In this document: one piece after another, positions 1-64,000 of the stretch | Numbering within the stretch: position 1 is the first letter of the stretch | Layout: the number at the start of each line of letters is the position of its first letter | Source of the DNA: Halorussus gelatinilyticus | GTDB lineage: Archaea > Halobacteriota > Halobacteria > Halobacteriales > Haladaptataceae | Direction: 5' to 3' | Assembly: GCF_023238445.1 (NCBI RefSeq) | Contig: NZ_CP096658.1 | Location: 1,488,001 to 1,552,000, forward strand | DNA: 64,000 nucleotides | Translations under genes and position numbers: made by a program | Notes under the pieces: model-generated | What the model was told of the DNA's origin: nothing | Seen by the model: only the letters and a program-made list of their open reading frames with translations | The model's database searches: none

Positions 1-2
1 GC

Positions 3-944
3 CGGCGCGTCGAGGGCGCGCGCCGCGAGTACGTCGATGCCATGCTCGACGCGGTGGACCGCGAGACCATCGCGGACGCCGACCTGACCGTCGCGCTGGA
101 CCCCGGCCACGGAGCCGGGTCGCTCACCAGTCCCGAGTTCTTCCGGCGACTCGGCTGTCGGGTCGTCACCGCCAACAGCCAGGCCGACGGCCACTTCCCC
201 GGTCGGAACCCCGAACCTATCCCCGAGAATCTGGGCGACCTCGGCCGACTCGTCGAAGCCACGGACGCCGACGTGGGCATCGCCCACGACGGCGACGCCG
301 ACCGCGCCATCTTCTACGACGAGAACGGCGAGTACGTCGAGGGCGACGCGACCCTCGCCGCGCTCGCGGCCGCGGAACTCGACGCCGGCGACTCGGTGGT
401 CTCGGCGGTCAACGTCTCCCAGCGCCTCGTGGACGTGGCCGACGAGCAGGACGCCTACCTCGAACTGACGCCCATCGGCTCGACCAACATCATCACCCGC
501 ATCCGCGAACTCCGCGAGCAGGGTAAGTCGGTCCCGGTCGCCGGCGAGGGAAACGGCGGCATCTTCTTCCCCGACTACCGACTCTCTCGCGACGGCGCGT
601 ACACCGCCGCGCGCTTCCTCGAACTGCTGGCCGAGCGCCCCGCGAGCGAAGTCGTCGCGCCCTACGACGGCTACCACAACGTCCGGGTCAACATCGAGTA
701 CGACACCGACGCCGAGCGCGAGGCCCTGCTGGACGCGGCCGAGCGCGAGGCCAACGACTCGGACGCCGAGACCACGACGCTCGACGGCTACCGCATCGAC
801 TACGGCGACGCGTGGGTGCTGGCCCGGCCGAGCGGGACCGAACCGATGGTCCGCATCTACGCCGAGGCCCGCGACGAGGCCCGCGCCGAGGAACTGGCGA
901 CGGAGTTCGAAGGCCAGTTGCGGGCGGCGAAGGCCGAGGTCTGA
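3..944 (+). CDS. Phosphomannomutase / phosphoglucosamine mutase, 3' part
   Basis: This is the C-terminal part of an alpha-D-phosphohexomutase; the start lies upstream of the window and the frame is open from base 3. The family interconverts sugar 1- and 6-phosphates for nucleotide-sugar and glycan synthesis. The metal-binding loop reads DGDADR (around bases 290-305). It is followed by the sugar-binding GEGNGG loop (around 545-560) and the phosphate-binding RPSGTEP loop of domain 4 (around 825-845). The phosphoserine loop is outside the window. GEGNGG, instead of the bacterial GEESGH, is usual for archaeal GlmM/ManB-type enzymes. Mannose versus glucosamine specificity cannot be read from this sequence. 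Confidence 0.9.
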   Translation, partial: RRVEGARREYVDAMLDAVDRETIADADLTVALDPGHGAGSLTSPEFFRRLGCRVVTANSQADGHFPGRNPEPIPENLGDLGRLVEATDADVGIAHDGDADRAIFYDENGEYVEGDATLAALAAAELDAGDSVVSAVNVSQRLVDVADEQDAYLELTPIGSTNIITRIRELREQGKSVPVAGEGNGGIFFPDYRLSRDGAYTAARFLELLAERPASEVVAPYDGYHNVRVNIEYDTDAEREALLDAAEREANDSDAETTTLDGYRIDYGDAWVLARPSGTEPMVRIYAEARDEARAEELATEFEGQLRAAKAEV

Positions 945-970
945 CGAGACGCGATTTCAGAAATAGACTG

Positions 971-2113
971 CTACCGCTCGGGATACTCGTCCCGCGCGTC
1001 TTCTAACCGCGCTTTCTTCTCGCGCAACTCGTCCAACTCCGATTCCACCGCGCCGCTCGCCACCTTCTCGCGCTCCGAGTCCGACAACTCGGTCTTCGCT
1101 TCGGCGGCGGTCCGCAGGCGCTCGAATCGGTCGTCGTCGCGGACGAGCGACTGGACCTCGCGCAGGTCGGCGACCACCTCGTCGTCGGCGAACCGGGCGA
1201 CTACCGAGATGAGTTCCTCGATGCGCCACCGCAGGTCGGCCGCCGACCGCGGCGGCCAGTCGAGTCGGAGGGGGTCGGCGTCGAGTCGTTCGAGGTAGGT
1301 CTCGTTGGTCGCCACCGCGCGCTTGAGCGCGGCCGGGCTCTCGACGTAGTGGTCGAGTTTCGAGTTGGAGTAGCGGGCGTACTTCAGCAGGTCCGAAATC
1401 GGCTCGGTCCCCACGTCGCGGGTCTCGACGTACCCCCGGAGCGCCTCGGGCGGGTCGCGGAACTCGACCAGCGAGTAGTCCTCCGTCGCGGCCACGAACG
1501 ACAGCACCTCGCGGGCGCCGGCCGACGACCGGAACTCCCGGAACGCCTCGCCGACCGCTTCGTTGTAGCTCTCGATGGGGTCTCGAATCTCTTCGACCGG
1601 AGCGTCGAGGTCGGCGTCGCCGAGTTCGACCAGTCGCTCGCGCTCGGCGATTTCCTCGCGCACGTCGGCGAGCGCACGGCCGACCTCCCGGCGGACCTCG
1701 CGGTACGCCGCCAGCGCCTCCCGGCGCTCGTCCAGCAGTCCGGCGATGTCGCTCGCGTCGGCGAGTCGCTCGCGGGCCGCGGCGAAGTCCGACTCGCTCA
1801 GTCGGCGCTTGTCGAAGCGGTCGTCGGCGTCCTCGAAGGCCTCGCGCTCGGGCAGGTCGTCGGGCAGGTCCTCGACCAGCGACGTGAACTGCTCCTGAAA
1901 CTGGATGAAGTTCTTGAAGTTCTCCTTGCCGGTGCCGGTCGCCTGCCCCTCGTAGCGGTCCAGCAGGTCGGTCGCCCGGTCGTAGGCGTCGGCCACGCGC
2001 TCGACGGTCTCCTCGCCGTAGTCGGCGATTCGGCTCTCTACGTCGCGGTAGGCCGCGTCGGCGTCGGCCAACTTCGCTGGCAGGTCGGCGGCGGAGTGGG
2101 TCGCGCTACTCAT
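971..2113 (-). CDS. Conserved haloarchaeal coiled-coil protein, function unknown
   Basis: This 380-residue acidic protein has no signal peptide, membrane segment or cysteine cluster. It is almost entirely helical, with many heptad-like Glu/Arg/Leu stretches (about residues 100-190 and 330-380), so a coiled coil is likely. Its start codon overlaps the end of hisI by 8 bases and the two are probably co-transcribed. No enzymatic motif is visible. Codon use matches the neighbours, so this looks like a resident haloarchaeal family. A structural or adaptor role would be a guess. Confidence 0.8.
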
Positions 2114-2546
2114 ACACGTCGTCGGGGTCGAAGGCTTTCTCGCCGACGACCTCGCCGTCGAGGGTGCGGTAGAAACACGATTCGTAGCCGGTGTGGCACG
2201 CGCCGCCCTCCTGTTCCACGAGGTAGAGCAGGGCGTCGCCGTCGCAGTCCGCGCGGACCTCCCGGACGCGCTGGACGTGCCCGCTGGTCGCGCCCTTCTG
2301 CCACAACTCCTCGCGGCTCCGCGAGTAGTAGTGCGCGAGACCGGTCTCGCGCGTCTGCTCGACGGCCTCGGGGGTGACGTAGGCCAGCATCAGCACGTCG
2401 CCGGTGTCGGCGTCCTGTGCGATTGCGGGGATGCGACCGGTCTCGCCGAAGTCGAGTTCGACGGCCGCGTCGAGGGCGTCCTCGCGCCCGCCCTCGGGGT
2501 CGCGCTCGGCGTCGCCGTCGGTCTCGGCGGTGTGGGCGTCGCTCAT
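2106..2546 (-). CDS. hisI: Phosphoribosyl-AMP cyclohydrolase
   Basis: HisI opens the adenine ring of phosphoribosyl-AMP, the third step of histidine synthesis, in the cytoplasm. The 146-residue protein carries the family signature: DCDGD supplies metal-binding Asp/Cys residues, and [14 protein letters not shown] supplies the zinc cysteines. I placed the start at 2546 (MSDAHT), with an acidic N-terminal extension of about 30 residues typical of halophiles. A longer reading to 2657 adds residues unlike HisI. The partner HisE activity is not fused here. hisB and hisA are also in the window but scattered, as is common in haloarchaea. Confidence 0.95.
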
Positions 2547-2681
2547 GTCGCGGTAGTTCGGCTTTCCCGGCGATATGTTTTGTGTGTCGCCGGGCGAGAC
2601 GCGGTTGCGATCACTGGAAATAGCAACATCGACAGAAATCCCGCGAACGCGCCTCACGAAGCCCCCGCGCGCTCGCGGTCG

Positions 2682-2736
2682 CTGAGCAGGATACTCTCGG
2701 CTCGCTAGCGCTCGCCTCGAATACTGGCCTGCTCAG
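2682..2736. repeat. Inverted repeat in the hisI/exchanger intergenic region
   Basis: Arms CTGAGCAGG (2682-2690) and CCTGCTCAG (2728-2736) are perfect complements over 9 bases. The loop holds a GCTAGC palindrome flanked by GC-rich near-complements, so the whole could fold as a longer imperfect stem. It might be a terminator or a small RNA structure; no T-run follows. Confidence 0.45.
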
Positions 2737-2906
2737 ACGACCACGGCCTTCGGCCGCGAGCGCGCGGCCCCTTCATCCCCCGACGATGGATTGGTCCGGA
2801 GCTTTCGCTGGTGGTCTGTCGCGTATAGCCCCCGCCCGCTTGCGTGTATAATCTTTCAATGGACTCGTCTACCGGAAATCGAGGTTACATGAGGCTCCGC
2901 GTCGTG

Positions 2907-2913
2907 GAGGTGG
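2907..2913 (+). promoter_or_regulatory. Strong ribosome binding site for the exchanger gene
   Basis: GGAGGTG ends two bases before the ATG at 2916 and matches the haloarchaeal anti-Shine-Dalgarno sequence. It decides between several in-frame starts. It is notable because many neighbouring genes lack any such site and look leaderless. Confidence 0.6.
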
Positions 2914-2915
2914 AT

Positions 2916-4169
2916 ATGCTACGTCGGGGGGTCGGCGTCGGTCTAGTAGCGGTCGCGTTGCTGGTCGCCGGGGTCACTGGGGGAGTCGCCGCGGGAAGCG
3001 TCGCCGAAGCGGGCGTCGTCGCGCCGGACGGCGCGGGAGGAGGCGGAGGGAGCGAGGGCGGCATCGAGGGTCTCGTCGGCGGCTTCCTCGACGGGAAGGG
3101 GCTGGTCGGCGCGATACTCGTCCTCGGCGCGGGCGGACTCCTGCTGACGGCCTGCGTCGAGAAGCTCATCAGCTACCTGACCCGCGCGGCGTTCGGTCTC
3201 CGGGTGTCGCTGTTCGCGCTCGCCATCCTCTTCACGGGGTTCGAGTTCGACGACACGGTGGTGGCGCTCGTCCTCTCGGGCGGCGGCCTCGAAGGCGCGG
3301 CGCTCGGCACCGCCTTGGGGACCGCGCTCGCCATCGTCGGCGTCACGCTCGCGCTCGCGGCCGTCGTGCGCCCCTTCTCGGTGGACCTGCCGACCGACTA
3401 CGTGGCGCTGTTCGCGCTCGGACCGCTCGTGCTGGTGCCGTTCGTGCTGGCCGGCACGCTCACGTTCGTCCACGGACTCCTGCTGGTCGGCGCGTTCGTG
3501 CTGGCGTTCGGCTACGTTCTCGTCCGGGAGTATCGGCGCGAGACGCCCGTCTTTCGGAACACCGAACTCGGCGAGTCGGTGCGCTCGGACGGCGGCGAGC
3601 GCGACTCGCGCCGCGGAACGGAGCGGGCCGACGGCGGCCACGCCCTGCCGAACTCGGTCGCCTCGATTCCGGAGGACCGCGTGGTCGCCGGCCGCACCGG
3701 GTCGGGGTGGCTCTGGATATCGCTCGCGGTCGCGGCGCTCGCGGGCATCGTCTTCGCCTCGATGCTGTTGGAGGCCGGGTCGGAGGCCGTCGTCGAGGGC
3801 ACGGGAATCGACGGGACCGTCTTCGGCGCGACGGTGCTGACGGCCATCCTGACCTTCGAGGACGTGATGCTCACGCTCGAACCGGTCCGGCGCGGCGTCC
3901 CCGAAATCGGCGTCGGCAACGTCGTCGGGAGCGTCCTCTTCTCGGTGACGGGCAACGTCGGCGTCGTCATGCTCCTGAGCGACCTCACCATCTCGCGGTC
4001 GGTGCTGACGTTCCACCTCCCCGCGGTCGTCGTCGTCACGGCGCTCGCGGCCTACTTCTTCCACGAGGGCCGCCTGAAGCGCTGGCACGGCGCTCTGTTG
4101 GGCGGTCTCTACGTCGCCTACTGGGTGATTGCGCTCGCGGCGTTCGGCGGAGTGCCGTTAGGTGGGTGA
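2916..4169 (+). CDS. Sodium/calcium exchanger-type (CaCA) membrane protein
   Basis: This is a 417-residue polytopic membrane protein with an N-terminal hydrophobic segment and two membrane halves split by a charged cytoplasmic loop (about residues 205-255). The second half carries the CaCA alpha-2 signature: an acidic FED, then RRGVPEIGVGNVVGSVLF, the classic GN-x-x-GS motif of Na+/Ca2+ exchangers. The first half is more divergent (LFTGFEFDD). I chose the ATG at 2916 because GGAGGTG lies at 2907-2913, an almost perfect complement of the 16S tail; ATGs at 2859 and 2889 have weaker sites. Likely role: ion antiport across the cytoplasmic membrane. The ion is not predictable. Confidence 0.78.
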   Translation: MLRRGVGVGLVAVALLVAGVTGGVAAGSVAEAGVVAPDGAGGGGGSEGGIEGLVGGFLDGKGLVGAILVLGAGGLLLTACVEKLISYLTRAAFGLRVSLFALAILFTGFEFDDTVVALVLSGGGLEGAALGTALGTALAIVGVTLALAAVVRPFSVDLPTDYVALFALGPLVLVPFVLAGTLTFVHGLLLVGAFVLAFGYVLVREYRRETPVFRNTELGESVRSDGGERDSRRGTERADGGHALPNSVASIPEDRVVAGRTGSGWLWISLAVAALAGIVFASMLLEAGSEAVVEGTGIDGTVFGATVLTAILTFEDVMLTLEPVRRGVPEIGVGNVVGSVLFSVTGNVGVVMLLSDLTISRSVLTFHLPAVVVVTALAAYFFHEGRLKRWHGALLGGLYVAYWVIALAAFGGVPLGG

Positions 4170-4191
4170 GTCGGACGAGAATCGACTCCAC

Positions 4192-4854
4192 TCACTCGCC
4201 GCCGTCGATTTCGGCCCGTCCGCTCGTCGCGCTCCGGATCCGGTCTCGAAGCCCTTCGGCCTCCGCGACGGGTACCCGGACCTCGAAGCTCACGCGCTCG
4301 GCGTAGTCGGCGTCGAACGCCGCGCCCTCGTCGCCGCTCGCGCTCTCCAGAATCCCGCGCACGGTTCCCGAGTCGTCGTACTCGACCGCGACCGAGAACC
4401 GCTCGTGGGGGCGCTCTGCGACGATTCCGGCGTCCTCGATGGCCTCCTTGACGCCCCGCGAGTAGGCCCGCGCCAGTCCGCCGACGCCCAGATTCGTCCC
4501 GCCGTAGTACCGGGTTACGACCGCGACGGCGTTCTCGACGTCCTCCTGCTGGAGGACGTTCAGCGCGGGCTTGCCCGCCGACCCGGAGGGTTCGCCGTCG
4601 TCGTCGCCGTACTCCCGGAGCATCCCGCGACCGGCCCCGGCGTCGTTGCCGGACGCCCTCCCGCCGGACTCCCGGACCCGGTAGGCCGGGACGTTGTGGG
4701 TCGCGTCGTCGTACTCGGCCCGGACCTCGGCGACGAACGCCTCGGCCGCCTCGCGGTCGGCGGCGGGCGCGGCGTGGCCGACGAACTCAGAGCCGCGAAT
4801 CTCGAAGGTCGCTCGGCCCCGGCCCGCCAGCGTCAGGTAGGTGTCGTCGGTCAT
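4192..4854 (-). CDS. IMPACT / YigZ family protein
   Basis: This 220-residue UPF0029-type protein has the IMPACT N-terminal fold with GSEFVGHAAP, then DATHNVPAYR, a glycine-rich loop, and the family hallmark VVTRYYGGTNLGVGGLARAY. A smaller second domain follows. YigZ-like proteins are implicated in translation or stress physiology, but the biochemical role is unsettled. The stop of the upstream AI-2E permease gene overlaps this start by 4 bases (ATGA), so the two are translationally coupled. Confidence 0.9.
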   Translation of the reverse strand: MTDDTYLTLAGRGRATFEIRGSEFVGHAAPAADREAAEAFVAEVRAEYDDATHNVPAYRVRESGGRASGNDAGAGRGMLREYGDDDGEPSGSAGKPALNVLQQEDVENAVAVVTRYYGGTNLGVGGLARAYSRGVKEAIEDAGIVAERPHERFSVAVEYDDSGTVRGILESASGDEGAAFDADYAERVSFEVRVPVAEAEGLRDRIRSATSGRAEIDGGE

Positions 4855-6074
4855 TCCTCGCGTTCGCTCGCGGGTTCACCCTCCGGGGCCTTGCCTCCGT
4901 CGGTCGTGCGCTCGTCGGCGTCGTCCGTCGGCTCTGCCGCCACCGCGTCGTCGGCCACGGGACTCTCGACCACCGACTTCGGGTCGGCCCCGAGCGATTC
5001 GGCGGTCCGGACCGCGCCGGTGACCGTTTCGCCGTGTACCAGCCCCGGCAAGACGATTCTGGCGAGGTGGACGCTCACTACGACCAGCAGTGGACCGAGG
5101 AACAGGCCGTACCAGCCGAACAGCATCGTCCCGCCGATGTACGCGAATATCATCAATCCGCCGTGGATGTTCCGGCCCGCGATGTACGGCCGGAGGACCG
5201 CGACCGGAAGCAGGTCCAGCAGGACGAAACAGGCCCCGAAGAACGCGGCGGGGAACCAGAGCGGTCCCGGTCCCGTCGCGGCCTGATACGCGAGGTAGAC
5301 GCCGACGGGCACGTAGACTATCTTCCCGACGACGAGGGGAACGAGCGTCGCCAACCCGGTTAGGAGCGCGAGCAGGGTCGGCACCGGCACGCCGATGCTC
5401 GCGGGCGCGAGGAGGTTCAGTCCGTTGTACACCATCAGTCCCATCACGATGACCGCGAAGACGGTCAGGACGTTGCCGACGAACACCGTGTGGAGGTCCT
5501 CGTCCACCGCCTCGAAGTAGGCGTAGGCCGCCGACCCCTCCGCTCCGAACTGGCCGCGGAACCACGCCGCGATGCGGGCGTCCTCGCGCAGGAGCGTGAA
5601 CGCCAGCAGAACGGAGAGGATGAGATGCGCCAGCCCCGCGGTCAGCGTGGTGAACGCCGACACCGCCACCGAGAGGACCTCCTGCATCTGGCCCTGCGCC
5701 GGGCCGGGACCGACCACCCCCCGAACCTTCTCGACCAGCGCTGTCGCCTGCTCGGGCGACCCCGGCACGAACTGGGCGTACGATTCGAAGTCGGTGCCGG
5801 TCAACTGGCTGAACTGGTCGAGACCGACGAGGACAGTGTAGCCGACCAGCGCGAGAACCGGCACGAGGACGATGAGCAGCGTGAGGTCGGCGGCGTGGTC
5901 CGACGAGAACTCGGTCCTGAGCCGTCGGTAGAGGGGACGCGCGCCGTAGTAGATGAACACGCCGAGGACGATGGTTCCGACGAACGACCAGACGACGAAC
6001 GCGAAGAGACCCGCGACCGCCAGCGTGAGGCCCCACCACGCCAGACGCTCGCGCTCGTCGGGGAGTCCGACCAT
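4851..6074 (-). CDS. AI-2E family transporter (PerM-like permease)
   Basis: A 407-residue integral membrane protein with about eight membrane spans. A pair of spans sits at the N-terminus (residues 12-45), an amphipathic extracellular region lies at about 90-140, and the family's C-terminal block of four or more helices spans about 200-340. The motif GxxxLLDxxPV occurs near residue 285 (VLLDLLPVAVLRPYI). The last 60 residues form an acidic, low-complexity tail. Family members export small molecules or act as Na+/H+ antiporters; the substrate here is unknown. The gene is first of a two-gene unit with the IMPACT gene. Confidence 0.88.
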   Translation of the reverse strand: MVGLPDERERLAWWGLTLAVAGLFAFVVWSFVGTIVLGVFIYYGARPLYRRLRTEFSSDHAADLTLLIVLVPVLALVGYTVLVGLDQFSQLTGTDFESYAQFVPGSPEQATALVEKVRGVVGPGPAQGQMQEVLSVAVSAFTTLTAGLAHLILSVLLAFTLLREDARIAAWFRGQFGAEGSAAYAYFEAVDEDLHTVFVGNVLTVFAVIVMGLMVYNGLNLLAPASIGVPVPTLLALLTGLATLVPLVVGKIVYVPVGVYLAYQAATGPGPLWFPAAFFGACFVLLDLLPVAVLRPYIAGRNIHGGLMIFAYIGGTMLFGWYGLFLGPLLVVVSVHLARIVLPGLVHGETVTGAVRTAESLGADPKSVVESPVADDAVAAEPTDDADERTTDGGKAPEGEPASEREE

Positions 6075-6177
6075 ACCTCTGTCTTGTCACCGAGACGGTA
6101 AAGTTCCGCGGGCCAGCGGACGGCGAGTCGCCGCAGTGAGGAACTGCGCCCCCGAACGCGACGCCCGCGGTACTCGA

Positions 6178-7584
6178 CTACGCCGGGGCGACGCGGTGCA
6201 GACCGCCGCCGTCGTCGCCGCTCGACAGAACGTACACCTCGCCGTCCGCGTCCCGGCCGAACGAGTAGACCCGACTCACCTTCCCGGCGTCGTCGTCGGC
6301 CACGTCCACGACCGCGGTCGGCCAGAGACCGTCGTCGGAGTTCGCTCCGTCCGCGGTTCCGCCGCCGTCCCGCGACTCCGGCGGCGTCGCGGCGAACAGT
6401 CGCCCGCGAGCAGAGAGGTCCGCGAAGAGGTAGGTTCCGGAGAGGTCGGGAACCGCCGACCCGCGGTAGACCTCCCCGCCGATGACCGAGACGCCGGTGA
6501 CGCCCTCGCCCGAGTGGGGATACTCGATTACGGGGTCGCGGAGGGGTTCCCCGCCGCGCACGTCGCTCGGCGTGCTGTCCGGGCAGTCGTCGGCCGAGTA
6601 GCAGTGAGCGCCCTCCTCGACGTTCCAGCCGTAGTTGCCGCCCTTCTCGACCAGACTCACCTCCTCGTAGGCGCTCTGGCCCACGTCGGCGACCAGCAGG
6701 TCCCCGCGGTCGAACGCCATCCGCCACGGGTTCCGGAAGCCCCACGCGAAGTGTTCGGGGAGACCCTCGTCGTCGCCCGCGAAGGGATTGTCCTCGGGGA
6801 TGGCGTAGTTCCTGTCGCCTTGCTGATTGTCGATGTCGATTCGCAGGACGCTCCCGAGCAGGTTCTCGGTCACGTCCTGTCCGTTGCCGCCGGCCACGGC
6901 GTCGTACCAGTCCTCGACGTGGCCGGTGCCTCGGTCGCCGCCCGACCCGCCGTCGCCGACGCCGACGTAGAGGTAGCCGTCCGGACCGAAGAGGACGGAC
7001 CCGGCGTTGTGGTTGCCCTGCGGTTCGGGGATTTCGAGAATCGTTCGCTCGGAGTCGCGTCTCGCTCGCCGACCGTTCGCGGTCGCCTCGAACTCCGAGA
7101 GGACGAAGGTGTGGCTGTAGCCGTCCGGCGTGCCGGTGCGCGGCGGGGCGCTGTACCGGACGAAGACGCGGCGGTTCTCGGCGAAGTTCGGGTGGAGCGC
7201 GATACCGAGCAGGCCAGTCTCGCTCCCCACCGTGACCGTCTCGCGCAGGTCGAGGAACGGCCGGTCGCGCAGGCCACCCGACTCGTGGACGAAGACGCGA
7301 CCCCGCTGGTCGGCGACGTAGCGCCGGTCGGCGTCGGGCGCGAACGCCACGTCGAGCGGCACCTCGAACCCGGTCGCCAGCGTCTCCAGTCCGACGGCCT
7401 CGGGCAGCGAGTCGCCCTCCGCCGCGGTCGCCGTCTCCCTGCCGCCCGAATCGGTCGTCGCGGTCGTCTCGGCCGTCGCGTCCCGGCCGGCCGACGGCGC
7501 GCCCCCCGAACAGCCGGCGAGACCGACCGCACCCCCGGCGGCCGCGAGCGCGAGGAACCGGCGTCGGTTCGAGTCGAAGGTCAT
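6178..7584 (-). CDS. PQQ-dependent sugar dehydrogenase-like lipoprotein
   Basis: This 468-residue exported protein starts with a twin-arginine signal (RRRFLAL) and a lipobox (VGLAGC, Cys near residue 25), so it is a Tat-exported lipid-anchored protein. A Thr/Ser-rich linker follows. The rest is a six-bladed beta-propeller of the soluble aldose/glucose dehydrogenase type. Family blocks are GLLGIALHPNF, YLYVGVGDGGSGGD, the FRNPWR calcium/PQQ-site block, and the Tyr/Trp-rich NYGWN. It probably oxidises sugars outside the membrane if PQQ is available; no PQQ synthesis genes are in the window. A related non-PQQ propeller role cannot be excluded. Confidence 0.85.
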   Translation of the reverse strand: MTFDSNRRRFLALAAAGGAVGLAGCSGGAPSAGRDATAETTATTDSGGRETATAAEGDSLPEAVGLETLATGFEVPLDVAFAPDADRRYVADQRGRVFVHESGGLRDRPFLDLRETVTVGSETGLLGIALHPNFAENRRVFVRYSAPPRTGTPDGYSHTFVLSEFEATANGRRARRDSERTILEIPEPQGNHNAGSVLFGPDGYLYVGVGDGGSGGDRGTGHVEDWYDAVAGGNGQDVTENLLGSVLRIDIDNQQGDRNYAIPEDNPFAGDDEGLPEHFAWGFRNPWRMAFDRGDLLVADVGQSAYEEVSLVEKGGNYGWNVEEGAHCYSADDCPDSTPSDVRGGEPLRDPVIEYPHSGEGVTGVSVIGGEVYRGSAVPDLSGTYLFADLSARGRLFAATPPESRDGGGTADGANSDDGLWPTAVVDVADDDAGKVSRVYSFGRDADGEVYVLSSGDDGGGLHRVAPA

Positions 7585-7731
7585 GGCAGTCTTCTAAGGG
7601 TCGGAGTTACAAATAGCTGGGTTCGTCGCTGAACTTCGCTCCTCGTCGCAATTCGTCCCCTCTCACGCCGAAACCCGACCTCTCGAAAATCGACTCCCTC
7701 AAAATCCACCGCTAAAAATCGACCACCGAAG

Positions 7732-8235
7732 TTACTGCAACTCGATTTTCCGCACGAAGTCGAGGTTCTTCAGTTCGTTCAGGAGGTCTCCCGGAACCTC
7801 CGCGTCCGTCACCAGATAGAGCCGCGGTTCGTCGGTGAACTCCGGGTCCTCGCTGATGGTCTGGCGGATGGAGATGCCGTCGTCCGCCAGCAGGGTCGTG
7901 ATGGTCGCGACGATGCCGGGTCGGTCGGCGTCGGACACGTCCACCGTCAGGACGTGCAGGTCGAGGACCGGCGCGAGGTCCATCAGGCTCGGAATCGAGG
8001 AGATGTTCTGGAAGATGCGGCGCAACTGCTCGTCTTCGAGGATGGCGTCGGTCGTGGAGTCCACGACGCGCCGGTCCACGTCGATTTCGCGGGCGATTTG
8101 GGTGTTGGGAATCTCGATGCTGCCGGAGACGACCCGCCCGTCGTCGTTGACCGAGAACCCGCGTTCGAGGAGCAGTCGGATGACCGCCTGCTGGGAGGGA
8201 CTCCCCTCGAACTTCTGCATAATCTCGTCGAACAT
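7732..8235 (-). CDS. ACT-domain regulator of amino-acid metabolism
   Basis: A 167-residue cytoplasmic protein. An N-terminal winged-helix-like half (MFDEIMQKFEGSPSQQAV, ALLLERGFSV type) leads to a C-terminal ACT domain starting near residue 92 (VLTVDVSDADRPGIVATITTLL), which usually binds amino acids. It is therefore a predicted amino-acid-responsive regulator. I start it at 8235: an upstream in-frame ATG at 8292 would add residues lying over the promoter. A TATA-like box about 25 bases before 8235 suggests a leaderless mRNA. The ligand is unknown. Confidence 0.85.
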   Translation of the reverse strand: MFDEIMQKFEGSPSQQAVIRLLLERGFSVNDDGRVVSGSIEIPNTQIAREIDVDRRVVDSTTDAILEDEQLRRIFQNISSIPSLMDLAPVLDLHVLTVDVSDADRPGIVATITTLLADDGISIRQTISEDPEFTDEPRLYLVTDAEVPGDLLNELKNLDFVRKIELQ

Positions 8236-8253
8236 GGCTTTGCTAACGGAAGC

Positions 8254-8263
8254 GTTTCTTAAG
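8254..8263 (-). promoter_or_regulatory. TATA-like promoter of the ACT regulator gene
   Basis: Read on the minus strand the box is CTTAAGAAAC, centred about 24 bases before the ATG at 8235. This is the spacing expected for a leaderless haloarchaeal transcript. It supports the shorter start of the downstream gene. Confidence 0.5.
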
Positions 8264-8318
8264 GGTCTCCCGGTCGCTCCTGCCATCTTCATGTAGCGCC
8301 GGACCGTACCGCCCTATA

Positions 8319-9641
8319 ATGTCACACAAGCAACCGGAGGTCGTCGATTTGCGGACCGGACCTCGCACCGCGTCGCTCGTCTCGACGGGCTACGGCGTCG
8401 AGACCGGGGCCGGCGTCCAGTTAGAGTGGGTCGCGACGGCGACCGGCGATTCGCCCGCCGTCCTCCGAGCGACGGTGACGAATCTGAACGAGTTTCGGAC
8501 CAAGTTCCGAACGAGTTCGCTCCCGCCGTTCGCCCGCGTCAATCTCGCACGGCTGCGCGAACCGCAACACTCCGAAGCCGAGGGGATATACCTCGCGCCG
8601 ACCGAGGAGAATCCGCTCGTCGAGGAGTCCCCGGGGTACGAACGCCGGGAAAACGGCCACTGGCACGCGACCGAGGTCCCGCCGGAACAACCCGAATCCC
8701 TCTGGCTCGACCCCGACGAGTCGGTCGTCGGCGAGTACTACCTGCTCGGCCATCCCGACGAGGCCGACGTCGCGCCGGGTCGGTACCACTTCGGTAGTCC
8801 GTCCGAGGGATTCTCGATTGCCGTCTGGGACACCGACGCTCCCGGCCCGAACGTTGACTCGCAGTTCGCCGGAGCCGACTTCCCGCCACTTCCGGACGCC
8901 GACGCGATGGCGTGGTATCACGAGGCCGACGCGACCACCGAGGTGTATCTGGAACCGAGCGCGGAGGCGACGGTCGTTCCGGGTCGCCTCGACTTCGAGT
9001 TCGTCAACCGCTCCCACGAGGTCGTCGAGGGGAATCCGCTGGAGTGGCACCTCTACGAACTCTCGGACGGGGAGTGGTACCGGGTCGCACCGGAGATGAC
9101 GCCGCTTCCGGCGACGCACCTCTATCCCGGAAACACGCGAACGGACGCGTTGCGCGTCTTTTACGGCGAACCGGTCCCCTGCGAGGACGGCCACGACGTG
9201 GGGCATCTGGGCGGCGGTCGGTACGCCTTCACCGTCGGAATGGACGACGGCGTGACCCACGCGGTCGCGTTCGATCTGCTCGGCGACCCCGTGGCGGTGA
9301 CGCCGAGCGACGCGATTGTGAGCGTCGAGCGCGACGGCGACTCGCTGACCGCGACGTCGGCGCGCGGCGACCCCGACGAGGAGTGGAGTCGGCCCGCGAC
9401 GTACACGCTCGCCCGAGTCGATACCCCTCCCGCGGACGCCGAACCGCGGCGGCTAATCGCCGAGCAAGTCCTGCGGCGCGACCGCCTGCGCGACGCGATC
9501 GGACTCCTCCGCGAGCACGACGCCGAAGCGGTGACGATACGGGAGTACGACTCGGGTCAGCCGCCGTTCGGCGTTGACGAGCCGTACTTCGTCGCGTACG
9601 ACGGCGACGCGTACCGAATCGCGACCGAGGCCGACGAGTAA
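8319..9641 (+). CDS. Uncharacterised protein with two beta-sandwich-like halves
   Basis: A 440-residue soluble, acidic protein that I do not recognise by family. It seems to hold two related beta-rich halves. Residues about 30-175 end in GRYHFGSPSEGFSIAVWDT. Residues about 215-325 end in GRYAFTVGMDDGVTHAVAFDL and contain EWHLYELSDGEWYRV, a pattern seen in Ig-like cohesin or immunoglobulin-type folds. A charged helical segment (370-420) follows. No signal peptide, cysteine cluster or enzyme motif is visible. The start has no Shine-Dalgarno site and follows TATAATG closely, so translation is probably leaderless or from a short leader. Confidence 0.75.
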   Translation: MSHKQPEVVDLRTGPRTASLVSTGYGVETGAGVQLEWVATATGDSPAVLRATVTNLNEFRTKFRTSSLPPFARVNLARLREPQHSEAEGIYLAPTEENPLVEESPGYERRENGHWHATEVPPEQPESLWLDPDESVVGEYYLLGHPDEADVAPGRYHFGSPSEGFSIAVWDTDAPGPNVDSQFAGADFPPLPDADAMAWYHEADATTEVYLEPSAEATVVPGRLDFEFVNRSHEVVEGNPLEWHLYELSDGEWYRVAPEMTPLPATHLYPGNTRTDALRVFYGEPVPCEDGHDVGHLGGGRYAFTVGMDDGVTHAVAFDLLGDPVAVTPSDAIVSVERDGDSLTATSARGDPDEEWSRPATYTLARVDTPPADAEPRRLIAEQVLRRDRLRDAIGLLREHDAEAVTIREYDSGQPPFGVDEPYFVAYDGDAYRIATEADE

Positions 9642-9673
9642 TCCCGGTCCGGAGGTTCGGCTGTACCGTCGCC

Positions 9674-10261
9674 CTACAACTGCCCCTTCGTACTCGCCAC
9701 GTCACCGCGCCGCTCGTCTATCCGCGTCGCGTCGTCCAGCGCCCGCGCCAGCGACTTGAACATCGCCTCGATTTCGTGGTGGGCGTTCTCCCCAGAAACT
9801 TCGACGTGGAGCGTCAGCCCCGCGTTCATCGCCAGCGAGCGCGCGAAGTGCTTCGCCATGTGGCTGGTCATGTCGCCGACGCTCGACTGCGAGAACTCGC
9901 CGTCGAACTCGAAGAGCGGGCGGCCGCTCACGTCCACGACGACGCCCGCGACGGCCTCGTCCAGCGGAACTTTGCGGTCGGCGAATCGCTCGATGGCGCG
10001 CTTGTCGCCCAGTGCTTCGGCGATGGCGTCGCCGAGCGTGATGGCCACGTCCTCGACGGTGTGGTGGTCGTCGATTTCGAGGTCGCCGTCGCAGCGCACC
10101 GTCAGGTCGAACAGGCCGTGCTTGGCGAAGCTTTCGAGCATGTGGTCGAAGAAGCCCACGCCGGTCTCGACCGTGGCGTCGCCGTCGCCGTCCACGTCGA
10201 GGGTCACGTCGATGTCGGTCTCCGCGGTCTCGCGTGTCACCGCGGCGGTTCGGTCGCTCAT
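9674..10261 (-). CDS. hisB: Imidazoleglycerol-phosphate dehydratase
   Basis: HisB dehydrates imidazole-glycerol phosphate in histidine synthesis. The 195-residue monofunctional protein has both metal-binding histidine motifs of the family ([13 protein letters not shown] and the central DDHHTVED) and the second-half equivalents SHMAKHFA and NAHHEIEA. I place the start at 10261 (MSDRTAAV). An earlier ATG at 10285 adds 8 residues with no family match. An AT-rich segment at 10342-10371 upstream can serve as its promoter and that of the divergent small gene. Confidence 0.96.
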
Positions 10262-10346
10262 ACCCGACAGTTCGTCCCGAGCCACATGGTCGTTGCCCTC
10301 CCGAGCGGACTCGTTCGCGCCGGAGCATGACGAACGTCTGACGAAA

Positions 10347-10354
10347 TTATATTA
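10347..10354 (+). promoter_or_regulatory. AT-rich promoter region between hisB and a small gene
   Basis: TTATATTA lies about 33 bases before the ATG at 10384, inside an unusually AT-rich 30-base island (10342-10371). Its complement could also act for hisB on the minus strand. The AT island supports transcription of the small downstream gene. Confidence 0.4.
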
Positions 10355-10383
10355 AATAGCTGATTGTATATTCTGTCGGGAAG

Positions 10384-10581
10384 ATGGAGATGCAAAAGAT
10401 AGACGCTCTGACGCTCCTCGGGCTGCTCGTGGGCGGACTCCTGTCGCTCGGTGACGGAAAACTCCTCGGTGTGCCACTGCTCGTCGCCAGCGCGTACCTG
10501 CTGGCCGAACGACGAACGCGACCGACCGAACGGCGGCTGACCACCCGACTGACCGCCGCCATCGGCGCGCTCGCTCGCTGA
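10384..10581 (+). CDS. Small membrane protein, hypothetical
   Basis: This predicted 65-residue protein has two short hydrophobic stretches (residues about 8-20 and 27-41) and an Arg-rich tail, so it could be a small membrane protein. It lies between hisB and hisA on the opposite strand and ends 7 bases from the hisA stop. Support comes from the AT-rich promoter, a plausible ATG and halophile codon use. I know no family for it. It could still be chance in this GC-rich genome. Confidence 0.5.
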   Translation: MEMQKIDALTLLGLLVGGLLSLGDGKLLGVPLLVASAYLLAERRTRPTERRLTTRLTAAIGALAR

Positions 10582-10588
10582 CCCGCAC

Positions 10589-11317
10589 TCAAATCGACTT
10601 CGCTTCTTCGAGCGTGAACTCGCCCTCGTAGAGCGCGGTCCCGACCACGACGGCCGCGGCCCCCGCTTCGCGGAGCGCGCGCACGTCGTCCAGCGTGGCG
10701 ACGCCGCCCGACGCGACGACCGGAATATCGACCGCCTCGACCACCTCGCGCACGCGGTCGGTCTGGACGCCCGCGAGTCGGCCCTCCACGTCTACGTCGG
10801 TGAACAGAATCGCGCCGGCGCCCAGTTCCTCGTAGCGCGCCGCGGCTTCCGCGGGGTCGAGTCCCGTGCCCTCGGTCCACCCCGAGACGACGACTTCGCC
10901 GTCCTTCGCGTCGAGGCTGACCGTGACCGAACCGGGGTACTCCGCCGAAATCTCCTCGACGATTGCGGGGTTCTCGACCGCGGCGGTGCCCAGTATCACG
11001 CGGTCCACGCCGCGCGCGAGCAGGTCGGTGGCGTCTTCGACGGTCCGGATGCCCCCGCCCAACTGCACGTCCACGTCCTCGCCGACCGCCTCGATGATGG
11101 CCTCGACCGCCGGGGCGTTCTCGCGCTCGCCCTCGAACGCGCCGTCGAGGTCCACGAGGTGGAGGGTCTCGGCACCGCGCTCGACCCACTGCTCGGCGGC
11201 CTCCACGGGGTCGCCGTAGGTCTTCTCGGTGCCGCGCTCGCCCGCGACCAACTGCACGACCTCGCCGTCCTGCATGTCCACCGCGGGGACGACCTCGAAC
11301 TCCGGGAACTGCGTCAT
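10589..11317 (-). CDS. hisA: ProFAR isomerase (HisA)
   Basis: The 242-residue TIM barrel isomerises ProFAR to PRFAR in histidine synthesis. The catalytic aspartates are in VPAVDMQDG near the N-terminus and SLDAKDG in the middle. The two phosphate-binding repeats are visible: QLGGGIRTVED and VVASGGVATLDDV. Length is standard for the family. It is not in an operon with hisB, because a small opposite-strand gene separates them. Confidence 0.97.
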   Translation of the reverse strand: MTQFPEFEVVPAVDMQDGEVVQLVAGERGTEKTYGDPVEAAEQWVERGAETLHLVDLDGAFEGERENAPAVEAIIEAVGEDVDVQLGGGIRTVEDATDLLARGVDRVILGTAAVENPAIVEEISAEYPGSVTVSLDAKDGEVVVSGWTEGTGLDPAEAAARYEELGAGAILFTDVDVEGRLAGVQTDRVREVVEAVDIPVVASGGVATLDDVRALREAGAAAVVVGTALYEGEFTLEEAKSI

Positions 11318-11434
11318 AGCGGTCGATAGGCGGAGCGCCGGTTAAAGGCTCACCCTTCGGCGGGCGCTCGCGGCCACCCGATATTCGCGCCCGCCGGACG
11401 CTACCTTTAGGTCGCTTCCGGTAGACGTGTCGGT

Positions 11435-11842
11435 ATGAAACAGTCTTCGTTTCGGTATCTCGGCGCCTTCGACCTGCTTCTGGTCGCGGTGTTCCTCGCC
11501 GTCTTCGGCGTCCGGGCGCTCACCGAGAGCGCCGCCGTCCCGGCGATGGCGCTGGCCGGCGTCTCCGCGATCCTCGCGGGAAGCGTCAGGCGGGTGTCTG
11601 TCGGTCCGCTCGCGCTCTCGTGGCGGCACTTCGTCGCGCTCACCTACGCGCTCTTCGGGGTGATGCTCCCCGCCAGCTACCTGCCGGGCGTCCTCGCCGG
11701 GACCGCCTCTCGAGCGGAGGTCGCGCTGTTCGTCGTCACCGCGGTCGGGGCGCTCTCGCTGCTCTTTTTCGGCTACGACGTGCTTCGAGGCGGCGACCAC
11801 TTCGACGTGGAACCGAACGTGGAGACGGTCGTCGGTCGGTAA
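11435..11842 (+). CDS. Small four-helix membrane protein, hypothetical
   Basis: A 135-residue protein with about four hydrophobic helices (residues 9-27, 33-50, 66-84 and 90-112) and a short hydrophilic tail. It has no recognisable motif and looks like one of the many small haloarchaeal membrane proteins. It lies 80 bases upstream of serB in the same direction, so a shared transcript is possible but not needed. Codon use is native. Confidence 0.7.
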   Translation: MKQSSFRYLGAFDLLLVAVFLAVFGVRALTESAAVPAMALAGVSAILAGSVRRVSVGPLALSWRHFVALTYALFGVMLPASYLPGVLAGTASRAEVALFVVTAVGALSLLFFGYDVLRGGDHFDVEPNVETVVGR

Positions 11843-11922
11843 CACCTCTCGACTCTCCGACGGCTCTCGCACTAACCGCGCCTTCCGTTCGTTTCAAGCC
11901 CCCGGCAGACGAACCCCCGGCC

Positions 11923-12561
11923 ATGACGCTGGTCGCGTTCGACTTCGACGGGACGCTCTCGGACTCGGAGATGACGGTCCTCCTCGGCGAGCAGATGGGG
12001 GTGGCCGACGAGATGGCCGACATCACCGAGCGAGCGATGAACGACGAGATTAGCTACGCCAAGAGCCTCCGGGACCGCGCCGCCCTGCTGGAGGGGCTTT
12101 CCGACGCGAAGGCCGAGGAGGCCTTCGAGCAGGTGTATCTCCGGCCCGACGCCGCGACCGTGATTCGGGAACTCAACGAGGCGGGCGTGACCACCGCGGT
12201 CCTGACCGGCGGGTTCGAGCGCGGCGTCGAGGTCGCCTTGGAGCGCGAGGGCGTCTCGGTCGATACCATCGTCGCCAACCGCCTGCCGGTCGCGGACGGC
12301 GAACTCACCGGCGAGGTCGAAGGCCCGCTCATCGAGGGCACGAAGGACGACGCCTTGGAGCGTCTCGCCGGCGAGCGCGAGATAGACATCCGGGACACCG
12401 TCGCGGTCGGCGACGGCGCGAACGACCTCCCGATGCTGGAGGTCGCGGGCCTCGCAGTCGGCTTCGTCCCGAAATCGGCGGTCCGGCCCTCCTGCGACGT
12501 GGTGGTCGCTACGATGGAGAAGCTCCGGGACCTGTTCGAGGAAGAGGGACTGCTGGACTGA
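11923..12561 (+). CDS. serB: Phosphoserine phosphatase (HAD family)
   Basis: This 212-residue HAD-superfamily enzyme carries the four HAD motifs: DFDGTLSDSE (nucleophile and acid/base aspartates), the Thr/Ser motif in VLTGGFERG, a lysine in EGTKDDAL, and GDGANDLPML. The helical cap is of the SerB type. It hydrolyses phosphoserine in the last step of serine synthesis. The ATG at 11923 directly precedes MTLVAFDFDGT; in-frame sequence further upstream belongs to the previous gene's shadow. A related phosphatase specificity is possible, but SerB is the best fit. Confidence 0.9.
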   Translation: MTLVAFDFDGTLSDSEMTVLLGEQMGVADEMADITERAMNDEISYAKSLRDRAALLEGLSDAKAEEAFEQVYLRPDAATVIRELNEAGVTTAVLTGGFERGVEVALEREGVSVDTIVANRLPVADGELTGEVEGPLIEGTKDDALERLAGEREIDIRDTVAVGDGANDLPMLEVAGLAVGFVPKSAVRPSCDVVVATMEKLRDLFEEEGLLD

Positions 12562-12606
12562 CCGACGCGCGAGAAACTGACGACCCGAACGGCGGCCGCG
12601 CGCCGT

Positions 12607-12876
12607 TCAGGAGGACGCGGTATCGAGGTGCCAACCGGGGTCGTGACCGGTGCGCTCGATGAGGTCGGAGCGACACGCCGGGCAGTAGTCTGGCGTGCCG
12701 TTCGAATCGCGGGGGACGTAGACCGCACCGCCGCACTCCACGCAGGCGTCGGGGACGACCGTCGCACAGTTACCGCAGACGTTGAAGTCGTCGACTGTGA
12801 GTTCGCGCAGGGGTTCGAGTTGTTTGTCCAAGATGTACTCGTCGATGACCGCCTGACAGTTTTGGCACGGTTTCAT
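12607..12876 (-). CDS. Zinc-ribbon protein, four CxxC motifs
   Basis: An 89-residue protein starting MKPCQNCQ. It has four cysteine pairs: CQNC at the N-terminus, CGNC and CVEC in the middle, and CPAC at residues 70-73. The eight cysteines can bind two zinc ions in a double rubredoxin-like knuckle. Such small proteins are common in haloarchaea and some affect motility or metabolism, but no role is set for this one. The start at 12876 is preferred over 12909 because the first CxxC directly follows. Confidence 0.75.
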   Translation of the reverse strand: MKPCQNCQAVIDEYILDKQLEPLRELTVDDFNVCGNCATVVPDACVECGGAVYVPRDSNGTPDYCPACRSDLIERTGHDPGWHLDTASS

Positions 12877-13146
12877 GGCGATGCGCTCGGTACCATGCGA
12901 CACCCACACAAAGACCTACCGACCGTGCGAACCCTTGCCGGATACTCACCCGTCGCGTACCGTCGAGTAGGCTCGCCCTACCGAGGTCCTGCGGCCGGCT
13001 TCCCGGTTCTGCCGCGGTCCGGCGGCCGGCCGCCCGGTCCGGTCGTTCGAGATTCGCCGCGCACTGCACACCGCGCGCCACGCGCCGCGTTCGCGTTCCG
13101 CGGTCGGACGCGTACCCTTTTCCCGCCGGAGTCCGTCGATTCCACC

Positions 13147-14238
13147 ATGAACCGAATCGCCGTCGTGGGCGCTGGCGCGGCCGGCCTCGGGGTCGCGTAC
13201 GCGCTCCGCGAGGCAGACGCCGAGGTGTCGGTGTTCGAGCGCCGCGAGGAAGTCGGCGGCCGGGCCGCGACCCACCGGCGCGACGACTGCGCGTACGACG
13301 TGGGCGCGAACTACTGCAAGGACGACGACGAGCGCGTCAGCGACCTGCTGTCGGGCGACCTCGCCGACGGACTCGTGGACACCGCGGGACCGGTCTGGAC
13401 GTTCGACGCCGACGGCGAAATCTCGGAGGGGAGGGGCGACGACGACCGCAAGTGGACCTACCGCGAGGGGCTGGCGACGCTCGGCGAGCGACTCCGGGAC
13501 GCGAGCGACGCGACGGTCCGGACCGGAACCGAGGTCACGGGTCTCGCCCGCGAGGGCGACGCCGACGAGACGGCGGCCGGCGACGGGGGCCGCTGGCGCG
13601 TCGAGTTCGAGGATGCGGACCCCGACTCGCCGATGGCGGGCGACGCCACCGCCGACGCCGTGGTCCTCACGCCGCCCGCGCCGACGACCGCCTACCTGCT
13701 CGACCGCGCCGACTGGGGCGAGAGCGACGCCGGCGACTCGCTCCGCGAAGACCTCGTGGAAGCCGTGGCCGACGTGCCCTACCGGACCCTGCTCTCGGTC
13801 GCGCTCCACTACCCCGAGCGTGCGGACCCGCCGTACTACGCGCTCGTCAACGCCGACAAGGACCACGAACTCGGCTGGGTCTCCCGCGAGGAGTGCAAGC
13901 CCGGCCACGTCCCCGACGGCGAGAGCCTGCTGGTCGTCCAGCCCTCGCCGGAGTGGTCGCGCCACCGCTACGACGACGCCGACGAGGAAATCGCGGTGCG
14001 GGTCGCCGACCTGACCGCCGAACTGCTCGGCGACCCCGACCGCTACGAGTTCGACTGGGCCGACGTGGTGCGGTGGCGCGACGCGCTCCCCGACGACGGG
14101 GCCGACGGCGACGTCCTCGACCGCGGGGCCGAGGCCGACCTGTTCTTCGCCGGCGACTGGGTGGCCGGCGAGGGCCGGGTCCACGCCGCGCTCAGGTCCG
14201 GACTGGAGACCGGCGAGCGAATCGCCGACGCGGTGTAG
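13147..14238 (+). CDS. FAD-dependent amine oxidase-like (renalase-type) protein
   Basis: A 363-residue flavoprotein. The N-terminal Rossmann motif IAVVGAGAAGLGVAYALR is followed by an acidic residue at the end of strand 2 (FERR) and the GG motif VGGRAATHR. The C-terminal FAD-binding segment reads LFFAGDWVAGEGRVHAALRSG. The layout resembles renalase/NAD(P)-binding amine oxidase-like proteins common in haloarchaea. The substrate is unknown. The ATG at 13147 begins exactly at the dinucleotide-binding strand. Confidence 0.85.
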   Translation: MNRIAVVGAGAAGLGVAYALREADAEVSVFERREEVGGRAATHRRDDCAYDVGANYCKDDDERVSDLLSGDLADGLVDTAGPVWTFDADGEISEGRGDDDRKWTYREGLATLGERLRDASDATVRTGTEVTGLAREGDADETAAGDGGRWRVEFEDADPDSPMAGDATADAVVLTPPAPTTAYLLDRADWGESDAGDSLREDLVEAVADVPYRTLLSVALHYPERADPPYYALVNADKDHELGWVSREECKPGHVPDGESLLVVQPSPEWSRHRYDDADEEIAVRVADLTAELLGDPDRYEFDWADVVRWRDALPDDGADGDVLDRGAEADLFFAGDWVAGEGRVHAALRSGLETGERIADAV

Positions 14239-14299
14239 CTCGCCTCGGTGGCCGGTCCCGGACCGGGTCGTCCGGCGAACTCCCCGACGTCCGCCGGCG

Positions 14300-15522
14300 C
14301 TACCCGGTCGTCCCCGGAGTGGCGTCCCTGTTCGCCGCCGCGGTCGTCGTCTCGTTCGCGCCGGTCGTCGTCTCGTCGGGTACCGTCGCGTTCAGGCCCG
14401 GCCACGGGGGCACCTGCGGCCGCTCGCCGAGCGTCACGCTCACGGTCTCGTTCTCCCCGTCGCGGCGCACCGTCATCGTCACCGTCTCGTTCGGCCGGGT
14501 CTCCAGCAGGAGGTACGACTGGAGGTCCTCGTTGTCCAGCACCGGCGTCCCCTCGATCGAGAGGATGACGTCACCGCCGTACGGGAGCCACGTGCGCCGG
14601 TGAATCGCGGGGCTGCCCTCCAGTTCGCCGGCGGCCGGACCCCACGGAGGCACGTCCACGACGTACGCTCCCCGCGAGACCGAGAGGTTGTTGGCCTCGG
14701 CGAGTTCCGGTCCGAGGTCGACGGTCCGCGCGCCCAGCAGCGGGTGCGTGACGTTCCGACCGTCGGCGAGCGTCGGCACGACGTGCCGGACGAGCGCGCC
14801 GGGGATGCCGAAGCTCACGTCGAACGGGAGCGTGCCGGCGTGCATGACGGCGACGACCTCCCCGTCGCAGTTGACCCACGGGCCGCCGCTCGACCCGAAC
14901 GGTGCCGAGGCGTCGGTCTGGAGCGTCCCCGGAATCGTCAGGTTGAGCCCCGGACGGACGAACACGCTCACCGCCCTGTCGGTGCCGGTGACGACGCCCG
15001 GCGATATCGACTCCTCGTACCCGAGGGCGTTGCCGAGGACCGCGATGGGCTGGCCGCGCCGCACCGACCCGTCGGCGACGTCCAGCGCCGTCGCGGACGC
15101 CGGCGGGTCCGAGACCCGCAGGACGGCGAGGTCGGTCCAGAAGTCCGCGCCGACCAGTTCGGCCTCGCGCCACCGGCCCCGGTTGAACTGGACGTCGTAG
15201 TCGGTGGCGTTGGCCACGACGTGCCAGTTCGTCACGAGGTAGGCGACCCCGTTCGAGAGCCGGTAGACCCAACCCGACCCTTCCCCGAGGTTCCCGGACG
15301 CGTTCGAGGAGTTCACCGCGACGACCGCGCTCTCGGTCTGTCGGTAGAGCGCGGTGTAGTTGCAGTCGTTCGCCTGTGCGGCCGCCGCACCGGTCGCCTG
15401 CGGTTCGGTCGGCCGGGCGTCGGGTGCCGGCGCGTCGGTCGCGTCGACCGCGGCCCGGCCGGCCCCACCGCGACCAGCGCCGCGACGAGCAGTACTGCTC
15501 CAAGCTGTCGAATCGTTCTCAT
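14300..15522 (-). pseudogene. Exported trypsin-like serine protease with PDZ-like domain; apparent frameshift in signal peptide
   Basis: The main frame encodes a trypsin/HtrA-like protease. Catalytic His is in TNWHVV, Asp in FWTDLAVL and Ser in FGSSGGPW. A PDZ-like segment (DVILSIEGTPVLDNEDL) and a Thr-rich tail follow. That frame has no signal peptide. A perfect one (MRTIRQLGAVLLVAALVAV) starts at 15522 in another frame. Adding one G to the four-G run at 15463-15466 (minus strand) would join them and place a VGAGRA processing site. It is therefore a real frameshift, a slippery phase-variable tract or a sequencing error. The protease domain itself is intact. Confidence 0.75.
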
Positions 15523-15605
15523 TCCCGTGTCCCCCGCCACCGACGACCACGCCGCCGCGGAAAAGGATAGGGGTCTCTGGGCCCGTGCCGGCCGAACCGC
15601 GCGGA

Positions 15606-16346
15606 CTACGACCGCGCGAGCAGAAGCATCGAGGCCCCCGAGACCAGCGTCACCGCGACGACGTGGCCGACGATGGCCAAGACCAACGGCCTCCGGCCCC
15701 AGACGAACGGCACCAACAGGAGTTGGACCAGCGCGAACCCGACGGTCAGCAGGTCGATGCGGAGCAGTTGTCTCCGGCCCGCCTCGTCGAACTCCCCGCC
15801 GTACTGCACCGTCCGGACGAGTCCGGTGAGGCTGGCCCACCACCCGGTTCCGATGCGGTAACAGAGGTCCCACAGCACCAGCAGGGTGAGGAAGACCGCG
15901 GGCGCTGGCGGGGTCTCGCCGAGGAGTACCGCGAGCAGGGGCACCTGCCCGCTCCGGGCGTCCAGCGTGAACAGGTACGTCAGGAGCGCGACGAACGACA
16001 CCACGCCCAAGACGACCTCGATGTTCGACGAGAACAGCAGTCGCCGGTACGTCGCGGGCGTCTCCAACCGCCGAATCTCCTCGCCGAGCGCCAGCATGAG
16101 GTAGCTCCCCGCGGCCGCCACCGCGACCGCGGCGGTCCCCGCGGGCACCGCGCTCCACAGGTCGTACATCGCCGCGAACGCCAGAATCAACCCTTCGAAC
16201 ACCGCGAACTGGACGCCGACCGCGACGGGCTGAGAGAGCGACAGGCCGGGAATCGCGCCGACGATGCTCTCGTAGACCCACGTCTCGCCGTACCGCGTCA
16301 CGGGGGCCTCTCCGGAATCGGCACGCTCGCGGCGCTCTCGGCTCAT
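15606..16346 (-). CDS. Haloarchaeal multi-pass membrane protein, function unknown
   Basis: A 246-residue protein with about six hydrophobic segments between residues 35 and 245 and a charged N-terminus (MSRERRERAD). No transporter or enzyme motif is visible. Its start overlaps the stop of the upstream NAD-binding protein gene by 4 bases (ATGA), so the two are translationally coupled and probably work together. I do not recognise the family beyond being haloarchaeal in style. Confidence 0.78.
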   Translation of the reverse strand: MSRERRERADSGEAPVTRYGETWVYESIVGAIPGLSLSQPVAVGVQFAVFEGLILAFAAMYDLWSAVPAGTAAVAVAAAGSYLMLALGEEIRRLETPATYRRLLFSSNIEVVLGVVSFVALLTYLFTLDARSGQVPLLAVLLGETPPAPAVFLTLLVLWDLCYRIGTGWWASLTGLVRTVQYGGEFDEAGRRQLLRIDLLTVGFALVQLLLVPFVWGRRPLVLAIVGHVVAVTLVSGASMLLLARS

Positions 16347-17233
16347 TCCGCGTCGGCCAGCGCGCGCTCGACCGCCGCCTCGAAGGGCGTCAACTCGACG
16401 GGCAGTAGCTCGCGGATGGGACCGTCGTCGGCGACGACGGGGTTCTTCAGCCCGGAGATGAGCGGGTGAGCGATGGACTTGGGCACGTCGGTCACCAGAT
16501 CGACCCAGTAGGCCGACAGGTTTGGCGTCAGCACGGGCACGGAGACGATTCGGGGTTCCGCGCCCATTATTCGTCCGGTTTTCCGCATCATCTCGGCGTA
16601 GGTCAGCACGTCCGGTCCGCCGACCTCGTAGGTCTCGCCCGCCGTCTCCGGGTGGTCGAGGACGCCGACGAGGTACGCCACCACGTCGTCGATGGCGATG
16701 GGCTGACACTCGTTGTGGACCCACTTCGGCGCGACCATCACCGGCAGTTTGGCGACCAACTCGCGTATCATCTCGAAACTCACGCTCCCGTCGCCGACGA
16801 CGATGGCGGCCCGGAGCGTCGTCAACTCGAACGCCGCGTCCTCGGCCAGAATCGTCTCGACCTCGCGCCGGGACTGCAGATGCTCCGAGAGGTGGTCGCC
16901 GGTCTCGCCGAGACCCCCGAGGTAGACCACGCGCCGGAGGTCCGAGCCGCGCGCGGCGGCCACGAAGTTCCGGGCCGCGAGTCTGTCGCGCTCCGCGAAG
17001 TCGCCCCCGGTCCGCATCGAGTGGACGAGGTAGTAGGCCGCGTCGATTCCCTCGAAGACGCCGTCCAGACTCTCGCGCTCCAACAGGTCGGCCTCTACGA
17101 CTTCGATACCGTCCAGCGCGTCGTACCCGTCGGCGTCTCGCACGAGCGCGACGACCTCGTGGCCGGCCTCCAGCAGGGCGGGTACGAGGCGACCGCCGAC
17201 GAACCCCGTCGCTCCAGTCACCAGTACACGCAT
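16343..17233 (-). CDS. Atypical SDR, NAD(P)-binding protein (NDUFA9-like)
   Basis: A 296-residue atypical short-chain dehydrogenase. The N-terminus reads VLVTGATGFVGGRLVPALL (NAD(P)-binding glycine motif TGATGFVG). AAYYLVHSM lies in the beta-4 region and VYLGGLGE in beta-5. The canonical YxxxK pair is not obvious, which fits the atypical group including complex I accessory subunit-like and quinone-binding NmrA-like proteins. It could modify a lipid or sense NAD(P)H. It is coupled to the downstream membrane protein. Confidence 0.83.
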   Translation of the reverse strand: MRVLVTGATGFVGGRLVPALLEAGHEVVALVRDADGYDALDGIEVVEADLLERESLDGVFEGIDAAYYLVHSMRTGGDFAERDRLAARNFVAAARGSDLRRVVYLGGLGETGDHLSEHLQSRREVETILAEDAAFELTTLRAAIVVGDGSVSFEMIRELVAKLPVMVAPKWVHNECQPIAIDDVVAYLVGVLDHPETAGETYEVGGPDVLTYAEMMRKTGRIMGAEPRIVSVPVLTPNLSAYWVDLVTDVPKSIAHPLISGLKNPVVADDGPIRELLPVELTPFEAAVERALADAE

Positions 17234-17462
17234 TCGATAGGTCTTACGGACGAGGGATTGTAATGAGCTACGGCCGGAAAGCGCCCTTCTCGCCCGGAGT
17301 TGCGCTATCCGTTCTCGTTCGCCGAGTAACAGGTTGAATCGAGACCGAGTTCGACCCTCCAGAAAAACGGAGACGGAATCCCAAAGAAAGTGCGGGCCGC
17401 TCGGCGGTCGGACCGCTCGCTCGACGGGTGGGTTTTTGCCCTCGCCCGGTCAACCGACGGCC

Positions 17463-17744
17463 ATGTCCGAACAGCACGTGCTCGATTCGCTTCCCGACCG
17501 GGCGATGAAGCGCTCGGAACTCGACCGCCTCGCCGAGGGCGAATCGGTCGAGTGGGTCGAACCCCTCCGGACGGGCGTCAAGGAGCGCCGGGACATGGTG
17601 GACGCGTGGATTCTCGAAACGAACGGCACGGCCCACGTCCTGCTGTACGAGATAGACGGCTGGATGCCACAAGGGTCGTTCGACAGCGAGGGGATGGACG
17701 ACGACGAGAAGCGCGAGCGCGGCGACGAGATTCTGGGCTTCTGA
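17463..17744 (+). CDS. Small conserved-looking acidic protein, unknown
   Basis: A 93-residue acidic protein without membrane segments or cysteines. The N-terminal part (MKRSELDRLAEGESVEWVE) looks helical. The middle (VDAWILETNGTAHVLLYEIDGW) predicts as two beta-strands. The ATG at 17463 follows a TTTTTGCC tract that could be part of a promoter. It is flanked by genes pointing away, so it is monocistronic. Function unknown. Confidence 0.65.
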   Translation: MSEQHVLDSLPDRAMKRSELDRLAEGESVEWVEPLRTGVKERRDMVDAWILETNGTAHVLLYEIDGWMPQGSFDSEGMDDDEKRERGDEILGF

Positions 17745-17884
17745 GGCGACTCGTTCCGAGTCGCCTCGGTGGTCGTCGTGGGCGAAAAGTGACCTTAGGC
17801 ACCGGAGAAAACGGTGAAGGTTGCTAAAATGACTATATACATTGCTCGAGTGAATCTACACCTATCTCAAAGGAGCGACTCTGC

Positions 17885-19258
17885 TCACGGCGCGGGGCCG
17901 AAGTAGTCGGCGAGTCGCGCGCCGAACTCGTCGGCGAGTCGCCCGATTTCCTCGCCGACCAGCACGTCGTAGTCGGCTTCGAGCGCCGACTCGACGTGGA
18001 CGCCCAACGCCACGTCGAACAGCGCGTCGCTCTCCAGGAACCCGGCGGCGGTCTCGAACTCGCGTCTCCGCTCCACGACGTAGCGGTCGCCGTCGATGAA
18101 CGGGCCGTAGGTTTCGGAGTCGTCGGCGTACTTCTCGAAGAAGCCCTCGGCGTGCTGGCGGACGTGGACCGGCGGCCCGTCGTGGCGCTCGACCGCCGGG
18201 CGCTCGGCGACTTCCAACTCCACGAGCAGGACCGCCGACTCGTCGGCGAACGTCGCGGCCCGGAGCGGGTCGAACCCGCGGCGCTCGAACTCGTCGCGGA
18301 CGCCCCCGAGCGACTTCCGGAGTTGCGGGTAGAGCTGGTCTTCCACCACGTCGGGCGCGTCGAAACGCACCGCGACCGGGGTCGTCGCGCGGTCCGCGAC
18401 GAACTCGCGGACCGCCGCCGCGTCGAGCGGGGCGGCGGATTCGGGGGAGAAGTAGTCGGCGCGAGGGTCGGCGAGCAGTTCGCGGGCGTAGTGCTGGAGG
18501 CGCGCGACGTTCTCGGCGGCGCAGACCGCCGCCACGTTGCGCTCGGGGTCGGTCGGGTCGATGACGACCAGCGGGTCGTCGAACGTGGCGGTGCCGTGGT
18601 CCTCGGGGTCGAACCGGACCGGCGGGTGCCAGTCCTCGGCCGCGGCCTCGACCACCGCGCGGAAACTCCCGTACGCCACGACGAGCAGTTCGGTCAGGTA
18701 GCCCGAGAAGCCGCGCGTCCGGAGGTCGCTCCCGTACGCGCCGATGCCCTTCAGGAACTGCTTGAACAGGCGCACCTCCCCGGCGAGGTCTGCGTCGATG
18801 CGCGCGTCGAGGTACTCGTTGTGAAACGGCGTCCGGTCCACGGCGGACCGAATCTCGGTCGCCGAGTCGAGGCGGTAACAGGGCACGAGGTCCACGTCGA
18901 AGCCGTCGTACTCGCCGGTCACGTAGGGGTGTTCGGCGAACTCCTCGCGGCCCTCCGGCAGGACGGCGTGGCCGACCGCCAGCCCGTAGGACTCCAACTC
19001 CTCGCGCTCCACGTCGGCGGGGAACCGCACGAACAGGTCGATGTCTCGGTCGCCGCTGATCCACGTCCCGCGGGCGGTGCTGCCGACCTGCATCACGTCG
19101 CCCGCGACGGGCAGGTCGGCGATGGCGTCCTCGGCGCGCTCGGTCAGCGCGGCCACGGCGTCGCGCATCCGCTCGCGCTCGCGCTCGTCGGGGTCGATTC
19201 GCTCGCCGACCCCGGCGACCACCGCCTCGAACTCGTCGTCGGTCTCCTCGCCGGTCAT
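17885..19258 (-). CDS. cca: CCA tRNA nucleotidyltransferase, archaeal (class I)
   Basis: A 457-residue archaeal CCA-adding enzyme that builds or repairs the 3' CCA of tRNAs. The nucleotidyltransferase motif GSTARGTWISGDRDIDLFV holds the catalytic Asp pair, and DVDLVPCYR supplies the third carboxylate. The helical middle domain KQFLKGIGAYGSDLRTRGFSGYLTELL is typical. Length matches the archaeal family. Neither tRNA gene just upstream encodes CCA, so this enzyme is needed for both. Confidence 0.95.
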   Translation of the reverse strand: MTGEETDDEFEAVVAGVGERIDPDERERERMRDAVAALTERAEDAIADLPVAGDVMQVGSTARGTWISGDRDIDLFVRFPADVEREELESYGLAVGHAVLPEGREEFAEHPYVTGEYDGFDVDLVPCYRLDSATEIRSAVDRTPFHNEYLDARIDADLAGEVRLFKQFLKGIGAYGSDLRTRGFSGYLTELLVVAYGSFRAVVEAAAEDWHPPVRFDPEDHGTATFDDPLVVIDPTDPERNVAAVCAAENVARLQHYARELLADPRADYFSPESAAPLDAAAVREFVADRATTPVAVRFDAPDVVEDQLYPQLRKSLGGVRDEFERRGFDPLRAATFADESAVLLVELEVAERPAVERHDGPPVHVRQHAEGFFEKYADDSETYGPFIDGDRYVVERRREFETAAGFLESDALFDVALGVHVESALEADYDVLVGEEIGRLADEFGARLADYFGPAP

Positions 19259-19391
19259 CGTCCGTGGATTCTCGGTCCCCGGCCGAAAACGTGTCGCCTC
19301 GCCCGTCCCGCCCCGTCAACGACTGACTCCCGTCGGGCGAAAACGAAAGCCCTATCAAATGACTCGCGCATAAGCACAAATGCAGCCAGAA

Positions 19392-19464
<73 letters not shown>

Positions 19465-19486
19465 CTACTTTCTCGCGGACACCGAG

Positions 19487-19539
19487 CGACGACGAGCGCA
19501 GCGAGTCGTCGCCGCGGTTCCGCCACCGCGGAACCGCGG
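19487..19539. repeat. Two consecutive hairpins between the tRNA genes
   Basis: The first hairpin has arms CGACGAC (19487-19493) and GTCGTCG (19505-19511). The second has a perfect 12-base stem CCGCGGTTCCGC/GCGGAACCGCGG at 19512-19539 with a CACC loop. They start 22 bases after tRNA-Asn. They could stop transcription, guide 3' processing, or be part of a small RNA. Confidence 0.6.
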
Positions 19540-19551
19540 CGAACCGAAGTG

Positions 19552-19559
19552 ATTTAAAG
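19552..19559 (+). promoter_or_regulatory. TATA-like box of the tRNA-Met gene
   Basis: ATTTAAAG lies about 28 bases before the first base of tRNA-Met, in otherwise GC-rich DNA. This suggests that the second tRNA is transcribed independently of tRNA-Asn. Confidence 0.5.
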
Positions 19560-19583
19560 AATCGAGACGCTATCCCCACCCGA

Positions 19584-19688
19584 GGGCCTATAGCTAAGTC
19601 TGGTAAAGCACCCGGCTCATATTGGCGACTGGCACGCCAGCGTCATGGGACACCGGGCGATTCCTTGGTTCGAATCCGAGTGGGCCCA
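19584..19688 (+). tRNA. Elongator tRNA-Met (CAT) with a 30-base BHB intron
   Basis: Acceptor arms GGGCCTA/TGGGCCC pair, with one G-T. The T-arm is CTTGG-TTCGAAT-CCGAG and the discriminator is A. The anticodon stem CCCGG/CCGGG brackets CTCATA, then 19622-19651, then A38. The intron forms an exact bulge-helix-bulge. The central 4-base helix pairs CTCA with TGGG. The 3-base bulges are TAT (19620-19622) and ACA (19650-19652), and an outer 5-bp helix pairs TGGCG with CGTCA. Cleavage after the second base of each bulge gives a normal 7-base loop. An intron in elongator tRNA-Met is known in haloarchaea. A CAT anticodon modified to read isoleucine is the alternative. Confidence 0.9.
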
Positions 19689-19756
19689 CTTCTGCCGACA
19701 CGAACCGCGAGCGCCGCGTAGCGGTGCGAGCATCTGCTGTGTCGCGGCGAGCAGGG

Positions 19757-22700
19757 TCACTCGTCGGGCGTCTCGACGTTGGTGAACTCGAAGCGAGCGC
19801 CGCCAGCCTCGCTCTCGGTAATCGTGCAGTCCCACCTGTGGGCCTCGACCAACTGCTCGACAACCGCGAGACCGAAGCCGATGCCAACGTTGCTGGTCGA
19901 GTAGCCGGGGTCGAACACCTCGCCGCGTTCGTCTTCGGGGATGCCCGGCCCGTCGTCCTCGACGTAGAAGCCACCGACGGACTCGTCCGTCGAGGCTCCA
20001 CTCGCTTCGCTCGCGGAGCCGTCGGGCAGGTCGCCGACCCGGACCGTCGCGTCCGGCCCGGCGTGTTCCTCGGCGTTGCGATACAGGTTCTCCAGCAGTT
20101 GCCGGAGCCGCGAGGAGTCGGCGACGATTTCGCGGTCGGTCTCGACGACGAGCGTCCCGCCGGGGGCCAAGTCGTCCCACCACTCGCGGGCAACCCCGCC
20201 GAGATTCAGCGCCTCGGTCGTCTCGACCGACCCGCCGCGCCGAGTCACGACCAGCAGGGTCTCTATCATCTCCTCGATGCGGTCGAGCGCGCGCTCGACC
20301 TCCCGGAACGACGAGGCGTCCGCGTCGCCGCCGACCGTCGATTCGACGCCCATGTCGAGGTATATCTGAGCGATTTCGAGGGGATTGCGCAGTTCGTGCG
20401 CGAGCATGCTGGCGAAGGCGTCGAGTCGCTCGTTCTGAGCCTCCAGTTCCCGCTCGTGGCGACGCCGCTCGCGCTCGCGCTCCACCCGGTCGAGCGCGGC
20501 CTCCGTGGTCGCCGCCAGGAGGTCGGCCAGCGTCCGGTCGTCGGCGTCGAACGCGCCGATTTCTGTCGAGACGACCGCGAGGACGCCGTGGTCGCCGAGC
20601 GGAATCCAAAGGCCGCTCCGGAGCGGCGTGTCGTCGCGGTAGGTCAAATCGGTGTTCGCCACGTCGTCGAACCTGATGGTCTCGCCGTCGGCGAACGCTC
20701 GCCACGTCAGCGCCTCGTCGCCCTCCTCGAACGCCGGCAGGTCGTCGAAGAGGTCCGCGACGTACTCCGAGACCGCCGCCGGAGTGAGTTTCTCGCGCTC
20801 CTCGTCGTAGAGGTAGATTCCCGCGCCCCGAATGCCCAGCACGTCGGTCGTCGTCTGGAGGACCGACTTCGCCACCGCGTCGGCGGTCTCCAGTTGGAGG
20901 AGTTCGCGGCTCGACTCGTGGAGTGCGGTCAGCGTCTGCTCGAAGCGCTTGCGCTCGGTGATGTCGCGAGTCACGCCCACGCGCTCGTAGCCCGTCTCGG
21001 TCCGCCGGAGGGTGAACGTCGTCTCGGCCGGGAAGCTCCCGCCGCTCCCGGTGTACAAGTCGTGTTCGACGGTCGCCGAAGCGCGCTCGCCGTTGCGTAT
21101 CTCCTGCTGGAGCTCTTCGACCTTCTCGACGATTTCGCCGTCGTAGAGTCTCGCGGGCGACGTGCCGACGAGGTCCGCCCGGTCGTAGCCGACCAGTTGG
21201 GCGAACGACGAGTTCACCATCGAGAACGTCCCGTCGGGACCGACGATGTAGATGCCGTCCTCGACGGTCTCGATGACGGTCTCGTACCGCTCGAGCTGCT
21301 GTTCGCGGTCCCGGCGACGAATCGCGGTCGAGAGGATGTGGGCGATGCTCTGGACGAACTGGACCTCGTAGTCGGCGTAGCTCCGGCGCTCGGTCGTGTG
21401 GGTTTCGAGGATGCCCCACGGGTCGTCGGGCGACCCGACGATGATGCTGACGCCGCTTTTCATCCCCCTCGACGCGTTGAGGTCGGGATACGAGAATCGG
21501 TCCTCGTTCGGGAAGTCCTCGACCACGACCGGCTCCCCCGCCAGGAGCGTGTAGCCCGCCTGCGAGTCGTGTTCGGTGCCGACCGTCACCGACCCGATCT
21601 CCGCCTCGTCCCAGTTGTACCCCGCCCGGAGCAACAGGTCGTCCTCCTCGGGCCGGAGTTGCAGCAGCTTGCTGAACTCGTGGTCCAGCGTCTCGGCGAC
21701 GAGTTCGGTCGCCTCGTCCATCAGGTCGTCCAGCGGTCGGTCTTCGAGCGCGTGCTGGGAGAACTCCGAGAGCGCGCGCTGCTGACCGACGCGGTTCTGA
21801 AGCTCCTCCTCCCGCGCCTTGCGCTCGGTGATGTCTCGGACGACGCCGGTCCGGGCGAACGCGCCCCCGTCGTCGCGGTACGGCCCGAATCGACTCTCGA
21901 CCGGCACGGAGTCGCCGTCCTTCCGAGTGAGTTCGAGTTCCAGCATCACGCTCCCGAAGTCGTCGGTGACCTCGTCGCTCATCTCGGCGGCCTTTTCGCT
22001 GATGGCCTCGCTGTGGACGACCGAGGCGGGTTCGCCGAGCAGTTCCTCGCGGTCGTACCCCGTCAACTCGCAGAGCGCGTCGTTGACCATCACGAATCGC
22101 TCCTCGGAGTCGAGCGCGTACACGCCGTCTTCGACCGTCTCCACGATGGTCTCGTAGCGTTCGAGCCGTCGCTCGCGCTCGCGGCGCTGGATGGCGGTCG
22201 TCAGGATGTGAGCGATGGACTGGACGAACTGCACGTCGTGGTCGGCGTAGTCCTGCTCGTCGGTGTGATGCGTGCCCAGAACACCCCACGGTTCGTCGGG
22301 CGACCCGACGATGGCGGTGATACCGCTGGTCACGTCGTGGGAGGTCAGTAGCTCCGGCCCGGAGAAGCGGTCCTCGTTTTCGAGGTCGGTCACGACGACC
22401 GGCTCCTCGGAGACGAGCGTGTAGCCCGCCAGCAACCTGCGGTCGTTCGCCACCGTCGCCTCGCCGACGATGCCGTCGCGCCAGCCGACGCCGTTCCGGA
22501 GCAGGAGTTCTTCCGCCTCGGGGTCCAACTCCAGCACCTTGCAGTAGTCGTGGCCGAGCGTCTCGCAGACGAGTTCGACCGCCTCGTCGAACAGGTCGTC
22601 CAACGGTCGATCCTCGAGCGCGGCCTGCGAGAAGTCGGCGACCGCCCGCTGTTGCTTGACGTGGTTCTGCAACTCGCCTTTGCGCTCGATGCGCCCACTC

Positions 22701-23857
22701 ACGTCCTGAAAGTACACCGAGAGACCGGACTCGGAGGGGTAGGCCTGCACCTCGAACCACGCCGAGAGCGGCGGGTAGTACTCCACGAACGAGGCGGGTT
22801 TTTGGTTCTCCATCGCTCGCTCGTACTCCTCTTGGAACGTCGTGCCGACCGACTCGGGGAACGCCTCCCAGATAGACTCGCCGACGAGTTCCTCCTCCGA
22901 CTCGTTCAGCAGTTCTTCGGCCTCCTCGTTGACGTAGGTGAAGTTCCAGTCCTCGTCCAGCGCGAAGAAGGCGTCCGCGATTCGACTGAACACCTCCGAG
23001 AGTTCGGTCTCCAACTCCTCTCGGCGGCGTTCGAGTTCGAACTGGGTCTCTTTGAGTTCGGTGACGTCCTCGGCCGCGCTGACGACTCGGCGAACCTCGT
23101 CGCCCTCCCGGACCGGGGCCGCGCTGACCGAGAGGTGGACCCGCCGCCCGCTCGGTTGCTCCACGACGACCGTCTCGTTGTAAACCGGTTCGCCGGTCTC
23201 CAAGACCCGGTTGACGGGGTACTCGTCGTCGGGCAGCAGTTCGCCGTCGGCGTCGTAGACGGTCCACTCCCGGTCGCCGTCGTCCGGGATGCTGTCGCCC
23301 CCGACGCCGACCAGCTCGGCCGCCCGCTCGTTCGCCCGCAGGAGGTCGCCGTCCTCGTCCCGGACCGCGAACGCTATCGGACTCGTGTCGAATATCTCCT
23401 CGATGAGCGCCTCCTCCTCGCGGAGGCGCTCGGCCGACGCGTCGTCGTCGGCTTCGCGGAGGAACCCGGTGAACCACTGCCGGTCGTCGCTCTCGTGGAC
23501 GAACCCCGAGACGGAGAGGCGGACCTCCTCGCCGTCGGCACCCACCCACGTCAACTCGTAGCGCTCGTCGTCGAGCGGCGTGCCGCCCTCGCCGTCGGTG
23601 TACCGGTCGAACCAGCCGTCGTACCTGTCCCGAAGCCGTTCGGGGACGAACTCGGCGAATCGCTTGCCGCGGACCTCGGCGGGGTCGTAACCCAGCAGGT
23701 CCTCGACCGCGGCGTTCGCGTAGACGAGCGTCCCGTCCTCGTCGGCCGTGACCACGGCGTCGCCGGCCGACGCCACCATCCGCTCGAAGAAGTCGTCGCC
23801 GAAGTCGGCCATTGGCTTCTCGCCCTCTCCCGCCGACTGTTCGCTGTGGCCGCTCAT
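19757..23857 (-). CDS. Soluble multi-PAS/GAF sensor histidine kinase
   Basis: A 1366-residue cytoplasmic kinase with no membrane segment. Rough order: PAS (16-135), PAS (140-272), PAS (273-400), GAF (400-575), PAS (575-690), GAF (692-865), PAS (865-985), GAF (995-1140), HisKA and HATPase (1145-1366). The phospho-acceptor box reads MLAHELRNPLE. The ATPase has LLENLYRNAEEH (N box), DDGPGIPEDE (G1) and GFGLAVVEQLVEAH (G2). The GAF-PAS pair at about 400-690 is repeated at 692-985, so the gene grew by internal duplication. PAS/GAF input usually senses redox, light, gas or small ligands. No response regulator is adjacent. Start 23857 (MSGHSEQ) precedes the first PAS. Confidence 0.92.
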   Translation of the reverse strand: MSGHSEQSAGEGEKPMADFGDDFFERMVASAGDAVVTADEDGTLVYANAAVEDLLGYDPAEVRGKRFAEFVPERLRDRYDGWFDRYTDGEGGTPLDDERYELTWVGADGEEVRLSVSGFVHESDDRQWFTGFLREADDDASAERLREEEALIEEIFDTSPIAFAVRDEDGDLLRANERAAELVGVGGDSIPDDGDREWTVYDADGELLPDDEYPVNRVLETGEPVYNETVVVEQPSGRRVHLSVSAAPVREGDEVRRVVSAAEDVTELKETQFELERRREELETELSEVFSRIADAFFALDEDWNFTYVNEEAEELLNESEEELVGESIWEAFPESVGTTFQEEYERAMENQKPASFVEYYPPLSAWFEVQAYPSESGLSVYFQDVSGRIERKGELQNHVKQQRAVADFSQAALEDRPLDDLFDEAVELVCETLGHDYCKVLELDPEAEELLLRNGVGWRDGIVGEATVANDRRLLAGYTLVSEEPVVVTDLENEDRFSGPELLTSHDVTSGITAIVGSPDEPWGVLGTHHTDEQDYADHDVQFVQSIAHILTTAIQRRERERRLERYETIVETVEDGVYALDSEERFVMVNDALCELTGYDREELLGEPASVVHSEAISEKAAEMSDEVTDDFGSVMLELELTRKDGDSVPVESRFGPYRDDGGAFARTGVVRDITERKAREEELQNRVGQQRALSEFSQHALEDRPLDDLMDEATELVAETLDHEFSKLLQLRPEEDDLLLRAGYNWDEAEIGSVTVGTEHDSQAGYTLLAGEPVVVEDFPNEDRFSYPDLNASRGMKSGVSIIVGSPDDPWGILETHTTERRSYADYEVQFVQSIAHILSTAIRRRDREQQLERYETVIETVEDGIYIVGPDGTFSMVNSSFAQLVGYDRADLVGTSPARLYDGEIVEKVEELQQEIRNGERASATVEHDLYTGSGGSFPAETTFTLRRTETGYERVGVTRDITERKRFEQTLTALHESSRELLQLETADAVAKSVLQTTTDVLGIRGAGIYLYDEEREKLTPAAVSEYVADLFDDLPAFEEGDEALTWRAFADGETIRFDDVANTDLTYRDDTPLRSGLWIPLGDHGVLAVVSTEIGAFDADDRTLADLLAATTEAALDRVERERERRRHERELEAQNERLDAFASMLAHELRNPLEIAQIYLDMGVESTVGGDADASSFREVERALDRIEEMIETLLVVTRRGGSVETTEALNLGGVAREWWDDLAPGGTLVVETDREIVADSSRLRQLLENLYRNAEEHAGPDATVRVGDLPDGSASEASGASTDESVGGFYVEDDGPGIPEDERGEVFDPGYSTSNVGIGFGLAVVEQLVEAHRWDCTITESEAGGARFEFTNVETPDE

Positions 23858-23959
23858 GGTCTACGAATCTCTTATCCCCGATACACACCGGGGACTCAAT
23901 AGTCTCACGCCTGAGCGCCTTTTTCTATAAAATCCGCGCCGGCGGAAAGCGACGCTCGC

Positions 23960-24025
23960 GGAACCCCCGCCGGCCGCTACTACCGGAACCCCCGCCGGCC
24001 GCTACTACCGGAACCCCCGCCGGCC
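23960..24025. repeat. 25-bp tandem repeat, about 2.6 copies
   Basis: Units begin at 23960, 23985 and 24010, each opening GGAACCCCCGCCGGCC. The first two are identical over 25 bases; the third is cut after 16 bases by the stop codon of the ArlD/E-domain gene. The array fills the end of the gap between that gene and the kinase promoter. Units abut without spacers. Confidence 0.85.
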
Positions 24026-24505
24026 TCAGACCGACGCGAGTCGCGCGATGTACACCAGACTCAACACGTGGTCGTCCACGTCGAGGTCGGCCGGACCGGG
24101 CTTGTCGGGGTCGAAGCTCTCGACCTCCGAGAACCCCCGCATGTAGTCGCGTAGGCCCTCCCGGACCGACTCGGTTATCCACTCGACCTCCTCGTAGTAC
24201 GCCAAGGCGTTGCCGGTGTTCTCGAATCCGGCCTTGTTGATGAGGAAGTCGAGCCACTCGAACACCACGACCTCGGTACTGTACTGGTTCGGCAGGGCGT
24301 CGAGATACGGCTTCTCGGGGAGCGCGCCCGCCGCGGCGAACTGGCTCTGCAACTGGACGAGTTCGTTTCGCTCGCTGTGGCGCAGTACTTCGTCTGGCGG
24401 CGCTGGCAGGTCCCCGCCCTCCTCGAACTCCTCGGGGGTCTCGCGGTGCGGGTCCGCGAGGCGACGCAGTTCGCGCAGGTCGTAATCTCCGGGCGTCGTC
24501 GGCAT
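24026..24505 (-). CDS. Stand-alone ArlD/E (FlaD/FlaE) domain protein
   Basis: A 159-residue cytoplasmic protein. An acidic N-terminal region is followed at residues 62-125 by the archaellum D/E domain: LPEKPYLDALPNQYSTE, WLDFLINKAGFENTGNAL, YYEEVEWITESV and LRDYMRGF. In haloarchaea ArlD/E proteins link the archaellum motor to chemotaxis signals. No other arl or che genes are next to it, so this is an orphan copy that may tune motility or act elsewhere. The stop codon abuts a tandem repeat. Confidence 0.85.
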   Translation of the reverse strand: MPTTPGDYDLRELRRLADPHRETPEEFEEGGDLPAPPDEVLRHSERNELVQLQSQFAAAGALPEKPYLDALPNQYSTEVVVFEWLDFLINKAGFENTGNALAYYEEVEWITESVREGLRDYMRGFSEVESFDPDKPGPADLDVDDHVLSLVYIARLASV

Positions 24506-24745
24506 GGTACTCGGGTAGTTCGGCTATCTCGGACGGCCCATTTAAACTTTCTTGCTATTCGAGTGACGGGGCAAAGAGAGCTTCCCGGCCCGCGGCCCGA
24601 AACCGACGGAGGGCGTAGTCTCCACTAGATTCCGAATTTCGACACGTTTCCTTCCGCTCCGCGAAGGCGCCACATCTCGGAAAACAGCCGCCGGTGCAGT
24701 GTTCTCGAACCCGAACGAAAACCAGACGTCGAAACGCCTCCCCGT

Positions 24746-25159
24746 TCAGTTTCGACGCTTCTGGACCGCGGCCGCGAGACCGACGACCGCGACGACGAGA
24801 CCGAGGAGACCGGCGACCTTGCCCTTGCTCCCGCCACCGCTACCGCCGTCCTCTTCGATCTCCCACTCGGGAGAGTCGTCTTCGTCCTCGGCTTCGGTCT
24901 CGAAGTCCTCGAACTCGGTCTGTTCGTCGCCGCTGCTCTTGAGTTTCCAGACCAACAGGCCGATTCCCGCGGCCACCGCGAGCAGGCCGAGCAGTTTGCC
25001 TTTGACACCGCCCGAGGACCCGGAGTCGCCCGACTCGGACGCCCCAGATTCGGACGTGGTGGTTTCGGACTCGACGGCGCTTCCGACGGCCGAGTCTTCG
25101 GGGAACTGGTACTCCTCGACGAGCGCGGGCTTCTCCAGATTTATCTCCAAGATTGCCAT
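24746..25159 (-). CDS. Two-TM acidic membrane protein, hypothetical
   Basis: A 137-residue protein starting MAILEINLEKPALVEEY. Two hydrophobic segments (about residues 55-68 and 113-130) are separated by a very acidic loop rich in Glu/Asp/Ser. The two segments are preceded by related Gly-Gly-Lys-Gly-Lys-type motifs (GGVKGKLLGLL and GGSKGKVAGLL), which suggests an internal duplication. No function is known. The short start at 25159 is chosen because upstream in-frame sequence has no family character. Confidence 0.65.
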   Translation of the reverse strand: MAILEINLEKPALVEEYQFPEDSAVGSAVESETTTSESGASESGDSGSSGGVKGKLLGLLAVAAGIGLLVWKLKSSGDEQTEFEDFETEAEDEDDSPEWEIEEDGGSGGGSKGKVAGLLGLVVAVVGLAAAVQKRRN

Positions 25160-25286
25160 GTCGTACAGTTCGCCGGTCAGATAGGAATAGGTTGCGGCTA
25201 CTCGTTCTGGCGCGAGCAGCGAGCGACGAGTCGCCGACCCCCAGTCCGGCCCGAACCCTTTCCGCGCTGGCCGACCGACACCCGAC

Positions 25287-25460
25287 ATGGCCCAGTGCGC
25301 CGTCTGCGGTGCCGACGTGGAGAAGACCAGCCCCGAGGAGACCGACTACCGAGACGACGAGTTCGCCGTCGCGCAGGTCGAGTACGAGGGCGAGACCTAT
25401 CGGTTCTGTAGCGAGGAACACCGCGAGACGTTCGAGGCCGACCCCGAGGAGTACGTTTAG
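25287..25460 (+). CDS. YHS-domain metal-binding small protein
   Basis: A 57-residue protein with CAVCGADVEK at the N-terminus and YRFCSEEHRETFEADPEEYV at the C-terminus. These are the conserved Cys, Cys and Phe/Pro/Tyr positions of the YHS/TRASH metal-binding domain. Such domains bind or sense copper or other soft metals. The stop codon overlaps the stop of the convergent disulfide reductase gene by two bases. The gene is short and easily missed. Confidence 0.85.
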   Translation: MAQCAVCGADVEKTSPEETDYRDDEFAVAQVEYEGETYRFCSEEHRETFEADPEEYV

Positions 25461-26881
25461 CTCAGTTTCTCGCTCGCCTCTCGAATCAGGCCGTCGAGAA
25501 TCTCGGGCGTCGTCGGATGGTACGCCCGGTCGGGAATCTCGCGCACGTCCAACTCCATCTCCACGGCGACCTGCATCGTCTTCGCCATCACGTCGGCGTC
25601 GTAGTGCAGGCCCTGATACCCCAGTACGGTCCCGTCGTCGGCGTCCACGACGAGTTTCGCCAGCCCGCGCGGGACCGCCTTCGTCGCAAATACGCCGTCG
25701 CTGCTCGCCTCGCGCGTGACCGCCACGTAGTCGCGCGCCTCGGCGGCCAGCGCCTCCTCGGAGGTGCCGACGCGAGCGAAGGGGTACACGCCGAGTCCGG
25801 AGAAGATGACGTGGTGGTGGACGTTCCGGTACGGTTCCAACTCCTCTCCCGCGCGGTGGCGAAGGACGTTCTCGGCGGTCAGGAACCCCTGCTCCTTGGC
25901 GACGTGGAGGATGGGTTCGTGGCCGTTGGCGTCGCCGGGGACGAAGATTCGCTCGTCGTCGCGGGCCTGCATCGTGTCGGCGACCCACCCCGAACCGGGG
26001 TCGAGTCGGGCGTTCTCCAGCCCCAGATTCGCCACGTTCGGCCTGCGACCGGTGAACAGGAACAGTTCGCCGGCTTCGACCGTTTCGCGTCGTCCTCCCG
26101 AGGAGTCCTGTCCCGACACGCCGCGCCTGACGTGGAGCCGAACTCCGCCGTCGGCGGTCTCCTCGACCGACTGCTCGTACGTGTTGGTCAGCACGTCCAC
26201 GTCGAACTCCTCGCGGTAGATGTCGAGCATCGCCGCCCGGAACTCCCGGTCGGCCTCGTCCAGCGGGTAGTCGTGGTGTTCGATGACGGTGATATCCATT
26301 TCGGCGGCCTCCGCGAGGTAGGGCACCATCTCCAGTCCGACGTAGCCGAAGCCCATCACGAGACCCGAGTCGGGGAAATCGGTCGCGTCCAGCACGTCCG
26401 CGCTGGTCATGTAGTCCACCTCGTCGATGCCGTTCAGGTCCGGCACGTTGACCGACGACCCGGTTGCCACGACGACGTAGTCGGCCTCGATTTCGCGGTC
26501 GCCGACCGCGACGGTTCGGTCGTCCACGAACCGGGCGGTCCGGTGGAGGAACTCGACGTTCTCGCGCTGGGCCAGCGTTCGCACCGCGGCGCGTCGGTGT
26601 TCCGCCCAGTTACCGACGTGTTCGTCCTTGGTCGCCACGACCGATTCGAGGTCCACCTCGGGGACGCCCTCGACGCGGTCGTCGTGGCGCGCCTGAAACC
26701 GGTGCTTCCCGGCCGAGAGAATCTCCTTCGAGGGCATACACCCCTTCAGGATGCAGAGACCGCCGCCGGGGTCGCCGTCGTCCACGAGCGTCAGTCGAAC
26801 GTCCTCGGCGTCCGCCAACTTCTGTGCGGCCGCGACGCCGGCGCTCCCGTACGCCCCGACGATGACGACGTGAGTGGTCAT
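25457..26881 (-). CDS. Pyridine nucleotide-disulfide oxidoreductase
   Basis: A 474-residue flavoprotein of the dihydrolipoamide dehydrogenase/mercuric reductase group. The FAD motif is VVIVGAYGSAGVAAAQKL. The redox-active region reads GGGLCILKGCMPSKE, where the usual CxxxxC pair is C-ILKG-C. The NAD-binding motif is GLVMGFGYVGLEMVPYLAE. The second FAD motif (IFVPGDANG) and a dimerisation domain follow. The active-site spacing is preserved. No lipoate-enzyme genes are nearby, so the substrate is open (mycothiol-like thiol, metal or quinone). Confidence 0.9.
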   Translation of the reverse strand: MTTHVVIVGAYGSAGVAAAQKLADAEDVRLTLVDDGDPGGGLCILKGCMPSKEILSAGKHRFQARHDDRVEGVPEVDLESVVATKDEHVGNWAEHRRAAVRTLAQRENVEFLHRTARFVDDRTVAVGDREIEADYVVVATGSSVNVPDLNGIDEVDYMTSADVLDATDFPDSGLVMGFGYVGLEMVPYLAEAAEMDITVIEHHDYPLDEADREFRAAMLDIYREEFDVDVLTNTYEQSVEETADGGVRLHVRRGVSGQDSSGGRRETVEAGELFLFTGRRPNVANLGLENARLDPGSGWVADTMQARDDERIFVPGDANGHEPILHVAKEQGFLTAENVLRHRAGEELEPYRNVHHHVIFSGLGVYPFARVGTSEEALAAEARDYVAVTREASSDGVFATKAVPRGLAKLVVDADDGTVLGYQGLHYDADVMAKTMQVAVEMELDVREIPDRAYHPTTPEILDGLIREASEKLS

Positions 26882-26972
26882 GCGTAAACCACGACGCCCG
26901 GCGGATTTAGAGGTTCGGCCGACGGCACGCCCGGCCGGGCGAAAGCGGAAAAGTAGACGCGGAAGCGGACGG

Positions 26973-28304
26973 TTAGCGGCGTCGGGCCAGCATCGCCGCG
27001 CCGGCCAGCGCGACGATAGCGGCCGCCCCGGTGAATCCGGGGACGCCCGCGCCGTTGTCGGTCTCGTCGTCCACGACCGTCGTGGTGTTCGTCTCCGCCC
27101 CGGCGCTCTCGCCGTCGGCGGAGGTCGTCTGGCTGCCGTCAGTAGTCATCTGGCTGTCGTCGGTGGTCGTCTGGCTGTCGTCGGTGGTCGTCTGGCTGTC
27201 GTCGGTGGTCGTCTGGCTGTCGTCGGTGGTCGTCTCGCCGTCGCTCGTCGTCTCCGAAGTCGAATCGGCCGACTGCATCGAAATCGTCCGCTCGGAGAAG
27301 TGATTGACCGCGACCAGCACGTCCGCGCTGGCGTCGGCCGACGCGCCGCCCGTGCTCTCGACCACGTAGCGCGACCGGTCGCTGCCGATGGCGCTCTTCA
27401 GTTGGGTGTAGGTCCGGGCCTCCGCCGCGGCCTCGCCGTCCACCGTGACTTCGAGGTCGTCGGAGGCGTTCAGCACCGTCTCCGAGACGCTGGTCAGCAG
27501 GACGGTCCCCTCGTGGGTCGTCCGGTTGACGGTGAACGAGACCTCGCCTTCTGCCGTCTCGGTCGTCTCGACCGTGGTGTTCGCGCCGTAGCTCACGGTG
27601 TCCACGACGGTCTCCCCGCCGTCGGACATCACGTAGGCCTCGGCCTTGGCCTCGCCGTTGGCGATGAGTTGCTCCTGCTTCTCGTCGCCGTCGTCCTTCC
27701 CGTCGGGGTAGGACCGGAAGACGAGGCGGCCGTCCTCGCCGAGGGAGGCGGTCACGTCGCCCTCGTCGTTGACGGTGACGTTCCCCTCACCGACGACGAG
27801 GAAGGTCCCGTTCGTGCCGCTCTCGGTGGTGACCTCGACCTGCGAGTCGCTCTCGGCCGAGGCGTCCGCGCCGGACGAGAGGTTCGCCACCACGTAGTCG
27901 GACGTGGTGCCCGACTCGACGACGAGGACGCCGTGACCGTTGTCGTGGACGGTCAGGTTCGCGCCGGTCTCGGCCTGCAGGCTGGCCTCGGTGGTCGTCT
28001 TCGCGCCGACGCTGAGGCCGGCGCCCTCGATTCGGGTCACGGCCGACAGCGAGGCCCCGAGGTCCACGAGGCCGCCGTCTTCGACGTTGCTCTGGGACTG
28101 GACCCGAACGGAGTCCAGCACGGTCTCGTTATCGACGGCGTAGTCGGTTACGGCGCTGTTCGAGACCTCGAACGAGACGTGAGTTCCGGAGTACGCCTCG
28201 CCGGAGGTCTGTTGGGTCGCGGTGGGCACCCCACCGGCGGTCGCGGCGGGTACGACACTCGTGGTCACTACGAGCAGTACTAGCGCGCTTGCGAGTCGTT
28301 TCAT
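26973..28304 (-). CDS. PGF-CTERM surface protein with Thr-rich repeats
   Basis: A 443-residue exported protein. A Sec signal peptide (KRLASALVLLVVTTSVVPAATA) is followed by a beta-rich extracellular region with many N-glycosylation sequons (NLT, NGT, NVT, NTT). A stalk of repeated SQTTTDD heptads comes next. The C-terminus GVPGFTGAAAIVALAG plus MLARRR is a PGF-CTERM archaeosortase sorting signal, so the protein is likely cut by ArtA and lipid-linked at the surface. The Thr repeats may be O-glycosylated. Its function is unknown. Confidence 0.88.
   Translation of the reverse strand: MKRLASALVLLVVTTSVVPAATAGGVPTATQQTSGEAYSGTHVSFEVSNSAVTDYAVDNETVLDSVRVQSQSNVEDGGLVDLGASLSAVTRIEGAGLSVGAKTTTEASLQAETGANLTVHDNGHGVLVVESGTTSDYVVANLSSGADASAESDSQVEVTTESGTNGTFLVVGEGNVTVNDEGDVTASLGEDGRLVFRSYPDGKDDGDEKQEQLIANGEAKAEAYVMSDGGETVVDTVSYGANTTVETTETAEGEVSFTVNRTTHEGTVLLTSVSETVLNASDDLEVTVDGEAAAEARTYTQLKSAIGSDRSRYVVESTGGASADASADVLVAVNHFSERTISMQSADSTSETTSDGETTTDDSQTTTDDSQTTTDDSQTTTDDSQMTTDGSQTTSADGESAGAETNTTTVVDDETDNGAGVPGFTGAAAIVALAGAAMLARRR
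27124..27234. repeat. 21-bp coding tandem repeat (SQTTTDD)
   Basis: About five in-frame 21-base units encode the Thr-rich stalk of the surface protein on the minus strand. The three central copies are nearly identical; the outer ones carry substitutions (QMTTDG, SADG). Unit number can change by slippage without breaking the frame. Confidence 0.85.
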
Positions 28305-28503
28305 GGCGGTCGGCGGTGACCCAGCACGCCTTCATACGCTTTTTGGCCTCGTGGAACGCGAGTGATGGAAGAACCGCCCACAGAGGCACGAATATGCGCA
28401 TTAGAGCCCACACCAGTACATTGGGGTGCCGTGGCACGTCGGCCCCAGAACTGAAGTGAATCGACGGGCTCGACCGGGTTCGCGGTGCCCGCGCGACCCC
28501 GAC

Positions 28504-29457
28504 CTACCGCGAAATCTCGCCGCCTTCTTCGGCCAGCACGCTCTCGACCTCCTCGCGGGTGACGACCGCCACGTCGCCGGGAATCGTGCGCTTGAGTGCC
28601 GCGGTCGCGGAGCCGTACTCCAGCGCGGTGGGTACGCCGTCGCCCGCGATGCGCCGCGAGAGGTACGCTCCGAGGAAGGCGTCGCCGGTCCCGATGGGGT
28701 CCAGCGTCTCGGTCTCGATGGCGGGTTGCTCGTAGGTCTCGCCGTCGTGGAGCGCCAGCGCGCCCTTCTCGCCGCGGGTGACGATGACGGTCTCGAAGCC
28801 GAACTCGTCGGCCAGCCCCGCCGCGATTTCTCGGGGGTCGCCCTCGCGGGCCAGCACCTCGCGGGCGTCGCGCTCGGCGACCAGCAGGAGGTCCACGTCG
28901 GGGAACAGCGATTCGAGGGTCTCGCGGGCCGACTCGGGACTCCAGAGCTTCGAGCGGTAGTTCACGTCGAAGGAGGTCGTCGTGCCCGCGTCCTGCGCCG
29001 CGGCGAGCAGGTCCGCGGTCGTCGCTTCGAGCGTGTCCGAGAGCGCGGGGGTGATGCCGGTGGTGTGGAACCGGTCGGCCTCGCGGACGCGCTCGACGGG
29101 TAACTCGTCGGTCTCGGCCGTCGTGACCGCCGCGCCCGACCGGTCGTAGATGACGTTCGACCCGCGGGGCTTGCCGCCGTGTTCGAGGTAGTAGGTGCCC
29201 TGTCGCCCCTCGTCGGTCCAGACCACGTCGGTCTCGACGCCGTGTCGCCGGAGGCCCGACGACACGCGCCGTCCGAGCGGCGAGTCGGGGAGTTTCGAGG
29301 TCCACACCGCGTCCGCGCCGAGGCGCGCGGCGGCCACCGCGACGTTGCTCTCCGCGCCCGCCGCCCGGAATTCGAGTTCGTCGGTCGTCTCCAGTCGCTC
29401 GCCGTCCGGCGGCGAGAGCCGGAGCATCGTCTCGCCGAAGGTCACGAGGTCGGTCAT
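28504..29457 (-). CDS. kdgK: 2-keto-3-deoxygluconate kinase
   Basis: A 317-residue PfkB/ribokinase-family sugar kinase. The N-terminal [19 protein letters not shown] is typical of KDG kinases. The C-terminal nucleotide/anion hole reads [15 protein letters not shown] with the catalytic Asp in GTGD. Haloarchaea phosphorylate KDG in the semi-phosphorylative Entner-Doudoroff route of glucose catabolism. The PQQ-type sugar dehydrogenase elsewhere in the window is a possible but unproven companion. The gene stands alone. Confidence 0.9.
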
Positions 29458-29564
29458 ACGTCGGCTCTCGCCCCGACGCGCAATAATTTACTCGGTTCCG
29501 GAGACGTTCTCGCGGCGGGTCCGCGACGAAGGTTTATCCCCGATGGCGCGTCAGTTACTCCCAG

Positions 29565-30485
29565 ATGACCGACGCGACCGACTACGACCCCGTCGGCTGT
29601 CCGGTGAGCGACTGCGAGTACCGCGACGCGGTGCGCTCGGTCGCCGCCCACGTCGCCGAAGCCGACGACGACGCCCACGAGTGGGACCGACTCGGCTACG
29701 CCGGGGCGCGCAACTTCGTGGAGACCGAGAAGCGTCGCCAGCGGCAGAACGGCGGCGGTGGGAGTAACAGTTCGAGCGACGGCGGTTCGAGCGACCCGAG
29801 TTCGAATGGCGGACCTTCGACCGGCGAATCCTCGACCGGCGAGAACCCCCGCGACCCGGCCGATGGTGCCGCGGGAAGCGGCGGGTTCACCGCCGCGTCG
29901 CAGGTGTCGGGGTCCGACGCCGGGTCGTCGGGCGGCAAATCCGAGCCGTCCGGCGGCGGGTCGGACACCGCCGACGCCGCCGACGAGACGCCCTTCGAGT
30001 TGGGCTTCGAGCGCGACGCGCTGGTCCTGCTGGAACTCGCCCGCGAGTACGACCTGTCGTCGCTGGACGACCTCGGAACGTGGCAGTTGGCCGACCTCTA
30101 CTCCCTGTTGGCGGACCTGAAGAACTCCGCCGACGACGCCCGGAAGGAGGTCCGGGACGAACTCCTCGAAAACGTCCGCGAGGAGCGCACCGTCGCGGCG
30201 GACCTCGGGAGCGTCAGCCGAACGACCTACAACTACCGGCGGGTCGCGGACGAGACGACGGTCCACCGCGCGCTCGCCGACGCCGGCGTGGACCCCGAGG
30301 AGGTCCGGAGCTTCGACAAGTCGAAGCTCAAGGACGCAATCGAGGAGACGGACCTCGAAGAAGACGACGTGTTCGACGTGGACGAGCGCCCCACGATTCG
30401 CATCTCGGACTCCCACGACGACCAGCGCAGACGCCACTTCGAGCGACTGGACGACGAGGTTCGGTCGCTCGCCGACGACGAGTAA
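29565..30485 (+). CDS. Haloarchaeal protein with zinc-finger-like N-terminus
   Basis: A 306-residue protein. Near the N-terminus C12 and C17 with H29 and H38 (GCPVSDCEYR to HEW) form a C2H2-like metal site. Residues about 60-140 are a Gly/Ser-rich flexible linker. The C-terminal third is helical and charged, with a possible helix-turn-helix (GSVSRTTYNYRRVAD). Together this suggests a DNA- or RNA-binding regulator. That is inference only, since no catalytic residues or known family are seen. Confidence 0.7.
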   Translation: MTDATDYDPVGCPVSDCEYRDAVRSVAAHVAEADDDAHEWDRLGYAGARNFVETEKRRQRQNGGGGSNSSSDGGSSDPSSNGGPSTGESSTGENPRDPADGAAGSGGFTAASQVSGSDAGSSGGKSEPSGGGSDTADAADETPFELGFERDALVLLELAREYDLSSLDDLGTWQLADLYSLLADLKNSADDARKEVRDELLENVREERTVAADLGSVSRTTYNYRRVADETTVHRALADAGVDPEEVRSFDKSKLKDAIEETDLEEDDVFDVDERPTIRISDSHDDQRRRHFERLDDEVRSLADDE

Positions 30486-30658
30486 CGGCGAGGGGGCGTT
30501 GCTGTAGAACGACCGACAGCCGACGCCAGCCAAACCGTACCGCCGACGGCACTGGTGGCTAACCCGTCAATGGCATCGCGGGCCGAATCGCCGACGGCAC
30601 CGGGTCCGCTCCCGAAATCGACAGCTATTTTCCGAGTTCGCGCCCTACTCGTTTCGGG

Positions 30659-31960
30659 ATGCTACTACAGGGAACCGTCGTCGCCGACGCCGAGACGGTC
30701 GTCGAAGACGGCGCGGTAGTCGTCGAAGGCAACGAAATCGTCGCCGTCGGCGACCGCGAGGAGTTGGTCGAGACGTATCCGGACCGCGAGCGCAAGGAGT
30801 ACGACCTCCTCGCGCCGGGCGTGGTCGGCGGCCACGTCCACTCCGTCCAGTCGCTCGGCCGGGGCATCGCCGACGATACGTCCCTGCTGGACTGGCTGTT
30901 CGACTACGTGCTGCCGATGGAGGCCGGACTCGACGCCGAGGGGATGCGCATCGCGGCCGAGTTGGGCTACCTCGAACTGCTCGAATCCGGCGTCACGACC
31001 GCCATCGACCACCTGTCGGTGCGCCACGCCGACGAAGCGTTCGAGGCCGCGGGCGAGTTGGGCGTCCGCGCCCGGATGGGCAAGGTGCTGATGGACACCG
31101 AGTCGCCCGACGGTCTGCTGGAAGACACTCAAGCGGGCTTGGACGAGACCGAGCGCCTGATTCGGGAGTACCACGACACTCGCGGCGGGCGCATCCAGTA
31201 CGCGGTCACGCCGCGCTTCGCGGTGAGTTGCACCGAGGAGTGCCTGCGCGGATGCCGCGAACTCGCCGACGCCTACGACGGCGTGCGCATTCACACTCAC
31301 GCCAGCGAGAACCGCGACGAGGTGGCGACCGTCGAGGAGCGCACCGGCCGCCGGAACATCCACTGGCTCGACGAGGTGGGGCTGACCGGCGAGGACGTGG
31401 TGCTGGCTCACTGCATCTGGACCGACGAGTCCGAGCGCGAGGTTCTCGCGGAGACCGGCACGCACGTCACCTACTGCCCCTCCTCGAACATGAAACTCGC
31501 CTCGGGCATCGCGCCGGTGATGGACTACGCCGAGCGGGGCATCAACGTCGCGCTAGGCAACGACGGCCCGCCCTGTAACAACACGCTCGACCCCTTCACC
31601 GAGATGCGACAGGCCAGCCTCCTCCAGAAGGTCGAACACCTCGACCCGACCACGACGCCCGCCGAGTTGGTCTTCGAGATGGCGACTCGGAACGGCGCGA
31701 AGGCGGCCGGGTTCGAGGACGTCGGCCGACTCCGGCCGGGGTGGAAGGCCGACGTCGTGGGGCTGACGACCGACCTGACGCGCGCCACGCCGCTCCACGA
31801 CGTGTTCTCGCACCTCGTCTTCTCGGCGCACGGCGACGACGTGGAGTTCACGATGGTAGACGGAAACGTCGTCTACGAGGACGGCGAGTTGCGGACCGGC
31901 GACGCCGACGCGATTCGACGGCGAGCGCGGGAGTACGACCTGCCGATAGCGGCGGACTGA
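30659..31960 (+). CDS. 5'-deoxyadenosine / SAH deaminase-type amidohydrolase
   Basis: A 433-residue amidohydrolase of the MtaD/DadD group, which deaminates adenosine-type nucleosides formed from S-adenosylmethionine. Metal and substrate motifs: HVHSVQSLGRG (the first pair is HVH, instead of the usual HTH), HTHASENRDE, the metal His in VLAHCIW, and GNDGPPCNNTLDPFTEM with the catalytic Asp. The ATG at 30659 begins at the beta-sandwich domain. Guanine or ammeline deaminase-like specificity is a less likely alternative. Confidence 0.88.
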   Translation: MLLQGTVVADAETVVEDGAVVVEGNEIVAVGDREELVETYPDRERKEYDLLAPGVVGGHVHSVQSLGRGIADDTSLLDWLFDYVLPMEAGLDAEGMRIAAELGYLELLESGVTTAIDHLSVRHADEAFEAAGELGVRARMGKVLMDTESPDGLLEDTQAGLDETERLIREYHDTRGGRIQYAVTPRFAVSCTEECLRGCRELADAYDGVRIHTHASENRDEVATVEERTGRRNIHWLDEVGLTGEDVVLAHCIWTDESEREVLAETGTHVTYCPSSNMKLASGIAPVMDYAERGINVALGNDGPPCNNTLDPFTEMRQASLLQKVEHLDPTTTPAELVFEMATRNGAKAAGFEDVGRLRPGWKADVVGLTTDLTRATPLHDVFSHLVFSAHGDDVEFTMVDGNVVYEDGELRTGDADAIRRRAREYDLPIAAD

Positions 31961-32019
31961 GACGCGAGACGCTTGGTAACAGCACACTTATTTAGCCGTG
32001 CCGTCGAACGTGTGGCGAT

Positions 32020-33171
32020 ATGGACGTCGTCGCGGTCGGGGGCGGAATCGTCGGACTCGCCTCGGCGTACTCCCTCGCGGAGGCGGGCGCGAACGTCACG
32101 CTCGTCGAGAAGGGGAGCCTCGGGTCCGGAAGCACCGCGCGCTCGGCGGGCGGCATCAGGACGCAGTTCTCGACGCCGGTCAACGTCGAGCTCTCGCTGG
32201 CGAGCCTGGAGGTCTGGGACGACTTCGAGGCGGAGTTCGGCGTGGACATCGCCCACCGGCGACCGGGCTACCTCTTTCTGGCGCGGAGCGAGGAGACGGC
32301 CGAGCGGTTCCGCGCGGACGTGGCGATGCAGAACGACCTCGGTGTGGGGAGTCGCTATCTCTCGCCCGCCGAGGCGCGAGACCGTTGCCCCGAACTCCGG
32401 GCCGAGCGGTTCGTCGCCGCCCAGTACAACGCCGCGGACGGCTTCGCCGACCCGAACCTCGCGGTGCAGGGCTACGCCGAGGCGTGTCGGGAGGCGGGCG
32501 TCGAGATTCGGACGAAGACCGCGGTCCGCGACGTGCTGACCGACGACTCGAGCGTAATCGGCGTCGAGACCGACGCCGAGCGCATCGACGCCGACTTCGT
32601 GGTGAACGCCGCCGGCGCGTGGGCGGGCCGGGTCGCCGGGATGGCGAGTCTCGACCTCCCGATACACCCCCGCCGACGCCAGATAGCGACGGTCGAGCCG
32701 ACGACGCCGGTTTCCGAGGACGTGCCCCTGACCATCGACCTCGACACGGGGTCGTACTTCCGGCCCGAGCGCGACGGCGCGGCGCTGGTCGGCGGGCAGT
32801 TTGACGAGGCGGACCCCGACGTGGACCCCGACGCCTACTCGGAGTCGATGGACTTGGAGTGGGCGGCCACGGCGGTCGAGCGCGCGGCCGACTGCGCGGC
32901 GTACTTCGACGGCGACTCGCGCATCCGCCGCGGGTGGGCCGGACTCTACGCCGTGACGCCCGACCACCACCCCGTCGTGGAGGAGACGGTGCCGGGGTTC
33001 GTCACCGCGGCGGGCTTCTCGGGCCACGGTTTCCAGCACGCCCCGGCGACCGGGAAACTGGTCGCACAGCTCTGTCTCGACGGCGAGGCGTCGCTCGTGG
33101 ACGTGAGTCAGTTGTCGAGCGACCGGTTCGACGACGAGGGCGGCGAACTGGTCGAGCGGAACGTGGCGTAG
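32020..33171 (+). CDS. FAD-dependent amino-acid oxidase (DAO family)
   Basis: A 383-residue DAO-family flavoprotein. The N-terminus is DVVAVGGGIVGLASAYSLAEAG, and the sequence GSTARSAGGIRTQF is typical of sarcosine oxidase beta/glycine oxidase-like enzymes. The C-terminal block is GFVTAAGFSGHGFQHAPATGKL. It likely oxidises a secondary amine or amino acid (sarcosine, glycine or proline type). It sits between a nucleoside deaminase and an ornithine cyclodeaminase in one direction, which favours amino-acid catabolism. Confidence 0.88.
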   Translation: MDVVAVGGGIVGLASAYSLAEAGANVTLVEKGSLGSGSTARSAGGIRTQFSTPVNVELSLASLEVWDDFEAEFGVDIAHRRPGYLFLARSEETAERFRADVAMQNDLGVGSRYLSPAEARDRCPELRAERFVAAQYNAADGFADPNLAVQGYAEACREAGVEIRTKTAVRDVLTDDSSVIGVETDAERIDADFVVNAAGAWAGRVAGMASLDLPIHPRRRQIATVEPTTPVSEDVPLTIDLDTGSYFRPERDGAALVGGQFDEADPDVDPDAYSESMDLEWAATAVERAADCAAYFDGDSRIRRGWAGLYAVTPDHHPVVEETVPGFVTAAGFSGHGFQHAPATGKLVAQLCLDGEASLVDVSQLSSDRFDDEGGELVERNVA

Positions 33172-33185
33172 TCACTCGCGTCGTT

Positions 33186-33269
33186 GCGACTCCACGGCCA
33201 CGACTCCGCGACCGCGACTCCACGGCCACGACTCCGCGACCGCGACTCCACGGCCACGACTCCGCGAAC
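33186..33269. repeat. 28-bp tandem repeat, three copies
   Basis: Units start at 33186, 33214 and 33242, each opening GCGACTCCACGGCCACGACT. Copies one and two are identical; copy three differs at its penultimate base. A degenerate half-unit follows. The array fills the gap after the FAD oxidase gene and upstream of the next promoter. Confidence 0.9.
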
Positions 33270-33363
33270 GCGACTCCCCGACGGCGGAGTCACGGCGACT
33301 CCGGACGGGACGAAGAACCACCGCCAACGCAACGTTGATTGCTCGGCCTTCCGTTCTCCGGGT

Positions 33364-34608
33364 ATGACAGTCGCGCGCACGGTCGAGTTGGAGGGCCACA
33401 TCATCGACTCCGGGATGATGCAGCAGTGTTTCGGCGTCGTGATGGACCTCGGGGGCGACTTCGACGTGGAGGTCTTCGACGTCGGGACGCACAAGGACGC
33501 CGAATCGTACTGCCGAATGGTCGTCACGGCCGACGACGAGGACTCGCTCCGCGAGATTCTGCACGAACTCCACCAGCACGGCGCGCACCTCTCGGACCCG
33601 CCCGACGCGACGCTCGCGCCCGCGCCCCGCGACAAGGTGGTTCCGCAGGGCTTCTACTCCACGACCAATCACCCAACGAAGGTCAGATACGACGGCGAGT
33701 GGCTTCCCGTCGAGAACGTCGAGATGGACTGTGCCATCGTGGTCGAGACCGGGGGAGACGGAAGCGACGACGGCCCGCGAGCCTACACGAAGGTCCTGAA
33801 CGCCATCGAGGAGGGCGACCTCGTGGTGACCGACGAGGCGGGCGTCCGCGTGGACCCGCCCGAGCGACCCCGCGGGTCGAAAGGTCCCTTCGGGTTCATG
33901 CAGGGCGGAGTGTCGGCCGAGCGCCCGTCCGCGTCGCTCATCCGGGAAATCGCCGAGTCGGTCGCCGAGACGAAGGCCGAGGGCGGGACCGTCTTGGCGG
34001 TCGCCGGCCCGGCGGTCATCCACTCGGGGGCCGGTGACGCGCTGGCCCGCCTCGTCCGCGAGGGCTACGTGGACATGCTCTCCGCCGGCAACGGCTTCGC
34101 GGTTCACGACCTCGAACGCGGCCAGTACGGCACGTCGCTCGGCTTGGACGTCGAGACGCTCGAAAGCCCCCGGAAGGGCCACAAGCACCACATCTACACC
34201 ATCAGCGAGATAATCCGCGCCGGCGGCATCGAGGCGGCCGTCGAGCAGGGACTGGTCGAGGACGGCGTGATGTACGAGTGCGTCGTCAACGACGCGCCGT
34301 ACGTCCTCGCGGGGTCGATTCGGGACGACGGCCCGCTCCCCGACACCATCACCGACGCCGTGGAAGCCCAGAACGCCATCCGCGAGCAGGCCCGCGAGGC
34401 CGACCTCGTCATCATGCTCTCCACGCTCCTGCACTCGGTCGCGGTCGGTAACTGCCTGCCCTCCACGACGCGGGTCGTCTGCGTGGACATCGACCCCGCG
34501 ACGGTGACGCAACTGCTGGACCGCGGGAGCGCGCAGGCTATCGGGATGGTAACCGACGTAGGGACCTTCGTCCCGAAACTCGCCGAGACGCTGGTGGACG
34601 GAGAGTAG
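33364..34608 (+). CDS. Archaeal-type ornithine cyclodeaminase (LOR/SDH domain)
   Basis: A 414-residue protein of the archaeal TIGR00300/ArgZ-like family. The N-terminal LOR/SDH domain (EGHIIDSGMMQQCFGVVMDLGGDF) is followed by a Rossmann-like half with AVAGPAVIHSGAG, MLSAGNGFAVHDLE and GTSLGLD. The family converts ornithine to proline plus ammonia. The ATG at 33364 is chosen; the longer frame to 33184 only covers the tandem repeat. It lies downstream of the FAD oxidase gene, with its own spacer. Confidence 0.88.
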   Translation: MTVARTVELEGHIIDSGMMQQCFGVVMDLGGDFDVEVFDVGTHKDAESYCRMVVTADDEDSLREILHELHQHGAHLSDPPDATLAPAPRDKVVPQGFYSTTNHPTKVRYDGEWLPVENVEMDCAIVVETGGDGSDDGPRAYTKVLNAIEEGDLVVTDEAGVRVDPPERPRGSKGPFGFMQGGVSAERPSASLIREIAESVAETKAEGGTVLAVAGPAVIHSGAGDALARLVREGYVDMLSAGNGFAVHDLERGQYGTSLGLDVETLESPRKGHKHHIYTISEIIRAGGIEAAVEQGLVEDGVMYECVVNDAPYVLAGSIRDDGPLPDTITDAVEAQNAIREQAREADLVIMLSTLLHSVAVGNCLPSTTRVVCVDIDPATVTQLLDRGSAQAIGMVTDVGTFVPKLAETLVDGE

Positions 34609-34685
34609 CGCCGCCGTCGCGGAGCGCGAGGCGAGGACCGAACGTCCGCGATACTGTTATCAGGCTGTCACCCGAAGGCGACCGC

Positions 34686-34895
34686 ATGGTATTCTCCACG
34701 GAACCGGTCTGGAGCGAGGTGTCCGACGACTTCACCACGGAGTGCGAGGACGCCGTCGTCTACGCCGACTTCGAGCAGGAGACGGTTCTCCACGAAGGTC
34801 CCATCAGGGTCCTCGGGAACGGCTGGGTCGAACTTCCCTCCGGTCGCCTGCTGTCGCCCAACGCGGTACATCACGTCGATCCGCAGACGGAGTGA
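34686..34895 (+). CDS. Small acidic protein, hypothetical
   Basis: A 69-residue acidic protein with alternating hydrophobic residues (VVYADFEQETVLHEGPIRV and WVELPSGRLLSP) suggesting a small beta-barrel. No cysteines or membrane segments. A TGTTATCAG box about 33 bases before the ATG supports expression. It could be a small regulator; no function is known. Confidence 0.65.
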   Translation: MVFSTEPVWSEVSDDFTTECEDAVVYADFEQETVLHEGPIRVLGNGWVELPSGRLLSPNAVHHVDPQTE

Positions 34896-35004
34896 CTCCC
34901 CGTTTCGGGACGGACACCGGGAGTTCCGGTCGGCGAAACACCTCGCGCTTCGTCGGTCGGTGGACAAAGCATTTGCAGTCCGACTCCGAACCTTCGACAC
35001 GACG

Positions 35005-35280
35005 ATGCGACGACTCGTAGTCGAGAATCTCGGGTACGCGCTCCTCGGTGGCCCGGTGCTGGGCGTCCTGTCGTTTCTGGTCGGGTGGGCTCTCCTCGGA
35101 GCGGTGCCCGGAGTCGGATGCGCCGTCGCGGTGTACGGTCTCGGCTGGGCGCTGACCGCCCGGCAGTCCGCACGGGAGCGGCCGGACCCGACGCCGGAAC
35201 CGGACGAGGAGCGAACTCGCCGCGAGAGAGAGTTAGAGGTGGAGAAAGGAAGCTTCGGCGGGGACGGTGGCGGTGGATAG
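35005..35280 (+). CDS. Small two-TM membrane protein, hypothetical
   Basis: A 91-residue protein with two adjacent membrane helices (residues 10-27 and 31-47) and a charged, Gly-rich cytoplasmic tail. I start it at 35005 (MRRLVVENLG) instead of 34960, since the extra residues are basic and unlike a haloarchaeal N-terminus. Function unknown. Confidence 0.6.
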   Translation: MRRLVVENLGYALLGGPVLGVLSFLVGWALLGAVPGVGCAVAVYGLGWALTARQSARERPDPTPEPDEERTRRERELEVEKGSFGGDGGGG

Positions 35281-35327
35281 GTCGGCGCTCCCTCGTTCGC
35301 TGTCGAGTCGCGCTTCCACCCGACGCG

Positions 35328-36563
35328 TCACTCCGCGGTGACGCACTCTCCGAGTTCGGGCGCGCTCGCGTCGAAGCCCTCCGAGCGTAGCTCCTCGGCG
35401 AACGCTTCACAGCGGTCGCCGTGGTTGACCAGCACCTCGGCGTCGCGGTACGCGTCCAGAAAGTCGAAGAGACCGTCGCGGTCGGCGTGCGCCGAGAAGT
35501 CGTAGGCCTCGACCTGCGCGCTGACGGGCATCACGCGCCCGTCGATTTCCGCGCGGCCCGAGTCGAGCAACTCGCGGCCGGGCGTCCCTTCGACTTGGTA
35601 GCCCGTGAACGCGATTTTGTTCGTCGGATTCGCCCGAATCTCCGGCACGTAGGTCATCGCGGGACCGCCCGAGAGCATCCCCGAGGTGGTCACGACGACG
35701 GTGTTCTTCTCGGCGATGCGCCTGCGCTGTCCGTCGCGTCCCGTGACGAACCGTGCGTTGGACTTCGCGCGGCCGAGCGCGTTCGCGTCCCTGACGAACT
35801 CGGGATACTGGCGCGCGATTTCGGTGACCTTCTGGCCCATTCCGTCCACGTAGCAGTCAATATCGTGGGCCTCGCAGACCATCAGCATCTCCTGCGTGCG
35901 CCCGATGGCGAACGCCGGCACTATCACGGTCCCGCCCTCCCAGACGGTCGTCCGGACGCTCTCGGCGAACGAGTCCTCGACCTGCTGGCGCGGGTCGTGG
36001 TCCACGTCGGAGTAGGTCGATTCGGTGAGTACGATGTCCGCTTCCGGGCGCGCCGTCGTCCCGGACAGCAGTTGCGTGTCTTCGGTGTGGAAGTCGCCGG
36101 TGTAGAGCAGGCGGGTCTCGCCGTCGTCCACGAGGACGTGCGCGCTCCCCGGGATGTGGCCCGCGTCGTAGAAGGTGACCTCGTACCCGGCCGCGGTGAA
36201 GGTCTCGCCGTAGCCGTGGGTCTCGGACACTTGGCTCATGCGCTTGACCTCGGTGTGGGTGAACGGGCAGTCGTAGCTTCCGCCGTGTAGCTTGAGCGTG
36301 TCCTCGGCTAGCACGCGCGTCAGGTCGCGGGTCGGGGGCGTCCAGTGGATGGGCGGCCGGGCGTCGCCCGACAGCAGGGACGGAATCGCGCCGACGTGGT
36401 CGAGGTGGCCGTGGCTGACGACCACGGCGTCGGGGTCGGGGTCCCCGACCGGGAACGACGGCGGGTTGCCCGTCGCCATCCCGTAGTCGAGCAGGAGCGA
36501 GCCGTCCACGAGAATCGCGCTCCGCCCGATTTCGCGGGCCCCGCCGAGAAACTCGATGTTCAT
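35328..36563 (-). CDS. Metallo-beta-lactamase / beta-CASP ribonuclease
   Basis: A 411-residue MBL-fold nuclease. The zinc motif HGHLDHVGA is followed by GHIPGSAH, the Asp ligand in YTGDFH, and the beta-CASP blocks (EIARQYP, VVVTTSGMLSGGP and FSAHADRDGL). There is no N-terminal KH domain, unlike aCPSF1, so it matches the shorter archaeal RNase J/aCPSF2-like group that acts in RNA processing or decay. The start at 36563 begins with MNIEFLGGAREIG; upstream in-frame residues are unrelated. Confidence 0.92.
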   Translation of the reverse strand: MNIEFLGGAREIGRSAILVDGSLLLDYGMATGNPPSFPVGDPDPDAVVVSHGHLDHVGAIPSLLSGDARPPIHWTPPTRDLTRVLAEDTLKLHGGSYDCPFTHTEVKRMSQVSETHGYGETFTAAGYEVTFYDAGHIPGSAHVLVDDGETRLLYTGDFHTEDTQLLSGTTARPEADIVLTESTYSDVDHDPRQQVEDSFAESVRTTVWEGGTVIVPAFAIGRTQEMLMVCEAHDIDCYVDGMGQKVTEIARQYPEFVRDANALGRAKSNARFVTGRDGQRRRIAEKNTVVVTTSGMLSGGPAMTYVPEIRANPTNKIAFTGYQVEGTPGRELLDSGRAEIDGRVMPVSAQVEAYDFSAHADRDGLFDFLDAYRDAEVLVNHGDRCEAFAEELRSEGFDASAPELGECVTAE

Positions 36564-36959
36564 TGGTGGGTCGTACTCGGTGCGGGCCTTTTCGTCCGTC
36601 GGTTCTCGGTCCGGGTGTCCGTTCGTCGCGAGTTCCGAGTCGTGATACCGGGTTCGAGGCGGTTCGGTGACCGCGGGGTATCGCTCTCCTCGCACACGGA
36701 CGACACCGTGATAGTGGCCTCGAAAGCCCTCGGTCAGTTCCGGTCCCGCGGCTCGCTGCGCTCCTCGGTCGTCACTCCGTTCCTTCCTGCGGTGCTTACG
36801 TCGCCGGGGTTCCCGGAACTGCCCTCGCCCTTTCAGTCCGCCGAGGGGGTGGACGCGTCATCAAGCGACGCCGGTGGTCGGTCGCACCGTCTCGATTCGC
36901 TTCCCTGATTGCAAGAAGACTTATTCCGCGTCGCTGAGGGAACGATACCAAGGTCCCCA
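36564..36959. other. Gene-free interval upstream of the ABC exporter
   Basis: About 400 bases hold no credible gene on either strand. The stretch at roughly 36715-36850 is GC-rich with short repeats and complementary tracts (CGCGGCTCGCTGCGCTCC and CCCTTTCAGTCC among them), similar in style to dispersed gene-free haloarchaeal sequence. An AGAAGACTTATTCC box near 36914-36927 can promote the ABC genes. Confidence 0.4.
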
Positions 36960-37871
36960 ATGTCAGTCATCGAGATAGACGAGTTGACGAAGCGATTCGG
37001 CGAGGTCGCCGCCGTGGACGGTCTCTCGCTGTCGGTCGAGGAGGGCGAGGTGTTCGGCTTCCTCGGCCCGAACGGTGCCGGGAAGTCCACGACCATCAAC
37101 GCGATGCTCGACTTCACGAAGCCGACCAGCGGCGAGATTCGGGTGTTCGGCAGGGACGCCAACCGCGAGTCGGTCGCGGTGCGCGAGCGCTCCGGGCTTC
37201 TGTTGGAGGGTTACGGCGCGTACCCCCGACTGACCGGGCGCGAACACGTCGAACACGCCATCGAGACGAAGGACGCCGACGACGACCCCGACCAACTGCT
37301 CGACCGGGTGGGACTCCGGGAGGCGGCCGACAGGCGCGCCGGCGGCTACTCGAAGGGGATGCGCCAGCGGATGGCGCTCGCCGTCGCGCTCGTGGGCGAC
37401 CCCGACCTGCTGGTGCTGGACGAACCCTCGACGGGGCTGGACCCCAACGGCGCGCGGACGCTCCGGGAGGTCGTCGTCGAGGAGGCCGACCGCGGCGCGA
37501 CCGTCTTCTTCTCGTCGCACATCCTCGAACAGGTGGACGCGGTGGCCGACCGCATCGGGATTCTCCTCGACGGGTCGCTCGCGGCGGTCGGCGAGGTCGG
37601 GGAACTCCAGCGGGAACTCGGCGCGGGCGCGACCCTCTCGGTGTGGGTCTCCGCGGTGTCGGACGCGCTCCTCGCGGACCTCCGCGGCATCGAGGGCGTC
37701 CGCGACGTCCGGGCGCGCCACGGCCGCGTCGAAATCGCCTGCGACGGCGGCGGCGAGACGAAGCTCCGGGCGCTGAACGCGGTGGCCGACGCGGGCGTCT
37801 TCGAGGACTTCGAGGTCCGGGACGCGTCGCTGTCGGACGTGTTCTCGAAGTACACGGAGGGTCCGGCGTGA
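36960..37871 (+). CDS. ABC transporter ATP-binding protein
   Basis: A 303-residue ABC ATPase. Walker A is GPNGAGKST, the Q-loop region follows, the signature is the variant YSKGMRQRMALA, and Walker B plus D-loop is LLVLDEPSTGLDPNG; the switch His is in SSHILEQ. The C-terminal extension (about 80 residues) is typical of DrrA/CcmA-like exporters. Its stop overlaps the GTG of the permease gene (GTGA). The transported substrate, often a drug or copper-related cargo in this type, is unknown. Confidence 0.93.
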   Translation: MSVIEIDELTKRFGEVAAVDGLSLSVEEGEVFGFLGPNGAGKSTTINAMLDFTKPTSGEIRVFGRDANRESVAVRERSGLLLEGYGAYPRLTGREHVEHAIETKDADDDPDQLLDRVGLREAADRRAGGYSKGMRQRMALAVALVGDPDLLVLDEPSTGLDPNGARTLREVVVEEADRGATVFFSSHILEQVDAVADRIGILLDGSLAAVGEVGELQRELGAGATLSVWVSAVSDALLADLRGIEGVRDVRARHGRVEIACDGGGETKLRALNAVADAGVFEDFEVRDASLSDVFSKYTEGPA

Positions 37872-38848
37872 GCCGCGCCGACGTGTTCCGTCGCGATTTG
37901 ACCAGCGTCTACCGGTCGCGGACCGGCGCCGCGGTCTCGGCCATCGTCGCGCTGGCGACCGTGGTCGCTGTCGGCCTGTTCGCGCTGGCGAGCGACGTGG
38001 CGCTCTTGGGCGGCGTCGGTGGCCTCGCCGCCATCGCGTCCATTCTCGCGCTCGTCTTCCTCGGCAACCCCAAGCAAATCGCGGGCGTCGTCGTCGGCTT
38101 CGCCGCGCTCGCGGTCGTGGCGACGCTCGCGCTCTCGGACCCCCGGTCGGGCGCGGCCCGACCGAACATGGAACTCGCGGTGACGGCGGTCGGGTCGGCG
38201 CTGTCGGTCCTGCTCCCGCTGGTCTGTCTGGTCGGGAGCTACGCCGCGCTGGTCGGCGAGCGCGAGACCGGGAGCGTCCGGTTCCTGCTCGGTCTGCCCA
38301 ACTCCCGCGACGACGCTTACGTCGGCAAGTACCTCTCGCGGGCGACGGTCGTCCTCGTCCCGCTGGTGGTCTCGCTCCTCCTGACGGGCGTCGTCGTCGC
38401 GCTCACGTTCCGAAACGGCTCCTTTTTGGGGATGGTCGGACTGACGCTGGTCTCGATTCCCTACGCGCTGCTGTTCGTCGGCATCGGTCTCACCGCCTCG
38501 GCGTACGCCGACACCTCGAACCGCTCGGTCGCGGTGGTCGTCGCGGCGTTCACCGTCCTCCGGGCGGGGTGGCCCGCGCTCCAGTTCCTGCTGCTGTCGG
38601 GCGTCGAGGACACCTACCCCAAGCCGGAGTGGTACTTCTGGGTCGGTCGGCTCAACCCCATCAACGCCTACGTGAAGCTCACGACCCTGTTCGCGGACGT
38701 GAGTCACCACCCTCTCATCACGACGCCCGCGGATTCGGTCTCGACGGTGGCGACCACCTACCCGTTCGCGGCGGTCGTCCTACTCGGCTGGACGGTCCTC
38801 GCGCCGCTCGCCGGACTGGTCTACTTCCGGAACCGCGACCTGCTCTGA
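37868..38848 (+). CDS. ABC transporter permease (ABC-2/NosY-like)
   Basis: A 326-residue membrane protein with about six membrane helices. An ALVGERETGSVRFLLGLPNSR block in the first cytoplasmic loop marks the ABC-2 permease family (NosY/YhaP style). It starts with GTG, overlapping the ATPase stop by 4 bases. It forms an exporter with the preceding ATPase. A role in exporting a toxic compound or in membrane homeostasis is plausible, but nothing nearby names the cargo. Confidence 0.9.
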   Translation: MSRADVFRRDLTSVYRSRTGAAVSAIVALATVVAVGLFALASDVALLGGVGGLAAIASILALVFLGNPKQIAGVVVGFAALAVVATLALSDPRSGAARPNMELAVTAVGSALSVLLPLVCLVGSYAALVGERETGSVRFLLGLPNSRDDAYVGKYLSRATVVLVPLVVSLLLTGVVVALTFRNGSFLGMVGLTLVSIPYALLFVGIGLTASAYADTSNRSVAVVVAAFTVLRAGWPALQFLLLSGVEDTYPKPEWYFWVGRLNPINAYVKLTTLFADVSHHPLITTPADSVSTVATTYPFAAVVLLGWTVLAPLAGLVYFRNRDLL

Positions 38849-38941
38849 GACCGGGCGGCACGCCGACCCCGACCTTCGGCCGCCCCGCGATCGCCCGAAA
38901 CCGGCGGCTCGCGCTCTGCGAACGTGACAGCGAGTAGGTCC

Positions 38942-39982
38942 TCAGAACGACTCCGGAGAAGACGAATCGCCGCGCTCGGCGTCGTAGACGTACGCCTTCG
39001 CGGTTCGCGGCCCTTCGACTTCGATTTCGGGGAGCAGTTCGAGCCACGTCCGGACGGCGCTCCCCCGGCGCTCGACGCTCGACTCCGAGAGACCGGTCGT
39101 CTCCGCGGCGATGAGGTCGTCTATCTCCGCCTTGGTGAGTTCGCCGGCGTCGGCGGCCGCCGCGAGGACGCGCTCGACCAGTTCGACGCTCCGAACCGCT
39201 CGTCGGAGAGTCTGCCGGGCCGGGACCGACCCCGGTTGCGCCCGGATGTACTCGGCCCCGGTCGCCGTGAGACCCCAGCGCGTCGCCTCGTCTCCCGCCG
39301 ACGGCTCCTTCCGGGCCAACCCGAGGACCGTCGCCGAGTTCGCGTTGATGTAGACGTGGCGCTCCGAGAGGTCGTAGCCGGCGTTCGCGGCGATCCACCG
39401 CCGAACCTCGTCGCGGGTGCCACCCGTCGCCCGTATCGCCCGGAGGACCGCGCGAACCTTGCCGAGGTCGTTGCCCAGCGGGACCTCGCCGGCGGGGACT
39501 CGCTCGTCGCTCTCGTGCAGGTCCTGCCAGAAGGTCGCGTCGAGTTCGTAGTCGCCGTCCCGCTCGGTCACCCCGAGACCTGTCCGGAGCATCGACGACG
39601 CGAGGTCCGCGCCCGAGACCAACTGAATCGGCAGGTCCTCGGCGGTTTGCTTCGCCGGGTCGGAGTAGGAACTCGTCGTGACGAAGGTGCCCAGCGCGTA
39701 GCCGTTCTCGACCAGCGCGCCCGCGAGTCGGTGGACGCGGTCGTTCCCGACGACGTTTCCGGGGGCGTAGCGCTTGACCTGCACGCCGAAGTCGGCGGCG
39801 AACCAGTCGTAGTCGAGTCGCCCCTCGATGTCGATGCCACCGTCCTGCGACGCCGGCGTGACCGCCAGACCGGCGGTCCGGAGTTCGTCGCCGAGGACGA
39901 CCTTGCAGAGGACCTCGAACTCCTGCGGGTCGAGGTCGAGCATCCGGTCGCGGAGTCGTTCCCGTGCCGCCGCGGTCGTCAT
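38942..39982 (-). CDS. Mrr-like restriction endonuclease
   Basis: A 346-residue protein. The N-terminal half has the Mrr catalytic core: DPQEFEVLCKVVL, then D51 in QDGGIDIEG and the Q68-V69-K70 triad in FGVQVKRY. This is the PD-(Q/E)xK layout of type IV, modification-dependent endonucleases. A typical TTSSYSDPAKQTAE segment follows. The C-terminal half (160-330) is helical, with winged-helix-like segments that may read DNA. No methylase or specificity gene is adjacent, so it is either a solitary type IV enzyme or a DNA-repair nuclease. Confidence 0.87.
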   Translation of the reverse strand: MTTAAARERLRDRMLDLDPQEFEVLCKVVLGDELRTAGLAVTPASQDGGIDIEGRLDYDWFAADFGVQVKRYAPGNVVGNDRVHRLAGALVENGYALGTFVTTSSYSDPAKQTAEDLPIQLVSGADLASSMLRTGLGVTERDGDYELDATFWQDLHESDERVPAGEVPLGNDLGKVRAVLRAIRATGGTRDEVRRWIAANAGYDLSERHVYINANSATVLGLARKEPSAGDEATRWGLTATGAEYIRAQPGSVPARQTLRRAVRSVELVERVLAAAADAGELTKAEIDDLIAAETTGLSESSVERRGSAVRTWLELLPEIEVEGPRTAKAYVYDAERGDSSSPESF

Positions 39983-40097
39983 ACGCTCCCGTACCGAGAC
40001 CGGGGATCTAAGTCTTTCGCGGCCGTCGCGTCTCGGTTCGACTCAACCGGCGAACCGAACGCCCAAGGGTCACCGACCCGTAGCTCCGGCCGACAGA

Positions 40098-40481
40098 ATG
40101 GCCCAAAAGCTCACGCTCCCGAACGGCGAGACCGTCACGCCCGACGACGTGTTCCTCTACAACGACTACCCCTACCGGGTCGAGTTCCCGGGTGAGGAGG
40201 CAGTGAGCGAGGACGCCGAGACGGAGTTCTGGCTCTCGCCGCTCTACTGGGGCGGCGGCGAGATGGACATCCCGTTCCGCGAGCGCGAGGCGCTGGTCGA
40301 GCAGTGGGGCGACGGGTCGGAGGGCACCCTCACCGACGAGGAGTGGGAGCAGTGGCTCGGCGAGGCCCGCGCCGACGAGCGGTTCGACGACGAGGAACTC
40401 GACGCGCTCCGCGGGGAGCTACCGGTCTCCGGCGGCGGGGTCGGGGTGGTGGCGCGGATTCGGCGGGCGCTCGGACTCTGA
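40098..40481 (+). CDS. Small acidic protein, hypothetical
   Basis: A 127-residue acidic protein with Trp/Tyr-rich N-terminal half (VFLYNDYPYRVEF and FWLSPLYWGGGE) and a helical, charged C-terminus ending RIRRALGL. No cysteines or membrane segments. The ATG at 40098 begins MAQKLTLPNGE. It probably belongs to a widespread haloarchaeal family of unknown role. Confidence 0.7.
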   Translation: MAQKLTLPNGETVTPDDVFLYNDYPYRVEFPGEEAVSEDAETEFWLSPLYWGGGEMDIPFREREALVEQWGDGSEGTLTDEEWEQWLGEARADERFDDEELDALRGELPVSGGGVGVVARIRRALGL

Positions 40482-40503
40482 GGCGACCGCGTGCGGTCGA
40501 TTA

Positions 40504-41373
40504 CTACCGGTCGTTCAGCAGTTCCTGCGTGCGCTCGGCCGCGGCCGAGCGGAACGCCCGCAGATCCACCGACGCGCGGTCGTGGAACAGGCGGTGATGT
40601 TCCTCGCGGGCGACGGACTCCAGCAGGCGCTCGAAGACGGTCTCGAACGCGGCCGACCGCGCTTCGGCGTCGAGGTCGGCGACGACGCGCTCGACGCGCC
40701 GACGGGTGACGAGTTGCGCGGCGAGTTCGTCGGCGGGCGCGGTCGCGGGGTCGGACTCCTCGCGCCACTCGTCGTACGCGGGATGGGAAATCTCCGCGCG
40801 CCCGCCGGTCTTGTTCCGGACGACGACGCCCGCCGCGGGACCGTCGTGCCACGCCGAGTCGGGAACCGCGTCGCTCTCGGGGTCGAAATCGACCGCTCGG
40901 ACCTCCTTTTGGACGGTGTTCACCGGCCGGAGTCCCAGTCGCTCGAAAATCTGCTCGACGGAGTCCGGCGGCAGGAAACGCTCGCGGTCGGCGTCCCACA
41001 CGTCGAAGCCGAGGAACGCGGGCGTCCGCGACCAGTCGTAGTCGATGGCGTCGCGGACCGTCGCCTCGCCGAAGAAGACGACCGACGAGGGGTCCGCGAC
41101 GGTGTTCCGCAGGGCCTCGCGGTCGAACGATTCGCGGACGTGCCGGACCGCGTGGCGGTAGCCGAGCGGGATGCCGTCGGAACCGCCCGACTGCGCGCCG
41201 GACGAGCGCCGCCGGTCGAAGGTCCGCTCGCGGTCGCCGAACTGGAGGACGCCCGACTCGCGCATGCGAAAGCGGAGGTGCGCGCCGTCTATCCGCTCCT
41301 GTAACCAGAGGTGCCCCGACTCGAAGAGGTCGGGAGCGTCCGCGGCGCGCGGGACGGCGGGGTACTGCTTCAT
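40504..41373 (-). CDS. RNA ligase-like protein lacking the catalytic lysine
   Basis: A 289-residue protein with the nucleotidyltransferase layout of T4 Rnl2-type RNA ligases: motif III VVFFGEATVRD, motif IIIa AFLGFDVWD and motif IV GPAAGVVVRNKTGG. Motif I, normally K-x-(D/H)-G, reads QERIDGAH, with R27 in the position of the AMP-accepting lysine (CGG codon, two base changes from any Lys codon). The motif IV glutamate is Ala. The fold is probably kept, but classic ligase chemistry is unlikely. A helical C-terminal domain (205-289) follows. It may bind RNA or a nucleotide. Confidence 0.72.
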   Translation of the reverse strand: MKQYPAVPRAADAPDLFESGHLWLQERIDGAHLRFRMRESGVLQFGDRERTFDRRRSSGAQSGGSDGIPLGYRHAVRHVRESFDREALRNTVADPSSVVFFGEATVRDAIDYDWSRTPAFLGFDVWDADRERFLPPDSVEQIFERLGLRPVNTVQKEVRAVDFDPESDAVPDSAWHDGPAAGVVVRNKTGGRAEISHPAYDEWREESDPATAPADELAAQLVTRRRVERVVADLDAEARSAAFETVFERLLESVAREEHHRLFHDRASVDLRAFRSAAAERTQELLNDR

Positions 41374-41467
41374 GCCGAGAGCGTTGTCGGCGGGCGAGGG
41401 TAAGCGTTGGGTAGCGACGGCGTTCCGTTCGGTTCGTAATCGCCGCTCTCGGGGCCAGTCGCGGTCG

Positions 41468-42241
41468 CTACGTCACCTCGTCGGTCGCCCGCCGCAGCGC
41501 CGCTAGCGTCTCGTCGTCGCAGGCGGCGAGGTAGAGGGGGCCGTCCCGGTGGGTCGCGCCGCCGGCCTCCGCCGCCAGCAGTTCGGTGACCGCCTGTTCC
41601 TCCTCGTCGGGATGGAATTGCACCAGCCCTTGGATTCGCCCGCGGGCGAACAGGCCGGAGTGGACCGTGGGCGCCCAACTGGCGACGACGCGCTTGACCC
41701 GCCCGCGCAACGCCTCGGTGAGGGCGTCGGCCTTCGGCGCGAGGTCGGGGTCCCGTGGCACGTCCCGACCGAGGATGGTCGCCACCGTGGCGGCCGCCGG
41801 GTCCACGTCGCTGGTCGCCGTCACCCGTCGGTCCTCGTAGCGGACGCCGCCGTTCCGGCGGACGAGGTACGTCTCGTCGGTGGGCGGCTGGTGGACGGCG
41901 GCCAGCACGGGGTCCCCGTCCTCGAGGACCGCCACCGTGGAGGCGAAGGTCGGGAGACCGGCGGCGAAGTTGTTGGTGCCGTCCAGCGGGTCGATTATCC
42001 ACCGGTAGGGTTCGCTCCCGGCGAACCTGCCCGCCTCTTCGGCGAACACGGCGTGGTCGGGGAAGGCCCGGCGGACGAGCGGTAGCATCCGCGCTTCCGC
42101 GGCCTCGTCGGCGGCGGCCTTCACGTCGTACGCGCCGTAGTCGCCGTCGTGGTCGCCGTCGCTGTATCGCCGTCGAAGCTCCTCGCCGCCGGCCTGCACG
42201 GCCGCGCGGGCGACGGTCGCGATGTCGTCGAGGTCAGTCAT
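41468..42241 (-). CDS. Inositol monophosphatase-family protein
   Basis: A 257-residue IMPase/FBPase-superfamily protein. Motif A is present: FAEEAGR (metal Glu pair) and WIIDPLDGTNNF (DPLDGT). The final WD-x-AAG-type motif is replaced by EEEQAVTELLAAEAGG, so one metal-binding residue may be lost. It may hydrolyse a sugar or inositol phosphate weakly, or have a changed substrate. The start at 42241 (MTDLDD) is chosen over 42268. Confidence 0.85.
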   Translation of the reverse strand: MTDLDDIATVARAAVQAGGEELRRRYSDGDHDGDYGAYDVKAAADEAAEARMLPLVRRAFPDHAVFAEEAGRFAGSEPYRWIIDPLDGTNNFAAGLPTFASTVAVLEDGDPVLAAVHQPPTDETYLVRRNGGVRYEDRRVTATSDVDPAAATVATILGRDVPRDPDLAPKADALTEALRGRVKRVVASWAPTVHSGLFARGRIQGLVQFHPDEEEQAVTELLAAEAGGATHRDGPLYLAACDDETLAALRRATDEVT

Positions 42242-42287
42242 GGTCCGGCGTTCAAACAGTTCGGACAAGAAGATGACGAATCGAACG

Positions 42288-43247
42288 CTACTCGTCGTCC
42301 TCGGGTTCGTCGTCGTCGGGCGCGCCCACCGGTTGTGCGTCCGCGGGCGGGTCGAACTCGAAGGTTCCGGCGTCGAACGCGGGGTTCACGGTCAGGTTCG
42401 AGACCTCCGTCGTCCGCACCTTGTGTTCGAAATACACCGCGTCGTCGCCGTTATCGTCGCGGAATCCGCCGGTGTCGTTGCGGGGGTCGCGGTACTCCGA
42501 TATCGCCCGATTGAACCGCTGGACCGGCTTGTGAGCGACGTGCTTCAGCAGGATACCGGTCTCGGTGTCGAACCAGTAGGTCTGCTCGGCGAAGTACGCC
42601 GTCGCGGTCGATTCGGGACCGTTCGGATGTTCCTTCGCCTCGAAGGTGACGACGTACGCCTCTCGGCCGTTCACCGTCTCGGTGCCCTCGTAGGTCGCGT
42701 CGTTCTCGCGGAAGAGGGCTTCGGGACTGCCCGCCCAGTTCACCTCGTCCAGCGAGTAGTGCTGGCCGAAGCGGTCCTCGCCCGACCGCTCGGTGTACCG
42801 ATACCGTTCGCTGGTCGCGTTGTACCGGACGAAGTGGTCGGCGTTCGCTATCTCGACGCGCCGGTCGCCGTCGTCGAACGAGACGCGCCGGTAGAACGAG
42901 GGCGCGCTGTCGTTGCCGTACTGCACGGCGAGTCGCTCGGCGTGCTGGCGCGAGAGCGAACTCCCGTTCGTCAGCGAGATGTTCGTTCGGTAGGAGACCG
43001 TCGCGCTGTAGCCCTCGACGGAGCGCTGTTTCTCCTGCACGCGCTCGAAGATTTCGGCGGCGGTCGCGTCACCAGACGCGTCGTCGGCCGTGTCGGCGGT
43101 CGGCGTGTCGGCGGTCGGCGAGGGTGACGACTCGGGCGCGTCCGTCGTCGGCGAGCCGCCCGAGAGACTGCCCACGCATCCGGCCGTGACGAGGAGGGCG
43201 GCGAGCGCGACGCTCGCGACGACCGACCGGAATCGGCGGTTAGTCAT
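42288..43247 (-). CDS. LolA-like exported lipoprotein
   Basis: A 319-residue lipoprotein. The N-terminus MTNRRFRSVVASVALAALL leads to a lipobox ending TAGC (Cys near residue 24). A Thr/Ser/Pro/Asp-rich linker follows, then a beta-rich domain (about 65-280) similar in layout to outer-membrane-lipoprotein-sorting (LolA-like) proteins of haloarchaea (IFERVQEKQRSVEGYSATVSY, TYWFDTETGILLKHV). A very acidic C-terminus ends EPEDDE. It likely sits on the outer face of the membrane; lipid or protein binding is guessed from the fold. Confidence 0.82.
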   Translation of the reverse strand: MTNRRFRSVVASVALAALLVTAGCVGSLSGGSPTTDAPESSPSPTADTPTADTADDASGDATAAEIFERVQEKQRSVEGYSATVSYRTNISLTNGSSLSRQHAERLAVQYGNDSAPSFYRRVSFDDGDRRVEIANADHFVRYNATSERYRYTERSGEDRFGQHYSLDEVNWAGSPEALFRENDATYEGTETVNGREAYVVTFEAKEHPNGPESTATAYFAEQTYWFDTETGILLKHVAHKPVQRFNRAISEYRDPRNDTGGFRDDNGDDAVYFEHKVRTTEVSNLTVNPAFDAGTFEFDPPADAQPVGAPDDDEPEDDE

Positions 43248-43409
43248 CTCGACCGCCTCGCTGTCGGGCGGTTCGTTTTCGGCGTCGATACTCGCGGCGC
43301 TGTCGTGGAGGGGACCAACGGGCCATGTTTCGGCCCTCACGGTACTACAGTATCAGCTTTGTGTCTGCACGAAAAAACGGGAATCGACGGTACAACGCCG
43401 TCTCGGCGG

Positions 43410-44147
43410 TCAGGCGTACTGTTCCAGCACGCGCTCCAGGTCGTCGCGGATAGTCGCCACGTCGGGGTCCCGAATCGTGAGACTCGTCTTCGACTCGTCG
43501 GTCTCGGCCATCTCGCTCAGGAGGCCGCCCCGGCGGTCGATTTCCACGAACAGCGTGAGTTCGTCGGCCGACTCTTGCGCGACCAACTCTACCTCGTCCA
43601 AGTCGCCGCGGAACGGCCCGGCCTGCGGCGTGAACTCGAACTCCTGGACGAACCGCTGGCCCGACCCGTAGCGGTCGTAGGGGTCGGCTTCGCACTCGGC
43701 GGTCCGGAACGAGAAACCCAACTCGTCCATCGCGTCGAAGACCGCCTGCAAGCGCGGCGTCGGTTGCACGTCGACGTAGTCTTTGTCTTCGGGGTCGACC
43801 GCCCAGTCGATGTCGAGTTCGGTCTCGACCCACACGTCCACGTTTCCGAGCGTCACGGGCGTTCCGTAGGGAATCTCGATTTGGACGGAGCGGGTCTCCT
43901 GCTGGTCGGGTTCGATAGTCAGGTCGTCGGTCAGGGTGAACCGGTCGATGTCGGCCTCTTCGTACCCCTCTTCGGTGGCGTACTGGGTTTCGAGTTCGAC
44001 CCGAATCGCGCCGACTTCCTGCTCGGCGGACCCGCCATCGACGTGTACTTCCGCGTCGATGGTTTCGCCGGGCGTGACGGTCGTGGAGGACAGGACGGTA
44101 TCGACTGTCGCGTTGCCGACACCGATGCTAGCGAGGACTTTCTTCAT
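43410..44147 (-). CDS. Spo0M-like (sporulation-control) arrestin-fold protein
   Basis: A 245-residue cytoplasmic acidic protein starting MKKVLASIGVGNATVDTVL. The opening, followed by TTVTPGETIDAEVHVDGGSAEQE and a second half (FRTAECEAD, GPFRGDLDEVELV), is the signature of Spo0M/YgaC-type arrestin-like proteins. In bacilli these shape stress and cell-cycle responses; haloarchaeal function is unknown. The ATG at 44147 is preferred over 44204. It lies downstream of the CHAT gene in the same direction, with its own promoter-like CAAAGATACAG near 44180-44190. Confidence 0.85.
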   Translation of the reverse strand: MKKVLASIGVGNATVDTVLSSTTVTPGETIDAEVHVDGGSAEQEVGAIRVELETQYATEEGYEEADIDRFTLTDDLTIEPDQQETRSVQIEIPYGTPVTLGNVDVWVETELDIDWAVDPEDKDYVDVQPTPRLQAVFDAMDELGFSFRTAECEADPYDRYGSGQRFVQEFEFTPQAGPFRGDLDEVELVAQESADELTLFVEIDRRGGLLSEMAETDESKTSLTIRDPDVATIRDDLERVLEQYA

Positions 44148-44331
44148 GGCTTCGCGTTGGACCTCTCGCTCGGGGATACTGTATCTTTGGGAGCGAATCG
44201 ACATCTCCCGATTCTGGCTACAAACTATCGTATTCTAATTTCGACACGAACGCCTAATCGTAGGACTGACTCTCGATACGCCATCGACTTCTCCCGAATA
44301 CCACACTACGAACAGCATTCGAATCTAATAC

Positions 44332-44346
44332 CGAAAGATAAACTAA
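44332..44346 (+). promoter_or_regulatory. Haloarchaeal promoter-like box before the micro-ORF
   Basis: CGAAAGATAAACTAA resembles a BRE plus TATA element and is centred about 30 bases before the ATG at 44371. It lies in an AT-rich island, which is uncommon in this genome and supports transcription of the tiny gene that follows. Confidence 0.5.
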
Positions 44347-44370
44347 ATCCCATCTACTAATTTTTGTTAC

Positions 44371-44508
44371 ATGCCAGTTGTTAGAAACGCGGTCGAAGGC
44401 GTTACCGGCAGTAAAACGGCAGTTCACCTCGCGTGGTTGCTCGTTCTCCTTCTCGTGGAATCGAGTCGAGTTCTCGCAGGCCCGAGTACCGGAACTAGCG
44501 GGCCGTAA
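44371..44508 (+). CDS. 45-residue single-TM micro-protein facing the CHAT gene
   Basis: The protein starts MPVVRNAVEGVTGSKT, has one hydrophobic helix (about residues 17-29, HLAWLLVLLLV) and ends AGPSTGTSGP. It is too short for automatic calling. It ends 8 bases from the CHAT protease stop, in convergent orientation, and has a promoter-like box upstream. The VLA-G boundary could be a signal-peptidase site that would release a nine-residue tail. This may be a membrane partner, inhibitor or substrate of the protease, or a chance reading frame. Confidence 0.45.
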   Translation: MPVVRNAVEGVTGSKTAVHLAWLLVLLLVESSRVLAGPSTGTSGP

Positions 44509-44516
44509 CGGTAGCA

Positions 44517-46619
44517 CTACTTTTCTAACCACTGGTTAGCTAACACTAACTCACCATCGATAATCAGGGGCGAATACGGATTATCGTCGTAGGCGTCTAA
44601 CATCCGTTCTTTGGTAGACTCGAAGTGGTACGGCCCGGTAGAGAGAAAACGCGGGCCGACTTCCAGATACGTTCCAGAGACACTCCCGATGGCATGTTCC
44701 CGCGTTGGATACGCAAATGCGGTCAACGAAAGCGGTGGTTCGTCGGAGTCCTCGAATTTGTACATTAGCGGGACGATATCGGCGCTCGGCGCCAGCGTGA
44801 ATCCGGCGTCGCCGACCGCGATGTATCGGGTCCCGATGAACGTCGCCTCTCGCGTGATGGCGAGCGCGCCTCCGATGCTGAATCCCGCCTGGAACAGTTT
44901 CGCCAGCGTCTCGCCGAGTTCGACGGCCGCGGAGTTACCGACGTTACCGAGACTCACGATGCCGCCGTGACACCCGGCCTCGACCAGCGCGACGCCCTGA
45001 TTGTGCGACCGACAGGCGTTGAGTAGGAACGCGCGCATCCCGACCTCGTCGAGGGTCCGGGCGTCCAGCACGCCGTCCGAACACTCGAAGCCTCGGCCGT
45101 CGATGTGACCGACGTAGTGAAAGAGGTCGGTCGGAGTCCGGAGCAAGTCCTCCAGTTCGTCGGTCGTCACGTTGAAGTGGACGGTCGGGTCGAACGAGAT
45201 GGTGTCGCGGGGACCGTACACCTCCGCGACCGCGTCCCACTCCTCGCGCATCTCCTCGTCGTTGCAGACGACAGTGATCTCGATCACGTCGTCGGAGGTT
45301 CCCGAAGACTCGTATCGATACGCCTCCGGGAGGACTTTCGTCCCGCGGACCGGCGTCCCGTCGCCGACCCACGCGAGTTCGAGGGCGTCGTCGTGGTCGG
45401 GCATCTGGACGTACTCCTCGACGGGCGGGACGCCGCGCCGTGCCGCGGCGTCCCGCTCGCTCTCGGGTCGCTCGTCCGAATCGCCGGGCGAGGGCGTGCG
45501 CTTGAAGCCCTCGATGGCGTCGCGGGTCTCGCGCATCTCGTCGGTCTCGTCGTAGGTCGGCCGGGGCGGCGTCCGCAGAATCGAGAAGTCGTTGACGAGG
45601 TACGGGAGCGCCTCGACGTTCTCCGGGTCCGGGCGGACGTACGCGACGCGGTGCCACGACGGCATCGCCTCGGCCACGGTCTCGTAGGGAATCGAGAAAT
45701 AGGTCGATAGTTGCTCGCCCAGCGGCGCGTCGTACAGCGCCGCGAAGTCGACGTCCACCAGCGATTCGAGTCGGTTCCGGCCGGCGAGTTCGATGGGGTA
45801 GTAGCCTTCGGTCCGCGTGACGCAGTCGAGGAAGAACGCCTGTTTCAGCGTCCGAACAACGTCGTCTTCGAAGCCCTCGCCGGCGTCGAAACGGCGTTCG
45901 AACCCGCCGACCGTCAGGCGCGGCGTCTCGCCGGCCACGAGGTCGGCCCCGAAGTAGTAGGAGAGCGGCGCGGCCGCGTAGATGGCGTCGTACGCCGGCG
46001 GCACCTCGACGGTCGCTCCGGTGGCCGGGACCGCGAGGTCGTCGGGCACGTCGAGTTCGTCGCCGCGTTCGATGCGGGGCGGGTGGCCCCGGAGCGTGGG
46101 CCACGACCGCTCGCAGGTGGTCGTCTTCAGGACCGACCCGAGCGTCGAGACGGCACTCATCACGTCGTGCGGGTCGTCGGTCGTCGTCACCGTCGCGGCC
46201 GGTGACTTGTGGAACGACCGCGCGCCGACCTCGACCGTCGTCTCGCGGTCGAACGCGATTCGCATCGATTTGGTACTCGATTCGATGCGGAGTCCGGCCT
46301 CCGCCCGGAGGTAGAGTTTGATGGGTGCGCTCAGGTCCACGATGTAGGTGCCGGGCGAGAACTCCGCGGACGCGTCGTGACCGAGGTCGGCCAGTACCTC
46401 GCCGTCGGCGTCTCTGACGTACGACATGACGATGTACGGGAGGACCAACTCGCTGGTCTCGACCCGGCAGGCGGAGCTGACGGGGAACCGGAACGAGTCG
46501 GGGTCGGCGGGCGTCGGTTCGACCGGGTTCGGCGTCGAGAACGTGAACCGACGGGTCTCGATGGGGTCCACGACCTCGAATCCTCCCTCGTCGTCGAGCG
46601 TGTCGAACGTCGGTTTCAT
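44517..46619 (-). CDS. CHAT-domain (caspase-like) protease
   Basis: A 700-residue protein. The N-terminal 170 residues are beta-rich and the middle is mixed. The C-terminal CHAT-type caspase-fold domain spans about 430-625. The catalytic dyad is H505 (FHYVGHIDGRG) and C536 (FLLNACRSHNQGV), followed by GGIVSLGNVGNSAA. CHAT proteases cut other proteins in bacterial and archaeal defence or signalling. No known effector such as a gasdermin is next to it. A convergent 45-residue membrane micro-ORF lies 8 bases beyond the stop. The function of this family in haloarchaea is unknown. Confidence 0.85.
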   Translation of the reverse strand: MKPTFDTLDDEGGFEVVDPIETRRFTFSTPNPVEPTPADPDSFRFPVSSACRVETSELVLPYIVMSYVRDADGEVLADLGHDASAEFSPGTYIVDLSAPIKLYLRAEAGLRIESSTKSMRIAFDRETTVEVGARSFHKSPAATVTTTDDPHDVMSAVSTLGSVLKTTTCERSWPTLRGHPPRIERGDELDVPDDLAVPATGATVEVPPAYDAIYAAAPLSYYFGADLVAGETPRLTVGGFERRFDAGEGFEDDVVRTLKQAFFLDCVTRTEGYYPIELAGRNRLESLVDVDFAALYDAPLGEQLSTYFSIPYETVAEAMPSWHRVAYVRPDPENVEALPYLVNDFSILRTPPRPTYDETDEMRETRDAIEGFKRTPSPGDSDERPESERDAAARRGVPPVEEYVQMPDHDDALELAWVGDGTPVRGTKVLPEAYRYESSGTSDDVIEITVVCNDEEMREEWDAVAEVYGPRDTISFDPTVHFNVTTDELEDLLRTPTDLFHYVGHIDGRGFECSDGVLDARTLDEVGMRAFLLNACRSHNQGVALVEAGCHGGIVSLGNVGNSAAVELGETLAKLFQAGFSIGGALAITREATFIGTRYIAVGDAGFTLAPSADIVPLMYKFEDSDEPPLSLTAFAYPTREHAIGSVSGTYLEVGPRFLSTGPYHFESTKERMLDAYDDNPYSPLIIDGELVLANQWLEK

Positions 46620-46765
46620 CGGAGTGCCTCGGAGACGGTCGCTACTGATACGTGGCAGGGGGAGTACAAAACGTCTGTGACGAGTCGAACGCGGGCCCGC
46701 GAGCGGTCGCGGACGACTCGCCCGCTTCCGACCGTATTTTCTGGCTCGAACTCCAATCGGAACCC

Positions 46766-48241
46766 GTGACCGACCGAAACTTCACTATCGACGGTGATTG
46801 GAACGGACTGTACCTCGACGGCGAGTGGGTCGAGGCGGGCGACGGCGAGACCATCACGGTCGAGAACCCGGCGACGCGCGAGGCGGTCGCCGAGGTCCCG
46901 GCCGCGACCGAGGACGACGTGGACCGCGCCTACGAGACGGCCGCCGAGGCCCAGGACTCGTGGAGCCAGCGGTCGGTAGACGAGCGCGCGTCGGTCATCG
47001 AGGACGCCATCGAGATTCTGGACGACCGGCGCGACGACATCCTGGAGGCGCTGGCGGTCGAGTCCGGCAGCGCCAACGCGAAGGCGTTCGCCGAGTGGCA
47101 GACCGCCCAAGGGATGTGCCATCACGCGAAGAGTCTGGCCGGACGGACGGACGAGGTCGAAACGTCGGACTCGATGATTCCCGGCAAGGAGAACGAGGTC
47201 CAGCGGGTCCCCGAGGGCGTCGTCGGCGTCATCTCGCCGTGGAACTTCCCGCTCAACCTCTCGATGCGGGCGGTCGCGCCCGCGCTGGCGACCGGGAACG
47301 CCGTGGTCCTCAAACCCGCCTCCTCGACGCCCGTCACGGGCGGCCTGCTCATCGCGCGCATCTTCGAGGAGGCCGGACTCCCCGACGGCGTGCTGAACGT
47401 CGTGACGGGCCACGGCTCCGAAATCGGCGACCGCGTGGCCGGTCATCCAGAACTCGACGTGATGGCGTTCACCGGTTCGACAGAGGTCGGGCGGGGCGTC
47501 GCGGCGCAGGCCGCGGAGAACCTCGCCATCCCGGCCATGGAGTTGGGCGGCAACAACCCCTTCGTCGTGACCGAGGACGCCGACGTGGACGCCGCGGTCG
47601 ATTCGGCCGTGTTCGGGTCGTTCCTCCACCAAGGCCAGATTTGCATCTCCATCAACCGCCATCTGGTCCACGAATCGCTCTACGACGAGTACGTCGAGCA
47701 GTTGGCCGAGCGCGCCGAGAGCCTGCCCATCGGCGACCCCCGCGAGCGCGAGAACGTCGTCGGTCCCGTCATCGACGAGGGCCAGCGCGACCAGATTCTC
47801 GAATACGTCGAGGAGACCGTCGAGCAGGGCGCGACCCTCGAAACCGGCGGCGACCACGACGACCTCTTCGTGGAACCGACGGTCCTCTCGGACGCCACGA
47901 ACGACATGGCCGCGGCCTGCAACGAACACTTCGGCCCGGTCGCGCCGGTGATTCCGTTCAGTAGCGAGGAGGAAGCCATCGAACTCGCCAACGACACCGA
48001 ACACGGGCTGGCGGCCGCGATTCACGGCGGCGACCTCGACCGCGCCAAGGAAATCGCCGAGCAGATCGAGGCGGGCATGGTCCACATCAACGACCAACCG
48101 GTCAACGAGGAACCCAACGTCCCGTTCGGCGGGATGAAGGCCTCGGGCATCGGTCGGTACGACGGCGAGGAGATTCTCCACGAACTCACGCAGACGAAGT
48201 GGATTTCGACCCAGACCGAGAAGCGCGACTACCCGTTCTGA
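46766..48241 (+). CDS. NAD(P)-dependent aldehyde dehydrogenase
   Basis: A 491-residue aldehyde dehydrogenase. GVISPWNFPLNLSMR lies in the cofactor domain, FTGSTEVGRGVA is the nucleotide-binding region, the catalytic Glu is in AMELGGNNPF, and the catalytic Cys is in HQGQICISINR. The last block NVPFGGMKASGIGR is standard. The start is a GTG at 46766 (VTDRNFTIDGDW); upstream in-frame residues are not family-like. Substrate unknown; it may finish an amino-acid or sugar oxidation. Confidence 0.93.
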   Translation: MTDRNFTIDGDWNGLYLDGEWVEAGDGETITVENPATREAVAEVPAATEDDVDRAYETAAEAQDSWSQRSVDERASVIEDAIEILDDRRDDILEALAVESGSANAKAFAEWQTAQGMCHHAKSLAGRTDEVETSDSMIPGKENEVQRVPEGVVGVISPWNFPLNLSMRAVAPALATGNAVVLKPASSTPVTGGLLIARIFEEAGLPDGVLNVVTGHGSEIGDRVAGHPELDVMAFTGSTEVGRGVAAQAAENLAIPAMELGGNNPFVVTEDADVDAAVDSAVFGSFLHQGQICISINRHLVHESLYDEYVEQLAERAESLPIGDPRERENVVGPVIDEGQRDQILEYVEETVEQGATLETGGDHDDLFVEPTVLSDATNDMAAACNEHFGPVAPVIPFSSEEEAIELANDTEHGLAAAIHGGDLDRAKEIAEQIEAGMVHINDQPVNEEPNVPFGGMKASGIGRYDGEEILHELTQTKWISTQTEKRDYPF

Positions 48242-48265
48242 AGCGACAACCTTCTGCTGCGCTCC

Positions 48266-48284
48266 GGGCCGCCTTCGGCGGCCC
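48266..48284 (+). terminator. Strong GC hairpin after the aldehyde dehydrogenase gene
   Basis: GGGCCGCC (48266-48273) and GGCGGCCC (48277-48284) pair perfectly around a TTC loop, 25 bases after the stop. A weak A-rich tract follows at 48295-48312. It may end transcription or be a gene-free repeat element. Confidence 0.4.
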
Positions 48285-48552
48285 TCCGCTGGCAAAACGT
48301 TGATGAAAAAACACGGCGGTCGTCCCGCCACTCGCTTCGCTCGTTACGGTCCTCCCTTGGTCCGCTCGCTCACGTCCGTTCGCTCGCGGTCAATGACTGA
48401 TGTGAACCGCGACCGTACTGCCACGCAACCGGTAGGTAATCGAGTCGAGCAACCGAACTCTCACCGTTGAGTCCTGCATGTCGACAGTCCGACTCGGCGC
48501 GTTTCCGTGTCGGTCCACCGCGCGAGAGGGATGTATCTTCAGTGGAAATACT

Positions 48553-48560
48553 GTTGTGTC
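48553..48560. repeat. MITE target-site duplication, left copy
   Basis: GTTGTGTC, identical to 48793-48800. The duplicated 8 bases show that the insertion is recent enough for the sequence to be undecayed. Confidence 0.85.
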
Positions 48561-48792
48561 GGCACTGTCTAGTTAAGCAAACCTCGAACAAACAGGGAGT
48601 ATAGCTCCTCTGCAACCGTTGTTGAACGAGGTGTCTTACTGCGTCTTTGTTGAGAGAGTTGGTGAGAGTGGCGAATTCGTGTCGCTCATGGCTCACCGCG
48701 GCGCCGTCTCAGAACCTAGACACCGTTCTCAGATTATCTACGACTCGTCTATCGCCCCACCGTCTGGCGGTTCCGCTTATCTAGACAGTGCC
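48561..48792. mobile_element. 232-bp IS6-type MITE
   Basis: Terminal inverted repeats are GGCACTGTCTAGTTAAGC (48561-48578) and the complement of GGCACTGTCTAGATAAGC (48775-48792), 17 of 18 matching. Both sides are flanked by a perfect 8-base direct repeat GTTGTGTC (48553-48560 and 48793-48800). The repeat ends and 8-bp target size match IS6-family haloarchaeal elements (ISH14/ISH15-like). The inside (about 196 bases) encodes no transposase, so it is a non-autonomous miniature element moved in trans. Confidence 0.9.
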
Positions 48793-48819
48793 GTTGTGTC
48801 GGTCGTGTCAACGTGAAAT

Positions 48820-49035
48820 ATGAGCAAAACGAGCCAGTTGTACCGTCGCCTCGACGAGTGGATGCGGAACCTATCCCGCGTCGAGTTCGCTTCTCTCGCT
48901 GGCCTCACGTCCACTGTGGCCGTGCTTATCGTTGGCGCGCTGTTTGGCGGTGAATTAGTGACAGTTCAGGCAGTCACGATGGGTCTTACGATAGCCGTCG
49001 TCTATTATCTCTTCAACCCCAACGAGCAGGAGTGA
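48820..49035 (+). CDS. Small two-TM membrane protein, hypothetical
   Basis: A 71-residue protein (MSKTSQLYRRLDEW) with two hydrophobic segments (about residues 24-42 and 48-63) and a short charged tail ending NPNEQE. The MITE ends only 28 bases before its ATG, so the insertion lies inside the likely promoter and may alter expression. No family is known to me. Confidence 0.6.
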   Translation: MSKTSQLYRRLDEWMRNLSRVEFASLAGLTSTVAVLIVGALFGGELVTVQAVTMGLTIAVVYYLFNPNEQE

Positions 49036-49151
49036 CCAACGGATTGAGGACAGCGTTCGTCCGCTGTATTCAGTCCGGGGAGATACGTCTCTCCGACGCG
49101 GTCGGTCGGCATCTTCAGATACAAATACCGCGCCCGACCACACTCCCGGTA

Positions 49152-49904
49152 ATGACCTTCGACGCCGAACCGTTCACCGTCGCCGTCAAGGAGAGCGCGC
49201 GGGAGGCCAGCGAACCCGCCCGAAGGCTGGCGACCATCGAGGGCGACCGCGTGACCTTCGACTCAGAGACCGAGGCCCACCGGCGGGCCAGAGAACTCTC
49301 CGCGGAGGGCGAGTCGGTCGTCAAGGTCCAGCGCGCCGCGCCGCAGGACCCCGACGACGTGGACGGCTACCTCGTCGGGTGGCCACAGCGCCGCCACCAG
49401 ACCCCCGACGGGTCGCCGGCCGAGGGGCTGACCTTCGACACAGAGGCGAACCAGTACGGCGCGCTGGGCGAGGCCGTCGTGCTGACGCCCGAGGTGAACC
49501 CGCCGCTGCTCACGCACTTCGCCCGCGTCGATGCGGACCTCGGCGAGGCGGACGCGGACGGCGACGCGGGCGACGTTCGCGTCGAACTCGACACCGACCC
49601 CGACCCGGTGACGGTCGGGTCGGACCGGCGGTGGGAACCCGACTGTCGCGCGGTGGTCCGCCTCGGTCCCGACCGGCCGGTCCTCACCGAGTACTTCTGC
49701 GAGGTCAAAGCCGGTGACGGGTCGTTCGAGCGGAGCCAGCGCGAGGCGATGCGGGCCAAAGCCCGCGAGGCTACCGTCCTCAAGATTCGCGTCGATTTGG
49801 ACGACCTGCCCGACAGCTACACTGCGTGGGTCCGGACGGTCGCGCCCGAGGGCGACGGCGAGGGCGAGACCCACCGCGTCAACGCCAGCCTCGACAGTTT
49901 CTGA
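49152..49904 (+). CDS. Hypothetical protein with PD-(D/E)XK-like motif
   Basis: A 250-residue acidic protein. Residues P163-D164 (WEPDCRAVV) and E184-V185-K186 ([20 protein letters not shown]) form a PD-x20-ExK arrangement followed by Ser/Gln, a hallmark of PD-(D/E)XK nucleases. The N-terminal half (1-150) is not recognised. The start at 49152 (MTFDAEPF) is preferred over 49032. If real, it would be a small DNA or RNA nuclease; the motif alone is suggestive only. Confidence 0.65.
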
Positions 49905-49912
49905 GAGAGACG

Positions 49913-50644
49913 TCAGTCCGCGATCCGGACGGCCTCGTGGTCTACCTCGACGGCGACTTCGTTCCGGCGCATGAACGGTGGCGTCCACGGGTCGTCGTAC
50001 TGGAGCAGGGCCGGGCGCGTCCGGGGTTCGATGTCGCGGGCGTCGAGCGCGTCGAGCAGGGCTTCACGGTACGTCCGCACTCGGTCTTCGCCGGCGTACC
50101 ACGAGAACTGGATGACCGCGAGCGTCCGCGGCGGTTCGACCGCGAGCCTGACCCCGGCGTTCGTCGGAATCGGCGCGTCGCCGGGGTCGTAGTCGGCCGG
50201 GAGGTAGAACGCCATCGTGACCTCGCTCTCGTCTCGGTCGGTTCTGACCGGCCCAGTCGTCGAAATCCGCTCGCGGTCGGGGCGGTCGGTTCGGACCGGC
50301 GTCGTCATCGGAAGCGTCGTCCCGCGGGTCGCCACGGGCGCGGTCATCGCCACTTCGTCGCCGGTCTCGTTCTCGCCCGAGATGTACCGGAACAGTCGCT
50401 CGAACGCCTCGTCTTCGTTCTCGGCGGTCGTCTCCGCGAGGACGAGTCGCGGGTAGCGTCGGAGTTCCACGCCGTCGAACTCGGTGACGGTCTCGTAGGG
50501 CACGCGCTCGGTCGTTCGGTCGACGTACGCTCCCCACCCGACCCACGCCGCGAGGAGTCCGCCCGCACCTGCGAGCAGTGCGAGGCTCCGCCTCGACGAC
50601 GGGAACGACGAAGCCGTGAGCAGTGTCTCGATTCGAGTTCGCAT
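49913..50644 (-). CDS. SOUL heme-binding family protein
   Basis: A 243-residue protein with an N-terminal membrane helix (residues about 18-35, [18 protein letters not shown]). The SOUL domain follows, with [43 protein letters not shown] and [22 protein letters not shown] proteins bind heme or porphyrin; this one is probably membrane-anchored, facing outside. The start at 50644 is chosen over 50737 because the signal-anchor follows directly. The partner is unknown. Confidence 0.88.
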
Positions 50645-50776
50645 GGGAGAGCTACGACCCGCGACCTGAAAAGCGCACGCGCCGGGAGGTCTCGGTCGGC
50701 TCTCCGGAAATCCCCCGCAACCGCCGGGTCGGGGCACTTCGACGTATTTTTAGGGAGCGTCCTCTTTCCAATCCGT

Positions 50777-51175
50777 ATGGCAGACTTTCAGGTCGTCGTC
50801 GCGGACCCCGACTCCGGGACGACCTACCAGCGCGACGTAGACGGACAGGACGCGAACCGATTCCTCGGCAAGTCCATCGGCGAGGACGTGGACGGCGGTG
50901 CGGTCGGTCTCGACGGCTACACGGTCGAGATTACCGGCGGCTCCGACGACGCCGGCCGACCGATGCGCGGCGACGTAGACGGCCCGAACCTCAAGGAAGT
51001 CCTCCTCGACGGCGGCGTCGGCTACGAGCCGTCCCGCGACGGCGAGCGCAAGCGCGTGACCGTCCGCGGCGGCGAGGTCAGCGAGGCCACCGCCCAGCTC
51101 AACGTCAAGGTCAGCGAGTACGGCGAGGGGTCGGTCGAGGACCTCCTCGGCGAGGGCGGCGACGACGACGAGTAA
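50777..51175 (+). CDS. rps6e: Small-subunit ribosomal protein S6e
   Basis: A 132-residue archaeal/eukaryotic S6e of the 30S subunit. The sequence [54 protein letters not shown] and the [13 protein letters not shown] segment match the family well. The length is standard for archaea. It is monocistronic or transcribed with the next hypothetical gene, 59 bases downstream. Confidence 0.97.
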
Positions 51176-51234
51176 TCGCTCGCCGACCGGAGCAACTTTT
51201 TGCGTTCGCACGCTAACTCCGGCCAGCACTCGCT

Positions 51235-51675
51235 ATGGCCGACCGCATCTCCAGCGACCACTCCTCGCTGACGACCGTGCGCGCGACGCTCGTCCGGAGC
51301 GGCGGACTCGACCGCCCGAAAGTCGAGATTCCCGCAGACGACGCCGACGCGTTCCCCGACGGCGAACTCGTCCGGGTCGTCGCCGACGACACCGAGTACC
51401 GCGCCCGCATCGAATCGCCGCTGACCGACGACGGCCGCGAGATTCGAGGCCTCTACGACTCGCCGACCCTCGCGCGCAACCCCGAGGACGGCGAGAACCG
51501 CCTCTCGTCGTGGATGGAGGGTACGGACGTCGAGTTCGGCCAGTCGGTCCTCGTGGACGTCATCGAGGAGGGGTTCAAGTACGGCCTGCGCGAACCCGGC
51601 GAGCGCGTCTTCTACGACGCCACCGAGTCGCCCGACGAGAGTCTGGCCGACATCGCCAGCGGACTGGACGAATAA
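51235..51675 (+). CDS. Conserved-looking haloarchaeal protein, unknown
   Basis: A 146-residue acidic protein with an apparent beta-barrel-like core (VRATLVRSGGLDRPKVEIP, VRVVADDTEYRARIE, VEFGQSVLVDVIEEGFKYGL). No cysteines or membrane segments. It follows rps6e in the same direction and may be co-transcribed. Function unknown. Confidence 0.75.
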   Translation: MADRISSDHSSLTTVRATLVRSGGLDRPKVEIPADDADAFPDGELVRVVADDTEYRARIESPLTDDGREIRGLYDSPTLARNPEDGENRLSSWMEGTDVEFGQSVLVDVIEEGFKYGLREPGERVFYDATESPDESLADIASGLDE

Positions 51676-51682
51676 ACCGCTG

Positions 51683-51699
51683 GGAACGCCCGGCGTTCC
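51683..51699 (+). terminator. GC hairpin after the rps6e-linked gene
   Basis: GGAACGCC and GGCGTTCC form a perfect stem directly after the stop. The following 260 bases to the stress-protein gene hold no gene, only pyrimidine-rich sequence, including a CCCTTTTTC tract near 51758-51766 that could aid termination. Confidence 0.4.
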
Positions 51700-51965
51700 G
51701 GGGTCGAAGGATCGGTTCTCTGTCTCGTCGCTACTCGCGTCTTCACTGTTCCACGTTCCCTTTTTCACTTTCTTCGTTGCCCTCGCGGGGCGGTGCTGTG
51801 CGGTAGACTTCTCTACTCGAGCCTGAAGCTAGTTTCTCTCGGCTTCCGTCTTCGTTCGGACAGTCACTACGAGCTCTACCGCTCCGCACGACACGCGGTA
51901 GTTTCACCGGTCGCGACGACCCCGCGAAGCGAGGATTTTTGCCCGATGCCCGTCCACGTACGCAC

Positions 51966-52421
51966 ATGACCGAGCCGCCGCTCGAAGTCGAGACCGTCCT
52001 CGTCCCCGTCGATGGGAGCGACGAGTCGGTCGAGGCCGTCGAGTACGCCGTCGCCGTCGCCGAGCAGTACGAGGCGTCCGTCCACGCGATGTACGTCCTC
52101 GGCGAAGAGTTGGTCCGGGGCATCGAACACGGGGCCGTCGCCGAGGAGGACGTGGTTTCGGACACCGAGACGTTCATGGACGAGGTCCGCGAGGTCGCCG
52201 CCGAGTACGACGTGTCGGTCTCGACTTCGCTCGCCTACGGCTTCTCGACCACCAGAAAGACCCAGCATCCCGGCAGTGCGGTGCTGGACACCGCCGAGGA
52301 CATCGACGCCGACTTCATCGTCATCCCGCGCGAACCGCTGAGCGGCGAACCCGGCGAGGTGCTGGAGAAGGCCGCCGAGTACGTGCTGTTGTACGCCAGC
52401 CAGCCCGTACTGTCGGTATGA
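51966..52421 (+). CDS. Universal stress protein (UspA family)
   Basis: A 151-residue UspA domain. The N-terminus VETVLVPVDGSDESVEAVEYAV is typical. The C-terminal nucleotide-binding signature G-x2-G-x9-G-S is only partly kept (SGEPGEVLEKAAEYVLLYA), so ATP binding is uncertain. Such proteins protect against stress and often act as dimers. No operon partner. Confidence 0.9.
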   Translation: MTEPPLEVETVLVPVDGSDESVEAVEYAVAVAEQYEASVHAMYVLGEELVRGIEHGAVAEEDVVSDTETFMDEVREVAAEYDVSVSTSLAYGFSTTRKTQHPGSAVLDTAEDIDADFIVIPREPLSGEPGEVLEKAAEYVLLYASQPVLSV

Positions 52422-52492
52422 GCGACCTCACAGTCTGACGTTTTCTTTTTCGTCGCCGTCGCGTCACCGAGAGAAATGCGGGCGCAGAGTCG

Positions 52493-52894
52493 TTACACGC
52501 CCGGACTGGTGTCCCCGTGGTACTGCGCCTCGCCGAAGCCGAGCAGGGGCCAGAAGATGAACGGAAGGATGGCGAGACCGAGACCGGTGCCGGCCCCTTT
52601 GCCGAACTGTTTGGCCACGTCGACGAACAGCGCGATCATGAGCAACCAACCGACGAGGGGAATTATCGGCACGATGACCCACCACGTCGGCCGGTCGGCG
52701 ATGTCCACCAGATAGAATAAGTTGAGGAACGGGACGAACGCGCCCCAACCCGGATTTCCTGCCTTCACGAAGGCCCTCCACATCCCGATGGCGGGAACGA
52801 GGAAGAGACCGAGGACGAATAGGAGGAGTATACCGGCTCCGAGTCCGCTACCGCCGCTACTGCTCTGAAGCGGTACGAGTGTGATACTGCCCAT
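52493..52894 (-). CDS. DUF5684-like small membrane protein
   Basis: A 133-residue protein with about four membrane segments. The block GMWRAFVKAGNPGWGAFVPFLNLFYL, then PTWWVIVPIIPLVGWL and AKQFGKGAGTGLGLAILPFIFWPLLGFGEAQYHG, matches the DUF5684 family often linked with signal-peptidase or secretion contexts. The ATG at 52894 is preferred over a TTG at 52903. No such partner gene lies here; function unknown. Confidence 0.85.
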   Translation of the reverse strand: MGSITLVPLQSSSGGSGLGAGILLLFVLGLFLVPAIGMWRAFVKAGNPGWGAFVPFLNLFYLVDIADRPTWWVIVPIIPLVGWLLMIALFVDVAKQFGKGAGTGLGLAILPFIFWPLLGFGEAQYHGDTSPGV

Positions 52895-53015
52895 TTCTGC
52901 CAACGTTTTGCTAGCATCTGCCGCACCTACATACCATCTGATTATAATATTTGTTACTGAAATACAGCTGGTAGTACGTAGAAATAGATATGTACGTGGA
53001 CCGAAACGCCCCGAT

Positions 53016-53537
53016 TCAGAGCCGAAGCACCATCTCTATCTCGAAGCTCTCGGTGCCGTTGGTCTCGAAACCGACCGACTCGTAGAGGTTCACCGCGGCG
53101 TGATTCCACCGCTCGACGGTCAGCCAGACCTTCTCGACGTCTTCCTGCTGTCCGTAGCCCAACAGCGCCCGGATGAGCTTCGACCCGATGCCCGCGCGCT
53201 GGTAGTCCTGATGGACGAAGATGGCGAGTTCCGAGGCGTCCTCGTCGGGGACCAGCGTGGCGTGACCGACCGCTCGGTCGTCGTGCCACGCGACGACGTT
53301 CAGGCCGTCCAGCAGGTTCTCCACCCAGTCGCGGACCCGCGACTCGGTGGCGGGCGGGATGCCCTGTGCGCGGTCGGCGGGGTCGAAGTCGGCGTACATC
53401 TCCACGACCGCCTCGAAGTCCTCGCCCTCGTAGGGTCGAATCTCGATGGAGCGACCCTCCTTGTCCTCGAAGGCGACCGGCGGCGCTCGGAACGACTCGG
53501 CCTCGCCCTCGGGGTAGTCACCGTCGGTCGGACTCAT
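53016..53537 (-). CDS. GNAT-family N-acetyltransferase
   Basis: A 173-residue GNAT protein. The acetyl-CoA loop is FVHQDYQRAGIGSKLIRALL (Q/R-x-x-G-x-G/A), followed by VWLTVERWNHAAVNLYESVGFE. Substrate unknown: small molecule or protein lysine/N-terminus. The start overlaps the preceding stress-protein stop by 4 bases (ATGA), so the two are coupled and may share stress regulation. Confidence 0.9.
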   Translation of the reverse strand: MSPTDGDYPEGEAESFRAPPVAFEDKEGRSIEIRPYEGEDFEAVVEMYADFDPADRAQGIPPATESRVRDWVENLLDGLNVVAWHDDRAVGHATLVPDEDASELAIFVHQDYQRAGIGSKLIRALLGYGQQEDVEKVWLTVERWNHAAVNLYESVGFETNGTESFEIEMVLRL

Positions 53538-53902
53538 CGTACCAACTTGACGCTGACCGGGGAGTTCAACAGGACGAACTCCGCGATGTGACCGAGCTTT
53601 ATCTTCCCCATCGGACTCCGCTGGCCGCCGCCGAGGACCACTTGGTCGAAGCCCTCGCGCTCGGCGAGGTCCACGAGTTGGCTTCCGGGGTCGCCCGAGA
53701 GGTGGCGGACTCCGGCCGCGAAGTCGGCGGTCTCCAGCGTCTCGAACACGCGCGCCTCGATGGCCTCGGTGTCGCGGTCGCTCTCGGGATTTTCGAGGAT
53801 GGCGACGGTGAGGTCGTCACCGGCGGCCTGCGCGCGGTCTACGGTCTCTTCGAGGGCGCGAAACGAGTCGTCGCTACCGCCGATTCCGAGCAGCACGTTC
53901 AT
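53534..53902 (-). CDS. Universal stress protein (short UspA)
   Basis: A 122-residue UspA-type protein starting MNVLLGIGGSDDSFRALEETV. The C-terminal motif VVLGGGQRSPMGKIKLGHIAEFVLLNSPVSV resembles the G-x2-G-x9-G(S/T) ATP-binding signature but lacks the terminal Ser/Thr pattern. The start at 53902 fits the family; upstream in-frame residues to 54010 do not. Coupled to the acetyltransferase gene. Confidence 0.88.
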   Translation of the reverse strand: MNVLLGIGGSDDSFRALEETVDRAQAAGDDLTVAILENPESDRDTEAIEARVFETLETADFAAGVRHLSGDPGSQLVDLAEREGFDQVVLGGGQRSPMGKIKLGHIAEFVLLNSPVSVKLVR

Positions 53903-54031
53903 ATCTCTCCCAATCGGCCCCCGCTTCAAAACAGTTACTGGTGGGCGCAAATCGCGCGGCACCTCCCGCGAGCGGTGTGTCAACGCGCGCCAGACGATAC
54001 GCTTTTCCACCTCCCACCGCTACCCAGATTC

Positions 54032-55051
54032 ATGGCAGACGACCCATCGCGTCCGCCCGAGAACGACAAGCAGGACGCCGAGCAGTCCGCCGACTCGCCG
54101 ACCGAGACCAGCGAGCAGACCGACGCGAAGACCGAGCAACCAGTCGAGAGAGAAGGGGAGGAAGTCGAGAGAGTCGAGAGTGACGACGGGAACGTCGGCG
54201 AAGTCACGGACGACGACCCGACCGTCGGCGAAGTCACGGACGACGACCCGACGGTCGAGAACGCCGACGAGACCCTCGGAGAGAACGCCGACGAGACCCT
54301 CGGAGAGAACGCCGACGAGACTCCCGGCGGAAGCGGCTCCGAAAATACCGTCGAGAGCGATTCCGAAACGCCCGACGAAATCGACCCCGAGGACTCCGAA
54401 GACGCCGCGTCGGCGTCGGATTCCGCGGAATCCGACGCCACGGCGGAACCCGCACAATCCGACGCCGCGGCGGGACCTCCGGAGTCCGACCTGCCGCCGG
54501 ACGTGCGCAAGTACGAGCGGTTCAAGAAGGTGGACGGTGCCCAGTACGACCGGGTCAACGAGTTCCTGCGCGACCGGACGTACATCACCGCCCGCGAGTG
54601 GGCCATCGCCCGCCTCTGTGCGGACTTCCGGACCGAGACCGGCGTCGAGATGACCAAAATCGGCGAGAACCTGCCCGAACTCGTCCCGTTCATGACCGAC
54701 ACCTACACCCCGCAGGCGGTCAACCAAGCCCGCTCGTCGTTCGAGGACAAGGTTCGGCAGGCGGGCGCGACGTTCCTCTACGGCGCGATGTCGGGCTTCT
54801 TCACCGCCGAGGAACTGGACGACATGATGTACGAGGTCACGGAGGTCGCCAAGTTCCTTCTCGAAGTCGAGGGCGTCGATTTGTCCGTCGAGGAAGAACT
54901 GGAGGCCGAAGACCGCATCTCGGGCGTCATGCGCGAGGTCCGGTCGGCCAGCGAGCAGTTGCGCCACGACGAACTGGCGTGTCCGAACTGCGGCCACGAG
55001 ATGGAGGCCTCCGAGGCCGAGACCGTCGATACCGCGGAAGGCGACGACTGA
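54032..55051 (+). CDS. DUF5806-like haloarchaeal protein with acidic repeats
   Basis: A 339-residue protein. The first half (1-150) is a very acidic, disordered, repeat-bearing region with units GEVTDDDPTV (twice) and ENADETLG (three times). The second half (about 155-320) is a conserved helical domain (KYERFKKVDGAQYDRVNEFLR, ITAREWAIARLCADFRTETG, FLYGAMSGFFTAEELDDMMYE) recognised in haloarchaea as DUF5806. A CPNCGHEM metal-binding pair lies near the C-terminus. Function unknown. Confidence 0.85.
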   Translation: MADDPSRPPENDKQDAEQSADSPTETSEQTDAKTEQPVEREGEEVERVESDDGNVGEVTDDDPTVGEVTDDDPTVENADETLGENADETLGENADETPGGSGSENTVESDSETPDEIDPEDSEDAASASDSAESDATAEPAQSDAAAGPPESDLPPDVRKYERFKKVDGAQYDRVNEFLRDRTYITAREWAIARLCADFRTETGVEMTKIGENLPELVPFMTDTYTPQAVNQARSSFEDKVRQAGATFLYGAMSGFFTAEELDDMMYEVTEVAKFLLEVEGVDLSVEEELEAEDRISGVMREVRSASEQLRHDELACPNCGHEMEASEAETVDTAEGDD

Positions 55052-55074
55052 CGCAATCCGGTCGCGTCCTAATT

Positions 55075-56121
55075 TTACTCCTCGTGGTGTTCGCTCCCCG
55101 CGACGAACGGTCCGATGAACAGCGTCGATTGGGAGACCGTCGCCAGCCGCGAGATGTACGAGATGAGCGTCGCGAACGGGACGAGCGCCGTCGTCGCCGC
55201 CGCGCTGACGAACCAGAGTCGGTTCTCGACGCCCAGCGTCTCGCCGGGGAAGATAGTGGGGTCGTACATCTGAGAGGCCCAGAACGCCACGAGGAGCGAC
55301 GGCAGGCCGACGTACAGCAGCGCCCGCGAGAAGTTGATGAACTCCGTGCGGATGTAGGTCGTCTTCAGATAGCCCCGCGCGGTGACGAACAGTTCGAGCG
55401 CGTTTATCATCTCGACCAGCGCTTCCGTCTCGTCGCCGTCCAACTGCTCGCTGTACTCCTTGCGAATCCGGCGCAGACGCCGTATCTTACCCGAGGTATC
55501 GAAGTCCATCACCGCCGCGACCGCCTCGAAGTCGCCGAACTTCGCGTCCTGCAACTCCGCGTTGACGTTCTCGGCGTCCGCGACGAGTTTCCGGGAGAAC
55601 GTCGCAACGTCCGACTCTAGTTCCGGGCTTCCGGTCACGTCCTCCTCCAGCGACCGTGCGCGGTCCCGGAGCGCGGACACGAGGTCGTCCAAGTACTGCC
55701 CCGGCGAGAGCGGACTCACCGTCTCGTCGAGCAGACCCTCGCTCTGGCGGCGGAGCTTCATCGTGTCGTCCAGTCGCTCGCGCTGGTCGCTCACGGGACC
55801 GAGTTCGGGCGAGAGGACGAGTTGGTTGATGGAGAGGACGATGGTCGTGACCGAGACGATGGTCTTGAGCAGTTCCACCAGCGCGGCCGCTGGCGAGATG
55901 CCCTTTGCGAGGAACTGCTGGACCGACACCGGGCCGAACGTCCCGACGAGGACGGTCAGCCCGAAGGTCCCGACCGCGAGAACGCCGACGACGAGCCACC
56001 GGTTCGCGTCGATGAGAAACCAGCGTTTGAAGTCGAACAGCGCTTCGCCGACGGGTCCGCGGTCGGGCTTCTCGATGGTGTCGGTGATCTCGGTCGGGGA
56101 ATCGATGTCCGCGCCAGTCAT
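55075..56121 (-). CDS. Four-TM membrane protein with coiled middle, unknown
   Basis: A 348-residue membrane protein. Two helices lie at the N-terminus (about 42-62 and 75-100), and a long charged helical region follows (about 110-235, LSPELGPVSDQRERLDDTMKL to RKEYSEQLDG). Further hydrophobic helices lie at about 265-285 and 300-330. The C-terminus is acidic. It might sense or tether; no family is known to me. The start at 56121 is the only one before the first helix. Confidence 0.75.
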   Translation of the reverse strand: MTGADIDSPTEITDTIEKPDRGPVGEALFDFKRWFLIDANRWLVVGVLAVGTFGLTVLVGTFGPVSVQQFLAKGISPAAALVELLKTIVSVTTIVLSINQLVLSPELGPVSDQRERLDDTMKLRRQSEGLLDETVSPLSPGQYLDDLVSALRDRARSLEEDVTGSPELESDVATFSRKLVADAENVNAELQDAKFGDFEAVAAVMDFDTSGKIRRLRRIRKEYSEQLDGDETEALVEMINALELFVTARGYLKTTYIRTEFINFSRALLYVGLPSLLVAFWASQMYDPTIFPGETLGVENRLWFVSAAATTALVPFATLISYISRLATVSQSTLFIGPFVAGSEHHEE

Positions 56122-56200
56122 CCGGGCGCGAGAATTCGGCGTCCGGCCGTATTGTTCCGTCGGCCGTACGTCGGTCTAGGCCTCGGTTTCGGCGTCGTCC

Positions 56201-56779
56201 TCAGTTCGATTCGGCCGCTTCGGCGGTTTCGGCGTCGCCCTCGGGCGCGAAGTTCTCGGGTTCCCGGTGGGTGAACTCGACCTGCTCGTTGGTCAGCGTC
56301 CGGACGTAGGTCCGCATCTCGCCCGCTCGCTCGGCGGCCGCGAGCATCGGCTGGGCGTTCTGGGCGTCGTAGTACGCGGGATAGAGGACCGCGACTTCCT
56401 CGTCGGGGTCCTCCATGGCGACCACGAACAGCACGAGTCCGTCGGCCGTCGCCCGGAACACCTCGTAGCTGTCGAAGGAGGCGTCGCCGTCCAACAGCGA
56501 CTCCAGTTCGCCGAACTCGTCGTCGGGAACCAGCACGTCCAGCCCGAACTCCTCGTCGTCCTCGTCGGGCACCAGCGCGGTCACGTCGCCGGGATGGAGT
56601 TGGAGCGTCTCCCAGCCCTGCGTCTCGTACTCGTCGGCCGTCGCCTCCATGTCGGCCACGATGTCGTCCCAGAACTCGGCGGCTCGGAGGTGCGTTCCGG
56701 GGATGTCGCCGACCTGCTCGAACGCCGCGGCCGGGTCCTCGTCGGCGAGTTCGTCGAGGTCCGCTTCGTCGTCGCTCAT
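56201..56779 (-). CDS. Acidic haloarchaeal protein, hypothetical
   Basis: A 192-residue, very acidic soluble protein with no cysteines. A helical N-terminal part is followed by alternating strands (VTALVPDEDDEEFGLDVLVP, YEVFRATADGLVLFVVAMEDP) and a segment reading TLTNEQVEFTHREPENF. It is probably a conserved haloarchaeal family; function unknown. Confidence 0.75.
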   Translation of the reverse strand: MSDDEADLDELADEDPAAAFEQVGDIPGTHLRAAEFWDDIVADMEATADEYETQGWETLQLHPGDVTALVPDEDDEEFGLDVLVPDDEFGELESLLDGDASFDSYEVFRATADGLVLFVVAMEDPDEEVAVLYPAYYDAQNAQPMLAAAERAGEMRTYVRTLTNEQVEFTHREPENFAPEGDAETAEAAESN

Positions 56780-56969
56780 GGTTTCGAACGCGACTCTCCG
56801 CGGTAAAAGTCTTGGTACTCCGAGACGTGATGCGACGGACGACGGGGCGTTTCGTGTCGATTTCGGAGACCGTCACAGCGTTGCCAGCACAAGCTTGCCG
56901 AGCGGTATCAGTGCGCCAGCCCACGGCCACGCTCGCGCCGGATTCGCCGATTCCAAACGTTCAAACCCG

Positions 56970-59348
56970 ATGGCGACCAACCCCGGCCCAGTGACCGCAA
57001 GCGATTCGTGGCGCGAGGTGTTCGGCCACGCCGACCCGTACGACGAGCAGGTGGACGGCATCGAGACCGCCATCGACACCGCCGAGGACGGCGGGTTCGC
57101 CGTGGTCGAGGGTGCCTGCGGGACCGGCAAGACCATGCTGGCGCTGACCGCGGGCATCGACCTCGTTCGGGACCCGCAGAGCGACTACGAGCGCGTGGTC
57201 GTCCTCACCAGCGTCAAACAGCAACTCCGCCAGTTCGAGGAGGACCTCCGGACCGTCAACTCGAACCTGCCGACCGACTGGGACCCCGTGACGAGTCTCA
57301 CCCTCGTCGGGAAGGCCGACGTGTGTCCGTACAACCGCGAGAACGCGGGGGGCATCGACGACGGCAACGTCTACGAGCGGTGCGAGTCGCTCCGGGAGGA
57401 CACCCGCGCGATAACGGGCGAAGGCGGAGCCACGACCGCCCAGAACCTCGTCTCGCGCGCCCGGAGCCAGCAGACCGGTCTCGCCGACTCGGGTGCGCAG
57501 GGCCGGGCCGCCGCCCAATTCCTCGAAACCGCCGACGAACCGACGCCCTACCCGCCGGAGATGCCAGAGTACGACGACGTGGAGTACTGCCCGTTCTACG
57601 CGCAGTTCCTCGAAGAACTCCCGGAGGACGGCGACCCCGTGGAGGCGGTCCTCTTCGACTTCGACGGGATGGGTCTCATCGACCCCGAGGAATTGGTCTC
57701 GCTGTCGGTTCAGCACGGCACCTGCCCCCACTCGATGATGGGCGCGATACTTCCCCACGCCGAGGTCGTGGTCGGCAACTACTACCACGCCTTCGACCCC
57801 GTCACGACCGGCGGATTCACGGGCGCGCTGCTCGATTCGTCCACCTTCGTCGTCTGCGACGAGGCCCACATGCTCGAACCCCGCGTCCGTGACCTCGTGA
57901 GCGACGCGGTGGGCGACGCGACCCTGCGGGACGCCGAGTCGGAACTCACGCGGGTCATCCAACCGCTCAAGTTCGACGGCGACAAGGAGACCCACACCGC
58001 CGCGGACGCCGACCTCGTGCGCGGCGAACTCGAAGACAGCGACGTGTCGCTCTCGGACCTCGAAGCGACCCGCGACTTCTTCCGGGACCTCCGGGAGGAA
58101 CTCGACCGACGCGTTACCGCCCACCTCGAACGCGAACACCGCGGCTGGAAGTCGAACCTCCACGACCTGCCCGACGACGAGATTCCGCTCCGAGACCCGA
58201 CGGAGCCACAGCAGGACGAAATCTCGGTGTGGGCCGAGTCGGAGGGCTACCACGACGGCGTCTGGGTGAAGGCCGAGGCCGTCGGCGCGGTCGTCGCGCG
58301 CATCCTGAACGAGGCCGAGGACGACGAGAAGGAGCGGGCCGCGCCGGCCGCCGGCCGCGTCCTCGGCGAGTGGTACCGAAACGACCACGAGCGCTACTTC
58401 CGGGAGATAGAACTCGAACGAACGTGGAACGAGAAGGAACCCGACACCTCGTGGCGGCGCGCGTACAACGCCCGCCTCGCCATGCAGAACTGCGTGCCCA
58501 GCGACGCCATCGGCGAGCAACTCGCGGAGTTCGGCGGCGGCGTCCTGATGAGTGCGACCCTCGAACCCCTCGACGTGTTCGAGGAGGTGACGGGTCTCAA
58601 CCATCTCGACGCCGAACAGGGCCGCCCGGTCGTGGAACGGACCTACGGCCTGAACTTCCCCGAGGAGCGCCGGGAGAGTTTCGCCGTCGATGCTCCCAAG
58701 TTCACCTACGACAACCGCGGTGCACCCGGCGACGAGACCCAGACCCGCCGGATGTACGCCGACGCGCTCCGCGACGTGGCGCGCGAGACGCCCGGCAACG
58801 TCCTCGTCGGGATGCCCAACTACGCCGAAGCGACGTGGGCCGCCGAGACGCTCCGCGAGAACCCCCGCGTCGAGAAGCCGGTCCTGCTGGACGAGAGCAG
58901 CGCCGACGACGTGACCGAGGACCTGAAAGCCGAGTTCTTCGGCGGCGAGTCGAAGGTCCTCGTCACCAGTCTTCGCGGGACGCTCACGGAGGGCGTCGAT
59001 TACGAGGGCGACCGACTCAGCGCCGCGGTGGTCTGTGGCGTCCCCATCATCAACACCGCGAGTCCCCGGACGAAAGCGGTCAGGACGGCCTACGAGCGCG
59101 AGTTCGGCGACGGCTTCGTCTACGCGCTGACGGTCCCGGCGGTCCGGAAGGCCCGCCAAGCCCTCGGCCGCGTCATCCGCGGGCCGGAGGAGGTCGGCGT
59201 CCGCGTCCTCGTGGACTCGCGGTACGCCCGCGACTCGTGGGACAGCGTCCGGAAGTACTTCCCCGACACCGAGCGCGAGGAGTTCCAGCCCGTGAGTCCG
59301 GACATGCTCTCGCTCGGACTGGAGCGGTTCTGGCGCGGCCGGGAGTAG
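56970..59348 (+). CDS. XPD/Rad3-like ATP-dependent DNA helicase
   Basis: A 792-residue superfamily 2 helicase with an Fe-S cluster. Walker A is VEGACGTGKTML and motif II is VVCDEAHML. Four cysteines between them (ADVCPYNREN, YERCESL, EYCPFYA and GTCPHSM) match the XPD iron-sulfur domain. Motifs V and VI are FFGGESKVLVTSLRGTLTEGVDYEGD and KARQALGRVIRGPEE. It unwinds DNA 5' to 3', probably in repair. The ATG at 56970 (MATNPGPVTA) is preferred over a longer frame to 56649. Confidence 0.94.
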   Translation: MATNPGPVTASDSWREVFGHADPYDEQVDGIETAIDTAEDGGFAVVEGACGTGKTMLALTAGIDLVRDPQSDYERVVVLTSVKQQLRQFEEDLRTVNSNLPTDWDPVTSLTLVGKADVCPYNRENAGGIDDGNVYERCESLREDTRAITGEGGATTAQNLVSRARSQQTGLADSGAQGRAAAQFLETADEPTPYPPEMPEYDDVEYCPFYAQFLEELPEDGDPVEAVLFDFDGMGLIDPEELVSLSVQHGTCPHSMMGAILPHAEVVVGNYYHAFDPVTTGGFTGALLDSSTFVVCDEAHMLEPRVRDLVSDAVGDATLRDAESELTRVIQPLKFDGDKETHTAADADLVRGELEDSDVSLSDLEATRDFFRDLREELDRRVTAHLEREHRGWKSNLHDLPDDEIPLRDPTEPQQDEISVWAESEGYHDGVWVKAEAVGAVVARILNEAEDDEKERAAPAAGRVLGEWYRNDHERYFREIELERTWNEKEPDTSWRRAYNARLAMQNCVPSDAIGEQLAEFGGGVLMSATLEPLDVFEEVTGLNHLDAEQGRPVVERTYGLNFPEERRESFAVDAPKFTYDNRGAPGDETQTRRMYADALRDVARETPGNVLVGMPNYAEATWAAETLRENPRVEKPVLLDESSADDVTEDLKAEFFGGESKVLVTSLRGTLTEGVDYEGDRLSAAVVCGVPIINTASPRTKAVRTAYEREFGDGFVYALTVPAVRKARQALGRVIRGPEEVGVRVLVDSRYARDSWDSVRKYFPDTEREEFQPVSPDMLSLGLERFWRGRE

Positions 59349-59447
59349 AACCCGAACGAACCGTACAGTTTCACTTTCACCGCGCCCATGGCTCGCGTTT
59401 AACCCCCTGAGCCACCTACTAAACTATCCCCACGGGAGGCACCCGAA

Positions 59448-59618
59448 ATGAAAACAGACGCCACCCCGACAGCCGACGACCCCGACGACAGAATCGAGAC
59501 CTACGCGCGGACCGCCAGCGACGGCGAGGCGGAACTGGTCTTCTACAACCCGCACGCGACCCACGAGTGGGTCAACGCCACCGAGTCGAGTACCGTCGAA
59601 CTGGAGGACTGGCGATGA
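59448..59618 (+). CDS. Small acidic protein, DUF7331-like style
   Basis: A 56-residue protein with the order RIETYARTASDGEAELVFYNP and HEWVNATESSTVELEDW, a layout of short haloarchaeal proteins with one small domain. A GGGAGG Shine-Dalgarno-like site lies at 59434-59439, about 8 bases before the ATG. The stop overlaps the next gene's ATG by 4 bases. Its family name is only a likely match. Function unknown. Confidence 0.7.
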   Translation: MKTDATPTADDPDDRIETYARTASDGEAELVFYNPHATHEWVNATESSTVELEDWR

Positions 59619-59884
59619 GCGCGGGCCGCGCCAGCGCCGACGAGGGCGACCGGGCCGCCGAAGCCGACCACGCCGCCGAAGCGGACGGCGAGCGGGACCG
59701 GTACCTCGTCAGTCCGACCGCGACGACGAAGAAGCGCCACCGCCCGGACGAGACCGGCGAGAAGCCGGCCTGTCGAGCGTTCCTCCAACAGGACGACGCC
59801 CGATGGCGAAAACTGGGGGCGCGCCAGACCGTCCTCTACGACGACTGCTCGAACTGTTTCCCCAGCGACGCCGGTGAGGACTGA
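59615..59884 (+). CDS. Small cysteine-bearing protein, hypothetical
   Basis: An 89-residue protein with a Glu/Asp/Ala-rich first half and a basic, cysteine-bearing second half (ACRAFLQQDDARW and LYDDCSNCFP). Cysteines occur once near residue 53 and as a CxxC pair near residue 80, so zinc binding is possible. Its start overlaps the preceding gene's stop by 4 bases, so both are made together. Confidence 0.65.
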   Translation: MSAGRASADEGDRAAEADHAAEADGERDRYLVSPTATTKKRHRPDETGEKPACRAFLQQDDARWRKLGARQTVLYDDCSNCFPSDAGED

Positions 59885-59937
59885 CCCGCCTCGCGCTGGC
59901 GAACTCGACCGGTCGCCGCCGACGCGCCGCCCGGAGG

Positions 59938-60918
59938 TCAGTCCTCGACCAGTTCGTCGACCTGCCGATTGATGTCCGAAATCTGGTCGGTCTGGTCGTC
60001 GAGTTCCGCGGAGATTCCGTCGGTGCGGTCCGCGATGTCGTCGGCGTTCTCGGTCGTCTGGTCGACCATCGCGGCGACTTCCTCCGTGCTGGCGGCCTGC
60101 TGGTCGGTCGCGGACGCGACCTCTTCGATGCCCTGATTGACCTCTCGGACCGACTCGGCGATCTCGTCGAGGCTCCCGACGGCCGACTCGACGGTCTCGA
60201 TGCCCTCGTCGATGCGGGAGTTGCTCTCTTCGAGGCTCTCGACGGCGTTTTCGGTGTTCTCTTGGATTCGACTGACCTTCCCCTCTATCTCGTCGGCCTG
60301 CTCCTGTGACTCGCCCGCGAGTTCCTTTATCTCGTCGGCGACGACCGCGAACCCGTCGCCGCCCTCGTCGGCGCGGGCGGCCTCGATGTTGGCGTTGAGC
60401 GCGAGCAGGTTGGTCTGCTCGGCGATGTCGTTGATGACCTCGATGATGTCGTCTATCGCCTCGACGCTCTCGCGGATGGTCTGGACGTCCTCGGTCACAC
60501 TCTGGGCGGCGGTCTGTATCTCGGCCATCGTCTCGCCGGCCTCGGCGGCGGCCTCCTGTCCCGCTTCGGCCTGCTGGCGGGCGTGGTCGCTAGCAGTCGC
60601 CACCTCCTCCGACGAGGAGGCTATCTCCTCGACGGCGGCGCTCAGGTCCGAGACCTCCTCGGAGACCTGCGACATGCCCTCGGATTGCTCGCGCGCCAGC
60701 GCGGTGATGTCGCGGGTTCGCTCGGCGATGCTCTCCGAGGAGTCCTGTAGTTCCGCGAGCGAGGACTGTATCTCGCTGGCGACCTCCCGGTCGTAGTCTG
60801 CGTCCGCCTGCACGTCCTGCGTTATCTCCTCGACGTCGGTCTCCAACTCCACGTCCTCGTCACCGACGTCCGGGGCCTCCACTGACTCGCCGTCGAACTG
60901 CTCGTTGGTTCCGGTCAC
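59938..60918 (-). CDS. Soluble methyl-accepting chemotaxis-type transducer
   Basis: A 326-residue coiled-coil protein without membrane segments. It is almost all MCP signalling domain: the hairpin tip NDIAEQTNLLALNANIEAARADEGGDGF (around residues 163-190) binds CheA/CheW. Flanking Ala/Glu/Gln-rich heptads hold possible methylation sites. The acidic N-terminus (1-40) has no recognised sensor. In haloarchaea soluble transducers pass intracellular signals to the Che system. It lies alone; che genes are not in this window. Confidence 0.92.
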   Translation of the reverse strand: MTGTNEQFDGESVEAPDVGDEDVELETDVEEITQDVQADADYDREVASEIQSSLAELQDSSESIAERTRDITALAREQSEGMSQVSEEVSDLSAAVEEIASSSEEVATASDHARQQAEAGQEAAAEAGETMAEIQTAAQSVTEDVQTIRESVEAIDDIIEVINDIAEQTNLLALNANIEAARADEGGDGFAVVADEIKELAGESQEQADEIEGKVSRIQENTENAVESLEESNSRIDEGIETVESAVGSLDEIAESVREVNQGIEEVASATDQQAASTEEVAAMVDQTTENADDIADRTDGISAELDDQTDQISDINRQVDELVED

Positions 60919-60999
60919 GGTTCTCTCGGAAGGAGCCTTACAACTAAAGGTCCCGGAATCGGAGTAAACTCGAAAACAATTTCTTTCCGACCTCGGGCG

Positions 61000-62112
61000 C
61001 TACCCGGCGTCGCGGTCGACGAGGGTGCGCTCTCGCTCGTTCCCCGAAATCACGTGCGCGTCCGCCGGGTCGAATCCGACGCGCAACCGCTCGTCGGTCG
61101 GGCGTTCCGCGGTCCGCAAGGTCACGTCACGACCCTCCCAGTCGAGGTGGACGCGGAACGACTCGCCGAGGAACTCGACGGTCTCGACGGTCGCCTCGAA
61201 GGCGTTCTCGCCCGGCCCGCGGACCAGTTTCTTCGGGCGGACGCAGAAGACGACCTCGGTCCCCTCGGGCGCGTTGAGCGGGAGGCGGAAAGTCGCGGGG
61301 CCGACGCGGACCGCTCGACCGGAGCGGTCCGCGCCGTCGGTCGCACGCCCCGCCGTGCCACGTCCGACGACCTCGCCCGCGAAGACGCTGTTCTCGCCGA
61401 GGAACTCCGCGACGAACCGGGTGTCGGGTTCCCGGTAGACCGCTTCGGGCGTGCCGACCTGCTCGATGCGGCCGTCGTTCATCACGGCCACGCGGTCCGA
61501 GACGGCGAGCGCTTCCTCCTGGTCGTGGGTGACGTAGACGGTCGTGATGCCCAACTCGGACTGAATTCGCTTGACCTGCGTCCGGAGCGTCTGGCGGAGT
61601 CGCGCGTCGAGCGCGCTCATCGGTTCGTCCAGCAGCAGCACGTCCGGGCCGGGCGCGAGCGCCCGCGCCAGCGCGACGCGCTGGCGCTGGCCGCCCGACA
61701 GTTCGTCGGGGTCGCGGTCCTCGAACCCCGGCAGGTCCACGAGTTCCAGCAAGTCGGCCACGCGCTCGTCGTCCGACCGATTTCCGGGCGTCTCACGGAA
61801 ACGAAGCCCGTAGGCGACGTTCTCGCCGACCGTCATGTGCGAGAAGAGCGCGTAGTTCTGGAAGACGATGCCCACGTCGCGGTCCTCCGGGGGCACGCCC
61901 GACATCTCGGTCCCCTCGAACCGGACCGACCCCGAGTCGGGCGACTCGAACCCCGCAATCGCGCGCAGGGTGGTCGTCTTCCCGCATCCGGATGGCCCGA
62001 CCAGCGTGAAGAACTCGCCGTCGGCCACGTCGAGGCTCACGTCCCGGAGCGCGTCCACGCCGTCGAACGACTTGGAGAGGTTTCGGAGGTGGAGGTTCGT
62101 CACGCTTCCCAC
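61000..62112 (-). CDS. ABC importer ATP-binding protein
   Basis: A 370-residue ABC ATPase of the thiamine/iron/spermidine importer type. Walker A GPSGCGKTTTL, signature LSGGQRQRVALARAL, Walker B VLLLDEPMSALD, switch His in VTHDQEE. A C-terminal regulatory OB/TOBE domain (about 245-350) follows. GTG at 62112 is taken, overlapping the permease end by 13 bases; a GTG at 62103 would give a 4-base overlap. It energises the permease upstream. Confidence 0.92.
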   Translation of the reverse strand: MGSVTNLHLRNLSKSFDGVDALRDVSLDVADGEFFTLVGPSGCGKTTTLRAIAGFESPDSGSVRFEGTEMSGVPPEDRDVGIVFQNYALFSHMTVGENVAYGLRFRETPGNRSDDERVADLLELVDLPGFEDRDPDELSGGQRQRVALARALAPGPDVLLLDEPMSALDARLRQTLRTQVKRIQSELGITTVYVTHDQEEALAVSDRVAVMNDGRIEQVGTPEAVYREPDTRFVAEFLGENSVFAGEVVGRGTAGRATDGADRSGRAVRVGPATFRLPLNAPEGTEVVFCVRPKKLVRGPGENAFEATVETVEFLGESFRVHLDWEGRDVTLRTAERPTDERLRVGFDPADAHVISGNERERTLVDRDAG

Positions 62113-63935
62113 CGCCCTCCCAACCTATCGACGACGACGAAACTCAGACTCGTCACGGCGAGCAGGACGGTCCCCATCGCGGTCGCTGGCCCGAGCGTCC
62201 GGTTGCCGATGTAGCGCTCGACGGCGACTGGCATCGTGTAGCTACTGCTCCCGGTCGCCAAAATCACCGTCGAATCGAACTCGCCGATGGAAATGGCGAA
62301 CGCGAACGCGGCCCCGGCGGCGACCCCCGACGCCACGAGCGGGAGTTCCACGTCCAACAGCGCCCGGACCCGAGTCGCGCCGAGCGCGCGGGCCGACTCC
62401 ACGACCGACCGGTCCACGCCGCCGAGCAGCGGCGCGACGTTCCGGACGACGAAGGGGTAGGCCGCGACGCCGTGGGCCGCGACGATGGCGACCGGTCCCG
62501 TGACCTGCAATCGGTGGCCCCACAACTCGACGCCGAAGACCAGTCCGCGGAGCATCCCGAGTCCGACGACGACGCCGCTGACCGCGAGCGGTGCCATCGC
62601 GGCCGCGTCCGCGAGTCTGGTTCCCCTGCCCCCGCGGGCGGTCAGCACCGAGACGGTGACGCCCATCGGGAGCGCGACCAGCAGGGTGGCGACGCCGAAC
62701 ACCAGGGAGTTGCGGACCGCTACCCCCGGTTTCGTCTGGAACGACGCGCCCTCGACCTGCCGCTGGACGAGGAACTCGTAGTACTGGAGGGTGAACCCCG
62801 AGGGACCGGTCACGCTCTCGGCGACCATGCTGGCGATGGGACCGACGAAGACCACCGCGACCACCGCGGCGTAGGCGGCGACGCCGACGCGTTCGAGCGC
62901 GGCCAGCGGCGAGGGGTTCTCGGGCAGCAGTCGCTTCCTCGGCGGCGGGTTCGCGGCCCGACCGCCGCCCGACTCGCGGGCCTCGTACCGGAGGTAAGCG
63001 TAGGTCAGCGCGAGCGAGACGACCGTCTCGGCCACCGCGAGCGTGGCGGCCTCGGCGTACTCCAGTTCCTGCACGAGCGAGTAGACCCACACCTCGACCG
63101 TGGCGAGTTGGAACCCGCCCAGCGCGAGGACGATGGGGAACGACATGAAGGTGAAGACGAAGGTGAGGAGCGCGCCAGTCAGCACCGCGGGCAGGAGTTG
63201 GGGTGCCAGCACGGTCCGGAAGGCGTACCACGGGTTCGCGCCGAGCGACCGGGCGGTCTCGACCATCCGGGCGTCCACGCTCTCCCACGCCGCGGTCGTG
63301 ACCCGAGCCACCAGCGGCGCGTTGTAGAACGCGTGGGCGACGACGATGGCTTCGAGCGTGAAGAGGAGGTTCACCGGCCCGAGACCCAGCGCGGTCAGGA
63401 CGGCGTTCAGCGGGCCGTTCGTCCCGAAGAACGCGACGAAGCCGATGGCGACCATGATTGACGGCAGCACGAACGGGAGGATGGTCAGCGACCGGAGCGT
63501 CCGCCTGCCGGGGAACTCGTAGCGCGAGAGGACGTACGCTCCCGGCAGGCCGAGCAGGACGCTCGCAATCGTCGAGAGCAGAGCTTGGTAGGCGGTGAAT
63601 CCGAACAGGCCGAGCGGCGACTCGGCGGCGAGTTCGGAAATCGCGCCGAACTCGCCGCCGAAAATCGGCGCGAGGACGCCGAAGTAGAACGGGTCCGTGA
63701 GGACGTCGCGGACGACTTCGACGGTCCACGCGCCGCCGACCCGGACCGCGTCGGCGAAGACGGTCAACACCGGATAGTAGAAGACGACCGCGAGGACGAG
63801 TGCGGTCGCGACTCCGAGGAGGGTGATGGCGTGGCGTTCGAGCCATCGCGTCGGCGCGGTGGGGCCGAGCCACCGCGTCGCCCCGGTGCGCTCGGTGGTG
63901 GTCTCACCCTCCGTCCCGGCCTCCTCGCGGGTCAC
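62100..63935 (-). CDS. Fused two-domain ABC importer permease (thiamine/iron type)
   Basis: A 611-residue permease with about twelve membrane helices in two tandem halves. Each half has an EAA-like cytoplasmic loop: ETARSLGANPWYAFRTVLAP in the first and ESARALGATRVRALLDVELP in the second. Two-domain fused permeases of this size are typical of thiamine (ThiP) and ferric-iron (FbpB) importers. The start is GTG at 63935, one base after the binding-protein stop. The order binding protein, permease, ATPase is a standard importer operon. Confidence 0.92.
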   Translation of the reverse strand: MTREEAGTEGETTTERTGATRWLGPTAPTRWLERHAITLLGVATALVLAVVFYYPVLTVFADAVRVGGAWTVEVVRDVLTDPFYFGVLAPIFGGEFGAISELAAESPLGLFGFTAYQALLSTIASVLLGLPGAYVLSRYEFPGRRTLRSLTILPFVLPSIMVAIGFVAFFGTNGPLNAVLTALGLGPVNLLFTLEAIVVAHAFYNAPLVARVTTAAWESVDARMVETARSLGANPWYAFRTVLAPQLLPAVLTGALLTFVFTFMSFPIVLALGGFQLATVEVWVYSLVQELEYAEAATLAVAETVVSLALTYAYLRYEARESGGGRAANPPPRKRLLPENPSPLAALERVGVAAYAAVVAVVFVGPIASMVAESVTGPSGFTLQYYEFLVQRQVEGASFQTKPGVAVRNSLVFGVATLLVALPMGVTVSVLTARGGRGTRLADAAAMAPLAVSGVVVGLGMLRGLVFGVELWGHRLQVTGPVAIVAAHGVAAYPFVVRNVAPLLGGVDRSVVESARALGATRVRALLDVELPLVASGVAAGAAFAFAISIGEFDSTVILATGSSSYTMPVAVERYIGNRTLGPATAMGTVLLAVTSLSFVVVDRLGGRWEA

Positions 63936-63936
63936 G

Positions 63937-64000
63937 CTATCGACCGCCGGCTATCTGGCGCGCCCACGAGTCCACCCAGCCGTCGAGGTTGCCCTGTAGC
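63937..64000 (-). CDS. ABC importer substrate-binding protein, C-terminal end only
   Basis: The last 20 codons before the window edge read LQGNLDGWVDSWARQIAGGR, then the stop at 63937-63939. The tail position directly upstream of the fused permease and its Trp-rich end fit the C-terminus of thiamine-type periplasmic binding proteins. The body of the gene is outside the window. Confidence 0.6.
   Translation of the reverse strand, partial: LQGNLDGWVDSWARQIAGGR

Follow-up and report, generated by a model that had tools for sequence, protein, structure and literature searches.

A 232-bp element with IS6-type ends in Halorussus, and its relatives of near-constant length across haloarchaea

The window analysed here, a 64-kb stretch of DNA, corresponds to positions 1488001-1552000 of a 3.67-Mb contig (genome G000) from the genus Halorussus. 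A 232-bp element lies in it, 27 bp upstream of the start codon of a small gene, and is referred to below as M1 (Table 1). A repeat search of the window resolved its ends as 19-nt arms that are 95% complementary; with terminal inverted repeats matching at 17 of 18 positions and no transposase gene, M1 has the composition of a MITE. The preliminary description of this DNA had proposed such an element, with a perfect 8-bp duplication, and the sequence reads so, at confirmed coordinates. Elsewhere in the window, a 700-aa protein (44520-46619, minus strand) has a sub-threshold match to CHAT peptidase (E=0.0009, below the curated cut-off).

Table 1. Features of the M1 locus (window coordinates), and other MITE copies and IS6-family element of the same genome (contig coordinates)
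Feature	Coordinates	Strand	Evidence or remarks
Upstream half of split conserved block, CAGTGGAAATACT	48540..48552	+	Alignment; also conserved in G013 and G014
Target site duplication GTTGTGTC, left copy	48553..48560	.	Single copy in G013 and G014 empty sites
232-bp MITE, copy M1 of five in genome	48561..48792	+	100% identical to M2, G000:1563568-1563799; flanked by GTTGTGTC twice
Left terminal inverted repeat GGCACTGTCTAGTTAAGC	48561..48578	+	Repeat search, tip-motif search
Conserved subterminal block, element positions 21-50	48581..48610	+	~1 bit column information, 43-member alignment
Conserved central motif GAGTGGCGAATTCGTGTCGCTCAT	48666..48689	+	43-member alignment
Conserved right subterminal block, element positions ~191-215	48751..48775	+	Family alignment
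Right terminal inverted repeat GGCACTGTCTAGATAAGC, as read on - strand	48775..48792	-	17/18 to left repeat
Target site duplication GTTGTGTC, right copy	48793..48800	.	Single copy in G013 and G014 empty sites
Downstream remainder of split conserved block, GGTCGTG	48801..48807	+	Alignment
Small gene, 71 aa, hydrophobic, no Pfam match	48820..49035	+	Orthologues 94% (G013) and 77% (G014) identical
MITE copy M2	1563568-1563799 (contig)		Flanked by AGAGCGGC/CGAGCGGC
MITE copy M3			Flanked by CGATAGGG twice
MITE copy M4			Flanked by GATACTAA twice
MITE copy M5			Flanked by AATATTAT twice
IS6-family insertion sequence, 732 bp	783041-783772 (contig)		Tips GGCACTGTCTAGTTAAGG and GGCACTGTCTAGTTTTCC; 8-bp duplication CGTCGACT

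A search of the genome for further copies, as the preliminary description had suggested, returned four copies beyond M1, each exactly 232 bp long and each at an unrelated site, with different flanks and duplications. M2, 27 kb away, is identical to M1; M3 and M4 form a nearly identical pair, and M5 stands alone, the three types being 66-69% identical. The 8-bp duplications are perfect around M1, M3, M4 and M5, and match at 7 of 8 positions around M2. The flanks of M1, M3, M4 and M5 are relatively AT-rich, with 41-57% GC within 100 bp versus mostly 60-70% over 1 kb.

The insertion of M1 is demonstrated by two Halorussus relatives, G013 and G014, in which the aligned flanks continue across the site without a break and contain exactly one GTTGTGTC, the empty site that the preliminary description had called for. 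Flank identity to G013 is about 86-90%, and as that genome has the empty site, M1 inserted after the two lineages diverged. Recent movement is suggested by M2, which is identical to M1; together with the perfect duplication and the empty sites, this identity bears out the earlier proposal that M1 is a genuine and fairly recent insertion. No clean empty site emerged for M2 or M5: in G005 the two M2 flanks enclose a different, longer segment, and the flanks of M5 were not found in seven relatives. An 8-bp repeat and inverted ends could in principle meet by coincidence in ordinary intergenic DNA. The probability of this is negligible: the tip motif, at up to three mismatches, occurs at two places in the 64 kb, both of them M1 ends, whereas dinucleotide shuffles average only 0.04 occurrences, and a chance origin is further refuted by the four additional copies and by the empty sites.

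M1 inserted within a block, CAGTGGAAAYACW-GTTGTGTC-GGTCGTG, that is conserved in all three genomes (its own, G013 and G014). Since the element splits this block and ends so close to the start codon of the gene at 48820, it may alter expression of that gene.

The preliminary description had recognised an 8-bp duplication as the size typical of IS6, and had proposed a search for a full-length IS6 element with the same ends. The genome contains one such element, itself flanked by an 8-bp duplication, and published accounts agree that IS6 elements make duplications of this size (PMC7986276). Its transposase is an intact open frame of 227 codons that matches the NCBIfam IS6 model NF033587 (E=1.5e-57) and is the only protein in the genome to match Pfam DDE_Tnp_IS240 (E=3.5e-11). 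The tip GGCACTGTCTAG is common to the MITE, to this insertion sequence and to the consensus of 36 haloarchaeal IS6 elements. The insertion sequence and the MITE share their tips only, with 12 identical nucleotides, and 17 of 18 on the left side. We therefore regard M1, with high confidence, as a non-autonomous IS6-type MITE that probably owed its mobility to an IS6-family transposase acting in trans, its insertion duplicating 8 bp. Both the involvement of the transposase encoded at 783041-783772 and the route of mobilisation are what we infer from sequence: an IS6-family DDE transposase, such as this one, would recognise the shared GGCACTGTCTAG tips and move the MITE in trans, duplicating an 8-bp target, which at M1 was GTTGTGTC. 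IS6 elements such as IS26 transpose replicatively through a cointegrate, from which a simple insertion arises only after resolution by homologous recombination, the course described for IS26 (PMC6807381); if haloarchaeal IS6 elements act like IS26, the donor of a simple chromosomal insertion would have to lie on a different molecule, and a resolution step would have to follow.

Common tips and common 8-bp duplications would also be expected if M1 were an ordinary IS6 element that had lost its interior, that is, a recent remnant of an insertion sequence and not a member of an independent MITE lineage. Apparent internal-deletion derivatives do exist in Haloferax massiliensis, where two elements of 318-319 bp (L099, 4479-4797, and L108, 4305-4622) combine IS6 ends with a transposase-like interior. 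The MITE interiors, however, show no clear similarity to the 36 sampled haloarchaeal IS6 elements: six of the seven members tested score no better than shuffled sequences, and the interior of L103 is marginal, with a score of 35 against a shuffle maximum of 34. Members of the MITE's own family, on the other hand, have homologous interiors even in different genera. An origin from IS6 through internal deletion is thus disfavoured, and we consider it very improbable for M1.

A search with the exact tips in one genome per species returned 95 stretches, nearly all haloarchaeal. Where the ends pair, two main sizes stand out, about 740-745 bp, corresponding to insertion sequences, and 230-232 bp, corresponding to MITEs. 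The shorter class is present in Halorussus, Haladaptatus, Natrialba, Natrinema, Haloterrigena and Natronococcus. A sequence-only profile built from 15 members matched 51 of the 392 genomes of the order; these represent 20 of 95 genera and each contain between one and six matches. About 20 distinct copies, including M1 and its siblings, carry exact 8-bp duplications. In a plasmid collection, the search gave partial matches only, in Halorussus pelagicus and Halosolutus. An IS6 transposase is encoded in 46 of the 51 genomes with family matches versus 249 of the 341 without (Fisher one-sided p=0.004, in a test that ignores the relatedness of genomes). With an IS6 transposase encoded in 295 of the order's 392 genomes, such enzymes are common, and this co-occurrence is weak evidence for a partnership. 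No IS6 transposase was detected in five genomes with family matches, four of which have partial or weak matches only; the full-length copy in such a genome (L139, in G331) has no duplication.

Prokaryotic MITEs are usually regarded as short-lived deletion products. The family to which M1 belongs is unusual in combining a near-constant length with extensive sequence drift across haloarchaea: copies with intact duplications measure 230-232 bp, and odd lengths (197, 210, 211, 224 and 228 bp) occur among copies without duplications. Among 43 distinct members, the 581 distant pairs (more than 40% of sites differing; mean difference 48%) are separated on average by 1.8 indel events and by 1.5 bp in length, values to be read with the knowledge that a full-length profile supplied most members, with only those of 220-240 bp retained, and that the aligner tends to open few gaps between sequences of equal length. 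For comparison, the intergenic DNA around M1 has accumulated 41 substitutions and 9 indels relative to G013, a control that consists of this single locus. A tip-pattern search that used neither the interior nor a length filter in the 220-240 range also recovered duplication-bearing copies of 230-232 bp. Internal spacing is regular too, the central motif starting at position 111-114 in all 43 members and the right block lying 34 bp from the right end in 41 of them. Within the genome, GAGTGGCGAATTCGTGTCGCTCAT at up to one mismatch occurs in the five MITE copies only.

Selection on length and spacing is the likely explanation for the fixed 230-232 bp. The fuller reading, in which these elements form one old, independently evolving non-autonomous haloarchaeal lineage whose length and motif spacing are selected for mobility by IS6 transposases, is one that we put forward tentatively, at slightly less than even chances. 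The fixed length and spaced internal blocks probably reflect cis-acting needs for mobilisation, for instance a site bound by a protein or the way in which the two ends are arranged in the synapse; in the fuller reading, the central motif, for example, could be a site for a host protein or for the transposase, or could aid the resolution of replicative IS6 cointegrates.

Length and internal blocks maintained at about 50% identity, and in the case of M1 a position just upstream of a gene, might instead indicate that the 232-bp unit is kept for a host function, as a small RNA, a peptide or a regulatory cassette, with mobility being secondary. A coding role was rejected, since stops occur in almost every frame of every member and no open frame is shared among 16 relatives, a result that also upholds the earlier statement that M1 has no internal transposase. 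A structured RNA was rejected as well. The whole element folds better than shuffled sequences (z = -4.4) because of its terminal repeats; once these are removed, the interior is no more stably folded than shuffled sequences (z -0.27 and -0.53), RNAalifold gave no covariation support in the family, and an Rfam search found no match for the element. The copies, moreover, occupy different sites, and those lacking duplications vary in length. A primary host function thus appears improbable, and we retain selection for mobility as the tentative explanation of the constrained length.

M1 fits a kind of element already known in haloarchaea, the MITE that shares only its tips with a transposon. The MITEs of Haloquadratum (HqIRS) have only tips in common with their parent transposon and are moved in trans (PMC3119063), and ISH2, MITEHsal1 and MITEHsal2 of Halobacterium are likewise non-autonomous (PMC10264941). 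All are described as tip-sharing and trans-moved, and differ from the 232-bp M1 in size where stated, ISH2, which uses ISH8, being about 520 bp and MITEHsal2 411-413 bp. For the IS6 family itself, a review counts two MITEs, of 227 and 336 bp (PMC7986276), and Harmer and Hall name two, MITEBth2 and MITEHarch3 (PMC6807381). Compared by description only, MITEBth2 and MITEHarch3, both in ISFinder and the latter from a haloarchaeon, resemble M1 in combining IS6-type ends with the absence of a transposase. The haloarchaeal IS6 elements ISH17, ISHbo1 and ISHarch4, of 743-745 bp with 8-bp duplications (PMC6807381), fall in the size class of the full insertion sequences found here (732-745 bp) and share their GG tips and 8-bp duplication; unlike the MITE, they encode a transposase. 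In the literature, we found no report of the 230-232 bp family, its breadth or its constant length. The kind of element is known, and what is worth following is the family's fixed length and spaced motifs. Beyond the preliminary description, the present analysis places M1 in what may be an old, length-constrained family, and shows that the insertion interrupts a conserved block immediately before a small gene. With a family spread over 20 genera whose length stays within about 2 bp at roughly half identity, a requirement of IS6 transposition for internal sites or set spacing becomes testable, and the family also bears on how IS6 cointegrates with such short elements are resolved.

Other arrangements with the same type of ends were observed during the survey. 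The same tips delimit a second group of MITEs, 201-202 bp long (L029, 540-740; L090, 7249-7450; L193-L195), which are 59-81% identical to each other where distinct. In Halorussus pelagicus (L009, 978-1728), exactly 8 bp separate a 228-bp family member from the end of another IS6-ended element. Finally, three neighbouring pairs of IS6-ended elements (L043, 5582-7945; L096, 2435-4347; L019, 5150-7050) each carry one 8-bp duplication, at the outer flanks only (CTGTAGTT, TTAATGCC and TCCCTAAA, respectively), the pattern that IS26-like pseudo-compound structures in haloarchaea would be expected to show.
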